Origin: an uncultured Flavobacteriales bacterium
GTDB taxonomy: Bacteria > Bacteroidota > Bacteroidia > Flavobacteriales > BACL11
Length of the DNA: 50,949 nucleotides
Assembly (NCBI GenBank): GCA_905478185.1
Contig: CAJQHO010000004.1
Span: 1 to 50,949 of the forward strand
Reading direction: 5' to 3'
Both the position numbers and the translations under genes were made by a program. This document shows positions 1 to 50,949 of this stretch, piece after piece. Numbering within the stretch: position 1 is the stretch's first letter; each line of letters starts with the position of its first letter. The notes under the pieces were generated by a model. That model ran no database searches. It saw only the letters and a list, made by a program, of their open reading frames with translations, and was not told where the DNA came from.

Positions 1-1497
<1,497 letters not shown>

Positions 1498-1518
1498 TTA
1501 CAATAGTTTTGGTTTGTG

Positions 1519-1526
1519 CAAAAATA
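1519..1526 (-). promoter_or_regulatory. -7 box of the pyrG promoter
   Basis: On the minus strand the sequence TATTTTTG matches the Bacteroidota -7 consensus TAnnTTTG, about 25 bases before the pyrG GTG start. No clear -33 TTG is visible. Confidence 0.5.
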
Positions 1527-1595
1527 CTATTTGTGAGCGATTATTCTTAACTTAAAAAAAGTTTTATTAAAAGTTTTTAAACGAATGTAAATGTC

Positions 1596-3851
1596 TTAGA
1601 ATGTGATGCTTGCTCCAAAGCTTGGCATTATTGGAAGCTGATTAACTCTTTCATATTTAACTCGGTTAAAGTAGAATATGTTTTCTCTGTTATATGCATT
1701 GGTTACTGATGCCGTCATATCAATGTTTACTTTTTTGTTTACTTTAATGCTTTTTGAAACTGAAGCATCTAATCTGTGGTAGTAAGGTAAGCGACCTTCA
1801 TTTAGCTCTGCATACTCAATTCCCAAATCTCCATTTGCAGTAGTATAGTCTGTATTTATACCATCAGGAAAAGTTAAGTTTTCGTAAAATCCTTGAGTTT
1901 GTGTGAATGGAAATCCTGAACCTAAATTCCATCTAATATCTGCTTTCCAGCTTTCATTTTTTCCAAATTTATAAGAGGTTACAAAATTCACATTGTGCCT
2001 TCTATCAAAGTGAGGGTTGTATTCTCTTTCCCCATCATTTCGTGTTATCAATCCTAAAGAATAAACTGTCCAGATGTAAAGTTTTTTCCCTTTATATTTT
2101 ACAAGAGCATCAACTCCTTTAGCAATCCCGCTTTCAACAATAAACTGAGGATCATCATCAGAAGTCATATTTCTATTGATATTTATTAACTGATAAAAAT
2201 CTTTAACATATCCTTCTAATTGAAAGTCAATCTTATTGCTAATATCATATTCAATTCCAGTGATTAAATGTTGAGCTTTTTGTAATTTCTGATCGTAATC
2301 TCCATCTAAATCAACATCAGTTGAAATTATTCCTGTGAATAAATTCACAACATCTCTATCTGAAATTGTGCTTTGCAAATTCTGAGAGTACTGTCCAGCT
2401 GAAAGCTTAAATCTCATTCTGTCAGATGCTATATATTTCATTCCTAATCTAGGCTCTGGAGACGCTCCAATGTTTCCGTAATATTGCAATCTAAACCCTG
2501 GCTCAACTATCCATCTTGTTGAGTTGAATTGGTAGTTAAGGTATGCTGAAAAATCACTAGTATTTACTGGAATTCCTACTTTTGAATTTACTGAATTGTA
2601 TGTCGTGTAATCTGTTTGAAAACCATGCACATCAAAACCATATTTCACTTTTCCTTTAGGTTGAAAGTAGGTGAAATTCATACCCATATTGTAGCCGTTT
2701 ATTTCACTTGACCTTTCTCTAATTGTTCCGTTACTTTCAAACTCTTTTAGTATAGTATTGTATGATGACCATGCAAAATTACCTTCAATAAGAACTGGCG
2801 AGCCTCCAGGAATTAAAATGAATTCAGAACCGATTCCTTTTGAGTTCCAATTTAGTTCAGAAATTCCTTCATAGTTTACTTTGTCCGCAAAATTAAATCC
2901 AAACACATTAAGTTTTGATCCGTTTTTTCCTTTTGTAGAAACTTTTCCGTATAAATCAGTATAAGAATAAGGTAGTCCTTTTTCATCAAAATAAAGTGTT
3001 GGGTATTTGTAAAAAAGCTCAGAACTTTTATCAAGATAAGAAGTTTTCCCAGAGAAAATAAAAGAAGTATTCCCTTTATTGCCTAGTGGACCTTCAACAA
3101 AAAGTTTAGACCCAAAGGTGTTTGCAGAAAGTTTTCCTCCAATATTTTTCTTGTTTCCATCAATAGTTTTAATATCCATAATTGAAGAAACTCTCCCACC
3201 ATATTCTGCACTAAAACCTCCAGTGTAAACATCAGTGTTTTTAATTATATCAGTATCAAAAACAGAAAATAAACCTATAGAGTGGAAGGGACTATAAATA
3301 ATCATTCCATCCATTAAAACTTTATTTTGAATTGGAGAACCTCCTCTAATATAAAGTTGACCTCCCTGATCTCCAGTAAAAACAACTCCTGGGATTACTT
3401 GCATATATTGTGCTAAATCTGGCTCTCCTCCAATTGTTGGAATCATCTCCATGTCTTGCTTAGTAATTTTTATTGAAGCAGCTTTAACTTCTGTTTTCAT
3501 TTCTGCTCTTTCAGCAGATATTTTTACTTCATTAAGTTTAATGCTTGATTCTCCAATTTCTAAATTCTTTGATAAAATTTGTCCAGATTTAAGTGTGATA
3601 TTTACTTCAGTAGTATCATATCCAATATAAGTAGCAACCAGAGTGTATTCACCAGCATTTACTTTTGAAATATTATACATTCCATTAATATCAGTTGGAG
3701 CTCCAATTGTAGTTCCTTTTAGAAAAACATTACAGAACATTACAGGCTCTCCACTTTCTTTTTCATAGACAAAACCTCTGATATTTCCAGTTTGTGCAAA
3801 TATAGTTGCTGAAAAAAGTAAAGCAGATAATAAAAATAGGAGTTTACGCAT
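1596..3851 (-). CDS. TonB-dependent outer-membrane receptor with carboxypeptidase-like N-terminal domain
   Basis: This is a 751-residue outer-membrane receptor. It has a Sec signal peptide (KLLFLLSALLFSATIFAQ), then a carboxypeptidase-regulatory-like domain at about residues 24-105 (GFVYEKESGEPV). A plug domain follows at about residues 120-230 (GGSPIQNKVLMDG), then a long beta-barrel ending in an aromatic residue (ASITF). It should import a ligand with TonB energy, but the substrate cannot be told from sequence, and no SusD partner is adjacent. The start is ATG at 3851. An upstream in-frame TTG at 3872 lies inside the -7 promoter box and is not a credible start. The gene sits downstream of holA with its own promoter. 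Confidence 0.93.
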   Translation of the reverse strand: MRKLLFLLSALLFSATIFAQTGNIRGFVYEKESGEPVMFCNVFLKGTTIGAPTDINGMYNISKVNAGEYTLVATYIGYDTTEVNITLKSGQILSKNLEIGESSIKLNEVKISAERAEMKTEVKAASIKITKQDMEMIPTIGGEPDLAQYMQVIPGVVFTGDQGGQLYIRGGSPIQNKVLMDGMIIYSPFHSIGLFSVFDTDIIKNTDVYTGGFSAEYGGRVSSIMDIKTIDGNKKNIGGKLSANTFGSKLFVEGPLGNKGNTSFIFSGKTSYLDKSSELFYKYPTLYFDEKGLPYSYTDLYGKVSTKGKNGSKLNVFGFNFADKVNYEGISELNWNSKGIGSEFILIPGGSPVLIEGNFAWSSYNTILKEFESNGTIRERSSEINGYNMGMNFTYFQPKGKVKYGFDVHGFQTDYTTYNSVNSKVGIPVNTSDFSAYLNYQFNSTRWIVEPGFRLQYYGNIGASPEPRLGMKYIASDRMRFKLSAGQYSQNLQSTISDRDVVNLFTGIISTDVDLDGDYDQKLQKAQHLITGIEYDISNKIDFQLEGYVKDFYQLININRNMTSDDDPQFIVESGIAKGVDALVKYKGKKLYIWTVYSLGLITRNDGEREYNPHFDRRHNVNFVTSYKFGKNESWKADIRWNLGSGFPFTQTQGFYENLTFPDGINTDYTTANGDLGIEYAELNEGRLPYYHRLDASVSKSIKVNKKVNIDMTASVTNAYNRENIFYFNRVKYERVNQLPIMPSFGASITF

Positions 3852-3869
3852 TTTGTAAAATTTAGGTCG

Positions 3870-3877
3870 CAAATATA
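3870..3877 (-). promoter_or_regulatory. -7 box of the TonB-receptor promoter
   Basis: Minus-strand TATATTTG fits TAnnTTTG exactly and lies 18 bases before the receptor's ATG, in the short gap after holA. This suggests the receptor is transcribed separately from holA. Confidence 0.55.
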
Positions 3878-3897
3878 ACTAAATTAAGGGAGTGATA

Positions 3898-4899
3898 TTA
3901 TGCATGAAGAATTTTGAAGATAAGCTCTTTTAAAAGCCCGCTTTGGTCGGTTGATTTGTTGTTTACTCCTTTACTTTTAAGGTCGTATTCCTTTAGGTGT
4001 TCAAAAATATAAAAGAGCTGACGCTTGTTGTAGTTTTTAGCAGCAGTTTGGTATTGGCTTACAAAAAAAGGGTTTACTATTAAAGCACTGGCTGCTGATT
4101 TTGTGCTTTTATCTTCTAAAAAATGATAAACCATTATCTTTTGAAAATAAGAAAACAAAGCACTCATTACGGGAACTATATGGTGATTTTTAGTGTTCTC
4201 GGCAAAATGATTAATTATCCTGTTTGCTTTTACTACATTTTTTTGTCCAAGTGCATTTTGGAGTTCAAATACATTGTAATCTTTACTAATTCCAATATGG
4301 TACTCAATTAGTTTTGTTGTGATTTGTTCTTCCTTCTTTACCACTAACATCAGTTTGTCTAGCTCGTTAGTTATTTTGGATAAATCGGCACCAAGATATT
4401 CTGCTAAAACTGCAGTGGCACTATTATCAATGGAAAAACCTTTTTCTTTTACATAAGCTAATATCCAAGCAGGGATTTTATTGTCATAAAGTTTTTTACT
4501 CTCAAATACTATGCACTTTTTAGCTAAGTTCTTCCCAAACTTTTTTCTCTTGTCAACTGATTTTCCTTTGTATGAAATAACCACTACTGTGCTGGGTTGA
4601 GGATTATCAAGATAAGAATCTAATACTTCAATATTTTTGAGGTGTTGCCCTTCTTTAACAATTACAACTCTTTTTTCTGATCCAAAAGGAAACTGTTTGG
4701 CCTCTGAAATTATTTGCTCAGTAGTAATATCCTTTCCGTAAAGTATAACTTGATTGAATTCTTGTTCTTCAGCAGTGAGTAAGTTTTTAGAAAACTCATC
4801 AGAAAGTTTGTCAATATAATAAGGTTCATCACCCATTAAAAAATAAACAGGATTTAAATCTTTATTACTTATTGATGATATGATTTCTTTATAATTCAC
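3898..4899 (-). CDS. holA: DNA polymerase III subunit delta
   Basis: The delta subunit is the wrench of the clamp loader, opening the beta sliding clamp during replication. The 333-residue product has the expected length. Its N-terminal region contains NPVYFLMGDEPYYIDKL at about residues 17-33, typical of HolA in Bacteroidota, followed by the degenerate AAA+ fold and a helical C-terminal domain. The start is GTG: an in-frame TAA immediately precedes it and no ATG lies nearby. The gene diverges from the PD-(D/E)XK gene with only 12 bases between start codons. A possible -7 box (minus-strand TAATTTTG, 4922-4929) lies inside that neighbour's coding region. Confidence 0.92.
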   Translation of the reverse strand: MNYKEIISSISNKDLNPVYFLMGDEPYYIDKLSDEFSKNLLTAEEQEFNQVILYGKDITTEQIISEAKQFPFGSEKRVVIVKEGQHLKNIEVLDSYLDNPQPSTVVVISYKGKSVDKRKKFGKNLAKKCIVFESKKLYDNKIPAWILAYVKEKGFSIDNSATAVLAEYLGADLSKITNELDKLMLVVKKEEQITTKLIEYHIGISKDYNVFELQNALGQKNVVKANRIINHFAENTKNHHIVPVMSALFSYFQKIMVYHFLEDKSTKSAASALIVNPFFVSQYQTAAKNYNKRQLFYIFEHLKEYDLKSKGVNNKSTDQSGLLKELIFKILHA

Positions 4900-4911
4900 T
4901 TATTTTGCTTT

Positions 4912-5358
4912 ATGGAACTTCCAAAATTAAATTTGCCCAATTCAGAGCTCAAAATTAAATTAGTTGAGGAGACTACACAAGTTTTTGATGAAGTAAGAAA
5001 AAAATATTTTAAACTGACTCCTGAGGAGTGGGTGCGCCAAAACTTTATTCACTATTTAAAGAAAGAAAAAAGATATCCTTTTGGGTTGATGGGAGTAGAG
5101 AAAATGGTAAAATATAACTCTTTAAAAACTAGGGCAGATATTGTGATTTATAATAGAGAGGGAATGCCAAGTGTTATAGTGGAATGTAAAGCTCCAAATG
5201 TAAAAATCACCCAAGATGCTTTTAATCAAATAGCGAAATATAATTATAAATTAAGGGTTAAATATTTAGTTGTTACTAATGGGTTGCAATATTTCTGTTG
5301 CGAAATGGATTATGAAAATAACAAGATTACTTTTCTGGAGGAGATTCCTGAGTATTAG
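4912..5358 (+). CDS. Stand-alone HsdR N-terminal-like PD-(D/E)XK protein
   Basis: This 148-residue protein resembles the N-terminal nuclease domain of type I restriction subunit R, but no helicase, HsdM or HsdS is nearby. The nuclease signature looks complete: Asp76 in TRADIVIY, then Glu91 and Lys93 in VIVECKAP, and a following Gln106/Tyr110 (FNQIAKY). It could therefore cut or bind DNA. From general knowledge, this small protein commonly lies beside holA in Bacteroidota, which argues for a housekeeping role. That role is not known to me. Its last 32 bases overlap the 3' end of a small gene on the other strand. Confidence 0.8.
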   Translation: MELPKLNLPNSELKIKLVEETTQVFDEVRKKYFKLTPEEWVRQNFIHYLKKEKRYPFGLMGVEKMVKYNSLKTRADIVIYNREGMPSVIVECKAPNVKITQDAFNQIAKYNYKLRVKYLVVTNGLQYFCCEMDYENNKITFLEEIPEY

Positions 5359-5506
5359 AATTTCTTTTTTGCATGGCTACACCAAAAACTAAACCAAGAC
5401 AAATCCCTAAGCCAATATTATCAAAAGCAGCACCAAATGCTACACCAAAACATAAGCCAACGCCAATATAGTACTCAGAATCTTTTTTAATTGTTTCTTT
5501 TTTCAT
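5327..5506 (-). CDS. Small glycine-rich membrane protein (59 aa)
   Basis: This short gene has no recognised function. It encodes a charged N-terminus (MKKETIKKDSEYY) followed by a glycine-patterned hydrophobic stretch with GVGLCFGVAFGAAFDNIGLG and a basic end. It is clearly related to the 66-residue protein at 7970-8170, which shares the FDNIGLGI core and the same glycine spacing. Two independent copies with the same reading frame make it credible despite its size. Its ATG lies inside the end of the upstream membrane-protein gene (20-base overlap), suggesting translational coupling. Its 3' end overlaps the convergent PD-(D/E)XK gene by 32 bases. Confidence 0.65.
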   Translation of the reverse strand: MKKETIKKDSEYYIGVGLCFGVAFGAAFDNIGLGICLGLVFGVAMQKRNSNTQESPPEK

Positions 5507-5828
5507 AATGCAAATATATTAAAATTACACCTAAGAGTGTAATAGAGGAAGTCATAATAAAAGTGCTCCACCAAAAATTGGGTCCGCTAAAATTAAATAA
5601 ATAAGTAATGAATAATCCAAAGAGAGTAAGAACAACTCCTCCTATTAATTCTTTTTTCCAAACTAAATAATTCATAGCAAAAAGTAATATCCAAGGCAAA
5701 GCATTTGGCGCGTTTTTTATTATTCCCCAAAATCCACCACCATAACTCTCAGAGGCAGATAGTAATGCAAAAACAAAAACTATTATTGTTATTAATAAAA
5801 GTAATGTGCGTGCAATTTTCCTGAGCAT
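5487..5828 (-). CDS. Small integral membrane protein, unknown function (113 aa)
   Basis: I do not recognise a family. The product has about four hydrophobic segments: residues 5-22, roughly 40-57, 63-77 and 85-108. A short charged tail follows (HYEKRNN). I chose ATG at 5828 because it overlaps the stop of the upstream gene as TAATG; a longer reading would start inside that gene. It is probably co-transcribed with the 127-residue membrane protein upstream and the 59-residue glycine-rich protein downstream. Function cannot be inferred. Confidence 0.65.
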   Translation of the reverse strand: MLRKIARTLLLLITIIVFVFALLSASESYGGGFWGIIKNAPNALPWILLFAMNYLVWKKELIGGVVLTLFGLFITYLFNFSGPNFWWSTFIMTSSITLLGVILIYLHYEKRNN

Positions 5829-6211
5829 TAACACCAATAAGGATAATAACCACAGTACATAAGCCCTGCACCAATTAGTACTGCTATAATGAGCCACACT
5901 TTTGATTCACTATTATAGCTCTCCATTTTTTTAACTACAAATGAAGGGAATGCAATTCTCACTACTCCTTTTACTACTGATATCCAACCAATAAAGGTTA
6001 CAAATCCTAACACATCAAAAGTCCAGATGTTGTGCAGGATAATTACTGGCAAGCCAATAATCAAGGATAGCATTCCAGTAAACATTATATGTGTTTCATC
6101 CTTGAATGCTGCTATCATTACTTTCATTCCTTTTTTACTAATGAGTAATGCCCCAGCAAATAAAAAGAAGAAATAACCGTAAAATTTGAGAAAGAAAATA
6201 CTTGTTTCCAT
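5828..6211 (-). CDS. Integral membrane protein, unknown function (127 aa)
   Basis: The product has four predicted membrane segments: about residues 7-25, 41-60, 65-85 and 105-122. A Lys/Glu-containing cytoplasmic loop separates the last two. It ends with an aromatic, Cys-containing tail (MYCGYYPYWC). I do not recognise the family with certainty. It heads a three-gene minus-strand unit (127, 113 and 59 residues) whose members overlap each other. It diverges from the SulP transporter gene, with about 100 bases between them. Confidence 0.65.
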   Translation of the reverse strand: METSIFFLKFYGYFFFLFAGALLISKKGMKVMIAAFKDETHIMFTGMLSLIIGLPVIILHNIWTFDVLGFVTFIGWISVVKGVVRIAFPSFVVKKMESYNSESKVWLIIAVLIGAGLMYCGYYPYWC

Positions 6212-6311
6212 AGTGATTTAGTTTTTGTAAATATAGTTAAATTATATTCAGTTAAAAGTCAGCACTTAATAATGTTTAATGTTTATTTTCGCGCCCTTAA
6301 AAATATAGATT

Positions 6312-7901
6312 ATGAAATCAGCATTTAGGTTTATTACACCAAGCAACGGAAGTATAAAAGATGATATGTTATCAGGTTTGACAGTAGCCTTAGCCTTAGT
6401 TCCTGAAGCAGTAGCTTTTGCTTTTGTAGCAGGAATATCACCTATTATTGGCTTGTATGGTGCATTTATGATGGGATTAGTTACAGCTATTTTTGGTGGT
6501 AGACCAGGTATGATTTCTGGTGCAACTGGTGCTTTAGCAGTTGTAATGGTACATTTAATAAGAGAAGGAAATGCTATGGGGCCTGATAGTGCAATGATGG
6601 GGCTGCAATTCCTTTTTGCCACTTTAATTCTAACTGGTATTTTTCAAGCATTAGCTGGAGTTTTAAGGATGGGTAAATTTGTTAGAATGATTCCGCATTC
6701 AGTAATGATGGGCTTTGTAAATGGTTTGGCTATTGTAATCTTTACTTCTCAACTTGGAATGTTTCAAACAGGAGGGGAGTGGCTTGAAAGTGGGGCTATG
6801 TTAACCATGTTAGGTTTAGTAGCTTTAACTATGGGAATCATGTTCTTCTTGCCGAAAATCACTAAGAAAATTCCTGATGCTTTGGCTGCAATTATAGTGG
6901 TTTCTTTAATCGTTATTTTTGGAGATATTGACACTCAAACAGTAAAATCATTTATTATGGAAGGAGGTGGAACTGGTATAAAAGCGGGTTTACCAACTTT
7001 TAATATTCCTATGATTTCATTGAATTTAGAAACTTTAAGTTTTATTGCTCCTTATGCTTTAATATTGGCGGCTATTGGTTTAATTGAATCCTTAATGACG
7101 CTTAACTTAATTGATGAGCTTACTGAAACTCATGGAAACGGAAATAAAGAATGTATTGCTCAGGGAGGAGCAAATATCTTAAACGGATTTTTTGGAGGTA
7201 TGGGAGGTTGCGCTATGATTGGACAATCGATTATAAATATTAAATCTGGAGGAAGAGGAAGGCTGTCTGGAATAACGGCTGCTTTAGCTTTATTGGCTTT
7301 TATCTTGTTTGCGTCTACTTATATTGAGATGATTCCAATTGCAGCTCTTGTTGGAGTTATGTTTATGGTTGTGATAGGTACTTTTGCTTGGAGTACATTT
7401 AAGATAATTAATAAAGTTCCTCTTTCTGATATTTTTGTAATTGTATTGGTTACTGCATTAACTGTTATTTTTGATTTAGCTATTTCTGTAATTTCAGGTG
7501 TAATTGTTTCTGCATTAGTTTTCGCTTGGGAAAATTCTTTAATGATTAGAGCAAGAAAACATACTGATGACCATGGCATAAAGCATTACGAAATGTTTGG
7601 GCCTTTATTCTTTGGTTCTGTAGAACTTTTTAATTCAAAGTTTGATGTGAAAAACGACCCTAAAGAAGTTGTGGTTGACTTTGCAGAAAGTAGAGTGGTT
7701 GATCAGTCTGCAATTGAAGCTTTAAATAAATTGGCTGAGCGTTACCAAAAAAACGGAAAGACAATTCACTTGCGACATCTTGCACCTGATTGTGTAAAAT
7801 TGATTAAAAGGGCAGAAAAAATATGTGATGTGAATGTATTGGAAGATCCTGATTATTTTGTTGCTATTGATAATTATAGACAAGCTTTATCAAAAATGTA
7901 A
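6312..7901 (+). CDS. SulP-family inorganic anion transporter
   Basis: SulP proteins carry sulfate, bicarbonate or related anions across the inner membrane, usually with Na+ or H+. The 529-residue protein opens with DDMLSGLTVALALVPEAVAF, the family's first membrane segment. It continues with about 10-12 hydrophobic segments and carries the conserved glycine-rich loop (GFFGGMGGCAMIGQS, about residues 295-309). A cytoplasmic STAS domain follows from about residue 420 to the end (VVVDFAESRVVDQSA). The substrate cannot be decided from sequence; sulfate and bicarbonate are both possible. It appears monocistronic, followed by a weak hairpin with a T tract. Confidence 0.92.
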   Translation: MKSAFRFITPSNGSIKDDMLSGLTVALALVPEAVAFAFVAGISPIIGLYGAFMMGLVTAIFGGRPGMISGATGALAVVMVHLIREGNAMGPDSAMMGLQFLFATLILTGIFQALAGVLRMGKFVRMIPHSVMMGFVNGLAIVIFTSQLGMFQTGGEWLESGAMLTMLGLVALTMGIMFFLPKITKKIPDALAAIIVVSLIVIFGDIDTQTVKSFIMEGGGTGIKAGLPTFNIPMISLNLETLSFIAPYALILAAIGLIESLMTLNLIDELTETHGNGNKECIAQGGANILNGFFGGMGGCAMIGQSIINIKSGGRGRLSGITAALALLAFILFASTYIEMIPIAALVGVMFMVVIGTFAWSTFKIINKVPLSDIFVIVLVTALTVIFDLAISVISGVIVSALVFAWENSLMIRARKHTDDHGIKHYEMFGPLFFGSVELFNSKFDVKNDPKEVVVDFAESRVVDQSAIEALNKLAERYQKNGKTIHLRHLAPDCVKLIKRAEKICDVNVLEDPDYFVAIDNYRQALSKM

Positions 7902-7907
7902 ACATAA

Positions 7908-7942
7908 AAAAATCCCTCTTTTCAGTAGGATTTCTTTTTTTA
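7908..7942 (+). terminator. Possible terminator after the SulP gene
   Basis: AAATCC at 7910-7915 can pair with GGATTT at 7928-7933, followed by a T-rich tract. The stem is only six base pairs with a 12-base loop, so this is a weak call. It lies between convergent genes and could serve both. Confidence 0.4.
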
Positions 7943-7969
7943 AATAATTTTTTAGATTTTTTTCTTCTA

Positions 7970-8170
7970 TCATTTCACTTTTTTCATTACAGACCAGAAA
8001 ACAATTCCAAGTCCTGCTCCAAAACTTATTCCTAAGGAGATTCCAAGTCCAATATTATCAAAAATGGTTCCTAATGAGACTCCAAAAATGATTCCGATAC
8101 CAGTTCCCATTGATAGAAATAAGATAAACAATCTATTGTTTTGATTATTATTCATTTTTTCTTTTTCCAT
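7970..8170 (-). CDS. Small glycine-rich membrane protein (66 aa)
   Basis: This is a paralogue of the 59-residue protein at 5327-5506. A polar Asn/Lys-rich N-terminus precedes a hydrophobic region with regularly spaced glycines (GIGIIFGVSLGTIFDNIGLG, then ISLGISFGAGLG) and a basic C-terminus. The pattern suggests one or two tightly packed membrane helices of glycine-zipper type. ATG at 8170 is the first start; a second ATG lies five codons in. It is 28 bases downstream of aconitase on the same strand and may be read through from it. Function is unknown. Confidence 0.6.
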   Translation of the reverse strand: MEKEKMNNNQNNRLFILFLSMGTGIGIIFGVSLGTIFDNIGLGISLGISFGAGLGIVFWSVMKKVK

Positions 8171-8198
8171 AATTTGTTTTTAGTGATTTATAAAAGTT

Positions 8199-10466
8199 TT
8201 AAGAGTTCTCTTTTCTAATTAAGTTGAGTGCAGAACCAGCTTTAAACCAATCAATTTGAGATTCATTATAAGTGTGGTTCAATATAATAGTATTAGTTGT
8301 TCCGTTAGCATGAACCACTTCTAAAGTCAATTGTTTTCCATCTGAAAATGCATTTAAATCAGTAAAGTTGAAAGTATCATCTTCTTTTATTAAATCATAA
8401 TCAGCTTCATTATCAAAGGTAAGTCCTAACATTCCTTGTTTCTTAAGGTTTGTTTCATGAATTCTGGCAAATGATTTTACAATAACTGCCATTACCCCAA
8501 GGTGCCTTGGTTCCATTGCTGCATGTTCTCTTGATGATCCTTCACCATAGTTATGGTCTCCAACAACTATAGTAGTAACTTTCTCATCTTTGTATTTTCT
8601 TGCAACATTAGGCACTTCATCAGTTGTTCCGTCTAATTGATTTACAACTGCATTTGTTTTTCCTCCAAAAGTATTTACTGCACCAATTAAACAATTGTTA
8701 GAAATATTATCTAAATGACCTCTGTATCTTAACCAAGGTCCTGCCATAGAAATATGGTCAGTTGTACATTTTCCTTCTGCTTTTATTAGAAGTTTCGCTC
8801 CTAAAATATTTTCTCCATCCCAAGGAGAGAAAGGAGTTAATAATTGTAATCTGTTTGATTCAGGATTTACAACAACTTCAACATTGCTTCCGTCCTCTGC
8901 AGGAGCTTGATATCCATTGTCTTCAACTGCAAATCCTTGAGAAGGTAATTCCGTTCCATGAGGTTCAGATAATCTTACCTTTTCACCATTTTGATTAGTT
9001 AGTGTGTCAGTTATTGGATTGAAATCCAATCTTCCTGAAATTGCAATTGCGGCTACCATTTCTGGTGAACCAACAAATGCATGTGTATTTGGGTTCCCAT
9101 CTGCACGCTTAGCAAAGTTTCTGTTAAAGGAATGAACAATTGTATTTTTCTCTTGTTTATTAGCTCCTTCTCTATCCCATTGCCCAATACATGGACCGCA
9201 AGCATTAGTAAATATTTTAGTCGTTTCAAATTTCATAAACGAATCCATCAATCCATCTCTTTCGGCTGTAAAACGTACTTGCTCCGAACCAGGATTAATT
9301 CCTAATGTTGCTTTGGGTTTAAGTCCCTTGCTTACTGCATCTTCTACAATTGAAGCGGCCCTAGTTAAATCCTCATAAGATGAGTTGGTACACGAGCCGA
9401 TTAACGCCCACTCTACATCTAAAGGCCAATCATTTTTCACTGCTTTCTCTTTCATGTCAGCAACTGGAGTGGCTAAATCTGGAGTGAATGGTCCGTTTAA
9501 GTGAGGAGTTAATTCTGATAAATTAATTTCAATAACTTGGTCAAAATAATGTTCAGGATTTTCGTAAACTTCTGTGTCTCCTGTTAAGTGTTCTTTAATT
9601 TCGTTTGCAGCATCTGCTACATCATCCCTATCAGTAGCTCTTAAATATCTTTCAATACTATCATCATACCCAAAAGTTGAAGTAGTAGCTCCAATTTCAG
9701 CTCCCATATTACAAATTGTTCCTTTTCCTGTTGCTGATAGAGATTTTGCTCCTTCACCAAAATATTCAACAATTGCACCAGTACCTCCCTTTACAGTAAG
9801 TATTCCTGCAACTTTTAAAATTACATCCTTAGCTGATGCCCAACCACTTAGTTTTCCACTTAGTTTAATTCCAATTAATTTAGGAAATTTTAGTTCCCAA
9901 GGCATTCCTGCCATTACATCAACGGCATCCGCTCCACCAACACCAATAGCTACCATTCCAAGTCCTCCAGCATTTACTGTGTGCGAATCGGTACCTATCA
10001 TCATTCCACCAGGGAAAGCATAGTTTTCTAATACTACTTGATGGATAATTCCTGCTCCTGGTTTCCAGAAACCAATTCCGTATTTATTACATACCGAACT
10101 TAAAAAATTGAATACTTCATTATTAGTATTTAGGCTTTCCTGTAAATCTTTATCTGCTCCTAATTTAGCCAATATTAAATGATCGGCATGAGCGGTAGAA
10201 GGTACGGCAACTTTATCTTTTCCCGCTTGCATGAATTGAAGAAGAGCCATTTGTGCAGTTGCATCTTGCATAGCTACTCTGTCTGGCGCAAAGTCTACAT
10301 AGTCTTCCCCTCTTGTAAATGCTGTGTCAGCATTACCGTCCCAAAGATGTGTATAAAGTATTTTTTCAGAAAGAGTTAATGGTTTTCCAGTTGCTTTTTT
10401 TGCTACTTCAACTGCTTCAGGGTACTTTTTGTACACCTTTTTTATCATTTCAATATCAAATGCCAT
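8199..10466 (-). CDS. acn: Aconitate hydratase
   Basis: Aconitase isomerises citrate to isocitrate in the TCA cycle using a [4Fe-4S] cluster. The 755-residue protein matches the mitochondrial-type aconitase usual in this phylum. Cluster-ligand motifs are intact: [14 protein letters not shown] (about residues 354-367) and [13 protein letters not shown] (about residues 419-431). The C-terminal swivel domain carries [15 protein letters not shown] near residue 630. Monomeric isocitrate dehydrogenase and malate dehydrogenase are also in this window but in separate units. A -7 box precedes the start. Confidence 0.97.
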
Positions 10467-10495
10467 AGGTAGATTTTTTTAAATAAATTGGATTG

Positions 10496-10503
10496 CAAAT
10501 TTA
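10496..10503 (-). promoter_or_regulatory. -7 box of the aconitase promoter
   Basis: Minus-strand TAAATTTG fits TAnnTTTG and lies 29 bases before the aconitase ATG. The -33 element is unclear. Confidence 0.45.
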
Positions 10504-10554
10504 ATAAATTGCAATAAATAGTTGGTGATATACAACACTAAATATAGAGGTAAT

Positions 10555-10583
10555 AAAAAAGCCGAGCATTTGCTCGGCTTTTT
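10555..10583 (-). terminator. Terminator of the rpsF-rpsR-rplI operon
   Basis: GCCGAGCA at 10561-10568 pairs perfectly with TGCTCGGC at 10571-10578, flanked by A and T runs on either side. It can act in both directions. It ends the ribosomal operon and insulates the aconitase promoter. Confidence 0.85.
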
Positions 10584-10607
10584 CTATTAATTCTAGTAAC
10601 TGTTTTA

Positions 10608-11051
10608 TTATTCAGCTATAACTTTAAAAGGCACACTTAGACTTACGGTTCTGTGTAATCTTACTTCAGCATCATAAGTACCTAAATCTTTTACTTTAGG
10701 TAGTTTTACAAATTTAGCATTTACATTATGTCCTAATCCTGCAACAATTTCAGTAAATTGTTCTGTTTTGATTGAACCAAATAATTTAGTTCCACCTTCA
10801 GCAACTTTACCTTTAAGTACAATTTCTAGTTTTGGTAATGCTTCAGCAATTTTGTTTGCTTCAGCAATTTCAGTTTCTTCTTTTTTAGTTTGTTGCTTTA
10901 AGTTTTCAGTCAAAACTTTTACAGCAGTTTCAGTAGCTAAAATTCCGTATCCTTTTGGGATAAGGTAGTTTCTTCCGTAACCATTCTTTACTGAGACGAT
11001 TTCATTTTTGAAACCTAATTTCTCAACATCTTGTTTTAATATAATATTCAT
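10608..11051 (-). CDS. rplI: 50S ribosomal protein L9
   Basis: L9 binds 23S rRNA at the base of the L1 stalk and affects frame maintenance. The 147-residue protein starts MNIILKQDVEKLGFKNEIV, the characteristic N-terminal RNA-binding domain with the GYGRNYLIP motif at about residues 24-32. A long connecting helix rich in Lys and Glu leads to the C-terminal domain. It is the last gene of rpsF-rpsR-rplI, 18 bases after rpsR, and is followed by a strong hairpin terminator. Confidence 0.97.
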   Translation of the reverse strand: MNIILKQDVEKLGFKNEIVSVKNGYGRNYLIPKGYGILATETAVKVLTENLKQQTKKEETEIAEANKIAEALPKLEIVLKGKVAEGGTKLFGSIKTEQFTEIVAGLGHNVNAKFVKLPKVKDLGTYDAEVRLHRTVSLSVPFKVIAE

Positions 11052-11069
11052 GATTCTTATATTTTATGA

Positions 11070-11336
11070 TTATTTTAAATTATCAGCTACATATGGTAAA
11101 AGTGCAATTTGTCTTGCTCTTTTTACTGATACAGCTAATCTTCTTTGGAACTTTAAAGAGTTGCCAGTAATTCTCCTTGGTAAAATCTTTCCTTGTTCGT
11201 TTAAGAAACGCATTAAAAATTCAGGGTCTTTGTAATCAATGTAATTGATTCCCATTTTCTTAAAACGGCAATATTTATTTTGATTCTTTAACTCAACATC
11301 TACAGGAGATAAATATTTGATATCTGTTTTTGCCAT
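11070..11336 (-). CDS. rpsR: 30S ribosomal protein S18
   Basis: S18 pairs with S6 on the platform of the small subunit. The 88-residue product contains the diagnostic [21 protein letters not shown] region (about residues 47-67) and the basic segment [11 protein letters not shown] near the end. It lies two bases downstream of rpsF. No ssb or priB gene is inserted between rpsF and rpsR, unlike in some other phyla. Confidence 0.97.
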
Positions 11337-11338
11337 GA

Positions 11339-11686
11339 TTAGTTTTCTTTAGTGTTAGTACTCATTTTCTTTTTTCTTCTTTCAGCATATTCTAAAGCGA
11401 ATTTTTCTAATTTGACAGTTTGCCATCTAATTACGCGCTCATCTCTTTTGAATTCAACTTCTAAATCATTAATGATTTTTCCGTCTGCTTGAAATTCAAT
11501 CAGGTAATAAAAACCTGTTTTTTTCTTTTGGATTGTGTACTTTAATTTCTTCAACCCCCAGTTTTCCTCTTGAGTAATAGTTCCTTTGTTTGCCTTAATA
11601 TGGTCAACAAATTTCTTTACTGTTTCCTTTACCTGATCATCAGATAAAACGGGATTCATTATGAAAACAGTTTCGTAAGTGTTCAT
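11339..11686 (-). CDS. rpsF: 30S ribosomal protein S6
   Basis: S6 forms a heterodimer with S18 on 16S rRNA. The 115-residue protein begins [19 protein letters not shown], the typical first strand and helix. It contains [22 protein letters not shown] in the middle and ends with a basic, Asn/Thr-rich tail. It is the first gene of a three-gene ribosomal operon, with a good -7 box about 46 bases upstream. Its leader begins with CCGCCCG, but I could not build a convincing S6:S18-binding hairpin from it. Confidence 0.97.
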
Positions 11687-11731
11687 CTTCTTCTTATTTT
11701 TGTTAATAAATTAATTAATTTTTACGGGCGG

Positions 11732-11739
11732 CAAATGTA
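11732..11739 (-). promoter_or_regulatory. -7 box of the rpsF operon promoter
   Basis: Minus-strand TACATTTG matches TAnnTTTG. The predicted leader is about 40 bases and is AT-rich apart from CCGCCCG directly after the box. Confidence 0.55.
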
Positions 11740-11797
11740 GTAAAAACATTCAAATTCACATAATTACTAACACATTTTAATTTAATGATTAATTTGT

Positions 11798-11826
11798 TTG
11801 ATATTTTACAATAAATATTAGTTTTG
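11798..11826 (+). promoter_or_regulatory. dnaX promoter (-33 and -7 boxes)
   Basis: TTG at 11798-11800 is followed after 18 bases by TAGTTTTG at 11819-11826, matching the Bacteroidota TTG/TAnnTTTG pair. The dnaX start lies 26 bases further on. Confidence 0.55.
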
Positions 11827-11852
11827 TCTTTCGTATTTTTAATTGAATTTTA

Positions 11853-12980
11853 ATGAGTGATTTTATTGTTTCTGCTAGGAAGTATAGGCCTACAACTTTT
11901 GATACTGTTGTTGGGCAATATTCAATTACTTCTACTTTAAAAAACGCAATTAAATCAAATCAATTAGCTCAGTCATTTTTATTTTGTGGACCTAGGGGGG
12001 TTGGTAAAACTTCTTGTGCTCGTATTTTAGCAAAAACTATAAATTGCGAAAATATTACTGATAATGTGGATGCTTGTAATGAGTGTGTTTCTTGTAAATC
12101 CTTTAATGAAAATGCGTCATTCAATGTTCACGAGTTAGATGCTGCTTCTAATAATTCAGTTGATGATATTCGAACGTTAGTGGATCAGGTAAGGTTTGCT
12201 CCTCAAGTTGGAGAATACAACATCTATATTATTGATGAGGTTCATATGCTATCAGCTCAAGCTTTTAATGCTTTTTTAAAGACTTTAGAAGAACCTCCAA
12301 AGCATGCTAAATTCATTTTAGCAACTACTGAAAAACATAAAATTATCCCTACTATTTTGTCAAGATGTCAAATTTTTGATTTTAAGAGAGTAGGAGTAAA
12401 TGATATTGCTGGGCACTTGGGTTTTGTTGCAAAAAGTGAAGGTGTAACAGCTGAGAGTGAGGCATTGCATTTAATTGCGCAAAAGTCTGATGGTGCAATG
12501 AGGGATTCTCTGTCATTATTTGATAGGTTAATTTCTTTTTCAGATAAAACTTTAACTTATAAAGGAGTAATAGAGCATCTTAATATTTTAGATTATGATT
12601 ACTATTTTAAGGTGACAGATTATCTTTTAACTAATGATATTAAAGAATTATTAAATATCTTTAATGAGATTTTAGATAATGGTTTTGATGGACATCATTT
12701 TATAAATGGTTTAGCTGAACATCTAAGAGATTTATTGGTGTCGAAAGATGCTAGTACAATTAAGCTTTTGGAAAAAGGGGAGGCTTTGCAAGCGAGATAC
12801 TTGGATCAGTCTAAAAAATGTGAGCTTCCTTTTTTAATAGAGGCATTAGAGCTTTGTAATGAATGTGATGTTCAGTATAAAACTTCAAATAATCAAAGGT
12901 TGTTAGTCGAATTGATACTAATGAGAATATCATCAATCAATTTTTTATCGGCTCAAAAAAAAAATCTAAACATTTCATAG
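11853..12980 (+). CDS. dnaX: DNA polymerase III gamma subunit (zero-frame product of dnaX)
   Basis: Without slippage the ribosome ends at TAG 14 bases after the A run, giving 375 residues. This comprises the AAA+ domains I-II and the oligomerisation domain III, plus a five-residue unique tail (NLNIS). In E. coli a gamma truncated to about residue 373 is a fully active clamp loader, so the length fits a functional short form. It shares everything up to residue 370 with tau. Whether both forms exist in the cell must be shown experimentally. Confidence 0.65.
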   Translation: MSDFIVSARKYRPTTFDTVVGQYSITSTLKNAIKSNQLAQSFLFCGPRGVGKTSCARILAKTINCENITDNVDACNECVSCKSFNENASFNVHELDAASNNSVDDIRTLVDQVRFAPQVGEYNIYIIDEVHMLSAQAFNAFLKTLEEPPKHAKFILATTEKHKIIPTILSRCQIFDFKRVGVNDIAGHLGFVAKSEGVTAESEALHLIAQKSDGAMRDSLSLFDRLISFSDKTLTYKGVIEHLNILDYDYYFKVTDYLLTNDIKELLNIFNEILDNGFDGHHFINGLAEHLRDLLVSKDASTIKLLEKGEALQARYLDQSKKCELPFLIEALELCNECDVQYKTSNNQRLLVELILMRISSINFLSAQKKNLNIS

Positions 12981-13600
12981 TTACTCTAAATGATGCGGAA
13001 AAGGAGGTTTTTGTTGAAAAAATCAATCAAAATCAGCAAGAAACTCCAAAAATAGTAATAGAACAGAAAGAAAGTAAAGTTGAAATTGCTGAGGAATTAA
13101 AAAACAAACCTAAAAGCAGAATTGTTTTAGGTAGAAGTAAGAAATCATCAATGATTTCAATTAATAGTTCATTTAAATCTGAAAAGGAAAAAACTGAAGA
13201 AAAAGAAGTAGATATCTCTTCTTTAAGATCTAATGATTTTACTGAAACACAATTGTTAAAATTCTGGAAGGAATTAATAGTTTTTGTAAAAGAACAAGGA
13301 AAATCTAATCTTGGAATTACATTAGGAGTCCATCCTGTTAAATTATTGGCTAATTATCTAGTAGAACTTCCTTTAAGTAATGCGGCTCAGCAGGAAATGA
13401 TTGCTGAAGAAAAATACATGATTCTTGAGTTTTTGAGAAATAAATTGGAGAATGATAAGTTAGAGATAACAACAAAAATTATTGAAGTAGAAAATAATAA
13501 TATTCCTTATACTAATAAAGATAAATTTAAAAAGATGTTGGAAGAAAATCCTCATCTTGAAACATTAAGAATAAAACTAGGGCTTGACCCAGATTACTAA
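11853..13600 (+). CDS. dnaX: DNA polymerase III tau subunit, made by -1 slippage
   Basis: Tau is the full-length clamp-loader ATPase that also tethers polymerase and helicase. Reading is interrupted at ten A residues (12955-12964). A -1 shift there joins residues 1-370 to a second frame that stays open to 13600, giving 582 residues, a normal tau length for the phylum. The shared part has a Walker A GPRGVGKT (46-53), a four-Cys zinc module (Cys65, 75, 78, 81), Walker B IIDEVHML and the SRC motif LSRCQIF. The second frame gives a Lys/Glu-rich linker and a C-terminal domain (QLLKFWKELIVFVKEQGK) that belongs to tau. The split is either programmed or a homopolymer sequencing error; the position at the domain III boundary favours programming. 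Confidence 0.8.
12955..12964 (+). other. Homopolymeric A10 slippage site in dnaX
   Basis: Ten consecutive A lie at the junction between the gamma-coding part and the tau-specific frame, six codons before the gamma stop. Transcriptional slippage on a run of nine A is the known way Thermus thermophilus makes gamma and tau, and E. coli uses ribosomal -1 shifting on A6G. A weak hairpin (CATTT 12971-12975 with AAATG 12988-12992) encloses the stop; it is too weak to count as a clear stimulator. Confidence 0.65.
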
Positions 13601-13616
13601 CCAAAATCAAATTAAT

Positions 13617-16547
13617 ATGAAACCAAAACAAATTTTAACCTTTGCGCTAATTATAGGAGCTATTGCTTATTTCGCGCTTAACGCAACCAAACAAATGAAA
13701 AAAATAGAAAATAATTATGAAGAAGTAAAAAATGATCCTTTAAAAGCTAGAATTTATACGCTCGATAACGGACTTAAAGTTTACTTAACTTCATATGCTG
13801 ATGCTCCTAGAGTACAGACTAACATTGCAGTTCGTGCGGGTAGTAAAAATGATCCTGCTGATGCAACAGGTTTAGCTCATTATTTAGAGCATATGTTATT
13901 TAAAGGAACTGATGTTTATGGTTCCCTTGATTTTGAAAAAGAAGCTCCAATGTTGGATAAAATTGAAGCTCTTTATGAAGAATATCGCTCTTATGAAATG
14001 AGTGATACAGAAAATAGAGATAGAATCTGGGCTCAAATTGATTCAATTTCTGGTGAGGCAGCAAAATTTGCTATTGCTAATGAGTATGATAAAATGGTAA
14101 GTGGCTTAGGTGCAAAAGGAACAAATGCATATACATCAAACGAAAAAACAGTTTATATTAATGATATTCCATCAAACCAAATTGAAAAATGGTTAAAATT
14201 AGAAGCAGAGCGTTTCCGTTATCCTGTGTTTAGATTATTCCATACAGAGTTAGAGGCAGTATATGAAGAAAAAAATATAAGTTTAGATAATGATGGAAGA
14301 AAGATGTTTGAAGCTTTACTTGATGGTTTGTTTCCAACACACCAATACGGACAGCAAACAACAATCGGTACAGTTGAACATTTAAAAAATCCTTCTTTAA
14401 CTGAAATTAGAAAATATTTTAACAAATACTATGTGCCAAATAATATGGCGATCTGTCTTTCAGGTGATTTTGATTATGATGAAACAATTGAGTTGATTAA
14501 TAAGTATTGGGGAACTTTTGAAAGAAAAGATGATCCAACTTTTGATGTGATTCAAGAATCTCCTATTGCTGAGCCAGTTTACGCTGAGGTGTATGGACCA
14601 GAAGCAGAAAGGTTATATATTGGTTTTCGTTTTGATGGTGCAAATACTGAAGATGCAAAAATGTTAACTATGGTTGATATGGTGCTTTCTAATTCTGCAG
14701 CAGGACTTATTGATTTAAATTTAAACCAAGCACAAGAATTAATTGGTGGAGGATGTTTTCCTTATGTGTTGGAGGATTATTCTATGCACGGATTTTATGG
14801 TAGTCCAAAACAAGGACAGACTTTAGAAGAAGTAAAAGATTTATTATTAGCACAAATTGAGGATGTTAAAGCGGGTAATTTTCCTGATTGGTTAGTGGAT
14901 GCAATTATTTCTGATTTGAAACTAAATCAGACTAAAAAGTTAGAAAGTAATAGTGGTAGAGCAAATGAATTTGTTGATGCTTTTACTTTAGGAATTTCTT
15001 GGGAAGACCATCAAAATGAAATGGCAGAACTTGAGAAAGTAACTAAACAAGATATTATTGATTTTGCAAATGCTAAATATGCTGATAATTATGTAGTAGT
15101 TTACAAAAGAGCTGGTGAAGATAAATCTGTAATAAAAGTAACTAAACCTGCAATCACTCCTGTAAGTGTAAATAGAGAAGATCAGTCAGAATTTTTAGCT
15201 AACATATTAGCTGAAGAAGTAAAAGATATTGAGCCAGTATTTTTAGATTTTGAAAATGATATTCAAAAATCAAATGTTGGAGATGTTGAACTTTTTTACA
15301 AAGAAAACACTGAGAACGAAAGATTTAAGTTGAACTACATTTTAGAGATGGGTAAAGACCATGATGTAAAGCTAAAATTAGCGGTTGATTACTTAAAGTA
15401 TTTAGGTACAGATGCTATGTCTCCTTCTCAAAAGGAAGAAGAGTTTTATAAGTTAGGTTGTGATTTATCAGTAAATTGTGGTTCTGAAAAAACTACCATA
15501 ACTTTAAGCGGACTAGCAAATAATTTTGATGAATCTGTTGCTTTGTTTGAGCAAATTTTAGCTGGTGCAGTTGCTGATGATGAGGCACTTGAAAACTTAA
15601 AATTAAGTGAGCTTAAAGGAAGAAATGATGCAAAGCTAAACAAGCAAATCATCCTTTGGAGAGCAATGGGAAGTTATGCTAAGTATGGTGATAATTCTTC
15701 TTTCAGAAATATTTTATCAGAAGGAGATTTAAGTAATGTTACTTCAGCTGAATTAGTTGATTTGATTCATAACTTAACTTCTTATGAGCATAAGATTATG
15801 TATTACGGACCAGAACCAATAAATAAAGTTGCTTCTGATTTAGAGAAATTGCATGCAAATAAATCAGGGTTAAAAATGATTCCTTCTAAAAATGAATTTA
15901 TTGAACAGCCAATGGATAAGCCAATGGTTTATGTAGTTGATTATGACATGAAACAAGCTGAGGTAATGATGCTTGCAAAAGGCGCTAAGTTAAACATGAA
16001 TGAGTATCCTCAAATAAGATTTCATAATGAGTATTTTGGTGGAGGAATGAGTTCTATTGTATTCCAAGAAATGAGAGAATCTAAAGCTTTGGCTTATTCA
16101 GTTTACAGTACTTATACCATACCAAATGATAAAGATGACTCTCATTATTTAATGAGCTATATTGGTACGCAATCTGATAAATTAGGTGAGGCTCTGATTG
16201 GTATGAATGAGCTTTTGGAAACTATGCCAGAAGCTGAAACTAATATGGCTAATGCAAAAGAAGCTATTGAGCAAAAAATAAGAACTGAAAGATTAACTAA
16301 ATCTAAAGTATTAACTGAGTATTTAAAAGCTGAGAAGATTGGGGTGACCCATGATATTAGAAAAGATATGTATGATGCACTTCCTACTTTTGATATGAAT
16401 ACTTTACAGGATTTCCATAATTCACATATTTCAGGAACTAACAGAGTGGTTATGGTTCTAGGATCTAAAGAAGATTTAGATTTAGAAGTATTAAAAGCGT
16501 ATGGTGAAATAGTTCACTTAACATTAGAAGATGTATTTGGGTATTAA
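13617..16547 (+). CDS. M16-family zinc metallopeptidase (pitrilysin/insulinase-like), membrane-anchored
   Basis: This 976-residue protein begins with a hydrophobic segment (QILTFALIIGAIAYFAL) that should anchor it in the inner membrane or act as a signal. The inverted zinc motif HxxEH is present as His88-Tyr-Leu-Glu91-His92, and the third ligand is probably in VYEEKNISLDN about 120 residues later. A second, inactive M16 repeat fills the C-terminal half, containing YFGGGMSSIVFQEMRESKALAY. The start is ATG at 13617; an upstream in-frame TTG inside dnaX is rejected. The gene follows dnaX by 16 bases and precedes icd by 24 bases. It probably degrades peptides in the periplasm, but the substrate is unknown. 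Confidence 0.9.
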   Translation: MKPKQILTFALIIGAIAYFALNATKQMKKIENNYEEVKNDPLKARIYTLDNGLKVYLTSYADAPRVQTNIAVRAGSKNDPADATGLAHYLEHMLFKGTDVYGSLDFEKEAPMLDKIEALYEEYRSYEMSDTENRDRIWAQIDSISGEAAKFAIANEYDKMVSGLGAKGTNAYTSNEKTVYINDIPSNQIEKWLKLEAERFRYPVFRLFHTELEAVYEEKNISLDNDGRKMFEALLDGLFPTHQYGQQTTIGTVEHLKNPSLTEIRKYFNKYYVPNNMAICLSGDFDYDETIELINKYWGTFERKDDPTFDVIQESPIAEPVYAEVYGPEAERLYIGFRFDGANTEDAKMLTMVDMVLSNSAAGLIDLNLNQAQELIGGGCFPYVLEDYSMHGFYGSPKQGQTLEEVKDLLLAQIEDVKAGNFPDWLVDAIISDLKLNQTKKLESNSGRANEFVDAFTLGISWEDHQNEMAELEKVTKQDIIDFANAKYADNYVVVYKRAGEDKSVIKVTKPAITPVSVNREDQSEFLANILAEEVKDIEPVFLDFENDIQKSNVGDVELFYKENTENERFKLNYILEMGKDHDVKLKLAVDYLKYLGTDAMSPSQKEEEFYKLGCDLSVNCGSEKTTITLSGLANNFDESVALFEQILAGAVADDEALENLKLSELKGRNDAKLNKQIILWRAMGSYAKYGDNSSFRNILSEGDLSNVTSAELVDLIHNLTSYEHKIMYYGPEPINKVASDLEKLHANKSGLKMIPSKNEFIEQPMDKPMVYVVDYDMKQAEVMMLAKGAKLNMNEYPQIRFHNEYFGGGMSSIVFQEMRESKALAYSVYSTYTIPNDKDDSHYLMSYIGTQSDKLGEALIGMNELLETMPEAETNMANAKEAIEQKIRTERLTKSKVLTEYLKAEKIGVTHDIRKDMYDALPTFDMNTLQDFHNSHISGTNRVVMVLGSKEDLDLEVLKAYGEIVHLTLEDVFGY

Positions 16548-16556
16548 AAAAGATAG

Positions 16557-18797
<2,241 letters not shown>

Positions 18798-18821
18798 TTT
18801 AAATTATTAGTTTTAGATTTT

Positions 18822-18849
18822 AAAAGCCGAGTATATGCTCGGTTTTTTT
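18822..18849 (+). terminator. Bidirectional terminator between icd and the RecD-like helicase
   Basis: GCCGAG at 18826-18831 pairs with CTCGGT at 18838-18843 (one G-T pair), with flanking A4 and T7 runs. It resembles the rplI terminator in sequence. The helicase stop codon lies directly beyond it, so both convergent genes can use it. Confidence 0.8.
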
Positions 18850-18851
18850 AA

Positions 18852-20252
18852 TTAAAAAAACTCTTGCTTAAAATTAATTAAGTATAATTTGTTACTTGCT
18901 CTAGTCATAGCAGTGTAAAGCCATCTTAAATAAGATTTATCTAACATATCCTCAGTAAAATATCCTAAGTCAATAAATACATTTTCCCATTGCCCTCCTT
19001 GTGATTTGTGGCAGGTAATGGCATAGGCGAATTTTATCTGTAGGGCATTAAAGAATTCATCTTCCTTAATTCTTTTGTTGAGTTCTTTTTGTCCTTTGTA
19101 GTCTTTTGCAACTTCTTTGTAAAGATGTTGGTATTGGTCGTAAGTTATTGCTGGGCTTTCACTAGTTAGCGTGTCTAAAAGGACTATCACATCAAGTGAT
19201 TTCTCATCAGGATAATCCACCATTTGTACACTTGCTCTTGCAAACCGGAAACCATAGCGTTCAATTCTATCAGTAATTTTAATTACTTCTACTATATCTC
19301 CATTGGCAATAAATCCTGCTTTGCTACTATCATCAAGCCAAAAGTAGTTATTACGAACAATCATAAGCATATCTCCTGCAGAAATTTCATCTTCTTGCCA
19401 CCTAATTTTTGCTCGTATTTGTTGGTTGTATTGGTTGGCTCTTTTATTGGAACGGCAAAGTACAGTTGTGCTGTTTACTCCATCATTACTGTAGGCACTT
19501 TCCAGTGTATCTTGTAAATCCTCACCAGTATTTAGGCGAATAACTTCTGAGTTTGTTTTTAGCTGAGGATAAGAATAATCATTGGTTGAAATCTTATCCC
19601 TTAATGCAGTTGCATTTTCTAATATAAGGGAGTCATTTTTTTGCCTTACTACTTGCGTAAGTTCTCGGCAAATTACTTGCTTTGAGTATTTGCGCTCCAA
19701 TCCCTCTTCCTCTAAGGCTGGGCTAATATCTAAATGTACTGGAGGAAGTTGGGCTGTATCTCCAATCAAAATAAGTTTGCAATCACTTCCATTATAAACA
19801 TATTCAATCAAATCATCTAGCAATGATCTGTTCCCAAAACCTTTGTCAGAATTCTCAGCAATCATTGATGCTTCATCAACAATAAAGATGGTATTGCTGT
19901 GCGTATTGTCCTTTAAAGTTATGTAAGTATTACCGCTTTTATTGGTTCTTATCCAGTATATTTTTTTGTGAATGGTGCTTGCAGCTTTCTTGGAATATTT
20001 CCCTAATACTTTTGCTGACCTTCCTGTTGGTGCCATAAGTACTGAGCGTTTTCCTAGAACAGGTAATGATTTTACCAAAGTAGAAACAAGAGTTGTTTTG
20101 CCTGTTCCTGCATATCCTTTTAACATAAAAATCGAACGATTTCCAATTGTTGCTACAAAGTCAGCAATATCAGTAAATAATTCATCTTGCTCTTTGGTGG
20201 GAGTAAAAGGAAAATGTAATCTAAGTTTGTCTTGCAATTTTTGGCTTTTCAT
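18852..20252 (-). CDS. RecD-like ATP-dependent DNA helicase (superfamily 1)
   Basis: The 466-residue protein carries Walker A GYAGTGKT (46-53), Walker B IFIVDEASM, and motif III-like LILIGDTAQLPPV. A UvrD-C2-type C-terminal motif reads AITCHKSQGGQWENVFIDL, followed by LYTAMTRAS. This is the RecD/Pif1-like architecture without the long RecB-binding or N-terminal extension of RecD2. It probably unwinds DNA 5' to 3' in repair or replication. It starts directly after the murB stop codon (TAA ATG), so it is co-transcribed with cell-envelope genes. Confidence 0.88.
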   Translation of the reverse strand: MKSQKLQDKLRLHFPFTPTKEQDELFTDIADFVATIGNRSIFMLKGYAGTGKTTLVSTLVKSLPVLGKRSVLMAPTGRSAKVLGKYSKKAASTIHKKIYWIRTNKSGNTYITLKDNTHSNTIFIVDEASMIAENSDKGFGNRSLLDDLIEYVYNGSDCKLILIGDTAQLPPVHLDISPALEEEGLERKYSKQVICRELTQVVRQKNDSLILENATALRDKISTNDYSYPQLKTNSEVIRLNTGEDLQDTLESAYSNDGVNSTTVLCRSNKRANQYNQQIRAKIRWQEDEISAGDMLMIVRNNYFWLDDSSKAGFIANGDIVEVIKITDRIERYGFRFARASVQMVDYPDEKSLDVIVLLDTLTSESPAITYDQYQHLYKEVAKDYKGQKELNKRIKEDEFFNALQIKFAYAITCHKSQGGQWENVFIDLGYFTEDMLDKSYLRWLYTAMTRASNKLYLINFKQEFF

Positions 20253-21269
20253 TTAAATGAAATTTACTTCTGCCTCTATGCTAATTCCATATTTTTCTAA
20301 AATTACTTCTTGCACTAATTCTGATAAATTGATAATGTCCTGTCCGCTTGCATTGTTGTAGTTTACAAGTACTAATGCTTGATTTTTATGCACTCCTGCA
20401 TCTCCTTTTCTGTATCCTTTTAGTCCAGCATTATCTATTAGCCAGCCAGCTGCCACTTTGGTTTCTGTGTCAGCCATTTTGTAACCAACTATATTTGGGA
20501 ATTCTTTTTGTAATTCTTCAAACCTTTCACTACTAATTATTGGATTTTTAAAGAAACTCCCACTATTTCCAATTTCAGATGGGTTAGGTAATTTTCTATT
20601 TCTTATATTTATTACTGCATCTGCAATGTTTTTAGGATTTGCTTCTAGGTTAAGAGTTTTTAATTCTCCTTCAATTGCTCCGTAAGTAGTTTTGTTAAGT
20701 GGTGTTTTACTTAATTTGAATTCTACTTTTGTAATGATGAATTTGTTTTTCAGTTCTTCTTTGAAGATTGAGTTTCTATATTCAAAATTACAATCTTCAT
20801 TACTAAAAGTTTTTATTTCTTGTGTTGAAATTTCTAGTGCTGTTACTTTATGTATTGTTTCTTTTACTTCCATGCCGTAAGCACCAATATTTTGAATAGG
20901 GCTTGCTCCAACTGTTCCTGGTATAAGTGCTAAATTTTCAACTCCTGATAGCTCTTGACTTACACTCCACATTACAAATTCATGCCAATTTACGCCACCA
21001 CCAACTTCCACAATTATATTATTGTCATTGTCTTCTAAAATGCAAATTCCAATGATTTTATGTTGCATCATTAGTCCATCATAATCTTGCGTTAATAATA
21101 TATTGGATCCACCTCCAAGTATAAATGTTTTGTTGTTTTTATAAATGTTTGAGTTTAGGATGTCCTTTAACTCTAAAACAGAATCAAATTCAGTAAAAAA
21201 CTTTGCTTTGGCATTTATTCCAAAAGTATTGAGCTTTTTTAATGAGAAGTTTTCTTCAAACTTGCCCAT
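20253..21269 (-). CDS. murB: UDP-N-acetylmuramate dehydrogenase
   Basis: MurB reduces enolpyruvyl-UDP-GlcNAc to UDP-MurNAc in the cytoplasm, using FAD and NADPH. The 338-residue protein is of the type I (E. coli-like) length. It starts with NFSLKKLNTFGINAKA. FAD-binding residues lie in FILGGGSNILL (about 49-59) and ENLALIPGTVGASPIQNIGAYG. The catalytic Ser lies in GNSGSFFKNP near residue 230. It abuts the FtsE-like gene upstream (stop and start adjacent) and the helicase gene downstream. Confidence 0.96.
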   Translation of the reverse strand: MGKFEENFSLKKLNTFGINAKAKFFTEFDSVLELKDILNSNIYKNNKTFILGGGSNILLTQDYDGLMMQHKIIGICILEDNDNNIIVEVGGGVNWHEFVMWSVSQELSGVENLALIPGTVGASPIQNIGAYGMEVKETIHKVTALEISTQEIKTFSNEDCNFEYRNSIFKEELKNKFIITKVEFKLSKTPLNKTTYGAIEGELKTLNLEANPKNIADAVINIRNRKLPNPSEIGNSGSFFKNPIISSERFEELQKEFPNIVGYKMADTETKVAAGWLIDNAGLKGYRKGDAGVHKNQALVLVNYNNASGQDIINLSELVQEVILEKYGISIEAEVNFI

Positions 21270-21953
21270 TTATAAAGTGTTAGAGTCAATATCAATAACT
21301 TTATTTTCAGCACACTTAATTGTTCTTGCACTATATTTTTTTATTATTGAATAATCATGAGTTGCAATAAGGATAGTTGTTCCTTTTGCATTAATTTCTT
21401 TTAATAATTCAATAATTTTTTCTGATTTTTCAGGGTCTAGATTTCCTGTTGGTTCATCAGCTAATATTAACTCTGGATGATTTAGTAAAGCTCGTGCTAT
21501 TGCACCTCTTTGTTGCTCCCCTCCTGATAATTCGTAAGGCATTTTGTCTGTTACTCCACTTAAGTGAACGCTATCTAATACCTCATCTATTCTGGCTTTA
21601 ATTTCAGCTTTGTTTTTCCAGCCAGTTGCTTTAAGTACGAATTCTAAGTTGTCAAATACATTTCTATCTGTTAGTAATTGAAAATCTTGAAATACAATCC
21701 CTAACTTTCTTCTTAAAGTTGGAATTTCTTTCTGTTTGATTTTAGTTAATTCAATGTCAGCAACAGTTATATTTCCTGCATCTACTTTTAGCTCACCATA
21801 AAGCGCTTTTAGTAATGAACTTTTTCCGCTACCTGTTTCTCCTATAAGATAAAGGAATTCTCCGTTCTCAATTTTTAAAGTAATATTGCTAAATACTTGG
21901 TGGTTCATTTGGCGTATATCAACACCCTCTAGGCTAATAATATTATTGTTCAT
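21270..21953 (-). CDS. ftsE: FtsE-like ABC transporter ATP-binding protein
   Basis: This 227-residue ATPase has Walker A GETGSGKSS, signature LSGGEQQRGAIARALL, Walker B LILADEPTGNLD and the H-loop ATHD. The sequence resembles FtsE, which with FtsX controls peptidoglycan hydrolases at the division septum. LolD-type ATPases are close relatives, and no FtsX permease is adjacent, so the symbol is a family-level call. The start is ATG at 21953, inside the end of the upstream 72-residue gene (11-base overlap). Its place directly before murB agrees with a cell-wall role. Confidence 0.8.
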   Translation of the reverse strand: MNNNIISLEGVDIRQMNHQVFSNITLKIENGEFLYLIGETGSGKSSLLKALYGELKVDAGNITVADIELTKIKQKEIPTLRRKLGIVFQDFQLLTDRNVFDNLEFVLKATGWKNKAEIKARIDEVLDSVHLSGVTDKMPYELSGGEQQRGAIARALLNHPELILADEPTGNLDPEKSEKIIELLKEINAKGTTILIATHDYSIIKKYSARTIKCAENKVIDIDSNTL

Positions 21954-22161
21954 TGCTTGGTGAGTATTTGTGAATGATGCCAAAAGGAATTTTATTGAGT
22001 AACTTAGTGATGCCTTCAATCTCAGTTGTTAAATTATTTTTTGTTAACCCTTTTTCTATCTGGTTAAGTCTAAAATAAGCAATTAAAGTCATTTGTTCAT
22101 CCCTTACTTGTACAAAGTCAGGGATGGTTTTAGTTCCTTTTATTTTTAAGATGTTTAACAC
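21943..22161 (-). CDS. Small conserved hypothetical protein upstream of ftsE (72 aa)
   Basis: The product is soluble-looking, with LKIKGTKTIPDFVQVRDEQ at about residues 5-23 and a Leu/Lys-rich middle. I do not recognise a domain. The start is GTG: the only in-frame ATG lies 23 codons further in, and a stop lies four codons upstream. The gene overlaps the ftsE start by 11 bases, consistent with translational coupling. A near-consensus -7 box (minus-strand TTAATTTG, 22166-22173) lies just before the GTG. Confidence 0.6.
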   Translation of the reverse strand: MLNILKIKGTKTIPDFVQVRDEQMTLIAYFRLNQIEKGLTKNNLTTEIEGITKLLNKIPFGIIHKYSPSNEQ

Positions 22162-22300
22162 TAAGGCAAATTAATATATTAATTAGATGTAAAACGCTAA
22201 GTTATCTTAATAATTGTTAAGAAATTGTGTTGAAAACTTCATGGTTTACTTATTTACTCACTTTGGATATTTACTACTTTTAAATCTGATAAGAAATCCT

Positions 22301-25300
22301 ATGAAATTAAGATATTACACCCTACTTTTTTTACTGTTTTCTAGTAGTTTAGTTTTTGCTCAAAATCATTCTTTTGATGATGCTCAATCACTTTTTGATG
22401 ATGGAAAATATAGTGCGGCACAAGCTCTTTTAAATCAACTTTCTTCTGGTCATTCAGCTAATGCTGAAGCAATGTTTTTAAATGCAAAATGTTCCAAAGC
22501 TTTATTTCTATCTGATTCTGAGCTTTTGTATGAGGAGTTGAATGAGTATTTTCCTTATCATCAATTCAAGCAAGAAGTAAATGCTGATTTGGCGCTTATT
22601 AATTACAGAAAGAAAGATTACTCAAATGCTATTTCTTACTTTCTTGAGTTAGACAGTTTATCTAATGAGTTTATATTTAAGTTAGCGTATGCTAGTTTTA
22701 GTATGGATTCATTAGTTGATGCACAGTATTATTTTTCAAAATTAATTGGAACAGTAAGTAAATATTCTTCTACTGCTCAATATTATTATGCTTATATTGC
22801 TTATGAAAGAGGGTTTTATAAGTCGGCTTTAGTTTCTTTTAATAAACTACTGAATGATGAGAAGTTTGGTAATATTGTTCCTTATTACATTAGTCAAATT
22901 TACTTTTTTCAAAAGGAATACAAACAATTAATAGCTTTTGCGAAACCATTATCAGAAAAAGTAATTGCTAGCAGGAAATCAGAAGTTAATAGATTGTTAG
23001 CGGAGGCTTATTTCAGAACTAAAGATTTCGAGAATGCTATTATTCATTTTGAGGTGTTTTTAGAAGAAGAAAAAGAAGGTAATTCAGTTGTTCATTTCTT
23101 GCTTGGGCAAGCTTATTATAATTCTAAAAACTACCTTTCTGCAATCTCATCTTTGGAGAAAGTTTCTAATTCAGCAGATAGTCTGATGCAAAACTCAGCC
23201 TATTTTTTAGGGGCTAGTTATTTAAAGACTGATAATAAGAATTACGCATTACAAGCCTTTAAAATATCCTCAGAATATAATTACAACCCTATTTTGAAAG
23301 AAGAGGCTTTTTATAATTATGCAAAACTTTCCTTTCAACTAGAGCTTCCTTTTGAGAATACTTTGGCTGCTTTAAAAACTTATTTGGAGTCGTACAACAA
23401 TCCATTGCATAAAAAGATAATTGAGGATTTAATGGTTAAGTCTCTACAAAGTACGAGTCAGTATTCTGAGGCTTATAATGCTTTGGTTGACATTCACCTT
23501 TTAACTAACTCTCAGCAAATAGCTTTGCAGCAGTTAGCTTTTTTCTTAGGTGTAAAAGAATATAATCAGCAGAACTTTAAAGATGCGATTTCTTATTTTA
23601 CTGTAGCGAATAGATATCCTATAAATGATGATTATTCTTACTTAACAAATTATTGGTTAGCTGATTGCTGCTTTCAGCTTAGAGATTTTGATAAATCAAT
23701 CGCTATTTATTCTGATTTATCAGTTTCATCAAATAAAAACCTTTCAGATTATGAGAGCTTGAAAAGTTATAATTTAGCGTATTCCTATTTTCAAAATGCA
23801 GATTATTCTAATGCAATTAAGTGGTTTCGTACATATGAGAAAACAGCAATTGATAGTATGAAGTTGAATGATACATACTTTAGAATTGCTGATGGATATT
23901 TTATGAGCTCTGATTTTTCTTTAGCTCAGAAATACTATAATAAAGCTATTGCTTATAATTTGTTTGATGTTGATTATGGAATTTATAAGCGTTCGGTTTC
24001 TTTAGGTTTGATTGGTAAAAATAAATCTAAAGTTAAGTTGTTAAAGCAAATTATTGCTGATTATTCAGCTTCATCATATTATGATAATTCTCTTTATGAT
24101 TTAGCAAAATACTATAAAAATACTCAGCAAAATGATTTAGCAATAAAGTATTATGATGATTTATTGATTGCTACTAAAGATGAAAACTTAATTGCTGATG
24201 CTTATTTAAGTAAAGGAATGATTTATTTCAATTCATCAAAAACTAATAAAGCAATTGTTGAATTTTTGTTTGTTGTAAATAATTACCAGCAAACAATTTA
24301 TTTTAAAGAAGCGATTTCTGGATTGCAAGCGGCTTATTCTTCATTAGCTCAAATTGATAAATACTTAGCTGTAATTGAAGGGTTACCATCAGTAAGTATT
24401 AGCAGAGCAGAGCAGGATTCATTAACTTATAATGCGGCTTTTATGAAGTTCTCAGAATTAGAATATAAGGTTGCTAAAAAAGCGTTTGATAAATACCTGT
24501 CAACTTTTGAAAATGGAATATTTGTAAATGATGCAACTTATTATAATGCGATTAGTGCTGTAAAAATTAATGATTCAATTGCAGCTATTACCCTCTATGA
24601 AAAGGTTGTGGAATTAGGTGTTAAATCTCATCAAGAAACTGCTATGTTGTTTTTGGCTAGAGAAAGTTACTCAAGAGATGATTTTGTAAATTCTAATAAA
24701 CATTATAAAACTCTTTTGGAATATGCTTCATCAAACTCAATAAAACGAGAAGTTGTTATTCGCTTAATGACAGGCAATGAGTTGATTGATAGTAAGGTCG
24801 CGTTTAATTTTGCAAAACAAGTTGTGGAATTTGATAAAACAGATAATTGGTTGTTGAGTAAGGCTTATGTTATAATTGCTAGAAATGAGTTTGAAAATGG
24901 AAATTATGCCAAATCAAAAGTTACTTTTAAGCAAGTGGTTGGGCTTTCTAATTATGATGAAGGTGCTGAGGCAAAATATTATTTAGCTTATCTTACTTTC
25001 TTAGATGAGAATTTGACTTTGGCTGAGCAAATAATTTTTGAACTTGCTGAGAAATATTCTAGCGATTATTTCATTGCAAAAGCTTTTATCCTATTGGCTG
25101 ATATTTATGTTGCGCAGGAAAATAATTTTCAGGCAAAAGCCACTTTAGAAAGTATTATTGAAAATCATAATGGTGATGATTTAGTGAATTTAGCTCGTAA
25201 GAAATGGGAGCAGATTGTTGAAAAGGAAAAAGTTGTAACGCCTGAAGTAGAAGAGGAATTTTATATTGATATCTCAGAAGATGAGATTGTATATGAGGAA

Positions 25301-25411
25301 GAAGTTCGTGATGAGATTGATGAGGATTATATAGTGGAAATTCCAGACTCTTTGAAGGTTAAATCGGATAGTTTAGAAATTAAAATTTTAGAAGATGAAG
25401 AAATCGAATAG
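22301..25411 (+). CDS. Large exported TPR-repeat protein
   Basis: A Sec signal peptide (YYTLLFLLFSSSLVFAQ) is followed by about 20 or more degenerate tetratricopeptide repeats that fill the 1036-residue protein. Repeats read as ALVSFNKLL, AIIHFEVFL or AIKWFRTYE at about 34-residue intervals. The C-terminal 70 residues are very acidic (EEEVRDEIDEDY). The start is ATG at 22301, chosen for the signal peptide. Its end overlaps the next gene, an outer-membrane barrel, by 17 bases. The pair looks like a periplasmic scaffold with a membrane partner. Function is unknown. Confidence 0.85.
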   Translation: MKLRYYTLLFLLFSSSLVFAQNHSFDDAQSLFDDGKYSAAQALLNQLSSGHSANAEAMFLNAKCSKALFLSDSELLYEELNEYFPYHQFKQEVNADLALINYRKKDYSNAISYFLELDSLSNEFIFKLAYASFSMDSLVDAQYYFSKLIGTVSKYSSTAQYYYAYIAYERGFYKSALVSFNKLLNDEKFGNIVPYYISQIYFFQKEYKQLIAFAKPLSEKVIASRKSEVNRLLAEAYFRTKDFENAIIHFEVFLEEEKEGNSVVHFLLGQAYYNSKNYLSAISSLEKVSNSADSLMQNSAYFLGASYLKTDNKNYALQAFKISSEYNYNPILKEEAFYNYAKLSFQLELPFENTLAALKTYLESYNNPLHKKIIEDLMVKSLQSTSQYSEAYNALVDIHLLTNSQQIALQQLAFFLGVKEYNQQNFKDAISYFTVANRYPINDDYSYLTNYWLADCCFQLRDFDKSIAIYSDLSVSSNKNLSDYESLKSYNLAYSYFQNADYSNAIKWFRTYEKTAIDSMKLNDTYFRIADGYFMSSDFSLAQKYYNKAIAYNLFDVDYGIYKRSVSLGLIGKNKSKVKLLKQIIADYSASSYYDNSLYDLAKYYKNTQQNDLAIKYYDDLLIATKDENLIADAYLSKGMIYFNSSKTNKAIVEFLFVVNNYQQTIYFKEAISGLQAAYSSLAQIDKYLAVIEGLPSVSISRAEQDSLTYNAAFMKFSELEYKVAKKAFDKYLSTFENGIFVNDATYYNAISAVKINDSIAAITLYEKVVELGVKSHQETAMLFLARESYSRDDFVNSNKHYKTLLEYASSNSIKREVVIRLMTGNELIDSKVAFNFAKQVVEFDKTDNWLLSKAYVIIARNEFENGNYAKSKVTFKQVVGLSNYDEGAEAKYYLAYLTFLDENLTLAEQIIFELAEKYSSDYFIAKAFILLADIYVAQENNFQAKATLESIIENHNGDDLVNLARKKWEQIVEKEKVVTPEVEEEFYIDISEDEIVYEEEVRDEIDEDYIVEIPDSLKVKSDSLEIKILEDEEIE

Positions 25412-27047
25412 TCTACTTTTACTTTTTTGTGTAAATATTGTCACTGTTTTTGCTCAGGATTTAAAAACAACTGAGGTAAATGTGGTTGAAGGTTTTAAGC
25501 CCACAATTCCAGAAGCCACTCGTTTAAATGAAAATGCAGTTTTTGCTGACACAATAAAAGAAGATAGAGTTCAAACTTATGAAGTTATTGAGTCTGAATT
25601 GCAGTCAGACTATAAAACTAAACCTTTGAAAGCTGCTAAAGTAAAAGATGATAAAATCCCAGAATTATATGCTACAAAAGTTTCGTTAGGTACAGGTTTT
25701 AGAATTGGGAGTAAAACAAGTGTAGTTCATAATAGTTTGCGCTCAATAGATATGAGTTATGGAATTATTGCTAATCATCAAAATAGTGATTATAAAATTG
25801 ACTCAAAAATTGCAGGAAGGAGTAATAATAATCTTCATTTATATGGTAAGAAAATTTCAGCTAAACATATTTTTATTTCAAATTTGGATTATGATAGAAA
25901 AGCGGTTTATACATACGGAATAGGATCTGAGAATAAAAATCATGAAGGGTTTGAAAATAATCCTTATTATAATCGTTTTGCATATACTAAATTTTCATTT
26001 ACTGCAATTTCAAAAGCGAATGATGAAGATAAATTAAAACACCATACAACTTTCTTTGTTTCTGATTTGAATGAGTTTTCTGAAAATCAAATTCATTTAA
26101 GCACAGATATAAGTAGAGTAGTAGAAGGGTATCCAATTAATTTAGAGATTGAGTTGAACGATTATCTGAATTATAATAGTAAAGATTTAGCTTTTGAAAG
26201 TAGTGATGTTAAATCTTTTCATTTTTTCCCATCAACTTCTATTGCTAAATATGGGATTTATTTTGATTTAGGGGTTGAATTTCATTATCAGATACAACTT
26301 GATGACAATGAATTCGAGATTTTTCCGCAAATAAAAGCATCTAAGGAGTTAGTAAAAGATATTTTGTTAGTATATGGTGGCTTGCGTCATAGCGAGCACA
26401 GACATACGCTTAAATCGCTTTCAGATGAAAATCCGTACATTCACTCTTACGGAACAAATCAATCTATTTTAGCAGGTAATAATGTGCCGCAAAGTTTAGA
26501 AACTACTGATTCTGATGAATTATTTGTAGGTATGAGGAATGTTTTGGGAAAGGATGAGGTTTTTGAAGGAAGCCTTGCTTATGGTGAGATAAATAATTTT
26601 GCTCACTTTATTGGCATTTCAAATGGTGGTTACAATAGATTTCAAGTAAATTATTTAGAGTCTGTTTGGCAATTACACGCTAATGCAACTTATGATAAAA
26701 AGATTAATAATATCATCAGTTTAAACGCAGCTGCTGATTATTTTTATTGGAACAAAGAAGTTTATCATAAACCGAATTTTACTGCAAATTTAAGTGCCCC
26801 TATTAATTTGAGAAATAAAATAAAAGTTGCCCCATCTCTATGTTATATAGGAGAAAGAAATGTGAATGATGAAGATCAGTTTTTGTCAGCTCAGTTTCAT
26901 GCTAATTTTGCTTTATATTATTCATACTCCAAACAGCTTTCGGCTTATTTGCAATTAAACAACTTAACAGGAACGCAAAATGAAATCTGGAAAGATTATA
27001 AAGAAGTTGGATTTAATGGTGTTTTTGGCATCAATTATTCCTTCTAA
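25395..27047 (+). CDS. Outer-membrane beta-barrel protein paired with the TPR protein
   Basis: This 550-residue protein has a signal peptide (SLLLLFCVNIVTVFAQ), a short periplasmic region (TTEVNVVEGFKPTIPEA), and about 450 residues of alternating strands. It ends in GINYSF, with the terminal aromatic residue of an outer-membrane barrel. It lacks an obvious plug domain, so calling it a TonB receptor would go beyond the sequence. Its ATG lies within the last 17 bases of the TPR gene, strongly implying joint expression. Its substrate or role is unknown. Confidence 0.75.
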   Translation: MKKSNSLLLLFCVNIVTVFAQDLKTTEVNVVEGFKPTIPEATRLNENAVFADTIKEDRVQTYEVIESELQSDYKTKPLKAAKVKDDKIPELYATKVSLGTGFRIGSKTSVVHNSLRSIDMSYGIIANHQNSDYKIDSKIAGRSNNNLHLYGKKISAKHIFISNLDYDRKAVYTYGIGSENKNHEGFENNPYYNRFAYTKFSFTAISKANDEDKLKHHTTFFVSDLNEFSENQIHLSTDISRVVEGYPINLEIELNDYLNYNSKDLAFESSDVKSFHFFPSTSIAKYGIYFDLGVEFHYQIQLDDNEFEIFPQIKASKELVKDILLVYGGLRHSEHRHTLKSLSDENPYIHSYGTNQSILAGNNVPQSLETTDSDELFVGMRNVLGKDEVFEGSLAYGEINNFAHFIGISNGGYNRFQVNYLESVWQLHANATYDKKINNIISLNAAADYFYWNKEVYHKPNFTANLSAPINLRNKIKVAPSLCYIGERNVNDEDQFLSAQFHANFALYYSYSKQLSAYLQLNNLTGTQNEIWKDYKEVGFNGVFGINYSF

Positions 27048-27122
27048 ATCTTATCAACATTTGTTGAAAAACTCTTCTATTTTTTAGCGTATTCTGTATG
27101 GGTTTAAATCATTCAATAATTG

Positions 27123-27130
27123 TATATTTG
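27123..27130 (+). promoter_or_regulatory. -7 box of the gyrB promoter
   Basis: TATATTTG matches TAnnTTTG, 36 bases before the gyrB ATG. No certain -33 element is seen. Confidence 0.5.
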
Positions 27131-27157
27131 TCTGTTTTAAAAATTAGAGATATATAA

Positions 27158-29116
<1,959 letters not shown>

Positions 29117-29160
29117 GTTTTAACAAACAAAATTAAAAAAACAACCAAATAAATAAAAGA

Positions 29161-30096
29161 ATGAAAGTTACAGTAGTGGGAGCAGGAGCAGTAGGAGCAA
29201 GTTGTGCGGAATATATCGCAATAAAAAACTTTGCCTCAGAAGTAGTATTAGTTGATATTAAGGAAAATTTTGCTGAAGGAAAATCAATGGATTTAATGCA
29301 AACTGCATCTTTAAACGGTTTTGACACTAAAATTACAGGTTCAACTAATGATTACTCAAAAACTGCTGGAAGTCATGTTGCAGTAATTACTTCAGGAATT
29401 CCAAGAAAACCAGGGATGACAAGAGAAGAATTAATCGGAATTAATGCAGGAATTGTAAAGTCAGTTTCTGAGCAATTAATAAAGCAATCTCCTGATGTAA
29501 TTTTGATTATTGTTAGTAACCCTATGGATACTATGACTTATTTAACGCATAAAGTAACTGGTTTACCTAAAAACAGAATTATTGGAATGGGTGGTGCTTT
29601 GGATTCTGCAAGATTTAAATATAGATTAGCTGAGGCTATGGAATGCCCAACATCTGATATAGATGGAATGGTAATTGGAGGTCATTCTGATAAAGGAATG
29701 GTTCCTTTAACAAGAATTGCCACAAGAAATTCTGTTAGAGTTTCAGAATTTTTGGAAGCTGATAGATTGCAAAAAGTATTGGAAGATACTAAAGTTGGTG
29801 GGGCAACATTGACAGGTATGTTAGGTACTTCTGCTTGGTATGCTCCAGGTGCTGCAGTTAGTGGGTTAGTTCAAGCAATTGCTTGTGATCAAAAGAAAAT
29901 GTTCCCTTGTTCAGTTATGCTTGATGGTGAGTATGGTTTAAGTGATTTGTGTATTGGAGCTCCTGTAGTTTTAGGTAAGAATGGTATTGAAAGTATAGTT
30001 GAAATTGACTTAGTTGAAGCGGAATTAAGTCAGTTAATATCTTCTGCTGAAGGAGTGAAAGCAACTAACACTTTGCTTAACGATTTAAATCTGTAA
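29161..30096 (+). CDS. mdh: Malate dehydrogenase
   Basis: This enzyme interconverts malate and oxaloacetate with NAD. The 311-residue protein is of the lactate dehydrogenase-like MDH class. It has the Rossmann motif GAGAVGASCAEYIA at the N-terminus, substrate arginines in SGIPRKPGMTREEL (about residues 79-92), NPMDTMTYL, and the catalytic histidine in VIGGHSDKGM (about 171-180). It lies 44 bases after gyrB without an evident terminator between them, so it may be partly co-transcribed. Confidence 0.96.
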   Translation: MKVTVVGAGAVGASCAEYIAIKNFASEVVLVDIKENFAEGKSMDLMQTASLNGFDTKITGSTNDYSKTAGSHVAVITSGIPRKPGMTREELIGINAGIVKSVSEQLIKQSPDVILIIVSNPMDTMTYLTHKVTGLPKNRIIGMGGALDSARFKYRLAEAMECPTSDIDGMVIGGHSDKGMVPLTRIATRNSVRVSEFLEADRLQKVLEDTKVGGATLTGMLGTSAWYAPGAAVSGLVQAIACDQKKMFPCSVMLDGEYGLSDLCIGAPVVLGKNGIESIVEIDLVEAELSQLISSAEGVKATNTLLNDLNL

Positions 30097-30115
30097 ATAT
30101 TTATCATTTAGAATG

Positions 30116-30145
30116 TTGCTAAATTGATAAAACTTACTATTTTTG
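30116..30145 (+). promoter_or_regulatory. rpmE2 promoter (-33 and -7 boxes)
   Basis: TTG at 30116-30118 and TATTTTTG at 30138-30145 are separated by 19 bases. This is a good Bacteroidota-type promoter, with about 20 bases of leader before the rpmE2 ATG. Confidence 0.7.
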
Positions 30146-30170
30146 CAGCCCTAATTTAAGAATTAAGAAA

Positions 30171-30425
30171 ATGAAAAAAGATATCCACCCAAAAGAGTAT
30201 AGATTGTGCGTTTTTAAAGATATGTCAACAGAGTTTACAATTTTAACAAAATCATGTGTTGAGTCTGAAAGTACTATTAAATGGGAAGATGGTAATGAAT
30301 ATCCGTTAGTGAAAATGGAGATTTCTTCTGATTCTCATCCTTTCTATACAGGAAAAGCTAAGTTGCTTGATACTGCAGGAAGAATTGATAAATTTAAAAA
30401 TAAATATAAGAAATTTGCTAAATAG
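30171..30425 (+). CDS. rpmE2: 50S ribosomal protein L31, type B
   Basis: The 84-residue protein starts [19 protein letters not shown], the L31 signature. It lacks the paired CxxC zinc ligands of type A, having only isolated Cys13 and Cys28, so it is the zinc-independent type B form. In many bacteria this form replaces zinc-containing L31 when zinc is scarce, but here it may be the only copy. It is a single-gene unit with a clear promoter and a strong terminator. Confidence 0.96.
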
Positions 30426-30444
30426 TAAATTTTCAACTTTAATA

Positions 30445-30479
30445 AAAAGCCCGCACAATTTTGTGTGGGCTTTTTTTTT
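30445..30479 (+). terminator. Terminator of rpmE2
   Basis: GCCCGCACAA at 30449-30458 pairs with TTGTGTGGGC at 30461-30470 (one G-T pair), followed by nine T. The end of the T tract merges with the -7 box of the next gene. Confidence 0.92.
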
Positions 30480-30486
30480 AACTTTG
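30479..30486 (+). promoter_or_regulatory. -7 box directly behind the rpmE2 terminator
   Basis: TAACTTTG fits TAnnTTTG and ends four bases before the ATG of the GlmU-like gene, so the transcript would be leaderless or nearly so. TTG at 30461-30463, inside the terminator's 3' arm, is a possible but closely spaced -33 element. Confidence 0.5.
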
Positions 30487-30490
30487 CAGT

Positions 30491-31645
30491 ATGAATGTAA
30501 TTTTATTTGACACTAATCGATCTAATTTTTATCCCTTATCATATACACGACCAATTTCTGAGTTTCGAATAGGAATTTTAACGATAAAGGAAAAGTGGAC
30601 GCATTATTATAAAAATATTTCTACTAAAACAGAAGATTATTTAGTTAGTAAATATCCCATCAGAAAGCAAAAAGAAAATCTTTGGATTGATGCTTCTGTT
30701 TTGCCATCAAAAGAATTAAAAACGGAGTTAGATAGCTTAAGAAATGGAGAAGTTCTTGAGGCAAATGGGAAAATTATTGCATTTAAAAATTTAAATTATT
30801 CTTTTAAAAATTTGAATAAAATTAACACTTCAATTCTTGTTAATTCAATTGAAAATATATGGGATATTTTTTCTGATAATGGAAGGGAAATTGAAGCTGA
30901 TTTTAAATTACTTACTAAATCAAGAAAATCACAAAAGATTAGCAATACCAATACTGTAATTGGTAAGCATATATTTGTCGAGAAAGGCGCGAAAATTTCA
31001 TGTAGTATTCTAAATGCAGAAAATGGCTCTATATATATAGGCAAAAATACTGAAATTATGGAAGGAGCTATCATAAGAGGTCCTTTTGCAATGGGTGAAA
31101 ATGCTGTTTTAAAAATGGGATCAAAAATTTATGGACCAACAACTTTAGGTCCGCATTGTAAGGTTGGTGGTGAGGTAAATAATTCTGTTTTCTTTGGTTA
31201 TTCATCAAAAGCACATGATGGTTTTTTAGGTAATTCTGTAATTGGTGAGTGGTGCAATTTAGGAGCAGACACAAATAATTCAAACCTCAAAAATAATTAT
31301 ACTGAGATTAAACTTTGGAATTATGAAATGGAACGATTCAAAAAAACTGGCTTGCAGTTTTGTGGATTAATTATGGGAGATCATTCAAAATGCGGAATAA
31401 ATACAATGTTTAATACGGGTACCGTTATTGGTGTTAGTGCAAATATATTTGGCAGTGGTTTTCCAAGAAATTTTGTTCCTTCATTTAGTTGGGGAGGAGC
31501 TTCTGGTTTTCAAGTTTATAAATTACCCAAAGTATTTGAAGTTGCTTCAAAAGTATTTGAAAGAAGAAAGCTTGACTTTGATGAGAACGAACAAAATATT
31601 TTGTCAGAAGTGTATGATATGACAAAACGCTACCGAAACGAGTAA
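30491..31645 (+). CDS. GlmU-like sugar-phosphate nucleotidyltransferase with left-handed beta-helix
   Basis: The 384-residue protein begins MNVILFDTNRSNFYPLSYTRP, typical of the Bacteroidota GlmU-like family. The classic nucleotidyltransferase GxGxRxxP loop is not seen. Residues about 155-320 form hexapeptide repeats (IGKHIFVEKGAKI, IGKNTEIMEGAIIRGP, GVSANIFGSGFP) of a left-handed beta-helix, as in acyltransferases. It probably acts in activated amino-sugar synthesis for the envelope. The exact sugar and whether both activities exist are uncertain. Its last codons contain the first of two repeats that precede the lon promoter. Confidence 0.8.
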   Translation: MNVILFDTNRSNFYPLSYTRPISEFRIGILTIKEKWTHYYKNISTKTEDYLVSKYPIRKQKENLWIDASVLPSKELKTELDSLRNGEVLEANGKIIAFKNLNYSFKNLNKINTSILVNSIENIWDIFSDNGREIEADFKLLTKSRKSQKISNTNTVIGKHIFVEKGAKISCSILNAENGSIYIGKNTEIMEGAIIRGPFAMGENAVLKMGSKIYGPTTLGPHCKVGGEVNNSVFFGYSSKAHDGFLGNSVIGEWCNLGADTNNSNLKNNYTEIKLWNYEMERFKKTGLQFCGLIMGDHSKCGINTMFNTGTVIGVSANIFGSGFPRNFVPSFSWGGASGFQVYKLPKVFEVASKVFERRKLDFDENEQNILSEVYDMTKRYRNE

Positions 31646-31659
31646 TAACTGACAAAACG
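31620..31659 (+). promoter_or_regulatory. Two 10-bp direct repeats upstream of lon (possible activator sites)
   Basis: TGACAAAACG occurs at 31620-31629 and again at 31650-31659, exactly 30 bases apart (about three helical turns). The first copy lies in the final codons of the GlmU-like gene, the second just after its stop. Together with the sigma-54-type promoter 15 bases further on, they look like binding sites for an activator. The identity of that activator is unknown. Confidence 0.45.
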
Positions 31660-31674
31660 ACCATCTTAAATCTA

Positions 31675-31689
31675 TGGCACACTAATTGC
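31675..31689 (+). promoter_or_regulatory. Sigma-54-type promoter of lon
   Basis: TGGCAC at 31675-31680, five bases, then TTGC at 31686-31689 matches the -24/-12 consensus of sigma-54 (RpoN) promoters. Transcription would start about 12 bases after the TTGC, leaving a leader of roughly 15 bases before the lon ATG. No TAnnTTTG box is seen in this gap. Confidence 0.65.
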
Positions 31690-31715
31690 GAATGTAATTG
31701 GTGAAAACAAATATT

Positions 31716-34166
31716 ATGAAGAAAGATTTTAGAATAAGTTCAGCAGAGTTTTCTGACATGCTGAATGAAGATACAGAGTTTTTGCCATTGATGAGTGATG
31801 AGGATGAAGCAAAAATATCAAAGGAAGATACACCAAATGAACTTCCAATTTTACCTTTAAGAAATACAGTTTTATTTCCAGGTGTTATTATCCCAATTAC
31901 TATCGGTAGAGATAGATCAGTCAAATTGATAAAAGATGCTGAAAATGGCAATAAGACAATTGGAGTTGTAGCTCAAAAGGATTTTGATACAGAATTGCCA
32001 GAATTAAGTGATTTAAATCATGTTGGAACTGTAGCTCATATTTTGAAAATGTTAAAAATGCCTGATGGAAATATCACTGCTGTTATACAGGGTAGAAAGC
32101 GTTTTGAGATTACTAAAATGGTTCAAAAAGACCCTTATTTTAAGGCAAAAGTAGTTGATTTAAAAGAGGTAAAGCCTGAGAAAAAAGATGAAGAATTTGG
32201 TGCGTTAGTTTCATCTGTAAAGGATTTGGCTCTTAGGATTATTGATGAATCTCCTAATATTCCTGCTGAGGCGGCAATTGCAATTAAAAATATTAAAAAT
32301 TCATCTTTTGCAATAAATTTTGTTTCTTCAAATATGAATATTGGTTTGACTGAAAAGCAATTATTACTAGAAGAAGTTGATTTGAAGAAGCGTGCTATTT
32401 TAGTATTAGAACTCTTAACTAAAGAGCTGCAAATGCTAGAAATGAAAAATAAAATTCAATCCAAAGTTCAAACAGATTTAGATAAACAGCAAAGAGAATA
32501 TTATTTGAATCAGCAAATGAAAGCTATTCAAGAGGAATTAGGAGGGAGTGGTTCTCAAAAAGAAATTGATGAAATGCGCAAGCAGGCATCAAAAAAGAAA
32601 TGGAATAAAGAGATTGCAAATGCATTTGAGAAGGAGCTTAGAAAGTTACAAAGAATGAATCCTTCTATGTCCGATTATGCTGTACAGAGAAGTTATATTG
32701 AGTTGATATTGGATCTTCCTTGGGATAAAGTTACAACTGATAGTTTTGATTTGAAACAAGCGAGAGATATTTTAGATAGAGATCATTTTGGTTTAGTAAA
32801 AGTAAAAGAAAGAATTATTGAACATCTAGCAGTTTTAAAATTAAAGGGTGATATGAAATCGCCAATTTTATGTTTGTATGGCCCTCCTGGGGTTGGAAAA
32901 ACTTCATTAGGAAAGTCAATTGCTGAGGCTTTGGGTAGAAAATATGAGCGTGTTTCTTTAGGTGGTTTGCGTGATGAAGCCGAAATTAGAGGGCATAGAA
33001 AAACTTATATTGGTGCAATGCCAGGAAGAATCATTAAATCAGTAAAAAAAGCAAAATCCTCAAATCCAGTTTTTGTTTTAGATGAGATTGATAAAGTCAC
33101 AAGAGATAATCATGGTGATCCTTCTTCTGCACTTTTAGAGGTTTTAGACCCTGAACAAAATGAAACTTTTCATGACAATTATTTGGAGTTAGATTATGAT
33201 TTATCAAAAGTGATGTTTGTGGCTACTGCTAATTCTTTAGCTACAATTCAGCCTGCACTAAGAGATAGAATGGAAATTATTGAGATCAATGGATATACTA
33301 TTGAGGAAAAAGTACAAATTGCAAAAAAACATTTGTTGCCAAAACAAATAAAGTTACACGGATTAAAAGAGGAACAGTTTACAATTTCTGATGAAATGTT
33401 AGAAAAAATTATTGATCAGTATACTAGAGAATCGGGTGTTAGGACTTTGGATAAAATGATTAGTAAAATGATTCGGAATGTTGCAAAATCTATTGCAATG
33501 GATGAGAGTTTTGATTATTCTCCTGATGTTAAGGTTGTAGAAAAAGTTTTAGGAGCACCAAGATTTGATAGAGATAGATTTACTGATAATTCTGTTGCGG
33601 GTGTTGTCACTGGTTTAGCTTGGACATCAGTAGGTGGTGATATTTTGTTTATTGAAAGTAGCTTGAGTAAAGGAAAAGGAAAGTTGTCTGTTACAGGAAA
33701 TCTAGGAAAAGTGATGAAGGAATCGGTTACTATTGCTATGGAATACCTAAAAGCACATGCTGAGATTTATGAGCTTTATTCAGAAGTTTTTGATAAATGG
33801 AATGTTCATGTTCATGTTCCTGAAGGTGCAACACCAAAGGATGGTCCTTCAGCTGGAATTACAATGTTTACTTCTTTAGTTTCTTCATTTACACAAAGAA
33901 AAGTTAAAGAGAAAATAGCAATGACTGGAGAACTTACTTTAAGAGGGAAAGTATTGCCAGTTGGTGGGATTAAAGAAAAAATATTGGCAGCAAAACGATC
34001 AGGAATTAATGAAATTTTGCTTTCAAAGCAGAATAGAAAAGATATTTTAGAAATCAATGAAAAGTATGTAAAGGGAATGACTTTTCATTATGTAGAGACT
34101 TTAAAGGAGGTAATTGATATTGCTTTGCTAAATGAAAAGGTTGATGATGCTGTTGAAATTAATTAA
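31716..34166 (+). CDS. lon: ATP-dependent protease Lon (endopeptidase La)
   Basis: Lon unfolds and degrades misfolded and regulatory proteins in the cytoplasm. The 816-residue product has an N-terminal LON substrate domain starting at LPILPLRNTVLFPGV (about residues 44-58), a coiled region, and an AAA+ module with GPPGVGKT (389-396). The protease domain carries Ser712 in PKDGPSAG and the partner lysine Lys755 in GGIKEK. ATG at 31716 is chosen; a TTG six codons upstream would fall at or before the predicted transcription start. Sigma-54 control would link it to a stress or envelope signal. Confidence 0.96.
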   Translation: MKKDFRISSAEFSDMLNEDTEFLPLMSDEDEAKISKEDTPNELPILPLRNTVLFPGVIIPITIGRDRSVKLIKDAENGNKTIGVVAQKDFDTELPELSDLNHVGTVAHILKMLKMPDGNITAVIQGRKRFEITKMVQKDPYFKAKVVDLKEVKPEKKDEEFGALVSSVKDLALRIIDESPNIPAEAAIAIKNIKNSSFAINFVSSNMNIGLTEKQLLLEEVDLKKRAILVLELLTKELQMLEMKNKIQSKVQTDLDKQQREYYLNQQMKAIQEELGGSGSQKEIDEMRKQASKKKWNKEIANAFEKELRKLQRMNPSMSDYAVQRSYIELILDLPWDKVTTDSFDLKQARDILDRDHFGLVKVKERIIEHLAVLKLKGDMKSPILCLYGPPGVGKTSLGKSIAEALGRKYERVSLGGLRDEAEIRGHRKTYIGAMPGRIIKSVKKAKSSNPVFVLDEIDKVTRDNHGDPSSALLEVLDPEQNETFHDNYLELDYDLSKVMFVATANSLATIQPALRDRMEIIEINGYTIEEKVQIAKKHLLPKQIKLHGLKEEQFTISDEMLEKIIDQYTRESGVRTLDKMISKMIRNVAKSIAMDESFDYSPDVKVVEKVLGAPRFDRDRFTDNSVAGVVTGLAWTSVGGDILFIESSLSKGKGKLSVTGNLGKVMKESVTIAMEYLKAHAEIYELYSEVFDKWNVHVHVPEGATPKDGPSAGITMFTSLVSSFTQRKVKEKIAMTGELTLRGKVLPVGGIKEKILAAKRSGINEILLSKQNRKDILEINEKYVKGMTFHYVETLKEVIDIALLNEKVDDAVEIN

Positions 34167-34211
34167 TGTTTTTCAATAATAATTTAATTTAAGAATCGTT
34201 AAAAATTAAAA

Positions 34212-34370
34212 ATGATGAAAAAAATAATGTTACTTATTAGTTTGGTATTAGGAATTTCAACATCTAATGCTCAGGAAGGTGTTGATTCATATTCGAATAT
34301 GACTGATGGCATTAAAGAATATACTGGAGTAGTTCCAAGAATTGGATTTAACTTTGGTGCAGCTTTCTAA
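34212..34370 (+). CDS. Small exported peptide (52 aa) between lon and porQ
   Basis: An ATG ATG start leads to KKIMLLISLVLGISTSNAQ, a standard Sec signal peptide. The mature part is only about 32 residues, and its end, RIGFNFGAAF, looks like a terminal outer-membrane strand. It stops seven bases before porQ and should be on the same transcript. It may be a real secreted micro-protein or the remnant of a larger outer-membrane protein. I do not recognise it. Confidence 0.5.
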   Translation: MMKKIMLLISLVLGISTSNAQEGVDSYSNMTDGIKEYTGVVPRIGFNFGAAF

Positions 34371-34376
34371 TATTGA

Positions 34377-35405
34377 ATGATTAAAAGAAAAATCTTAATA
34401 GCACTTTTTTCCCCTTTAGCACTTTTTTCCCAAGATGGTGGGCAAACAGCTTTTTCTTTTGTAGATATAGAGACATCTCCAAGAGTTGAGGCATTGGGAG
34501 GTAGTGGTATTGCAATTTTCGATAATGATGTTTCATTAGTGCAAACTACTCCATCACTGTTAAGTCCTGAAATGGATAAAGCTATAGTATTTTCTTTTGG
34601 AGATTACTTTTCGGATATTAATTTGCTTTCATTTTCTTTCTCAAAGAATATAGAGGAATTAGGTGTTTTTGCGCTTTCATTAAAAGCAATAAATTACGGA
34701 AGTTTTGATAGAAATGATAAGAATGGTTATAATCATGCTGGATTCTCTGCAAATGATCAAGTTCTTACTTTTGGTTTTGCTAAACAGCTGCATAAAAGGT
34801 TTACTCTTGGTATAAATTTAAATTTAATCAATTCTAATTACGATTCTTATAATTCATTTGCAATCAGTTCAAATATCTCATCAACATATTATAACAAAGA
34901 GAAAAGATTTACCTCTACTTTTCTAGCTAAAAATATAGGAAGGCAAGTTAATTCATATACATCAATTAATGAGAGTTTGCCATTTGAAATGCAATTTGCA
35001 ATAAGCAAGGAGTTGGCTCATTTACCTTTCAGATATCATCTAACATATAATTCAATCAATATATTTGATGTTAAATCTCATTATAAATTAACAAGTCAAA
35101 CTAATACAGATTCAGGAGAGTTAGAGATTAAACAGGAGAGTATTGCTAAAACTGCATTGCGTCATATCGTTATTGGAGGAGAGCTTAATCCCTTTAGAAA
35201 AAGTTTATTTATTAGAGGTGGGTTTAATTTTCAAAGAAGATTTGATTTAACAACTACAACTCGCCCTGCATTAGTTGGTTTTTCTTGGGGTATCGGTTTT
35301 AAAGTAATGAAATATCGTTTTGATTATAGTCGATCTTCTTATCATTTGTCAGGAGCGCCAAATAATTTTAGTATTGCTACAAATTTGAGTACTTTTGGCC
35401 TCTAG
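34377..35405 (+). CDS. porQ: Type IX secretion system protein PorQ
   Basis: PorQ is an outer-membrane barrel that, with PorU, PorV and PorZ, forms the attachment complex processing T9SS cargo at the cell surface. The 342-residue protein has a signal peptide (ILIALFSPLALFSQ), then GGQTAFSFVDIETSPRVEALGG (about residues 21-42), diagnostic of the PorV/PorQ family, and then barrel strands. The position immediately before cmk is also typical of porQ in the phylum. Its TAG is followed directly by the cmk ATG. T9SS clients are encoded at 40.9, 42.6 and 50.9 kb. Confidence 0.88.
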   Translation: MIKRKILIALFSPLALFSQDGGQTAFSFVDIETSPRVEALGGSGIAIFDNDVSLVQTTPSLLSPEMDKAIVFSFGDYFSDINLLSFSFSKNIEELGVFALSLKAINYGSFDRNDKNGYNHAGFSANDQVLTFGFAKQLHKRFTLGINLNLINSNYDSYNSFAISSNISSTYYNKEKRFTSTFLAKNIGRQVNSYTSINESLPFEMQFAISKELAHLPFRYHLTYNSINIFDVKSHYKLTSQTNTDSGELEIKQESIAKTALRHIVIGGELNPFRKSLFIRGGFNFQRRFDLTTTTRPALVGFSWGIGFKVMKYRFDYSRSSYHLSGAPNNFSIATNLSTFGL

Positions 35406-36092
35406 ATGAGTTTAACTTTTAATATTGCTATTGACGGACATTCCTCTTGTGGCAAAAGCACAATAGCAAAATCTATTGCTCTGAAATATGGCATGCGCTA
35501 TATTGATACGGGAGCAATGTACAGAGCGATCACACTTTATTTTATGAGAAACAATATCATTAAAAATAAACAAGTTGATTTTGCTTTACTCTCAGATTCT
35601 TTAGATAAAATAACTATTAATTTTCAATTCAATTCTGAGCTAAAAAAGTCAGAAACTTTTCTGAATAATGAGAATGTTGAGTCAATTATTAGAGGGTTTG
35701 AGGTTTCCGATAATGTTTCAATTATTGCTCAAATTAAAGAGGTAAGAGAAAAGTTAATTCTTTTGCAAAGAGCAATTGGAAAGTCCAAAAATGTAGTGAT
35801 GGATGGTAGAGATATTGGAACAAAAGTTTTTCCTGACGCAAGGTTAAAGCTTTTTGTTACTGCAAAGGCTAAAATTCGAGCTCAAAGAAGATTTGATGAG
35901 TTGACTGTAAAAGGTGAAAGAGTTACTTTTGATGAGATTTTACAGAATTTGAATGAAAGAGATGATTATGACACTAATAGAGACATCAATCCGCTTATGC
36001 AAGCAGAAGATGCTGTTTTGATTGATAATTCAGCACTTTCTATTCAGGATCAGAATGATTTAATTGATAACTTAATAAATACAAAAAAATAA
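35406..36092 (+). CDS. cmk: Cytidylate kinase
   Basis: This kinase phosphorylates CMP and dCMP to diphosphates. The 228-residue protein has the P-loop GHSSCGKSTIAKSI near residue 11. The family motif DTGAMYRAIT lies around residue 34, and VVMDGRDIGTKVFPDA at about 130-145. It starts directly after porQ and overlaps ispH by one base (TAATG). The porQ-cmk-ispH order suggests a single operon. Confidence 0.96.
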   Translation: MSLTFNIAIDGHSSCGKSTIAKSIALKYGMRYIDTGAMYRAITLYFMRNNIIKNKQVDFALLSDSLDKITINFQFNSELKKSETFLNNENVESIIRGFEVSDNVSIIAQIKEVREKLILLQRAIGKSKNVVMDGRDIGTKVFPDARLKLFVTAKAKIRAQRRFDELTVKGERVTFDEILQNLNERDDYDTNRDINPLMQAEDAVLIDNSALSIQDQNDLIDNLINTKK

Positions 36093-36964
36093 TGAAAGTA
36101 ATTATTGATAAAAATTCAGGATTTTGTTTTGGAGTTGTTTATGCAATTCAAATGGCAGAATCTATTTTAGATGAAGAAGGAGTTTTGTATTGTTTGGGGG
36201 ATATTGTGCATAATAATAAAGAAGTTGATAGGTTAAATGAAAGAGGTTTGAAAATTATAAATCATGAGGACTTAAAAGAATTGAAGGATTGTAAAGTTTT
36301 GATTCGTGCTCATGGAGAGCCGCCTTCTACTTATGCATTATCTTTAAAAAATAACATTCAACTATTGGATGCATCCTGCCCAGTTGTGCTTAAATTGCAA
36401 CATCAAATTAAAGAAGGTTATGAGCAGTTAAAAGAAATTGATGGACAAGTAATTATTTTTGGAAAAGAAGGTCATGCGGAGGTGACTGGACTTGTTGGGC
36501 AGACAAATAGTGAGGCGATTATTGTTACTACTATTGAGGATTTGGAAAAGGTAGATTTTTCTAAGTCGATTTATATTTATTCTCAAACAACTAAGAGTCC
36601 AAAAGCTTACTTTGATATAACAAAAGAGATAGAGAGAAGAGTAAAATTGTCATCAAATCCTGATATTAAATACATAGTTAATGATACTTTGTGTAGGCAA
36701 GTTTCTGGTAGAGAGCCTCAGTTAAAGCAATTTTCTAATGATAATGATGTTATTATTTTTGTAAGTGGAAAGAAAAGTTCAAATGGTAAAATGTTGTATA
36801 AATCTTGCGAGAAAGAGAACCCTAACTCATACTTTATTTCGGATGTAGATGAGTTGAATAGTGAATGGTTTTTTGATGCTAAAACTGTTGGTATTTGTGG
36901 CGCTACTTCTACTCCAAGATGGTTGATGGAAAATATTCAAAAAGCTATCGAAAAAATAGCTTAA
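36092..36964 (+). CDS. ispH: 4-hydroxy-3-methylbut-2-enyl diphosphate reductase
   Basis: IspH is the last enzyme of the non-mevalonate isoprenoid pathway, making IPP and DMAPP with a [4Fe-4S] cluster. The 290-residue protein keeps the three cluster cysteines: Cys12 in SGFCFGVVYA, one in DASCPVV (about residue 95) and one in NDTLCRQVSGREPQL (about residue 203). GKEGHAEVTGLVGQ is also conserved. It ends the porQ-cmk-ispH unit; no strong terminator is seen before the rpsA promoter. Confidence 0.96.
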   Translation: MKVIIDKNSGFCFGVVYAIQMAESILDEEGVLYCLGDIVHNNKEVDRLNERGLKIINHEDLKELKDCKVLIRAHGEPPSTYALSLKNNIQLLDASCPVVLKLQHQIKEGYEQLKEIDGQVIIFGKEGHAEVTGLVGQTNSEAIIVTTIEDLEKVDFSKSIYIYSQTTKSPKAYFDITKEIERRVKLSSNPDIKYIVNDTLCRQVSGREPQLKQFSNDNDVIIFVSGKKSSNGKMLYKSCEKENPNSYFISDVDELNSEWFFDAKTVGICGATSTPRWLMENIQKAIEKIA

Positions 36965-36971
36965 TATTCTT

Positions 36972-37003
36972 TTGTGTTATTTCATATTAAAATTGTATTT
37001 TTG
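36972..37003 (+). promoter_or_regulatory. rpsA promoter (-33 and -7 boxes)
   Basis: TTG at 36972-36974 and TATTTTTG at 36996-37003 are 21 bases apart. Transcription would begin close to 37008, giving an unusually long leader of about 110 bases before the rpsA ATG. Confidence 0.6.
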
Positions 37004-37007
37004 CACG

Positions 37008-37100
37008 CCTTTTCAGAATGTTAGTAAGGTAGTGAAAAGGAAACAATTATAATTAATCGCTCTTAAAGTTTAAAACATCTTAGCCTTACTTACTTTAAGA
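37008..37100 (+). promoter_or_regulatory. Structured 5' leader RNA of rpsA (two hairpins with complementary loops)
   Basis: Hairpin 1 pairs CCTTTTCA (37008-37015) with TGAAAAGG (37033-37040), eight perfect pairs. Hairpin 2 pairs TCTTAAAGT (37061-37069) with ACTTTAAGA (37092-37100), nine perfect pairs. The loops contain AGTAAGG (37023-37029) and CCTTACT (37084-37090), which are fully complementary and could form a kissing interaction. ATCTTA (37077-37082) competes for TAAGAT (37096-37101), so an alternative fold exists. I do not know a described motif of this kind; autoregulation by S1 is the natural hypothesis. Confidence 0.5.
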
Positions 37101-37121
37101 TACAAATGTAAATGACGAAAT

Positions 37122-39047
37122 ATGTCAGAAGAAAAGAAAATAGTAACTGTTAAAAAAGCAGTGAAAAAACCTAGAATTTCTAAGGTTAAAAAAGAAGAAA
37201 CTCCAAAATCTGTGGAGGTAAAAGCAACTGAAACTCCTGTTGTAGAAGAAATAAAATTAGAAGAAACTCCTGTAGTTAAAAAAGAGAAAACTTTATCTAA
37301 AGAAGAATTGCTTGCAAATTTTGATTGGGACAAAGCTGCTCAAAATGACATGTATTCTAATGAAGAAAGAACAGGTCTTGAAAAAGAATATGTTGCTACT
37401 CTTCCTGAGATTATGGACAAGCAAGTTCTTGATGGTACTGTTGTTATGATTACTGAGAGAGAAGTAGTTGTTGACATCAACTTTAAATCAGATGGGGTGC
37501 TTTCTTTTAATGAGTTTAAATATAATGAAGATTTAAAAGTTGGTGATTCTGTTGAAGTTTTAGTAGAAAAGCAAGAAGACAAAAACGGACAATTAGTTTT
37601 ATCACATAAAAGAGCTAGAATTTTAATGGCTTGGGAAAAAGTTAATGTTGCATTAGAGACTGGTGAAGTTGTAAATGGTCAAATTTTGAGCAGAACAAAA
37701 GGTGGTATGATTGTTGATGTATTCGGAATTGAATGTTTCTTACCAGGATCTCAAATTGATGTTAAGCCAATCCGTGATTATGATGCGTATGTTGGTAAAA
37801 AGATGGAATTCAAAGTTGTGAAAGTAAATGAAGCATTCAGGAATGTTGTAGTATCTCATAAAGCATTAATTGAGGCTGATTTAGCAGTTCAAACTAAAGA
37901 GATCATGTCTAAATTAGAAAAAGGACAGGTACTAGAAGGAACTGTTAAAAATATAACTTCTTATGGTGTGTTTGTTGACTTAGGAGGTATTGATGGATTG
38001 GTACATATTACTGATTTATCTTGGGGTAGAATTTCTCATCCAGATGAGATTGTATCTTTAGATGAAAATATAAATGTTGTAATTCTTGACTTTGATGAAG
38101 GTAAGAGTAGAATTCAATTAGGATTAAAACAATTAGGTGCTCATCCTTGGGATAGTTTAGAGGGTGACTTAAAAGTTGGAGATGAGGTTGATGGAAAAGT
38201 TGTAGTTGTTGCTGATTATGGAGTGTTTGTTGAATTACAAGCAGGAATTGAAGCTTTACTACATGTTTCTGAAATGTCATGGTCAACTCACTTAAGATCA
38301 GCTAATGATTTCTATAAAAAAGGTGATGCTGTAAAAGCTCAAATTTTAACTTTAGATAAAGAGACAAGAAAAATGTCATTAGGTGTTAAGCAAATGACTC
38401 CAGATCCTTGGGCTGAAATTGAAGCAAATTTCCCTGTTGGATCTAAGCATAGTGTAAAAGTAAGAAACTTCACAAACTTTGGAATTTTTGTTGAGCTAGT
38501 TGAAGGTGTTGATGGTTTAGTTCATATTTCTGATTTATCTTGGAGCAAGAAAATTAAGCATCCAGCTGAGTTTACTCAAGTTGATTCAATGCTTGATGTT
38601 ATTGTTTTAGATATTGATAAAGCAAATAGAAAAATCAGTTTAGGACATAAGCAGTTAGAAGACAATCCTTGGGATGAATATGCTAAGCAATTTATTGGAG
38701 GTAAAGATTATGAAGCAACTGTAACTGAAGTGCTTGACAAGGGAGCTGTTGTTTCTTTATCAGAAGAAGTTGAGGCTTTTGCTCCAAAAAGACATACTGA
38801 AAAAGAAGATGGTTCATCAATGGTTGTAGGTGAGACTTTATCTGTAAGAGTTCTTGAGTTCTCGAAAGAGAACAAAAAGATTTTAGTTTCTCATACTGCT
38901 ATCTTTAAAGAAGAACTTGAGGGTGAAAGAAAGAAATCAGCTGCTTCTGCTAAGAAAGTAATGAAGAAATTGGAAGATGACAAACAACATTCAACTTTAG
39001 GTGATTTGGATAGTTTGGCTGCTCTGAAGAGAGACTTAGATAATTAA
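37122..39047 (+). CDS. rpsA: 30S ribosomal protein S1
   Basis: S1 binds mRNA on the small subunit. The 641-residue protein has a Lys/Glu/Val-rich N-terminal extension of about 70 residues, then roughly six S1 (OB-fold) repeats. Three are near-canonical: SYGVFVDLGGIDGLVHITD (from about residue 278), DYGVFVELQAG (about 363) and NFGIFVELVEGVDGLVHISD (about 449). The C-terminus is a charged Lys-rich tail. It is a single-gene unit with a long structured leader and a strong terminator. Because mRNA recruitment in Bacteroidota relies little on Shine-Dalgarno pairing, S1 is expected to be important here. Confidence 0.96.
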   Translation: MSEEKKIVTVKKAVKKPRISKVKKEETPKSVEVKATETPVVEEIKLEETPVVKKEKTLSKEELLANFDWDKAAQNDMYSNEERTGLEKEYVATLPEIMDKQVLDGTVVMITEREVVVDINFKSDGVLSFNEFKYNEDLKVGDSVEVLVEKQEDKNGQLVLSHKRARILMAWEKVNVALETGEVVNGQILSRTKGGMIVDVFGIECFLPGSQIDVKPIRDYDAYVGKKMEFKVVKVNEAFRNVVVSHKALIEADLAVQTKEIMSKLEKGQVLEGTVKNITSYGVFVDLGGIDGLVHITDLSWGRISHPDEIVSLDENINVVILDFDEGKSRIQLGLKQLGAHPWDSLEGDLKVGDEVDGKVVVVADYGVFVELQAGIEALLHVSEMSWSTHLRSANDFYKKGDAVKAQILTLDKETRKMSLGVKQMTPDPWAEIEANFPVGSKHSVKVRNFTNFGIFVELVEGVDGLVHISDLSWSKKIKHPAEFTQVDSMLDVIVLDIDKANRKISLGHKQLEDNPWDEYAKQFIGGKDYEATVTEVLDKGAVVSLSEEVEAFAPKRHTEKEDGSSMVVGETLSVRVLEFSKENKKILVSHTAIFKEELEGERKKSAASAKKVMKKLEDDKQHSTLGDLDSLAALKRDLDN

Positions 39048-39052
39048 AATTT

Positions 39053-39081
39053 AAAGCCCCATTAATTTGGGGTTTTTTTTT
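39053..39081 (+). terminator. Terminator of rpsA
   Basis: CCCCA at 39057-39061 pairs with TGGGG at 39068-39072, extended by AAAG/TTTT, and is followed by a run of nine T. The pyrR -7 box begins three bases later. Confidence 0.88.
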
Positions 39082-39083
39082 GC

Positions 39084-39091
39084 TATGTTTG
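39084..39091 (+). promoter_or_regulatory. -7 box of the pyrR promoter
   Basis: TATGTTTG fits TAnnTTTG and ends seven bases before the pyrR ATG, leaving no room for a leader attenuator. Confidence 0.5.
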
Positions 39092-39098
39092 TAAGGAA

Positions 39099-39644
39099 AT
39101 GTTAGAAGAAAGAGAACTACTAAATAAACAAGAAATTGAAATTACAATTGAAAGATTGTGCAGGCAGTTAATTGAGAATCATAATGGTTTTGAAAATACT
39201 GTTATTATAGGCGTTCAGCCAAGAGGAACTTTTTTAAGTAAACGTATTCTTTCAAAATTACAAACTCTTGTTTCTAAAACAAAAATCAAATCAGGTAATG
39301 TTGATATTTCTTTTTATAGAGATGATTTGTTAAGAAGAGATGAGCCTATTGTTCCTCAAGAAATGGATATGGACCTTACTATAGAAGGAAAGAATGTTAT
39401 CTTAATTGATGATGTGCTTTTTACAGGAAGATCTATTCGTTCAGCAATTGATGCTTTAATGACATTTGGTAGACCAAATTCTGTTGAGCTACTAACTTTA
39501 ATTGACAGAAGATATAGTCGACATCTTCCAATTCAACCAAATTATGTAGGAAGAACAATTGATGCTTTAGAATCAGAGAAAGTTATTGTTGAGTGGGATG
39601 AGGTTAATGGAATTGATAGAATATTAATGAGAAAATCAGAATAA
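39099..39644 (+). CDS. pyrR: PyrR-type regulator / uracil phosphoribosyltransferase
   Basis: PyrR is an RNA-binding regulator of pyrimidine genes in Firmicutes and also has uracil phosphoribosyltransferase activity. The 181-residue protein has the PRPP-binding motif VILIDDVLFTGRSIRSA (about residues 100-116) and the family segments GVQPRGTFLSKRI and DISFYRDDLLRRD. No PyrR-binding attenuator can fit in the very short upstream region, so any regulation here must act elsewhere or differently. It overlaps pyrB by one base (TAATG). Confidence 0.93.
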   Translation: MLEERELLNKQEIEITIERLCRQLIENHNGFENTVIIGVQPRGTFLSKRILSKLQTLVSKTKIKSGNVDISFYRDDLLRRDEPIVPQEMDMDLTIEGKNVILIDDVLFTGRSIRSAIDALMTFGRPNSVELLTLIDRRYSRHLPIQPNYVGRTIDALESEKVIVEWDEVNGIDRILMRKSE

Positions 39645-40576
39645 TGAGTAATTTATCAGTTGATCATTTGTTAGGAATAAAATATCTTACTACTTCAGAT
39701 ATTGAGTTGATTTTTAAAACTGCAGATAATTTTAAAAAGATTATTAATCAGCCAATTAAAAAGGTTCCTTCCTTAAGAGATATTACAATTGCAAATCTAT
39801 TTTTTGAAAACTCTACAAGAACCAAATTATCATTTGAACTTGCAGAAAAAAGATTGTCTGCAGATGTAATTAATTTTTCATCTGCATCCTCTTCAGTTAC
39901 AAAAGGAGAAACCTTGCTAGATACTGTAAATAATATCTTGGCAATGAAAGTTGATATTGTTGTGATGAGACATCCGAACCCAGGTGCGTCAGTTTTCTTA
40001 TCAAGAAATATTGATGCCAAAATTGTTAATGCTGGAGATGGAACTCATGAGCATCCAACTCAGGCATTGTTAGATGCATATTCAATTAGAGAGAAATATG
40101 GTGAGGTAAAAGGAAAGAAAATTGTAATTATTGGAGATATCTTGCACTCACGAGTTGCACTATCTAATATTTATTGCCTGCAAAAGCTAGGTGCTGAAGT
40201 AAGAGTTTGTGGTCCTTCTTCATTAATGCCGAAACATTTGGATGCTTTAAATGTGTCTCATTTCTCTGATTTGAAAGAAGCGCTTAATTGGTGTGATGTT
40301 GCTAATGTTTTAAGAATTCAATTGGAACGCCAAGCAGTGAATTATTTTCCATCACTTAGAGAATATGCTATGGTTTATGGAATTAATAAAAATTTGTTAG
40401 ATAGTTTGGGTAAGGAAATAACTATTATGCACCCAGGCCCAATAAATAGAGGGGTAGAATTAAGCTCAGATGTTGCTGATTCTAAACATTCAATCATTTT
40501 AGATCAAGTAGAAAATGGTGTTGCAAATAGAATGGCTGTAATTTATTTACTTGCCGGAAAAATTAAAAACAACTAG
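39644..40576 (+). CDS. pyrB: Aspartate carbamoyltransferase catalytic subunit
   Basis: PyrB joins carbamoyl phosphate and aspartate, the committed step of pyrimidine synthesis. The 310-residue protein contains the carbamoyl-phosphate loop FFENSTRTKLSFELA (about residues 52-66), GTHEHPTQALLDAYS and MHPGPINRGVELS. No regulatory pyrI subunit lies nearby, as expected for the PyrR-linked class. It overlaps pyrR by one base and is followed one base later by the 99-residue gene. Confidence 0.97.
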   Translation: MSNLSVDHLLGIKYLTTSDIELIFKTADNFKKIINQPIKKVPSLRDITIANLFFENSTRTKLSFELAEKRLSADVINFSSASSSVTKGETLLDTVNNILAMKVDIVVMRHPNPGASVFLSRNIDAKIVNAGDGTHEHPTQALLDAYSIREKYGEVKGKKIVIIGDILHSRVALSNIYCLQKLGAEVRVCGPSSLMPKHLDALNVSHFSDLKEALNWCDVANVLRIQLERQAVNYFPSLREYAMVYGINKNLLDSLGKEITIMHPGPINRGVELSSDVADSKHSIILDQVENGVANRMAVIYLLAGKIKNN

Positions 40577-40577
40577 A

Positions 40578-40877
40578 ATGAATTTACAAGAAACAACCTT
40601 AGTATTTAAGTTAGGAGAAGATAATAACTTCTCAGATTTAAAAATTACTTCTGAGGTAAAACACTTTATTGCTGACTTAAATGGAGTAGGAAAAGATGTT
40701 ATTGAAAGCATTAAAGATAAATTTTTTAACTTTGACAGCAGTATTTCAAAAACTAATGGCTCATTTGTAATAGTTTGTGAATTTTCATTTGATGAAAATT
40801 TAACAATAGTACCAACTTTACAAGAAGCTTACGATTTTATTGAAATGGAAGAAATTGAAAGACAATTAGAATTATAA
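40578..40877 (+). CDS. Conserved small protein between pyrB and rnz (99 aa)
   Basis: The product is acidic and soluble-looking (MNLQETTLVFKLGEDNNF, then ADLNGVGKDVIESIKDKFF) and ends with a Glu-rich helix. The strand-helix pattern with a long acidic C-terminus may be a small alpha/beta fold, perhaps STAS-like, but I cannot assign it. ATG at 40578 is preferred over a start nine codons upstream that lies inside pyrB. It is tightly packed after pyrB and is probably part of the pyrR-pyrB-rnz transcript. Confidence 0.7.
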   Translation: MNLQETTLVFKLGEDNNFSDLKITSEVKHFIADLNGVGKDVIESIKDKFFNFDSSISKTNGSFVIVCEFSFDENLTIVPTLQEAYDFIEMEEIERQLEL

Positions 40878-40893
40878 ACCAAAATAATTAAAT

Positions 40894-41655
40894 ATGAAAA
40901 AAACACTACTTACTTTAAGTTTAGCAATTGCAACAATTTTTGCAAGTGCACAATGCACTCCTGATGCTCAGTTTTCTGCACCAGGAATTTATCCTGATAG
41001 CGCAACAGGACTTTCTCCTGCTTATGTAGGACAAGCATATAATGAAGTTATAACTATTATTACCCCTTTAGACACTTCAACGGAGATCTCTGGAACTACT
41101 GTTCCTGTAACTATTCTAACTATTGAATTGACTAGTGTTACTGGTTTGCCTGCTAGTTTTTCATATGATTGTGAAGATGGTAATTGTACCTTTGATGGAG
41201 GGGTAACCTCTTGTGCTGTTTTGTCATCATCTAGTCCTGACGTTTCAGAACTTGGTTTGCACCAAATTATTATGAATACAACTACTATGGCTGATGCTGG
41301 AATTGGTTTTCCAATTGAACAAGATGATGTAATTGATTACTACTATTTAGAGGTATTAAACGGAACAACCTCTACTTTAAATCAATTTAATGACTTGACA
41401 TTTGAGCTTAAAGGAGTATTCCCTAATCCTGCAGTAAATAATGCCAAAATTCAATTTATTACAGGTACTCCAGAAGCTGTTACTTTCAAAGTTTATAACT
41501 TATTGGGAGAAGAAGTAGATTCAAAAACCATTCATTCTCAGAGAGGTGTAAATACGATAATTGTAAATACAACTTCTTATTCTGAGGGAATGTATTTATA
41601 CTCTATAAATAATGGAAAACAAGTATTAACTAAAAGAATGATTATTAAAAATTAA
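40894..41655 (+). CDS. Secreted protein with T9SS type A sorting domain
   Basis: This 253-residue protein has a Sec signal peptide (TLLTLSLAIATIFASAQ) and a Cys-containing surface domain with CEDGNCTFDGG (about residues 94-104). The C-terminal 75 residues are a classic type A T9SS sorting signal: LKGVFPNPAVNNAKIQF, FKVYNLLGEEV, GMYLYSI and a closing KRMIIKN. It should cross the outer membrane by the T9SS and be attached or released. It sits between the pyrB-linked gene and rnz, overlapping rnz by one base (TAATG). Confidence 0.88.
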   Translation: MKKTLLTLSLAIATIFASAQCTPDAQFSAPGIYPDSATGLSPAYVGQAYNEVITIITPLDTSTEISGTTVPVTILTIELTSVTGLPASFSYDCEDGNCTFDGGVTSCAVLSSSSPDVSELGLHQIIMNTTTMADAGIGFPIEQDDVIDYYYLEVLNGTTSTLNQFNDLTFELKGVFPNPAVNNAKIQFITGTPEAVTFKVYNLLGEEVDSKTIHSQRGVNTIIVNTTSYSEGMYLYSINNGKQVLTKRMIIKN

Positions 41656-42578
41656 TGTCATTTAAATTAACAATATTAGGATGTAGCTCAGCTATTCCTA
41701 CAATTGATAGAAATCCGACCGCTCAATTACTTAATGTAAATGAGCGGTTTTTCTTAATAGATTGTGGAGAAGGGACTCAAGTACAGCTCAGAAAATTTCA
41801 GCTTAGTTTTCAAAGAATAAATCATATCTTCATTAGTCATTTGCATGGTGATCATTATTTTGGTTTGATAGGACTCATAAGTAGTATGCATCTTTTAGGT
41901 AGAAAAAAGGATTTACATATTCATGCACATGCTGAGCTAAAGGAAATTATTGATTTACAATTATTAGCTTCCAATACTGAGTTAAATTATCCATTATTTT
42001 TCCATCCAATTCCAGATATTAATGAAGGCATATTGTTTGAAGATGATAATATTAAGGTATCAAATATTGTTTTAGATCATAGTATAAAATGCTCTGGGTT
42101 TATTTTTACTGAAAAAAGAAGTAAAAGAAAAATAGTAAAATCAGAAGTTGAGAAATTTCATGTTCCTTATGATAAGATGAAAAGTTTGAAAAATGGTGCT
42201 GATTGGATAAATGGAAAGGGGGAAGTAATTCCAAATGAAAAGTTAACTATTAAGAATAGTAAACCACATACTTATGCTTTCTGTTCAGACACTAGGTATG
42301 ATGCAGAACTAGTTTCAAAAATTAAAAAAGTTGACTTATTATATCATGAAACTACTTTTAAAAAGGATCTAGAAGAAAGAGCACATCAAACAGGACATTC
42401 AACTACTTTGCAGGCTGCTTCTATTGCAAGAAAAGCTGAGGTGAAGAATCTTTTAATAGGACACTATTCACAGAGGTATAAGGATTTTGAGGAGCTTTCT
42501 GAAGAGGCAAAGAAAATCTTTAATAAAGTATTGATATCTTACTCTGGGCTTGAGATTGATTTTAAAAAGTTAAACTAG
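41655..42578 (+). CDS. rnz: Ribonuclease Z
   Basis: RNase Z cuts the 3' trailer from tRNA precursors and belongs to the metallo-beta-lactamase fold. The 307-residue protein has the zinc motif ISHLHGDHYFGLIGL (about residues 60-74), FLIDCGEGTQVQLRKF, CSDTRYD and the final HYSQRYKD. This is the short (bacterial) form. Its start overlaps the T9SS cargo stop (TAATG), so its translation is likely coupled to a secreted protein. It complements the tRNA-maturation genes cca, miaA and tsaC at 45-49 kb. Confidence 0.96.
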   Translation: MSFKLTILGCSSAIPTIDRNPTAQLLNVNERFFLIDCGEGTQVQLRKFQLSFQRINHIFISHLHGDHYFGLIGLISSMHLLGRKKDLHIHAHAELKEIIDLQLLASNTELNYPLFFHPIPDINEGILFEDDNIKVSNIVLDHSIKCSGFIFTEKRSKRKIVKSEVEKFHVPYDKMKSLKNGADWINGKGEVIPNEKLTIKNSKPHTYAFCSDTRYDAELVSKIKKVDLLYHETTFKKDLEERAHQTGHSTTLQAASIARKAEVKNLLIGHYSQRYKDFEELSEEAKKIFNKVLISYSGLEIDFKKLN

Positions 42579-42588
42579 ATTTTATTGG

Positions 42589-42596
42589 TATATTTG
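42589..42596 (+). promoter_or_regulatory. -7 box before the SprB-repeat adhesin gene
   Basis: TATATTTG matches TAnnTTTG exactly and ends 11 bases before the adhesin ATG, giving that gene its own promoter after rnz. Confidence 0.55.
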
Positions 42597-42607
42597 CATC
42601 AATTACT

Positions 42608-45502
42608 ATGAAGAAAATACTTTTAATATTCTTTTTATTTTTTGCCTTGGTTTTAAAATCACAAGTTGCAAATGATTCAGTTCGTTCATATAATTGTAAC
42701 CATTATGGTGCAATATTTTTAGAGATAGTTAATTTGCCTCAAACAATAACTTGGTATTTTGAAGATGAGTTATTAGGATGGATTGAAGCTGATACCATGA
42801 ATGATGTATCTTTTAATGTATCATTGGATACTCTTATTACCCAGAGATGTGGGAGCTTTAAAGTTAATGTTGGAACTTCAACAAAATTTTATTGGATATC
42901 TTGTCAATTAGGAATTAGACCATTTCATCAAAATGTTAAATGTTTTGGAGATTCAACAGGAATCTTGAAGAGGGTTGCGCATTCAGGTACGCCACCATAT
43001 AATTATGAATGGTTTAAAGATGGAATAGCATTTTCTTCTGGCTCTCTTGATACTTTGCATGAATCTTTAACAACTGGAGCGTATAAAGTTATTGTAACTG
43101 ATTCTGATAGTTGTCAGGATTCAATTATAGCTAATATTTTCTCCCCTTTACCGATTCAAATAGATACATCAATTATTAATAATATAAATTGCAGGGGAGT
43201 AAACTCAGGAAGTATTACTTATTCAGTTTCTGGTGGGAAGAAATACACGGCTTCAGAGTCTTATAATTATTACTTGATTAGAAATAATGATACGATTGCT
43301 TGGAGTAATATTGATAGTATATCTAATAATTTCTCCTCAATACCTAATCTTGATCAAATAACTTTTGATAGTTTGTATTCCGGAGATTATACTCTCTCTA
43401 TTGTTGATTCATTTGAGTGTGTTTTGAATGATACATTTTCCTTAACTGAGCCAGCTCCTTATCAATCTTATGGTTCCACAACTTACCCTTTAATATGTGA
43501 ATCTGATAGTGGATTTTTACAAGTTGATAGCGTGTTAGGTGGTGGGAATATTCAATTTGGTTTCTCTTTTGATTCTTCCATAGGTGTAAATACTGACTCA
43601 ATTTATGTTCCTTTTGGTTGGTATCAGATTTATATTGAAGATTTAGATTTTGGTTGTATCGATACTGTCCCTATTAGGTGTCATGCTCAATATGAAATAA
43701 ATGTGTTTGAAACAATTTCTAGTGTTATTTGCTTTGGTGCAAATTCAGGATCAGTAGTTATTGATTCAATTACTGGAGGAAATGAACCTTATGATATTCA
43801 GTGGGGAAGTGTTGATAATACTAATTTAGTTGCTGGAACATATGATGTTAATATTGTAGATTCAATAGGTTGCGTTCATTCGGAACAATTTGTTGTTAAT
43901 CAGCCTACTCAAATATTATCTAATGAAATATTGTATCCTCCATCATGTTTTGGGGTGTCAGATGGTAGTATTGTTATTTCTCCTTCTGGTGGTGTTACTC
44001 CATTGAGTTATTATTGGCTAAATGGTACTGGAACAAGTGATTCTTTATATGGTCTATCATTTGGAGTATATTCATTAGTAGTTAATGATGGAAATTTGTG
44101 TTTAGATACTATAAAAATTAATCTGCAAGCTCCACCAAGACTAGAGTTAAATTTCTTTTCTATTGATTCGATATTATCTTGTTATGGTGAGACTACTCTA
44201 TTAGATCTAGTAATTTCTGGAGGAATACCTCCTTACTCAATTATTTGGAATGATGGGTCTTCTAATCAACAAAGAGTAGTTGGTGCTGGGAATTATAGTG
44301 TTGAAGTAATTGATGATAACGGTTGTTCTGAGATTATTTCTATTGAAGTTACAGAACCTGATCAACTCCAAATTCTATTAGAATATACGAATATGACTTG
44401 TGATAGTGGAGGAACTGCAAGCGTTACGTATTCTGGAGGAACAAGCCCTATATCTTTCTTCTGGAGTACTGGAGACACTTTACAGAATATTGATTCTTTA
44501 TGGGGAACAGTTTATTGGATTATTGCAGTCGATTCTTGTGGGATTTCTGATTCTGTTGGATTTGAATTGACTCCTTATGAACTTGAGACAGAAATTATTT
44601 ATGATGAAATTACTCATGTGGCTGAGGTAAATATTGTCTCAACAAGTTCAGCTGGTCCTTTTAATTATGTATGGACTAATATCTTTGGAGATACAATAAG
44701 TTTTGATGCTATTACTCAAAACTTGTGTGAAGGAGTTTATTTTGCTACTACAACTGATATCATAAATGGATGTTTTTCTTTAGATACCATTGTTGTTGAG
44801 TTTTTATTGCCTTTTGGAATTATTAATTTAGAAACAACTACAATTCTTGAAGATATAGAACTTTGGGGTTTTGCTCCTTACTTATATCTTTGGGATAATG
44901 GTGATACTACTCAGCATGCCAGCATATGCCCTGGTTCTCATTGGGTAGAAGTTACTGATTCTATTGGATGTATGATTAGAGAAGATTTTACTATTGATAA
45001 TATAGTAATATCTTTAGATCCTGCTGATGCGATTATTCTCTGTGATTTAGAAAATATTGATATTGATTTAGAAGCTTCTGCAGTAGGAGGTACTATGCCT
45101 TTCTCTTATCTGTGGTGGAATGGTTCTTCTGATAATCCAATAAATTTAGGAATGAGTCCAGGGAATTATAATGTAACTGTAATTGATGGAAATGGCTGTG
45201 AGATGGATACCGCATTTACAATTGCTACAATGACTTCTGATTGTGTTCCAAATGTTTTTTCTCCAAATGATGATGGAATAAATGATGATTGGAGTTTAGA
45301 AGATACTTTCTTCTATGAAGATAGTGAAGTAAGAATTTATGGAAGATTTGGGAAACTAATTTTCCAATCTGTTGGTTACCATACTCCTTGGGATGGTACA
45401 AACGAAAATGGTAAGGATTTACCTGATGGTGTGTATTTTTATCATTTGGAAATAGGAAATGGCTTTGATCCAATTCAGGGTACAGTAACTATAATCCGAT
45501 AA
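42608..45502 (+). CDS. Large surface protein with SprB repeats and T9SS type B (CHU_C) sorting domain
   Basis: The 964-residue protein has a signal peptide (ILLIFFLFFALVLKSQ) and many SprB-type repeats. Examples are CFGDSTGILKRVAHSGTPPY, CFGANSGSVVIDSITGGNEPY and CFGVSDGSIVISPSGGVTPL, each about 80 residues long. The C-terminal 85 residues are a type B sorting domain: CVPNVFSPNDDGINDDW, IYGRFGKLIF, YHTPWDGTNENGKDLPDGVY. In Flavobacterium, SprB-like proteins are gliding or adhesion components secreted by the T9SS. Its last 14 bases overlap the 3' end of miaA on the opposite strand. Confidence 0.92.
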   Translation: MKKILLIFFLFFALVLKSQVANDSVRSYNCNHYGAIFLEIVNLPQTITWYFEDELLGWIEADTMNDVSFNVSLDTLITQRCGSFKVNVGTSTKFYWISCQLGIRPFHQNVKCFGDSTGILKRVAHSGTPPYNYEWFKDGIAFSSGSLDTLHESLTTGAYKVIVTDSDSCQDSIIANIFSPLPIQIDTSIINNINCRGVNSGSITYSVSGGKKYTASESYNYYLIRNNDTIAWSNIDSISNNFSSIPNLDQITFDSLYSGDYTLSIVDSFECVLNDTFSLTEPAPYQSYGSTTYPLICESDSGFLQVDSVLGGGNIQFGFSFDSSIGVNTDSIYVPFGWYQIYIEDLDFGCIDTVPIRCHAQYEINVFETISSVICFGANSGSVVIDSITGGNEPYDIQWGSVDNTNLVAGTYDVNIVDSIGCVHSEQFVVNQPTQILSNEILYPPSCFGVSDGSIVISPSGGVTPLSYYWLNGTGTSDSLYGLSFGVYSLVVNDGNLCLDTIKINLQAPPRLELNFFSIDSILSCYGETTLLDLVISGGIPPYSIIWNDGSSNQQRVVGAGNYSVEVIDDNGCSEIISIEVTEPDQLQILLEYTNMTCDSGGTASVTYSGGTSPISFFWSTGDTLQNIDSLWGTVYWIIAVDSCGISDSVGFELTPYELETEIIYDEITHVAEVNIVSTSSAGPFNYVWTNIFGDTISFDAITQNLCEGVYFATTTDIINGCFSLDTIVVEFLLPFGIINLETTTILEDIELWGFAPYLYLWDNGDTTQHASICPGSHWVEVTDSIGCMIREDFTIDNIVISLDPADAIILCDLENIDIDLEASAVGGTMPFSYLWWNGSSDNPINLGMSPGNYNVTVIDGNGCEMDTAFTIATMTSDCVPNVFSPNDDGINDDWSLEDTFFYEDSEVRIYGRFGKLIFQSVGYHTPWDGTNENGKDLPDGVYFYHLEIGNGFDPIQGTVTIIR

Positions 45503-46385
45503 AGGATTTTAATTTATCATACTCTTGAGGTTCAAACCAGTTTACTTCTTTGTCTTTTTTGAACCAAGTTAATTGTCTTTTAGCAAACCTTCTTGTATTT
45601 TGTTTTATTTTTTCTACTGCTTCTTGAAGAGTACATTCATTATTTATGAAAGAAAAAATCTCTTTATACCCAACTGTTTGTAGCGAATTTAAACTTTGGA
45701 ACTCAATGAGTGTTGAAACTTCTTCAAGCAAACCACATTCCATCATAAAATCTACTCTTTTATTTATTCTACTATAAAGTTTTTCTCTATCTATATTTAG
45801 ACCAATTTTTATGATATCAAAAGGTCTTTTTTTAATGTTTTTTGTTTTAAATGAAGATAACTTTTTTCCTGTTTCTGTGAAAATCTCTAAGCACCTTAAT
45901 AATCTTTGGGGATTCTTTATATCACATGAGTTGTAAAATTCTGGATCAATGTTTTTCACTTTATCTTGCAGCCATTCTAATCCCCTTTCTTTTAAATCTG
46001 AATTCAGCTTCTTCCTAGTTTTCTCTGAAATTTCCGGCATCTTATCTAACCCTTTGCTAATTGCATCTGCATAAAGTCCAGAGCCTCCAACTATAATAAC
46101 ACAATCATTGGTTTTATGAATTTCAGTTATTTTATTTATTGCATCAATTTCATATTTACCAGCATTGTATGATTGAGAAATACTTAAATTATGAATAAAA
46201 TGATGCTGTACCTCTTTTAATTCTTTAGGTGATGGAGGGGCTGAACCAATTAATAATTCTTTATAAAACTGTCTGGAATCACAAGAAATTATCTCAGCAT
46301 TAAAATGTTGTGCAAGTTTTATGCTTAATGCAGTTTTTCCAATTGCAGTAGGTCCAACTATAAAAACAACTTTTTTAGTACTCAT
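45489..46385 (-). CDS. miaA: tRNA dimethylallyltransferase
   Basis: MiaA adds a dimethylallyl group to A37 of tRNAs reading UNN codons. The 298-residue protein has the P-loop VGPTAIGKTALSIKLA near residue 10, ISCDSRQFYKELLIGSAPPS (about 38-57), VGGSGLYADAISKGL, and the C-terminal QNTRRFAKRQLTWFKKD. ATG at 46385 is used, because longer readings run into the upstream gene. It is the last gene of a six-gene operon and overlaps its predecessor by 11 bases. Its substrate DMAPP comes from the pathway ended by ispH. Confidence 0.95.
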   Translation of the reverse strand: MSTKKVVFIVGPTAIGKTALSIKLAQHFNAEIISCDSRQFYKELLIGSAPPSPKELKEVQHHFIHNLSISQSYNAGKYEIDAINKITEIHKTNDCVIIVGGSGLYADAISKGLDKMPEISEKTRKKLNSDLKERGLEWLQDKVKNIDPEFYNSCDIKNPQRLLRCLEIFTETGKKLSSFKTKNIKKRPFDIIKIGLNIDREKLYSRINKRVDFMMECGLLEEVSTLIEFQSLNSLQTVGYKEIFSFINNECTLQEAVEKIKQNTRRFAKRQLTWFKKDKEVNWFEPQEYDKLKSFIGL

Positions 46386-46860
46386 ATTCATTAAACTCAT
46401 CAAAATCTTCAAAAGCAGTATCAAATGGATCAAATTCTTTTTTAGCTTCAAACTGAATTTCTGGTGCCTCTTTTGGCATTTCTCCTATACTTTTTATACA
46501 GCTATTTTCTGTTGTTTCATTATCTGATTCTTCTATAAAAGTGATAGAAAAACGCCACATTTTTAAGAAATTATAAACATATAAAAGTTGACTATTAACT
46601 TCTGGGAAAACAGCTCCAACAGTAATTTCTTTCATTCCAAGCATTGAATTCTCTTTATCATCAATTTTAAATAAAGGGATTTCTTGTAAAAGCTCGAATT
46701 CATCATTAGTCATATAGAATGAGGCCATTTCATTTTTATCTAACTTTAAAGCGTGAATAATTTCAAAGTGTAAATCTTCAATAGTTTTTTCTGAGGAAAT
46801 CGCAATATCTCTGATAACATCATCTTTATGTTCTAAATGAATTCTAATTATTTTTGTCAT
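46375..46860 (-). CDS. Plasmid pRiA4b ORF-3-like protein
   Basis: This 161-residue protein matches the pRiA4b ORF-3 family by its opening IIRIHLEHKDDVIRDIAISS, ALKLDKNEMASFYM, and the segment LLYVYNFLKMWRFSITF (about residues 91-107). The C-terminus is very acidic (FDTAFEDFDEFNEYEY). Family members occur as passengers in plasmids and insertion sequences, but this one lies inside a tRNA-modification operon. It overlaps cca by 4 bases and miaA by 11 bases. Function is unknown. Confidence 0.8.
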   Translation of the reverse strand: MTKIIRIHLEHKDDVIRDIAISSEKTIEDLHFEIIHALKLDKNEMASFYMTNDEFELLQEIPLFKIDDKENSMLGMKEITVGAVFPEVNSQLLYVYNFLKMWRFSITFIEESDNETTENSCIKSIGEMPKEAPEIQFEAKKEFDPFDTAFEDFDEFNEYEY

Positions 46861-48278
46861 TTTATTGGAGTCAGGTTTATTTCTTTACCTTTTTTTATAA
46901 TAAATTTGAGAGCTTCTTCTCTATTGTTTTTAACTTCCCCATCAAGTATAGCATCTTTAATAGCATTTTTTAAAACACCAATTTCTCTACCTGCCTGTAT
47001 ATTAAAAAGTTGCATAATTTCTAATCCATCAATAGGAGGTTGAAAATTTCGAATACTATCTTTCTCTTCTACTTTTTGGAGCTTTTTCCTTACTAACTGA
47101 AAATTGTTTAAGTATTTCTTAACTTTAGTAGGGTTTTTTGATGTGATATCAGCATCACAAAGCATCATTAAATCATCAATATCATCTCCAGCATCAAAAA
47201 GCAACCTTCTTATAGCAGAATCAGTAACAATATCTTTTGCAAGAATAATTGGACGTAAATGAAGTGTTACTAGTTTTTGAACATACTTCATTTTTTCATT
47301 AAGAGGAAGCTTTAAATTTCTGAATATTTTTGGCACCATTTTTCCTCCAATAAATTCATGTGCATGAAAAGTCCATCCATGTCCTTTTTCATATTTTTTT
47401 GTTTTTGGTTTTGCAATGTCGTGTAATATTGCAGCCCATCTTAACCATAAATTAGTTGTATTTTTACTAATATTATCAAGCACTTCAATTGTATGGTAAA
47501 AGTTGTCTTTATGGCCATGCTTTCCTATGAATTCTACTCCATGTAGTTTTGTCATAAGTGGAAAAAACTGATGTAATAACTCTGTATTAAACAATAATAT
47601 AAATCCATTAGAAGGCGTTTTAGAAAGTATAATTTTATTTAGTTCTTCAGTAATTCTTTCTTGTGAAATTATTCCAAGTCGCTCTGAGTTATTTTTAATA
47701 GAATTGTAAGATTTTTCTTCAATAGTAAAGTTAAGTTGTGTTGCAAATCTTACTGCTCGCATCATTCTTAATGGATCATCAGAGTATGTTATGTCAGGAG
47801 AAAGAGGCGTTCTGATAATCCTGTTTGCTAGGTCTTTTTGTCCATTAAAAGGGTCAATTAGCAAGCCAAAATTATCTTTGTTTAATTGAATAGACATTGC
47901 ATTAATCGTAAAATCTCTTCTATTCTGATCATCCTCCAGGGTACCATTTTCTACAATTGGTTTTCGGCTAACATTCCTGTAAGATTCTTTTCGAGCTCCT
48001 ACAAATTCATAATCCTCTCCATTATAATGAATCATTGCAGTACCAAAGTTTTTGAATACTTTAAAGGATGCAGCATCCCCAAGTTTCTTTGCAACTTTTT
48101 CTGCTAGTTTAATCCCACTTCCAATACAAACAAAGTCAATGTCAGTTTTTTCTTGTTTACGATCTAAAAGTAAATCACGCACCCATCCCCCAACAACATA
48201 TGTAGGGTATTCAAGTTCATCAGCAACAATTTGTATTGTTCTGAAAATTGGATTTTTTAATTCAGAAGTAAAATTCAC
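46857..48278 (-). CDS. cca: tRNA CCA nucleotidyltransferase with HD domain
   Basis: This enzyme adds or repairs the CCA end of tRNA. The 473-residue protein has the class II signature VVGGWVRDLLLDRKQEKTD (about residues 28-46), with catalytic carboxylates in DIDFVC, then RRDFTINAM (about 120-128) and DPLRMMRAVRFATQL. The C-terminal half adds an HD phosphohydrolase domain (HDNFYHTIEV, LHDIAKPKTKKY). Poly(A) polymerase relatives share this layout, but a single copy beside miaA and tsaC favours CCA addition. It overlaps tsaC by one base and the pRiA4b-like gene by four. Confidence 0.92.
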   Translation of the reverse strand: MNFTSELKNPIFRTIQIVADELEYPTYVVGGWVRDLLLDRKQEKTDIDFVCIGSGIKLAEKVAKKLGDAASFKVFKNFGTAMIHYNGEDYEFVGARKESYRNVSRKPIVENGTLEDDQNRRDFTINAMSIQLNKDNFGLLIDPFNGQKDLANRIIRTPLSPDITYSDDPLRMMRAVRFATQLNFTIEEKSYNSIKNNSERLGIISQERITEELNKIILSKTPSNGFILLFNTELLHQFFPLMTKLHGVEFIGKHGHKDNFYHTIEVLDNISKNTTNLWLRWAAILHDIAKPKTKKYEKGHGWTFHAHEFIGGKMVPKIFRNLKLPLNEKMKYVQKLVTLHLRPIILAKDIVTDSAIRRLLFDAGDDIDDLMMLCDADITSKNPTKVKKYLNNFQLVRKKLQKVEEKDSIRNFQPPIDGLEIMQLFNIQAGREIGVLKNAIKDAILDGEVKNNREEALKFIIKKGKEINLTPIK

Positions 48279-48820
48279 TATCTTAATTTTTTGAGACTTC
48301 CATCAGAATTTACATGTAATATTACTGATGGTATTTGCATGTCTTCATTTTGGCGCAAATTTACTATATAATCAACATTGTTTTTTATTTCTTCAGAGAT
48401 TTCTGAAAAATTAATAGGACTATGCTCTCCACTGATATTTGCAGAAGTAGAAACAATTGGTTTTCCAAAAACCATAATGAGTTCTTTGCAAAATTCATCT
48501 TGAGTTATTCTTATTCCTGCTGAACCATTTGGAGCTAAAAGATTATTAGCTAATCCAGTTACTTGATTGTAAATAATTGTTGTAGGATTCTCATTCAAAC
48601 TTTCTTTAGGGATTTTACTACATAACTGTTTTAGTTGAGTGGCATTTGCTACTAATGAAATGAGTGCTTTGCTTTCCATTCTTTTTTTGATTGTGTAAAT
48701 TTTTTCTACTGAATCAGTGTTTGTAGCATCACAACCAATACCCCAAATAGTATCAGTAGGATAGAGTATGAGTCCTCCATTTTTTAATACTGCTATTGTT
48801 CTTTCTATTTCTGTTTGCAC
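48278..48820 (-). CDS. tsaC: Threonylcarbamoyl-AMP synthase (Sua5/YrdC family)
   Basis: The enzyme makes threonylcarbamoyl-adenylate for t6A37 of tRNA. The 180-residue protein is the short YrdC-only form. It has GGLILYPTDTIWGIGCDA (about residues 14-31), the basic KKRMESKALISL, and SAGIRITQDEFC and PIVSTSANISGE near the C-terminus. It lies between a glycosyltransferase gene (one base apart) and cca (one-base overlap), grouping three tRNA-modifying enzymes in one operon. Confidence 0.93.
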   Translation of the reverse strand: MQTEIERTIAVLKNGGLILYPTDTIWGIGCDATNTDSVEKIYTIKKRMESKALISLVANATQLKQLCSKIPKESLNENPTTIIYNQVTGLANNLLAPNGSAGIRITQDEFCKELIMVFGKPIVSTSANISGEHSPINFSEISEEIKNNVDYIVNLRQNEDMQIPSVILHVNSDGSLKKLR

Positions 48821-48821
48821 A

Positions 48822-49943
48822 CTATAGATTTCGGTAAACTTCCATTAAGTTATCTGCAATTTTATCATCTGTAAATTTTTGAGCAAATTCAAAGCCATTT
48901 TCAGACATTGAATTTTGAAGTTCAGTAGAATTCTGAATTTCTAAAATTGCTTCCTTCATTTCCTCAACTGATAAAGGGTTGATGTATTTACTGTGCTTTC
49001 CTCCTGCTTCCGAAAAACAACCACCTTTTGATGTGATAACAGGTGTTTTGCTAAATAAACTTTCTAATATTGGTATTCCAAAACCTTCAAATATTGAGGG
49101 GTAAATCATAATCTCAGCTGATTGGTAAATTGCAGACATTTCTTCAAGGGAAAGTCCACTAAGAAATATAACCCTATCTGATAAATTGTACTCAGAAATA
49201 AACCTTAAACATTTGATTTTATATGATTTTCCATTCCCTATTACCACTAACTTTTGATTTGGTAAGTCAGTTAAAGTTTTAAGTAAAGTAAGAAGATTTT
49301 TTCTTTCTTCAATTGTTCCTACATAAAGTGAATAATTCGCAGGTAATTTATATTTTGAAAGAGTATTTTTTATTTTTTCATCAGAAATAGTGCTTTGGAA
49401 TACTTTATTACACCCTTGATAAATTACAGTAATTCTTTCTTCTGGGATATTGAAAAAGTCAATAATATCTTCCTTTGTTTGCTCACTTACTGCAATAATT
49501 TTATCCGCTCTCTCACAAGCAGATTTGAATTTCTTATAATAAATTCTCCTATCAATTGCTTTAAACAAATGAGGGTATCTAATGAAAATTAAATCATGAA
49601 TAGTTACAACAGTTTTGATATTTGTTTTTTCAATTCCGATTGGTAACTCATGACTTAATCCGTGATAAATATCTATTTTATTTGTAAATAAATCTTTTAC
49701 AATACTTTTGCTTCTCCAATATGATTTTAATGCTCGATTTAATAATGATTTAGGAGTTCGAACAAAGGTATTTGAGTTGCTGTTTAAAAAAGATAAGCGA
49801 CTGTTTTCTTTTGCTTTAGGTGTATATAAGAAGTATTTATTATCAGGAAAATAATTTGAAAGCACACGAATAGTGTCACGGGAATAATTACCTAAACCTG
49901 TGTTATTTAAAAAAGCTCTTTTTGCATCAAATCCTATCCTCAT
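48822..49943 (-). CDS. Glycosyltransferase family 4 protein
   Basis: The 373-residue protein has the GT-B fold of family 4 (GT1 group). The N-terminal domain starts MRIGFDAKRAFLNNTGLGNYS, and a hinge region reads VVTIHDLIFIRYPH (about residues 112-125). A C-terminal nucleotide-sugar site reads YVGTIEERKNLLTLL and then ILESLFSKTPVITSKGG, with the EX7E motif in IFEGFGIPILE. It probably builds a surface polysaccharide or lipid glycan; donor and acceptor cannot be told. It overlaps dapD by one base (TAATG), and no other glycan genes are adjacent. Confidence 0.88.
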   Translation of the reverse strand: MRIGFDAKRAFLNNTGLGNYSRDTIRVLSNYFPDNKYFLYTPKAKENSRLSFLNSNSNTFVRTPKSLLNRALKSYWRSKSIVKDLFTNKIDIYHGLSHELPIGIEKTNIKTVVTIHDLIFIRYPHLFKAIDRRIYYKKFKSACERADKIIAVSEQTKEDIIDFFNIPEERITVIYQGCNKVFQSTISDEKIKNTLSKYKLPANYSLYVGTIEERKNLLTLLKTLTDLPNQKLVVIGNGKSYKIKCLRFISEYNLSDRVIFLSGLSLEEMSAIYQSAEIMIYPSIFEGFGIPILESLFSKTPVITSKGGCFSEAGGKHSKYINPLSVEEMKEAILEIQNSTELQNSMSENGFEFAQKFTDDKIADNLMEVYRNL

Positions 49944-50761
49944 TATACTGCTACATTATATTCTCTAAGTGCATCATTTAATGATGTTTTCTTATTTGTA
50001 CTTTCCTTCCTTTTGCCAATTATTAGCGCGCATGGAACTCCATATTCTCCTGCTGGGAATTCTTTATTATATGTTCCAGGAATTACAACTGAACGAGCTG
50101 GAACAATTCCTTTATACTCTTTGGGTTTGTTACCACTTACATCAATTATTTTTGTTGAAGCTGTGAGTACAACATTAGCTCCAAGTACAGCTTCTTTTTC
50201 TATTTTAACTCCTTCAACTACTATTGATCTTGATCCAATAAAAGCATCATCTTCAATAATCACTGGAGATGCTTGTACAGGTTCTAATACACCTCCAATT
50301 CCTACTCCACCAGATAAATGTACATTCTTACCTATTTGAGCGCATGAGCCAACTGTTGCCCAAGTGTCAACCATAGTTCCCCTGTCAACAAAAGCACCAA
50401 TATTTACATAGGATGGCATCATAACAACTCCTGGAGCTAAATATGCACCATATCGAGCAACAGCATGAGGTACAACTCTCACTCCAAGTTCTTTATAGCC
50501 ACTTTTAAGTTTCATTTTGTCATGAAATTCTAATGGTTCCATTTCAATAGTTTCCATTTTTCTGACAGGGAAGTAGAGAATGACTGCTTTTTTCACCCAA
50601 TCATTAACTCTCCATCCATTTTTAGTAGGTTCAGCTGTACGTAATCTTCCTTTGTCAATTTCTTCAATAATAGAATTGATGCAGGTTACTGTATTACTAT
50701 CTTTTAAGAGATCTCGATTTTCCCAAGCGTTCTCAATAATTTCTCTCCATTTTGTTCTCAT
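49943..50761 (-). CDS. dapD: Tetrahydrodipicolinate N-succinyltransferase
   Basis: DapD commits tetrahydrodipicolinate to the succinylase branch of lysine and diaminopimelate synthesis, which feeds peptidoglycan. The 272-residue protein has an alpha-helical N-terminus (KWREIIENAWENRDLL), a hexapeptide-repeat beta-helix (about residues 105-225), and the conserved VVMMPSYVNIGAFVDRGTMVD (about 123-143). ATG at 50761 is used. A longer reading would extend upstream through the -7 box, just short of the terminator hairpin. It is the first gene of the six-gene unit ending with miaA. Confidence 0.95.
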   Translation of the reverse strand: MRTKWREIIENAWENRDLLKDSNTVTCINSIIEEIDKGRLRTAEPTKNGWRVNDWVKKAVILYFPVRKMETIEMEPLEFHDKMKLKSGYKELGVRVVPHAVARYGAYLAPGVVMMPSYVNIGAFVDRGTMVDTWATVGSCAQIGKNVHLSGGVGIGGVLEPVQASPVIIEDDAFIGSRSIVVEGVKIEKEAVLGANVVLTASTKIIDVSGNKPKEYKGIVPARSVVIPGTYNKEFPAGEYGVPCALIIGKRKESTNKKTSLNDALREYNVAV

Positions 50762-50765
50762 AGGG

Positions 50766-50773
50766 CAAAGATA
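50766..50773 (-). promoter_or_regulatory. -7 box of the dapD operon
   Basis: Minus-strand TATCTTTG fits TAnnTTTG and lies only four bases before the dapD ATG, so the transcript would be leaderless or nearly so. Confidence 0.55.
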
Positions 50774-50775
50774 AA

Positions 50776-50802
50776 AAAAGGGAAGCAAAATGCTTCCCTT
50801 TT
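50776..50802 (-). terminator. Terminator of the T9SS-cargo gene at the right edge
   Basis: GGGAAGCA at 50780-50787 pairs with TGCTTCCC at 50791-50798, with flanking A and T runs, so it works in either direction. On the minus strand its T tract runs directly into the dapD -7 box. Confidence 0.88.
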
Positions 50803-50823
50803 AAATTTAGATATAAGAATTTA

Positions 50824-50949
50824 TTATTCAATAATAATTTTCTTCTCTACACTTCCATCATTATAGATATAGAAGAGTGTAGTGTTTTTTGTTGGTGTAG
50901 TTACTTTTCCTAAGATGTCTGTAATCTTAACTAGTTTTTTGTCAGAAGT
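50824..50949 (-). CDS. T9SS type A sorting domain, C-terminal end of a cut gene
   Basis: Only the last 41 residues lie in the window. They read LVKITDILGKVTTPTKNTTL, then FYIYNDGSVEKKIIIE and a stop. This is the typical end of a type A T9SS sorting domain in Flavobacteriia. The rest of the protein, and so its function, is outside the window. Confidence 0.8.
   Translation of the reverse strand, partial: TSDKKLVKITDILGKVTTPTKNTTLFYIYNDGSVEKKIIIE

Follow-up and report, generated by a model that had tools for sequence, protein, structure and literature searches.

A covarying, pseudoknotted leader RNA upstream of rpsA in Flavobacteriales, a candidate target of feedback by ribosomal protein S1

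What kind of RNA precedes the rpsA coding sequence in an uncultured Flavobacteriales bacterium, and what might it do there? S1 is the ribosome's main mRNA-binding protein and Bacteroidia mostly initiate without Shine-Dalgarno (SD) pairing, so the way in which the S1 level is set bears on the choice of mRNAs by their ribosomes. The question was raised by a window of 50,949 nt (the whole stretch of DNA analysed, one contig of a 1.66 Mb genome), for which an earlier note had described two hairpins with complementary loops in front of rpsA, and had proposed a structured, candidate autoregulatory leader with two exclusive states.

All features are collected in Table 1. Since rpsA has its own Bacteroidota-type promoter and an intrinsic terminator at its end, it is probably transcribed alone, behind a leader of about 110 nt, and the transcript start is predicted at about 37007–37012, approximately the start of the first hairpin (H1). 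The upstream promoter element was matched to the Bacteroidota promoter consensus, and we take it to be a -33-like element; TTG at a plausible -33 distance was present in only 21 of 46 non-redundant leaders. The side-by-side arrangement of cmk, ispH and rpsA (35406–39047) may be an old neighbourhood; cmk–rpsA adjacency is known from E. coli too, and both IspH and S1 of the window match the NCBIfam bifunctional IspH/S1 fusion model (NF000907), below its cut-off. At its N-terminus (window 37122–37300), S1 carries a long extension rich in lysine, which varies in length and is expanded in two relatives (L012, L013) into tandem threonine-lysine repeats.

Table 1. Coordinates of genes, signals and RNA elements at the rpsA locus of the window
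Feature	Position	Strand	Basis or remark
cmk	35406–36092		upstream of ispH
ispH	36092–36964		between cmk and rpsA
-33-like promoter element TTTG (presumed)	36971–36974	+	sequence; matched to Bacteroidota promoter consensus
-7 promoter element TATTTTTG (TAnnTTTG)	36996–37003	+	sequence; also precedes relatives' leaders, which were partly gathered by this very landmark
H1 5' strand CCUUUUCA	37008–37015	+	pairs with 37033–37040; covariation
Helix a 5' strand AUGUU	37018–37022	+	pairs with 37074–37078; partner-specific
Helix b 5' strand AGUAAGGU	37023–37030	+	pairs with 37083–37090; partner-specific, z = -7.8
H1 3' strand UGAAAAGG	37033–37040	+	pairs with 37008–37015; covariation
A/U-rich single-stranded linker	37041–37060	+	unpaired in covarying structure; A/U-rich in all relatives
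H2 5' strand UCUUAAAGU	37061–37069	+	pairs with 37092–37100; covariation
Helix a' AACAU	37074–37078	+	pairs with 37018–37022
Helix b' GCCUUACU	37083–37090	+	pairs with 37023–37030
H2 3' strand ACUUUAAGA	37092–37100	+	pairs with 37061–37069; covariation
Conserved tail UACAAA	37101–37106	+	near-invariant in relatives' alignment A2
rpsA, ribosomal protein S1, 641 aa	37122–39047	+	NCBIfam NF004953, 843 bits, above cut-off
Intrinsic terminator 3' of rpsA	39053–39081	+	9-bp stem, then T run
pyrR-like gene	from 39099		named from translation
pyrB-like gene	from 39644		named from translation

Within the leader, the two perfect hairpins were present exactly as the earlier note had them (H1, CCTTTTCA/TGAAAAGG, 8 bp; H2, TCTTAAAGT/ACTTTAAGA, 9 bp), and so was the 7-bp complementarity of their loops (helix b, AGTAAGG 37023–37029 with CCTTACT 37084–37090; 8 bp with a T37030/G37083 wobble). 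A second loop-loop helix that the note had missed (helix a, ATGTT/AACAT) lies just 5' of b in loop 1, with its partner just 5' of b' in loop 2. H2 is separated from the rpsA start codon by 21 nt, and no terminator was found within the leader. The stacking score of H1, the loop-loop helix and H2 was -37.6 vs -20.1 ± 2.8 in dinucleotide shuffles, and was reached by 0 of 1000 shuffles. The nested-only minimum free energy (MFE) fold of the leader was unremarkable (z = -0.5) because the signal sits in the crossing pairs, and plain MFE folding is therefore unusable for judging this RNA. The two exclusive states had been derived from a 6-bp pairing of ATCTTA (37077–37082) with TAAGAT (37096–37101), which would compete with H2; the pairing does occur in the window, but it was complete in just 2 of the 12 close relatives compared (the window and L002) and lost where the element is intact, and its sequences overlap H2 and a' and are constrained for other reasons. 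As the pairing is not conserved, the two-state idea is unsupported, the competing pairing was rejected, and a switch of this kind has next to no probability.

For comparison, rpsA upstream regions were collected from same-genus through same-phylum genomes, and the architecture was found kept, with changed sequence, in the rpsA leaders of dozens of other genomes. Nearly all Flavobacteriales leaders had a 5' hairpin (often of the CCTTTT...AAAAGG type), then a linker rich in A/U and another hairpin followed by UACAAA between TAnnTTTG and the AUG, at a median of 19 nt from the UACAAA tail to the AUG; since the leaders were partly gathered by the TAnnTTTG and UACAAA landmarks, the frequency of these landmarks is no independent result, whereas the pairing tests are independent. 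Convincing structure was not found in four leaders (L046, L048, L174, L175). Partner specificity was assessed on 46 leaders of less than 80% identity, with 5' halves set against 3' halves in 20,000 partner permutations. The best helix between a leader's own halves averaged -11.0 kcal/mol vs -8.8 kcal/mol with foreign halves (z = -7.8, reached by 0 of 20,000 permutations). Between lineages, helix b was fully replaced (AGUAAGG/CCUUACU in the window, ACAGGCU/AGCCUGU in L015, CAGGAC/GUCCUG in L037, GGUUUGAA/UUCGAACC in L043, GAGUUUCU/AGAAACUC in L040, AUUGGGU/GCCCAAU in L034). Unbiased counts were taken from a MAFFT alignment built without structure, in which both-side changes occurred in 22 of 29 pairs (H1, 4/8; a, 5/5; b, 5/7; H2, 8/9) and double-change cells numbered 120 vs 53.6 ± 6.0 in shuffles; sliding the partners lowered the percentage paired, the number of double-change cells and the covariation score. 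On the model-fitted alignment, covariation was seen in 6 of 8 H1 pairs and both-side changes in 8 of 9 H2 pairs, and 69 matches aligned to the H1 + H2 model, an alignment that leans to structure, gave 246 double-change cells vs 77.8 ± 8.8. The covariation check suggested in the earlier note turned up compensatory changes in H1, in H2 and between the loops, and a structured, loop-loop paired rpsA leader RNA is firmly supported by the comparison of leaders. A/T-rich DNA often contains short inverted repeats, and the element might be taken for chance complementarity or for a protein site at the DNA level; given the shuffle score, the compensatory changes in crossing helices, the many G-U pairs among the leader helices and the wholly different sequences between lineages, this reading is scarcely credible.

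Helix a is 4–7 nt long in the leaders, and its sequence also varies (GCGA/UCGC in L202, GCGC/GCGC in L201, GGUG/CACC in L068, UGUGG/CCACA in L106, GACAGC/GCUGUC in L044, GCGGAU/AUCCGC in L035). With b picked without regard to a, the crossing placement of helix a was partner-specific (z = -7.0, 0 of 20,000 permutations), whereas two antiparallel placements of the second helix had no partner specificity in the same permutation test; one longer antiparallel kissing helix was rejected on these grounds. A control placement (loop 1-3' with loop 2-3') was likewise significant, and this signal is that of the same crossing architecture, since the "b" picked in L030, L035, L039, L044 and L151 is really a. 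The strand order a-b-a'-b', with its two crossing helices, is that of an H-type pseudoknot, and the mutual pairing of the loops of H1 and H2 is that of a kissing-loop complex. The gap between a' and b' was 3–4 nt in 21 of the 30 leaders having helix a, which would fit a loop crossing a helix of 4–5 bp. From the covariation we infer that helices a and b form together. Covariation among the leaders shows H1 and H2 near the 5' end, their loops joined by the crossing helices b and a, as a compact pseudoknotted domain whose end lies about 20 nt 5' of the AUG; its linker and the tail are A/U-rich. This topology (two loops, two crossing helices, drifting sequence) lends itself to testing pseudoknot prediction and what S1 recognises. 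H1 starts approximately at the predicted transcript start, as a stability element shielding the rpsA transcript from 5'-end-dependent decay might, but a plain hairpin would suffice for that, and neither the two conserved crossing helices nor the constant distance to the AUG is explained by a reading that we regard as very improbable.

Specificity was assessed with a family-level covariance model of H1 and H2 only, without crossing pairs, under strict filters. In the genome of the window, the model found a single copy (E = 1.6e-13; next match, E = 6.3), and in 246 order-level genomes it found at most one copy each (E ≤ 0.01). rpsA lay downstream on the same strand in 29 of 29 fetched strong matches with readable context (tblastn), and one more strong match (L234) sits at a contig end. 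The structured leader proposed in the earlier note is therefore upheld by covariation, by an exclusive place upstream of rpsA and by a promoter, and it is the two exclusive states that fall away. Like an r-leader, the element lies in the 5' UTR of an r-protein gene, with the promoter upstream of H1, and has a conserved RNA structure with covariation. Only 65 of the 246 order-level genomes were recovered at E ≤ 0.01, which we read as partly a matter of limited model sensitivity, since leaders of several model-negative genomes (e.g., L040, L143, L151) show the architecture in the helix search. In four assemblies (G013, G019, G050, G042), neither a full-length rpsA nor a convincing leader was found, and only S1 domains of other proteins matched; the G013 assembly comprises 2 contigs and is 99% complete.

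Among the 41 rpsA leaders examined in other Bacteroidia are reduced versions whose loops match (AUAAGGG/CCCUUAU in L097, L098 and L101, CCCUGAA/UUCAGGG in L142, CCGACA/UGUCGG in L152, CCGAUU/AAUCGG in L108; in Bacteroidales, UCGCCU/AGGCGG in L090 and UGCCU/AGGCA in L107), each with p ≤ 0.04 against shuffles when taken singly, uncorrected for the 41 leaders. In several further groups (L153, L155, L157, L163, L166), the rpsA leader is short, has no more than one hairpin and lacks the element, so this control is not essential to the class. In one family (f17; L153, L155, L157), the rpsA leader is about 40 nt long and consists of a small hairpin, AAGGAG or similar, a short A/T-rich stretch and the AUG, which may mean that S1 is controlled in another way in this family.

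Comparison with Rfam 15 (4227 families) gave no family at gathering score for the window leader, and a relaxed search gave only chance-level matches (E > 1). Bacteroidales-1 was considered as the identity of the leader, which had no match to it at gathering score. Across 18 related loci the leader was again unmatched; the sole match was a Flavo-1 RNA (RF01705, 73.3 bits; L040:503–588, genome G053), which precedes the rpsA leader by about 100 nt on the same strand; Flavo-1 is a separate RNA in that locus and was rejected as the leader's identity. Pseudoknots are common in riboswitches, and the leader might be one, or be read by another factor (a different r-protein, a metabolite, temperature), but the loop sequences vary freely, with no conserved pocket except the tail, no Rfam family matches and rpsA is always downstream, which makes this improbable. 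No published description of an S1 leader in Bacteroidota was found among the open-access papers searched, a 2017 survey of 224 motifs not being covered; an S1 leader is absent from the table of a 2020 survey of r-leaders (PMC7247131), and neither rpsA nor protein S1 occurs in the main text of a 2010 survey. We call the element an r-protein leader for a protein whose autoregulation is known elsewhere, with an unrelated and unusual RNA architecture.

With no terminator, and with its distance to the AUG constant at about 20 nt, the leader would act on translation rather than transcription, and since the pairing sequences drift freely, its shape and not its letters would be read. Strong structural but little sequence constraint, one single-gene r-protein transcript, a position near the AUG and the lack of a terminator make an r-protein leader acting on translation the best reading. 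Because the transcript carries a single gene and ends at an intrinsic terminator, S1 is the sole encoded candidate ligand, and we infer both S1 as the ligand and the direction of control. E. coli S1 binds H-type pseudoknots with nanomolar affinity (PMC7708055), S1 of gamma-proteobacteria represses its own translation via an SD-less start region (PMC10931766), and SD pairing is generally unused by Bacteroidia ribosomes (PMC9976891); taken together, these make S1-mediated repression the most economical account, and autoregulation by S1 is plausible by analogy. We consider it probable that the element is a cis-acting r-protein leader RNA through which free S1 represses its own translation. Ribosomes of the class would recruit mRNA largely without SD pairing, relying on S1 and on unstructured A/U-rich leaders. 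With S1 not in excess, 30S-bound S1 would engage the leader and open or anchor the domain, and translation would begin; with S1 in excess, free S1 would bind the pseudoknot and adjoining single strands, filling the entry site where the 30S footprint begins on its upstream side, and initiation would be blocked.

The main rival to S1-mediated repression is a translation enhancer or standby platform, in which the pseudoknot would anchor 30S-bound S1 close to the start codon of a gene with very high expression, with no feedback by free S1. S1 anchors 30S subunits on the tisB mRNA pseudoknot (PMC7708055), and the element's position coincides with the upstream edge of the expected 30S footprint, but other genes with high expression should then carry such an enhancer as well. 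The model finds a single copy in each genome, at rpsA, and we think this role unlikely. Under repression by free S1, the leader is a candidate S1 feedback system independent of, and structurally unlike, that of gamma-proteobacteria, and would, if true, provide a natural pseudoknot target of S1. Whether much of Bacteroidia controls S1 via an undescribed RNA class, with S1 reading shape and free S1 gating its own SD-less mRNA, appears to us evenly balanced.

The gamma-proteobacterial rpsA leader consists of successive hairpins and is not known to contain a loop-loop pseudoknot. The E. coli example shares with the present leader the gene, a structured SD-less start region, A/U-rich single strands and S1 as the expected regulator (PMC10931766), but here two hairpins are joined by loop-loop helices, in another phylum, and no sequence or structural similarity to the gamma-proteobacterial leader was seen. 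The S15/rpsO, S4/alpha operon and L20 leaders likewise place a pseudoknot near an r-protein start codon, with presumed translational feedback; they differ in protein and topology, their pseudoknots lying around the start region, whereas here the two crossing helices link two hairpin loops on its upstream side. R-leaders have been predicted in Bacteroidia/Flavobacteria for S4, L13, S15 and S16, lineage-specific cis-regulatory RNAs of r-protein genes as here, but none for S1 (PMC7247131). The strand order a b a' b' and a context related to S1 are shared by the H-type pseudoknots that E. coli S1 binds (a SELEX ligand, tisB mRNA; PMC7708055), but here each pseudoknot half is enclosed by a hairpin of its own. 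Two hairpins are likewise joined by 6–8 bp between loops in kissing-loop complexes such as RNA I/RNA II, and in two of the reduced versions (L142, L098) the loops are exactly complementary 7-mers; unlike those complexes, the present one is presumably intramolecular, and in Flavobacteriales it is extended by a second, crossing helix.
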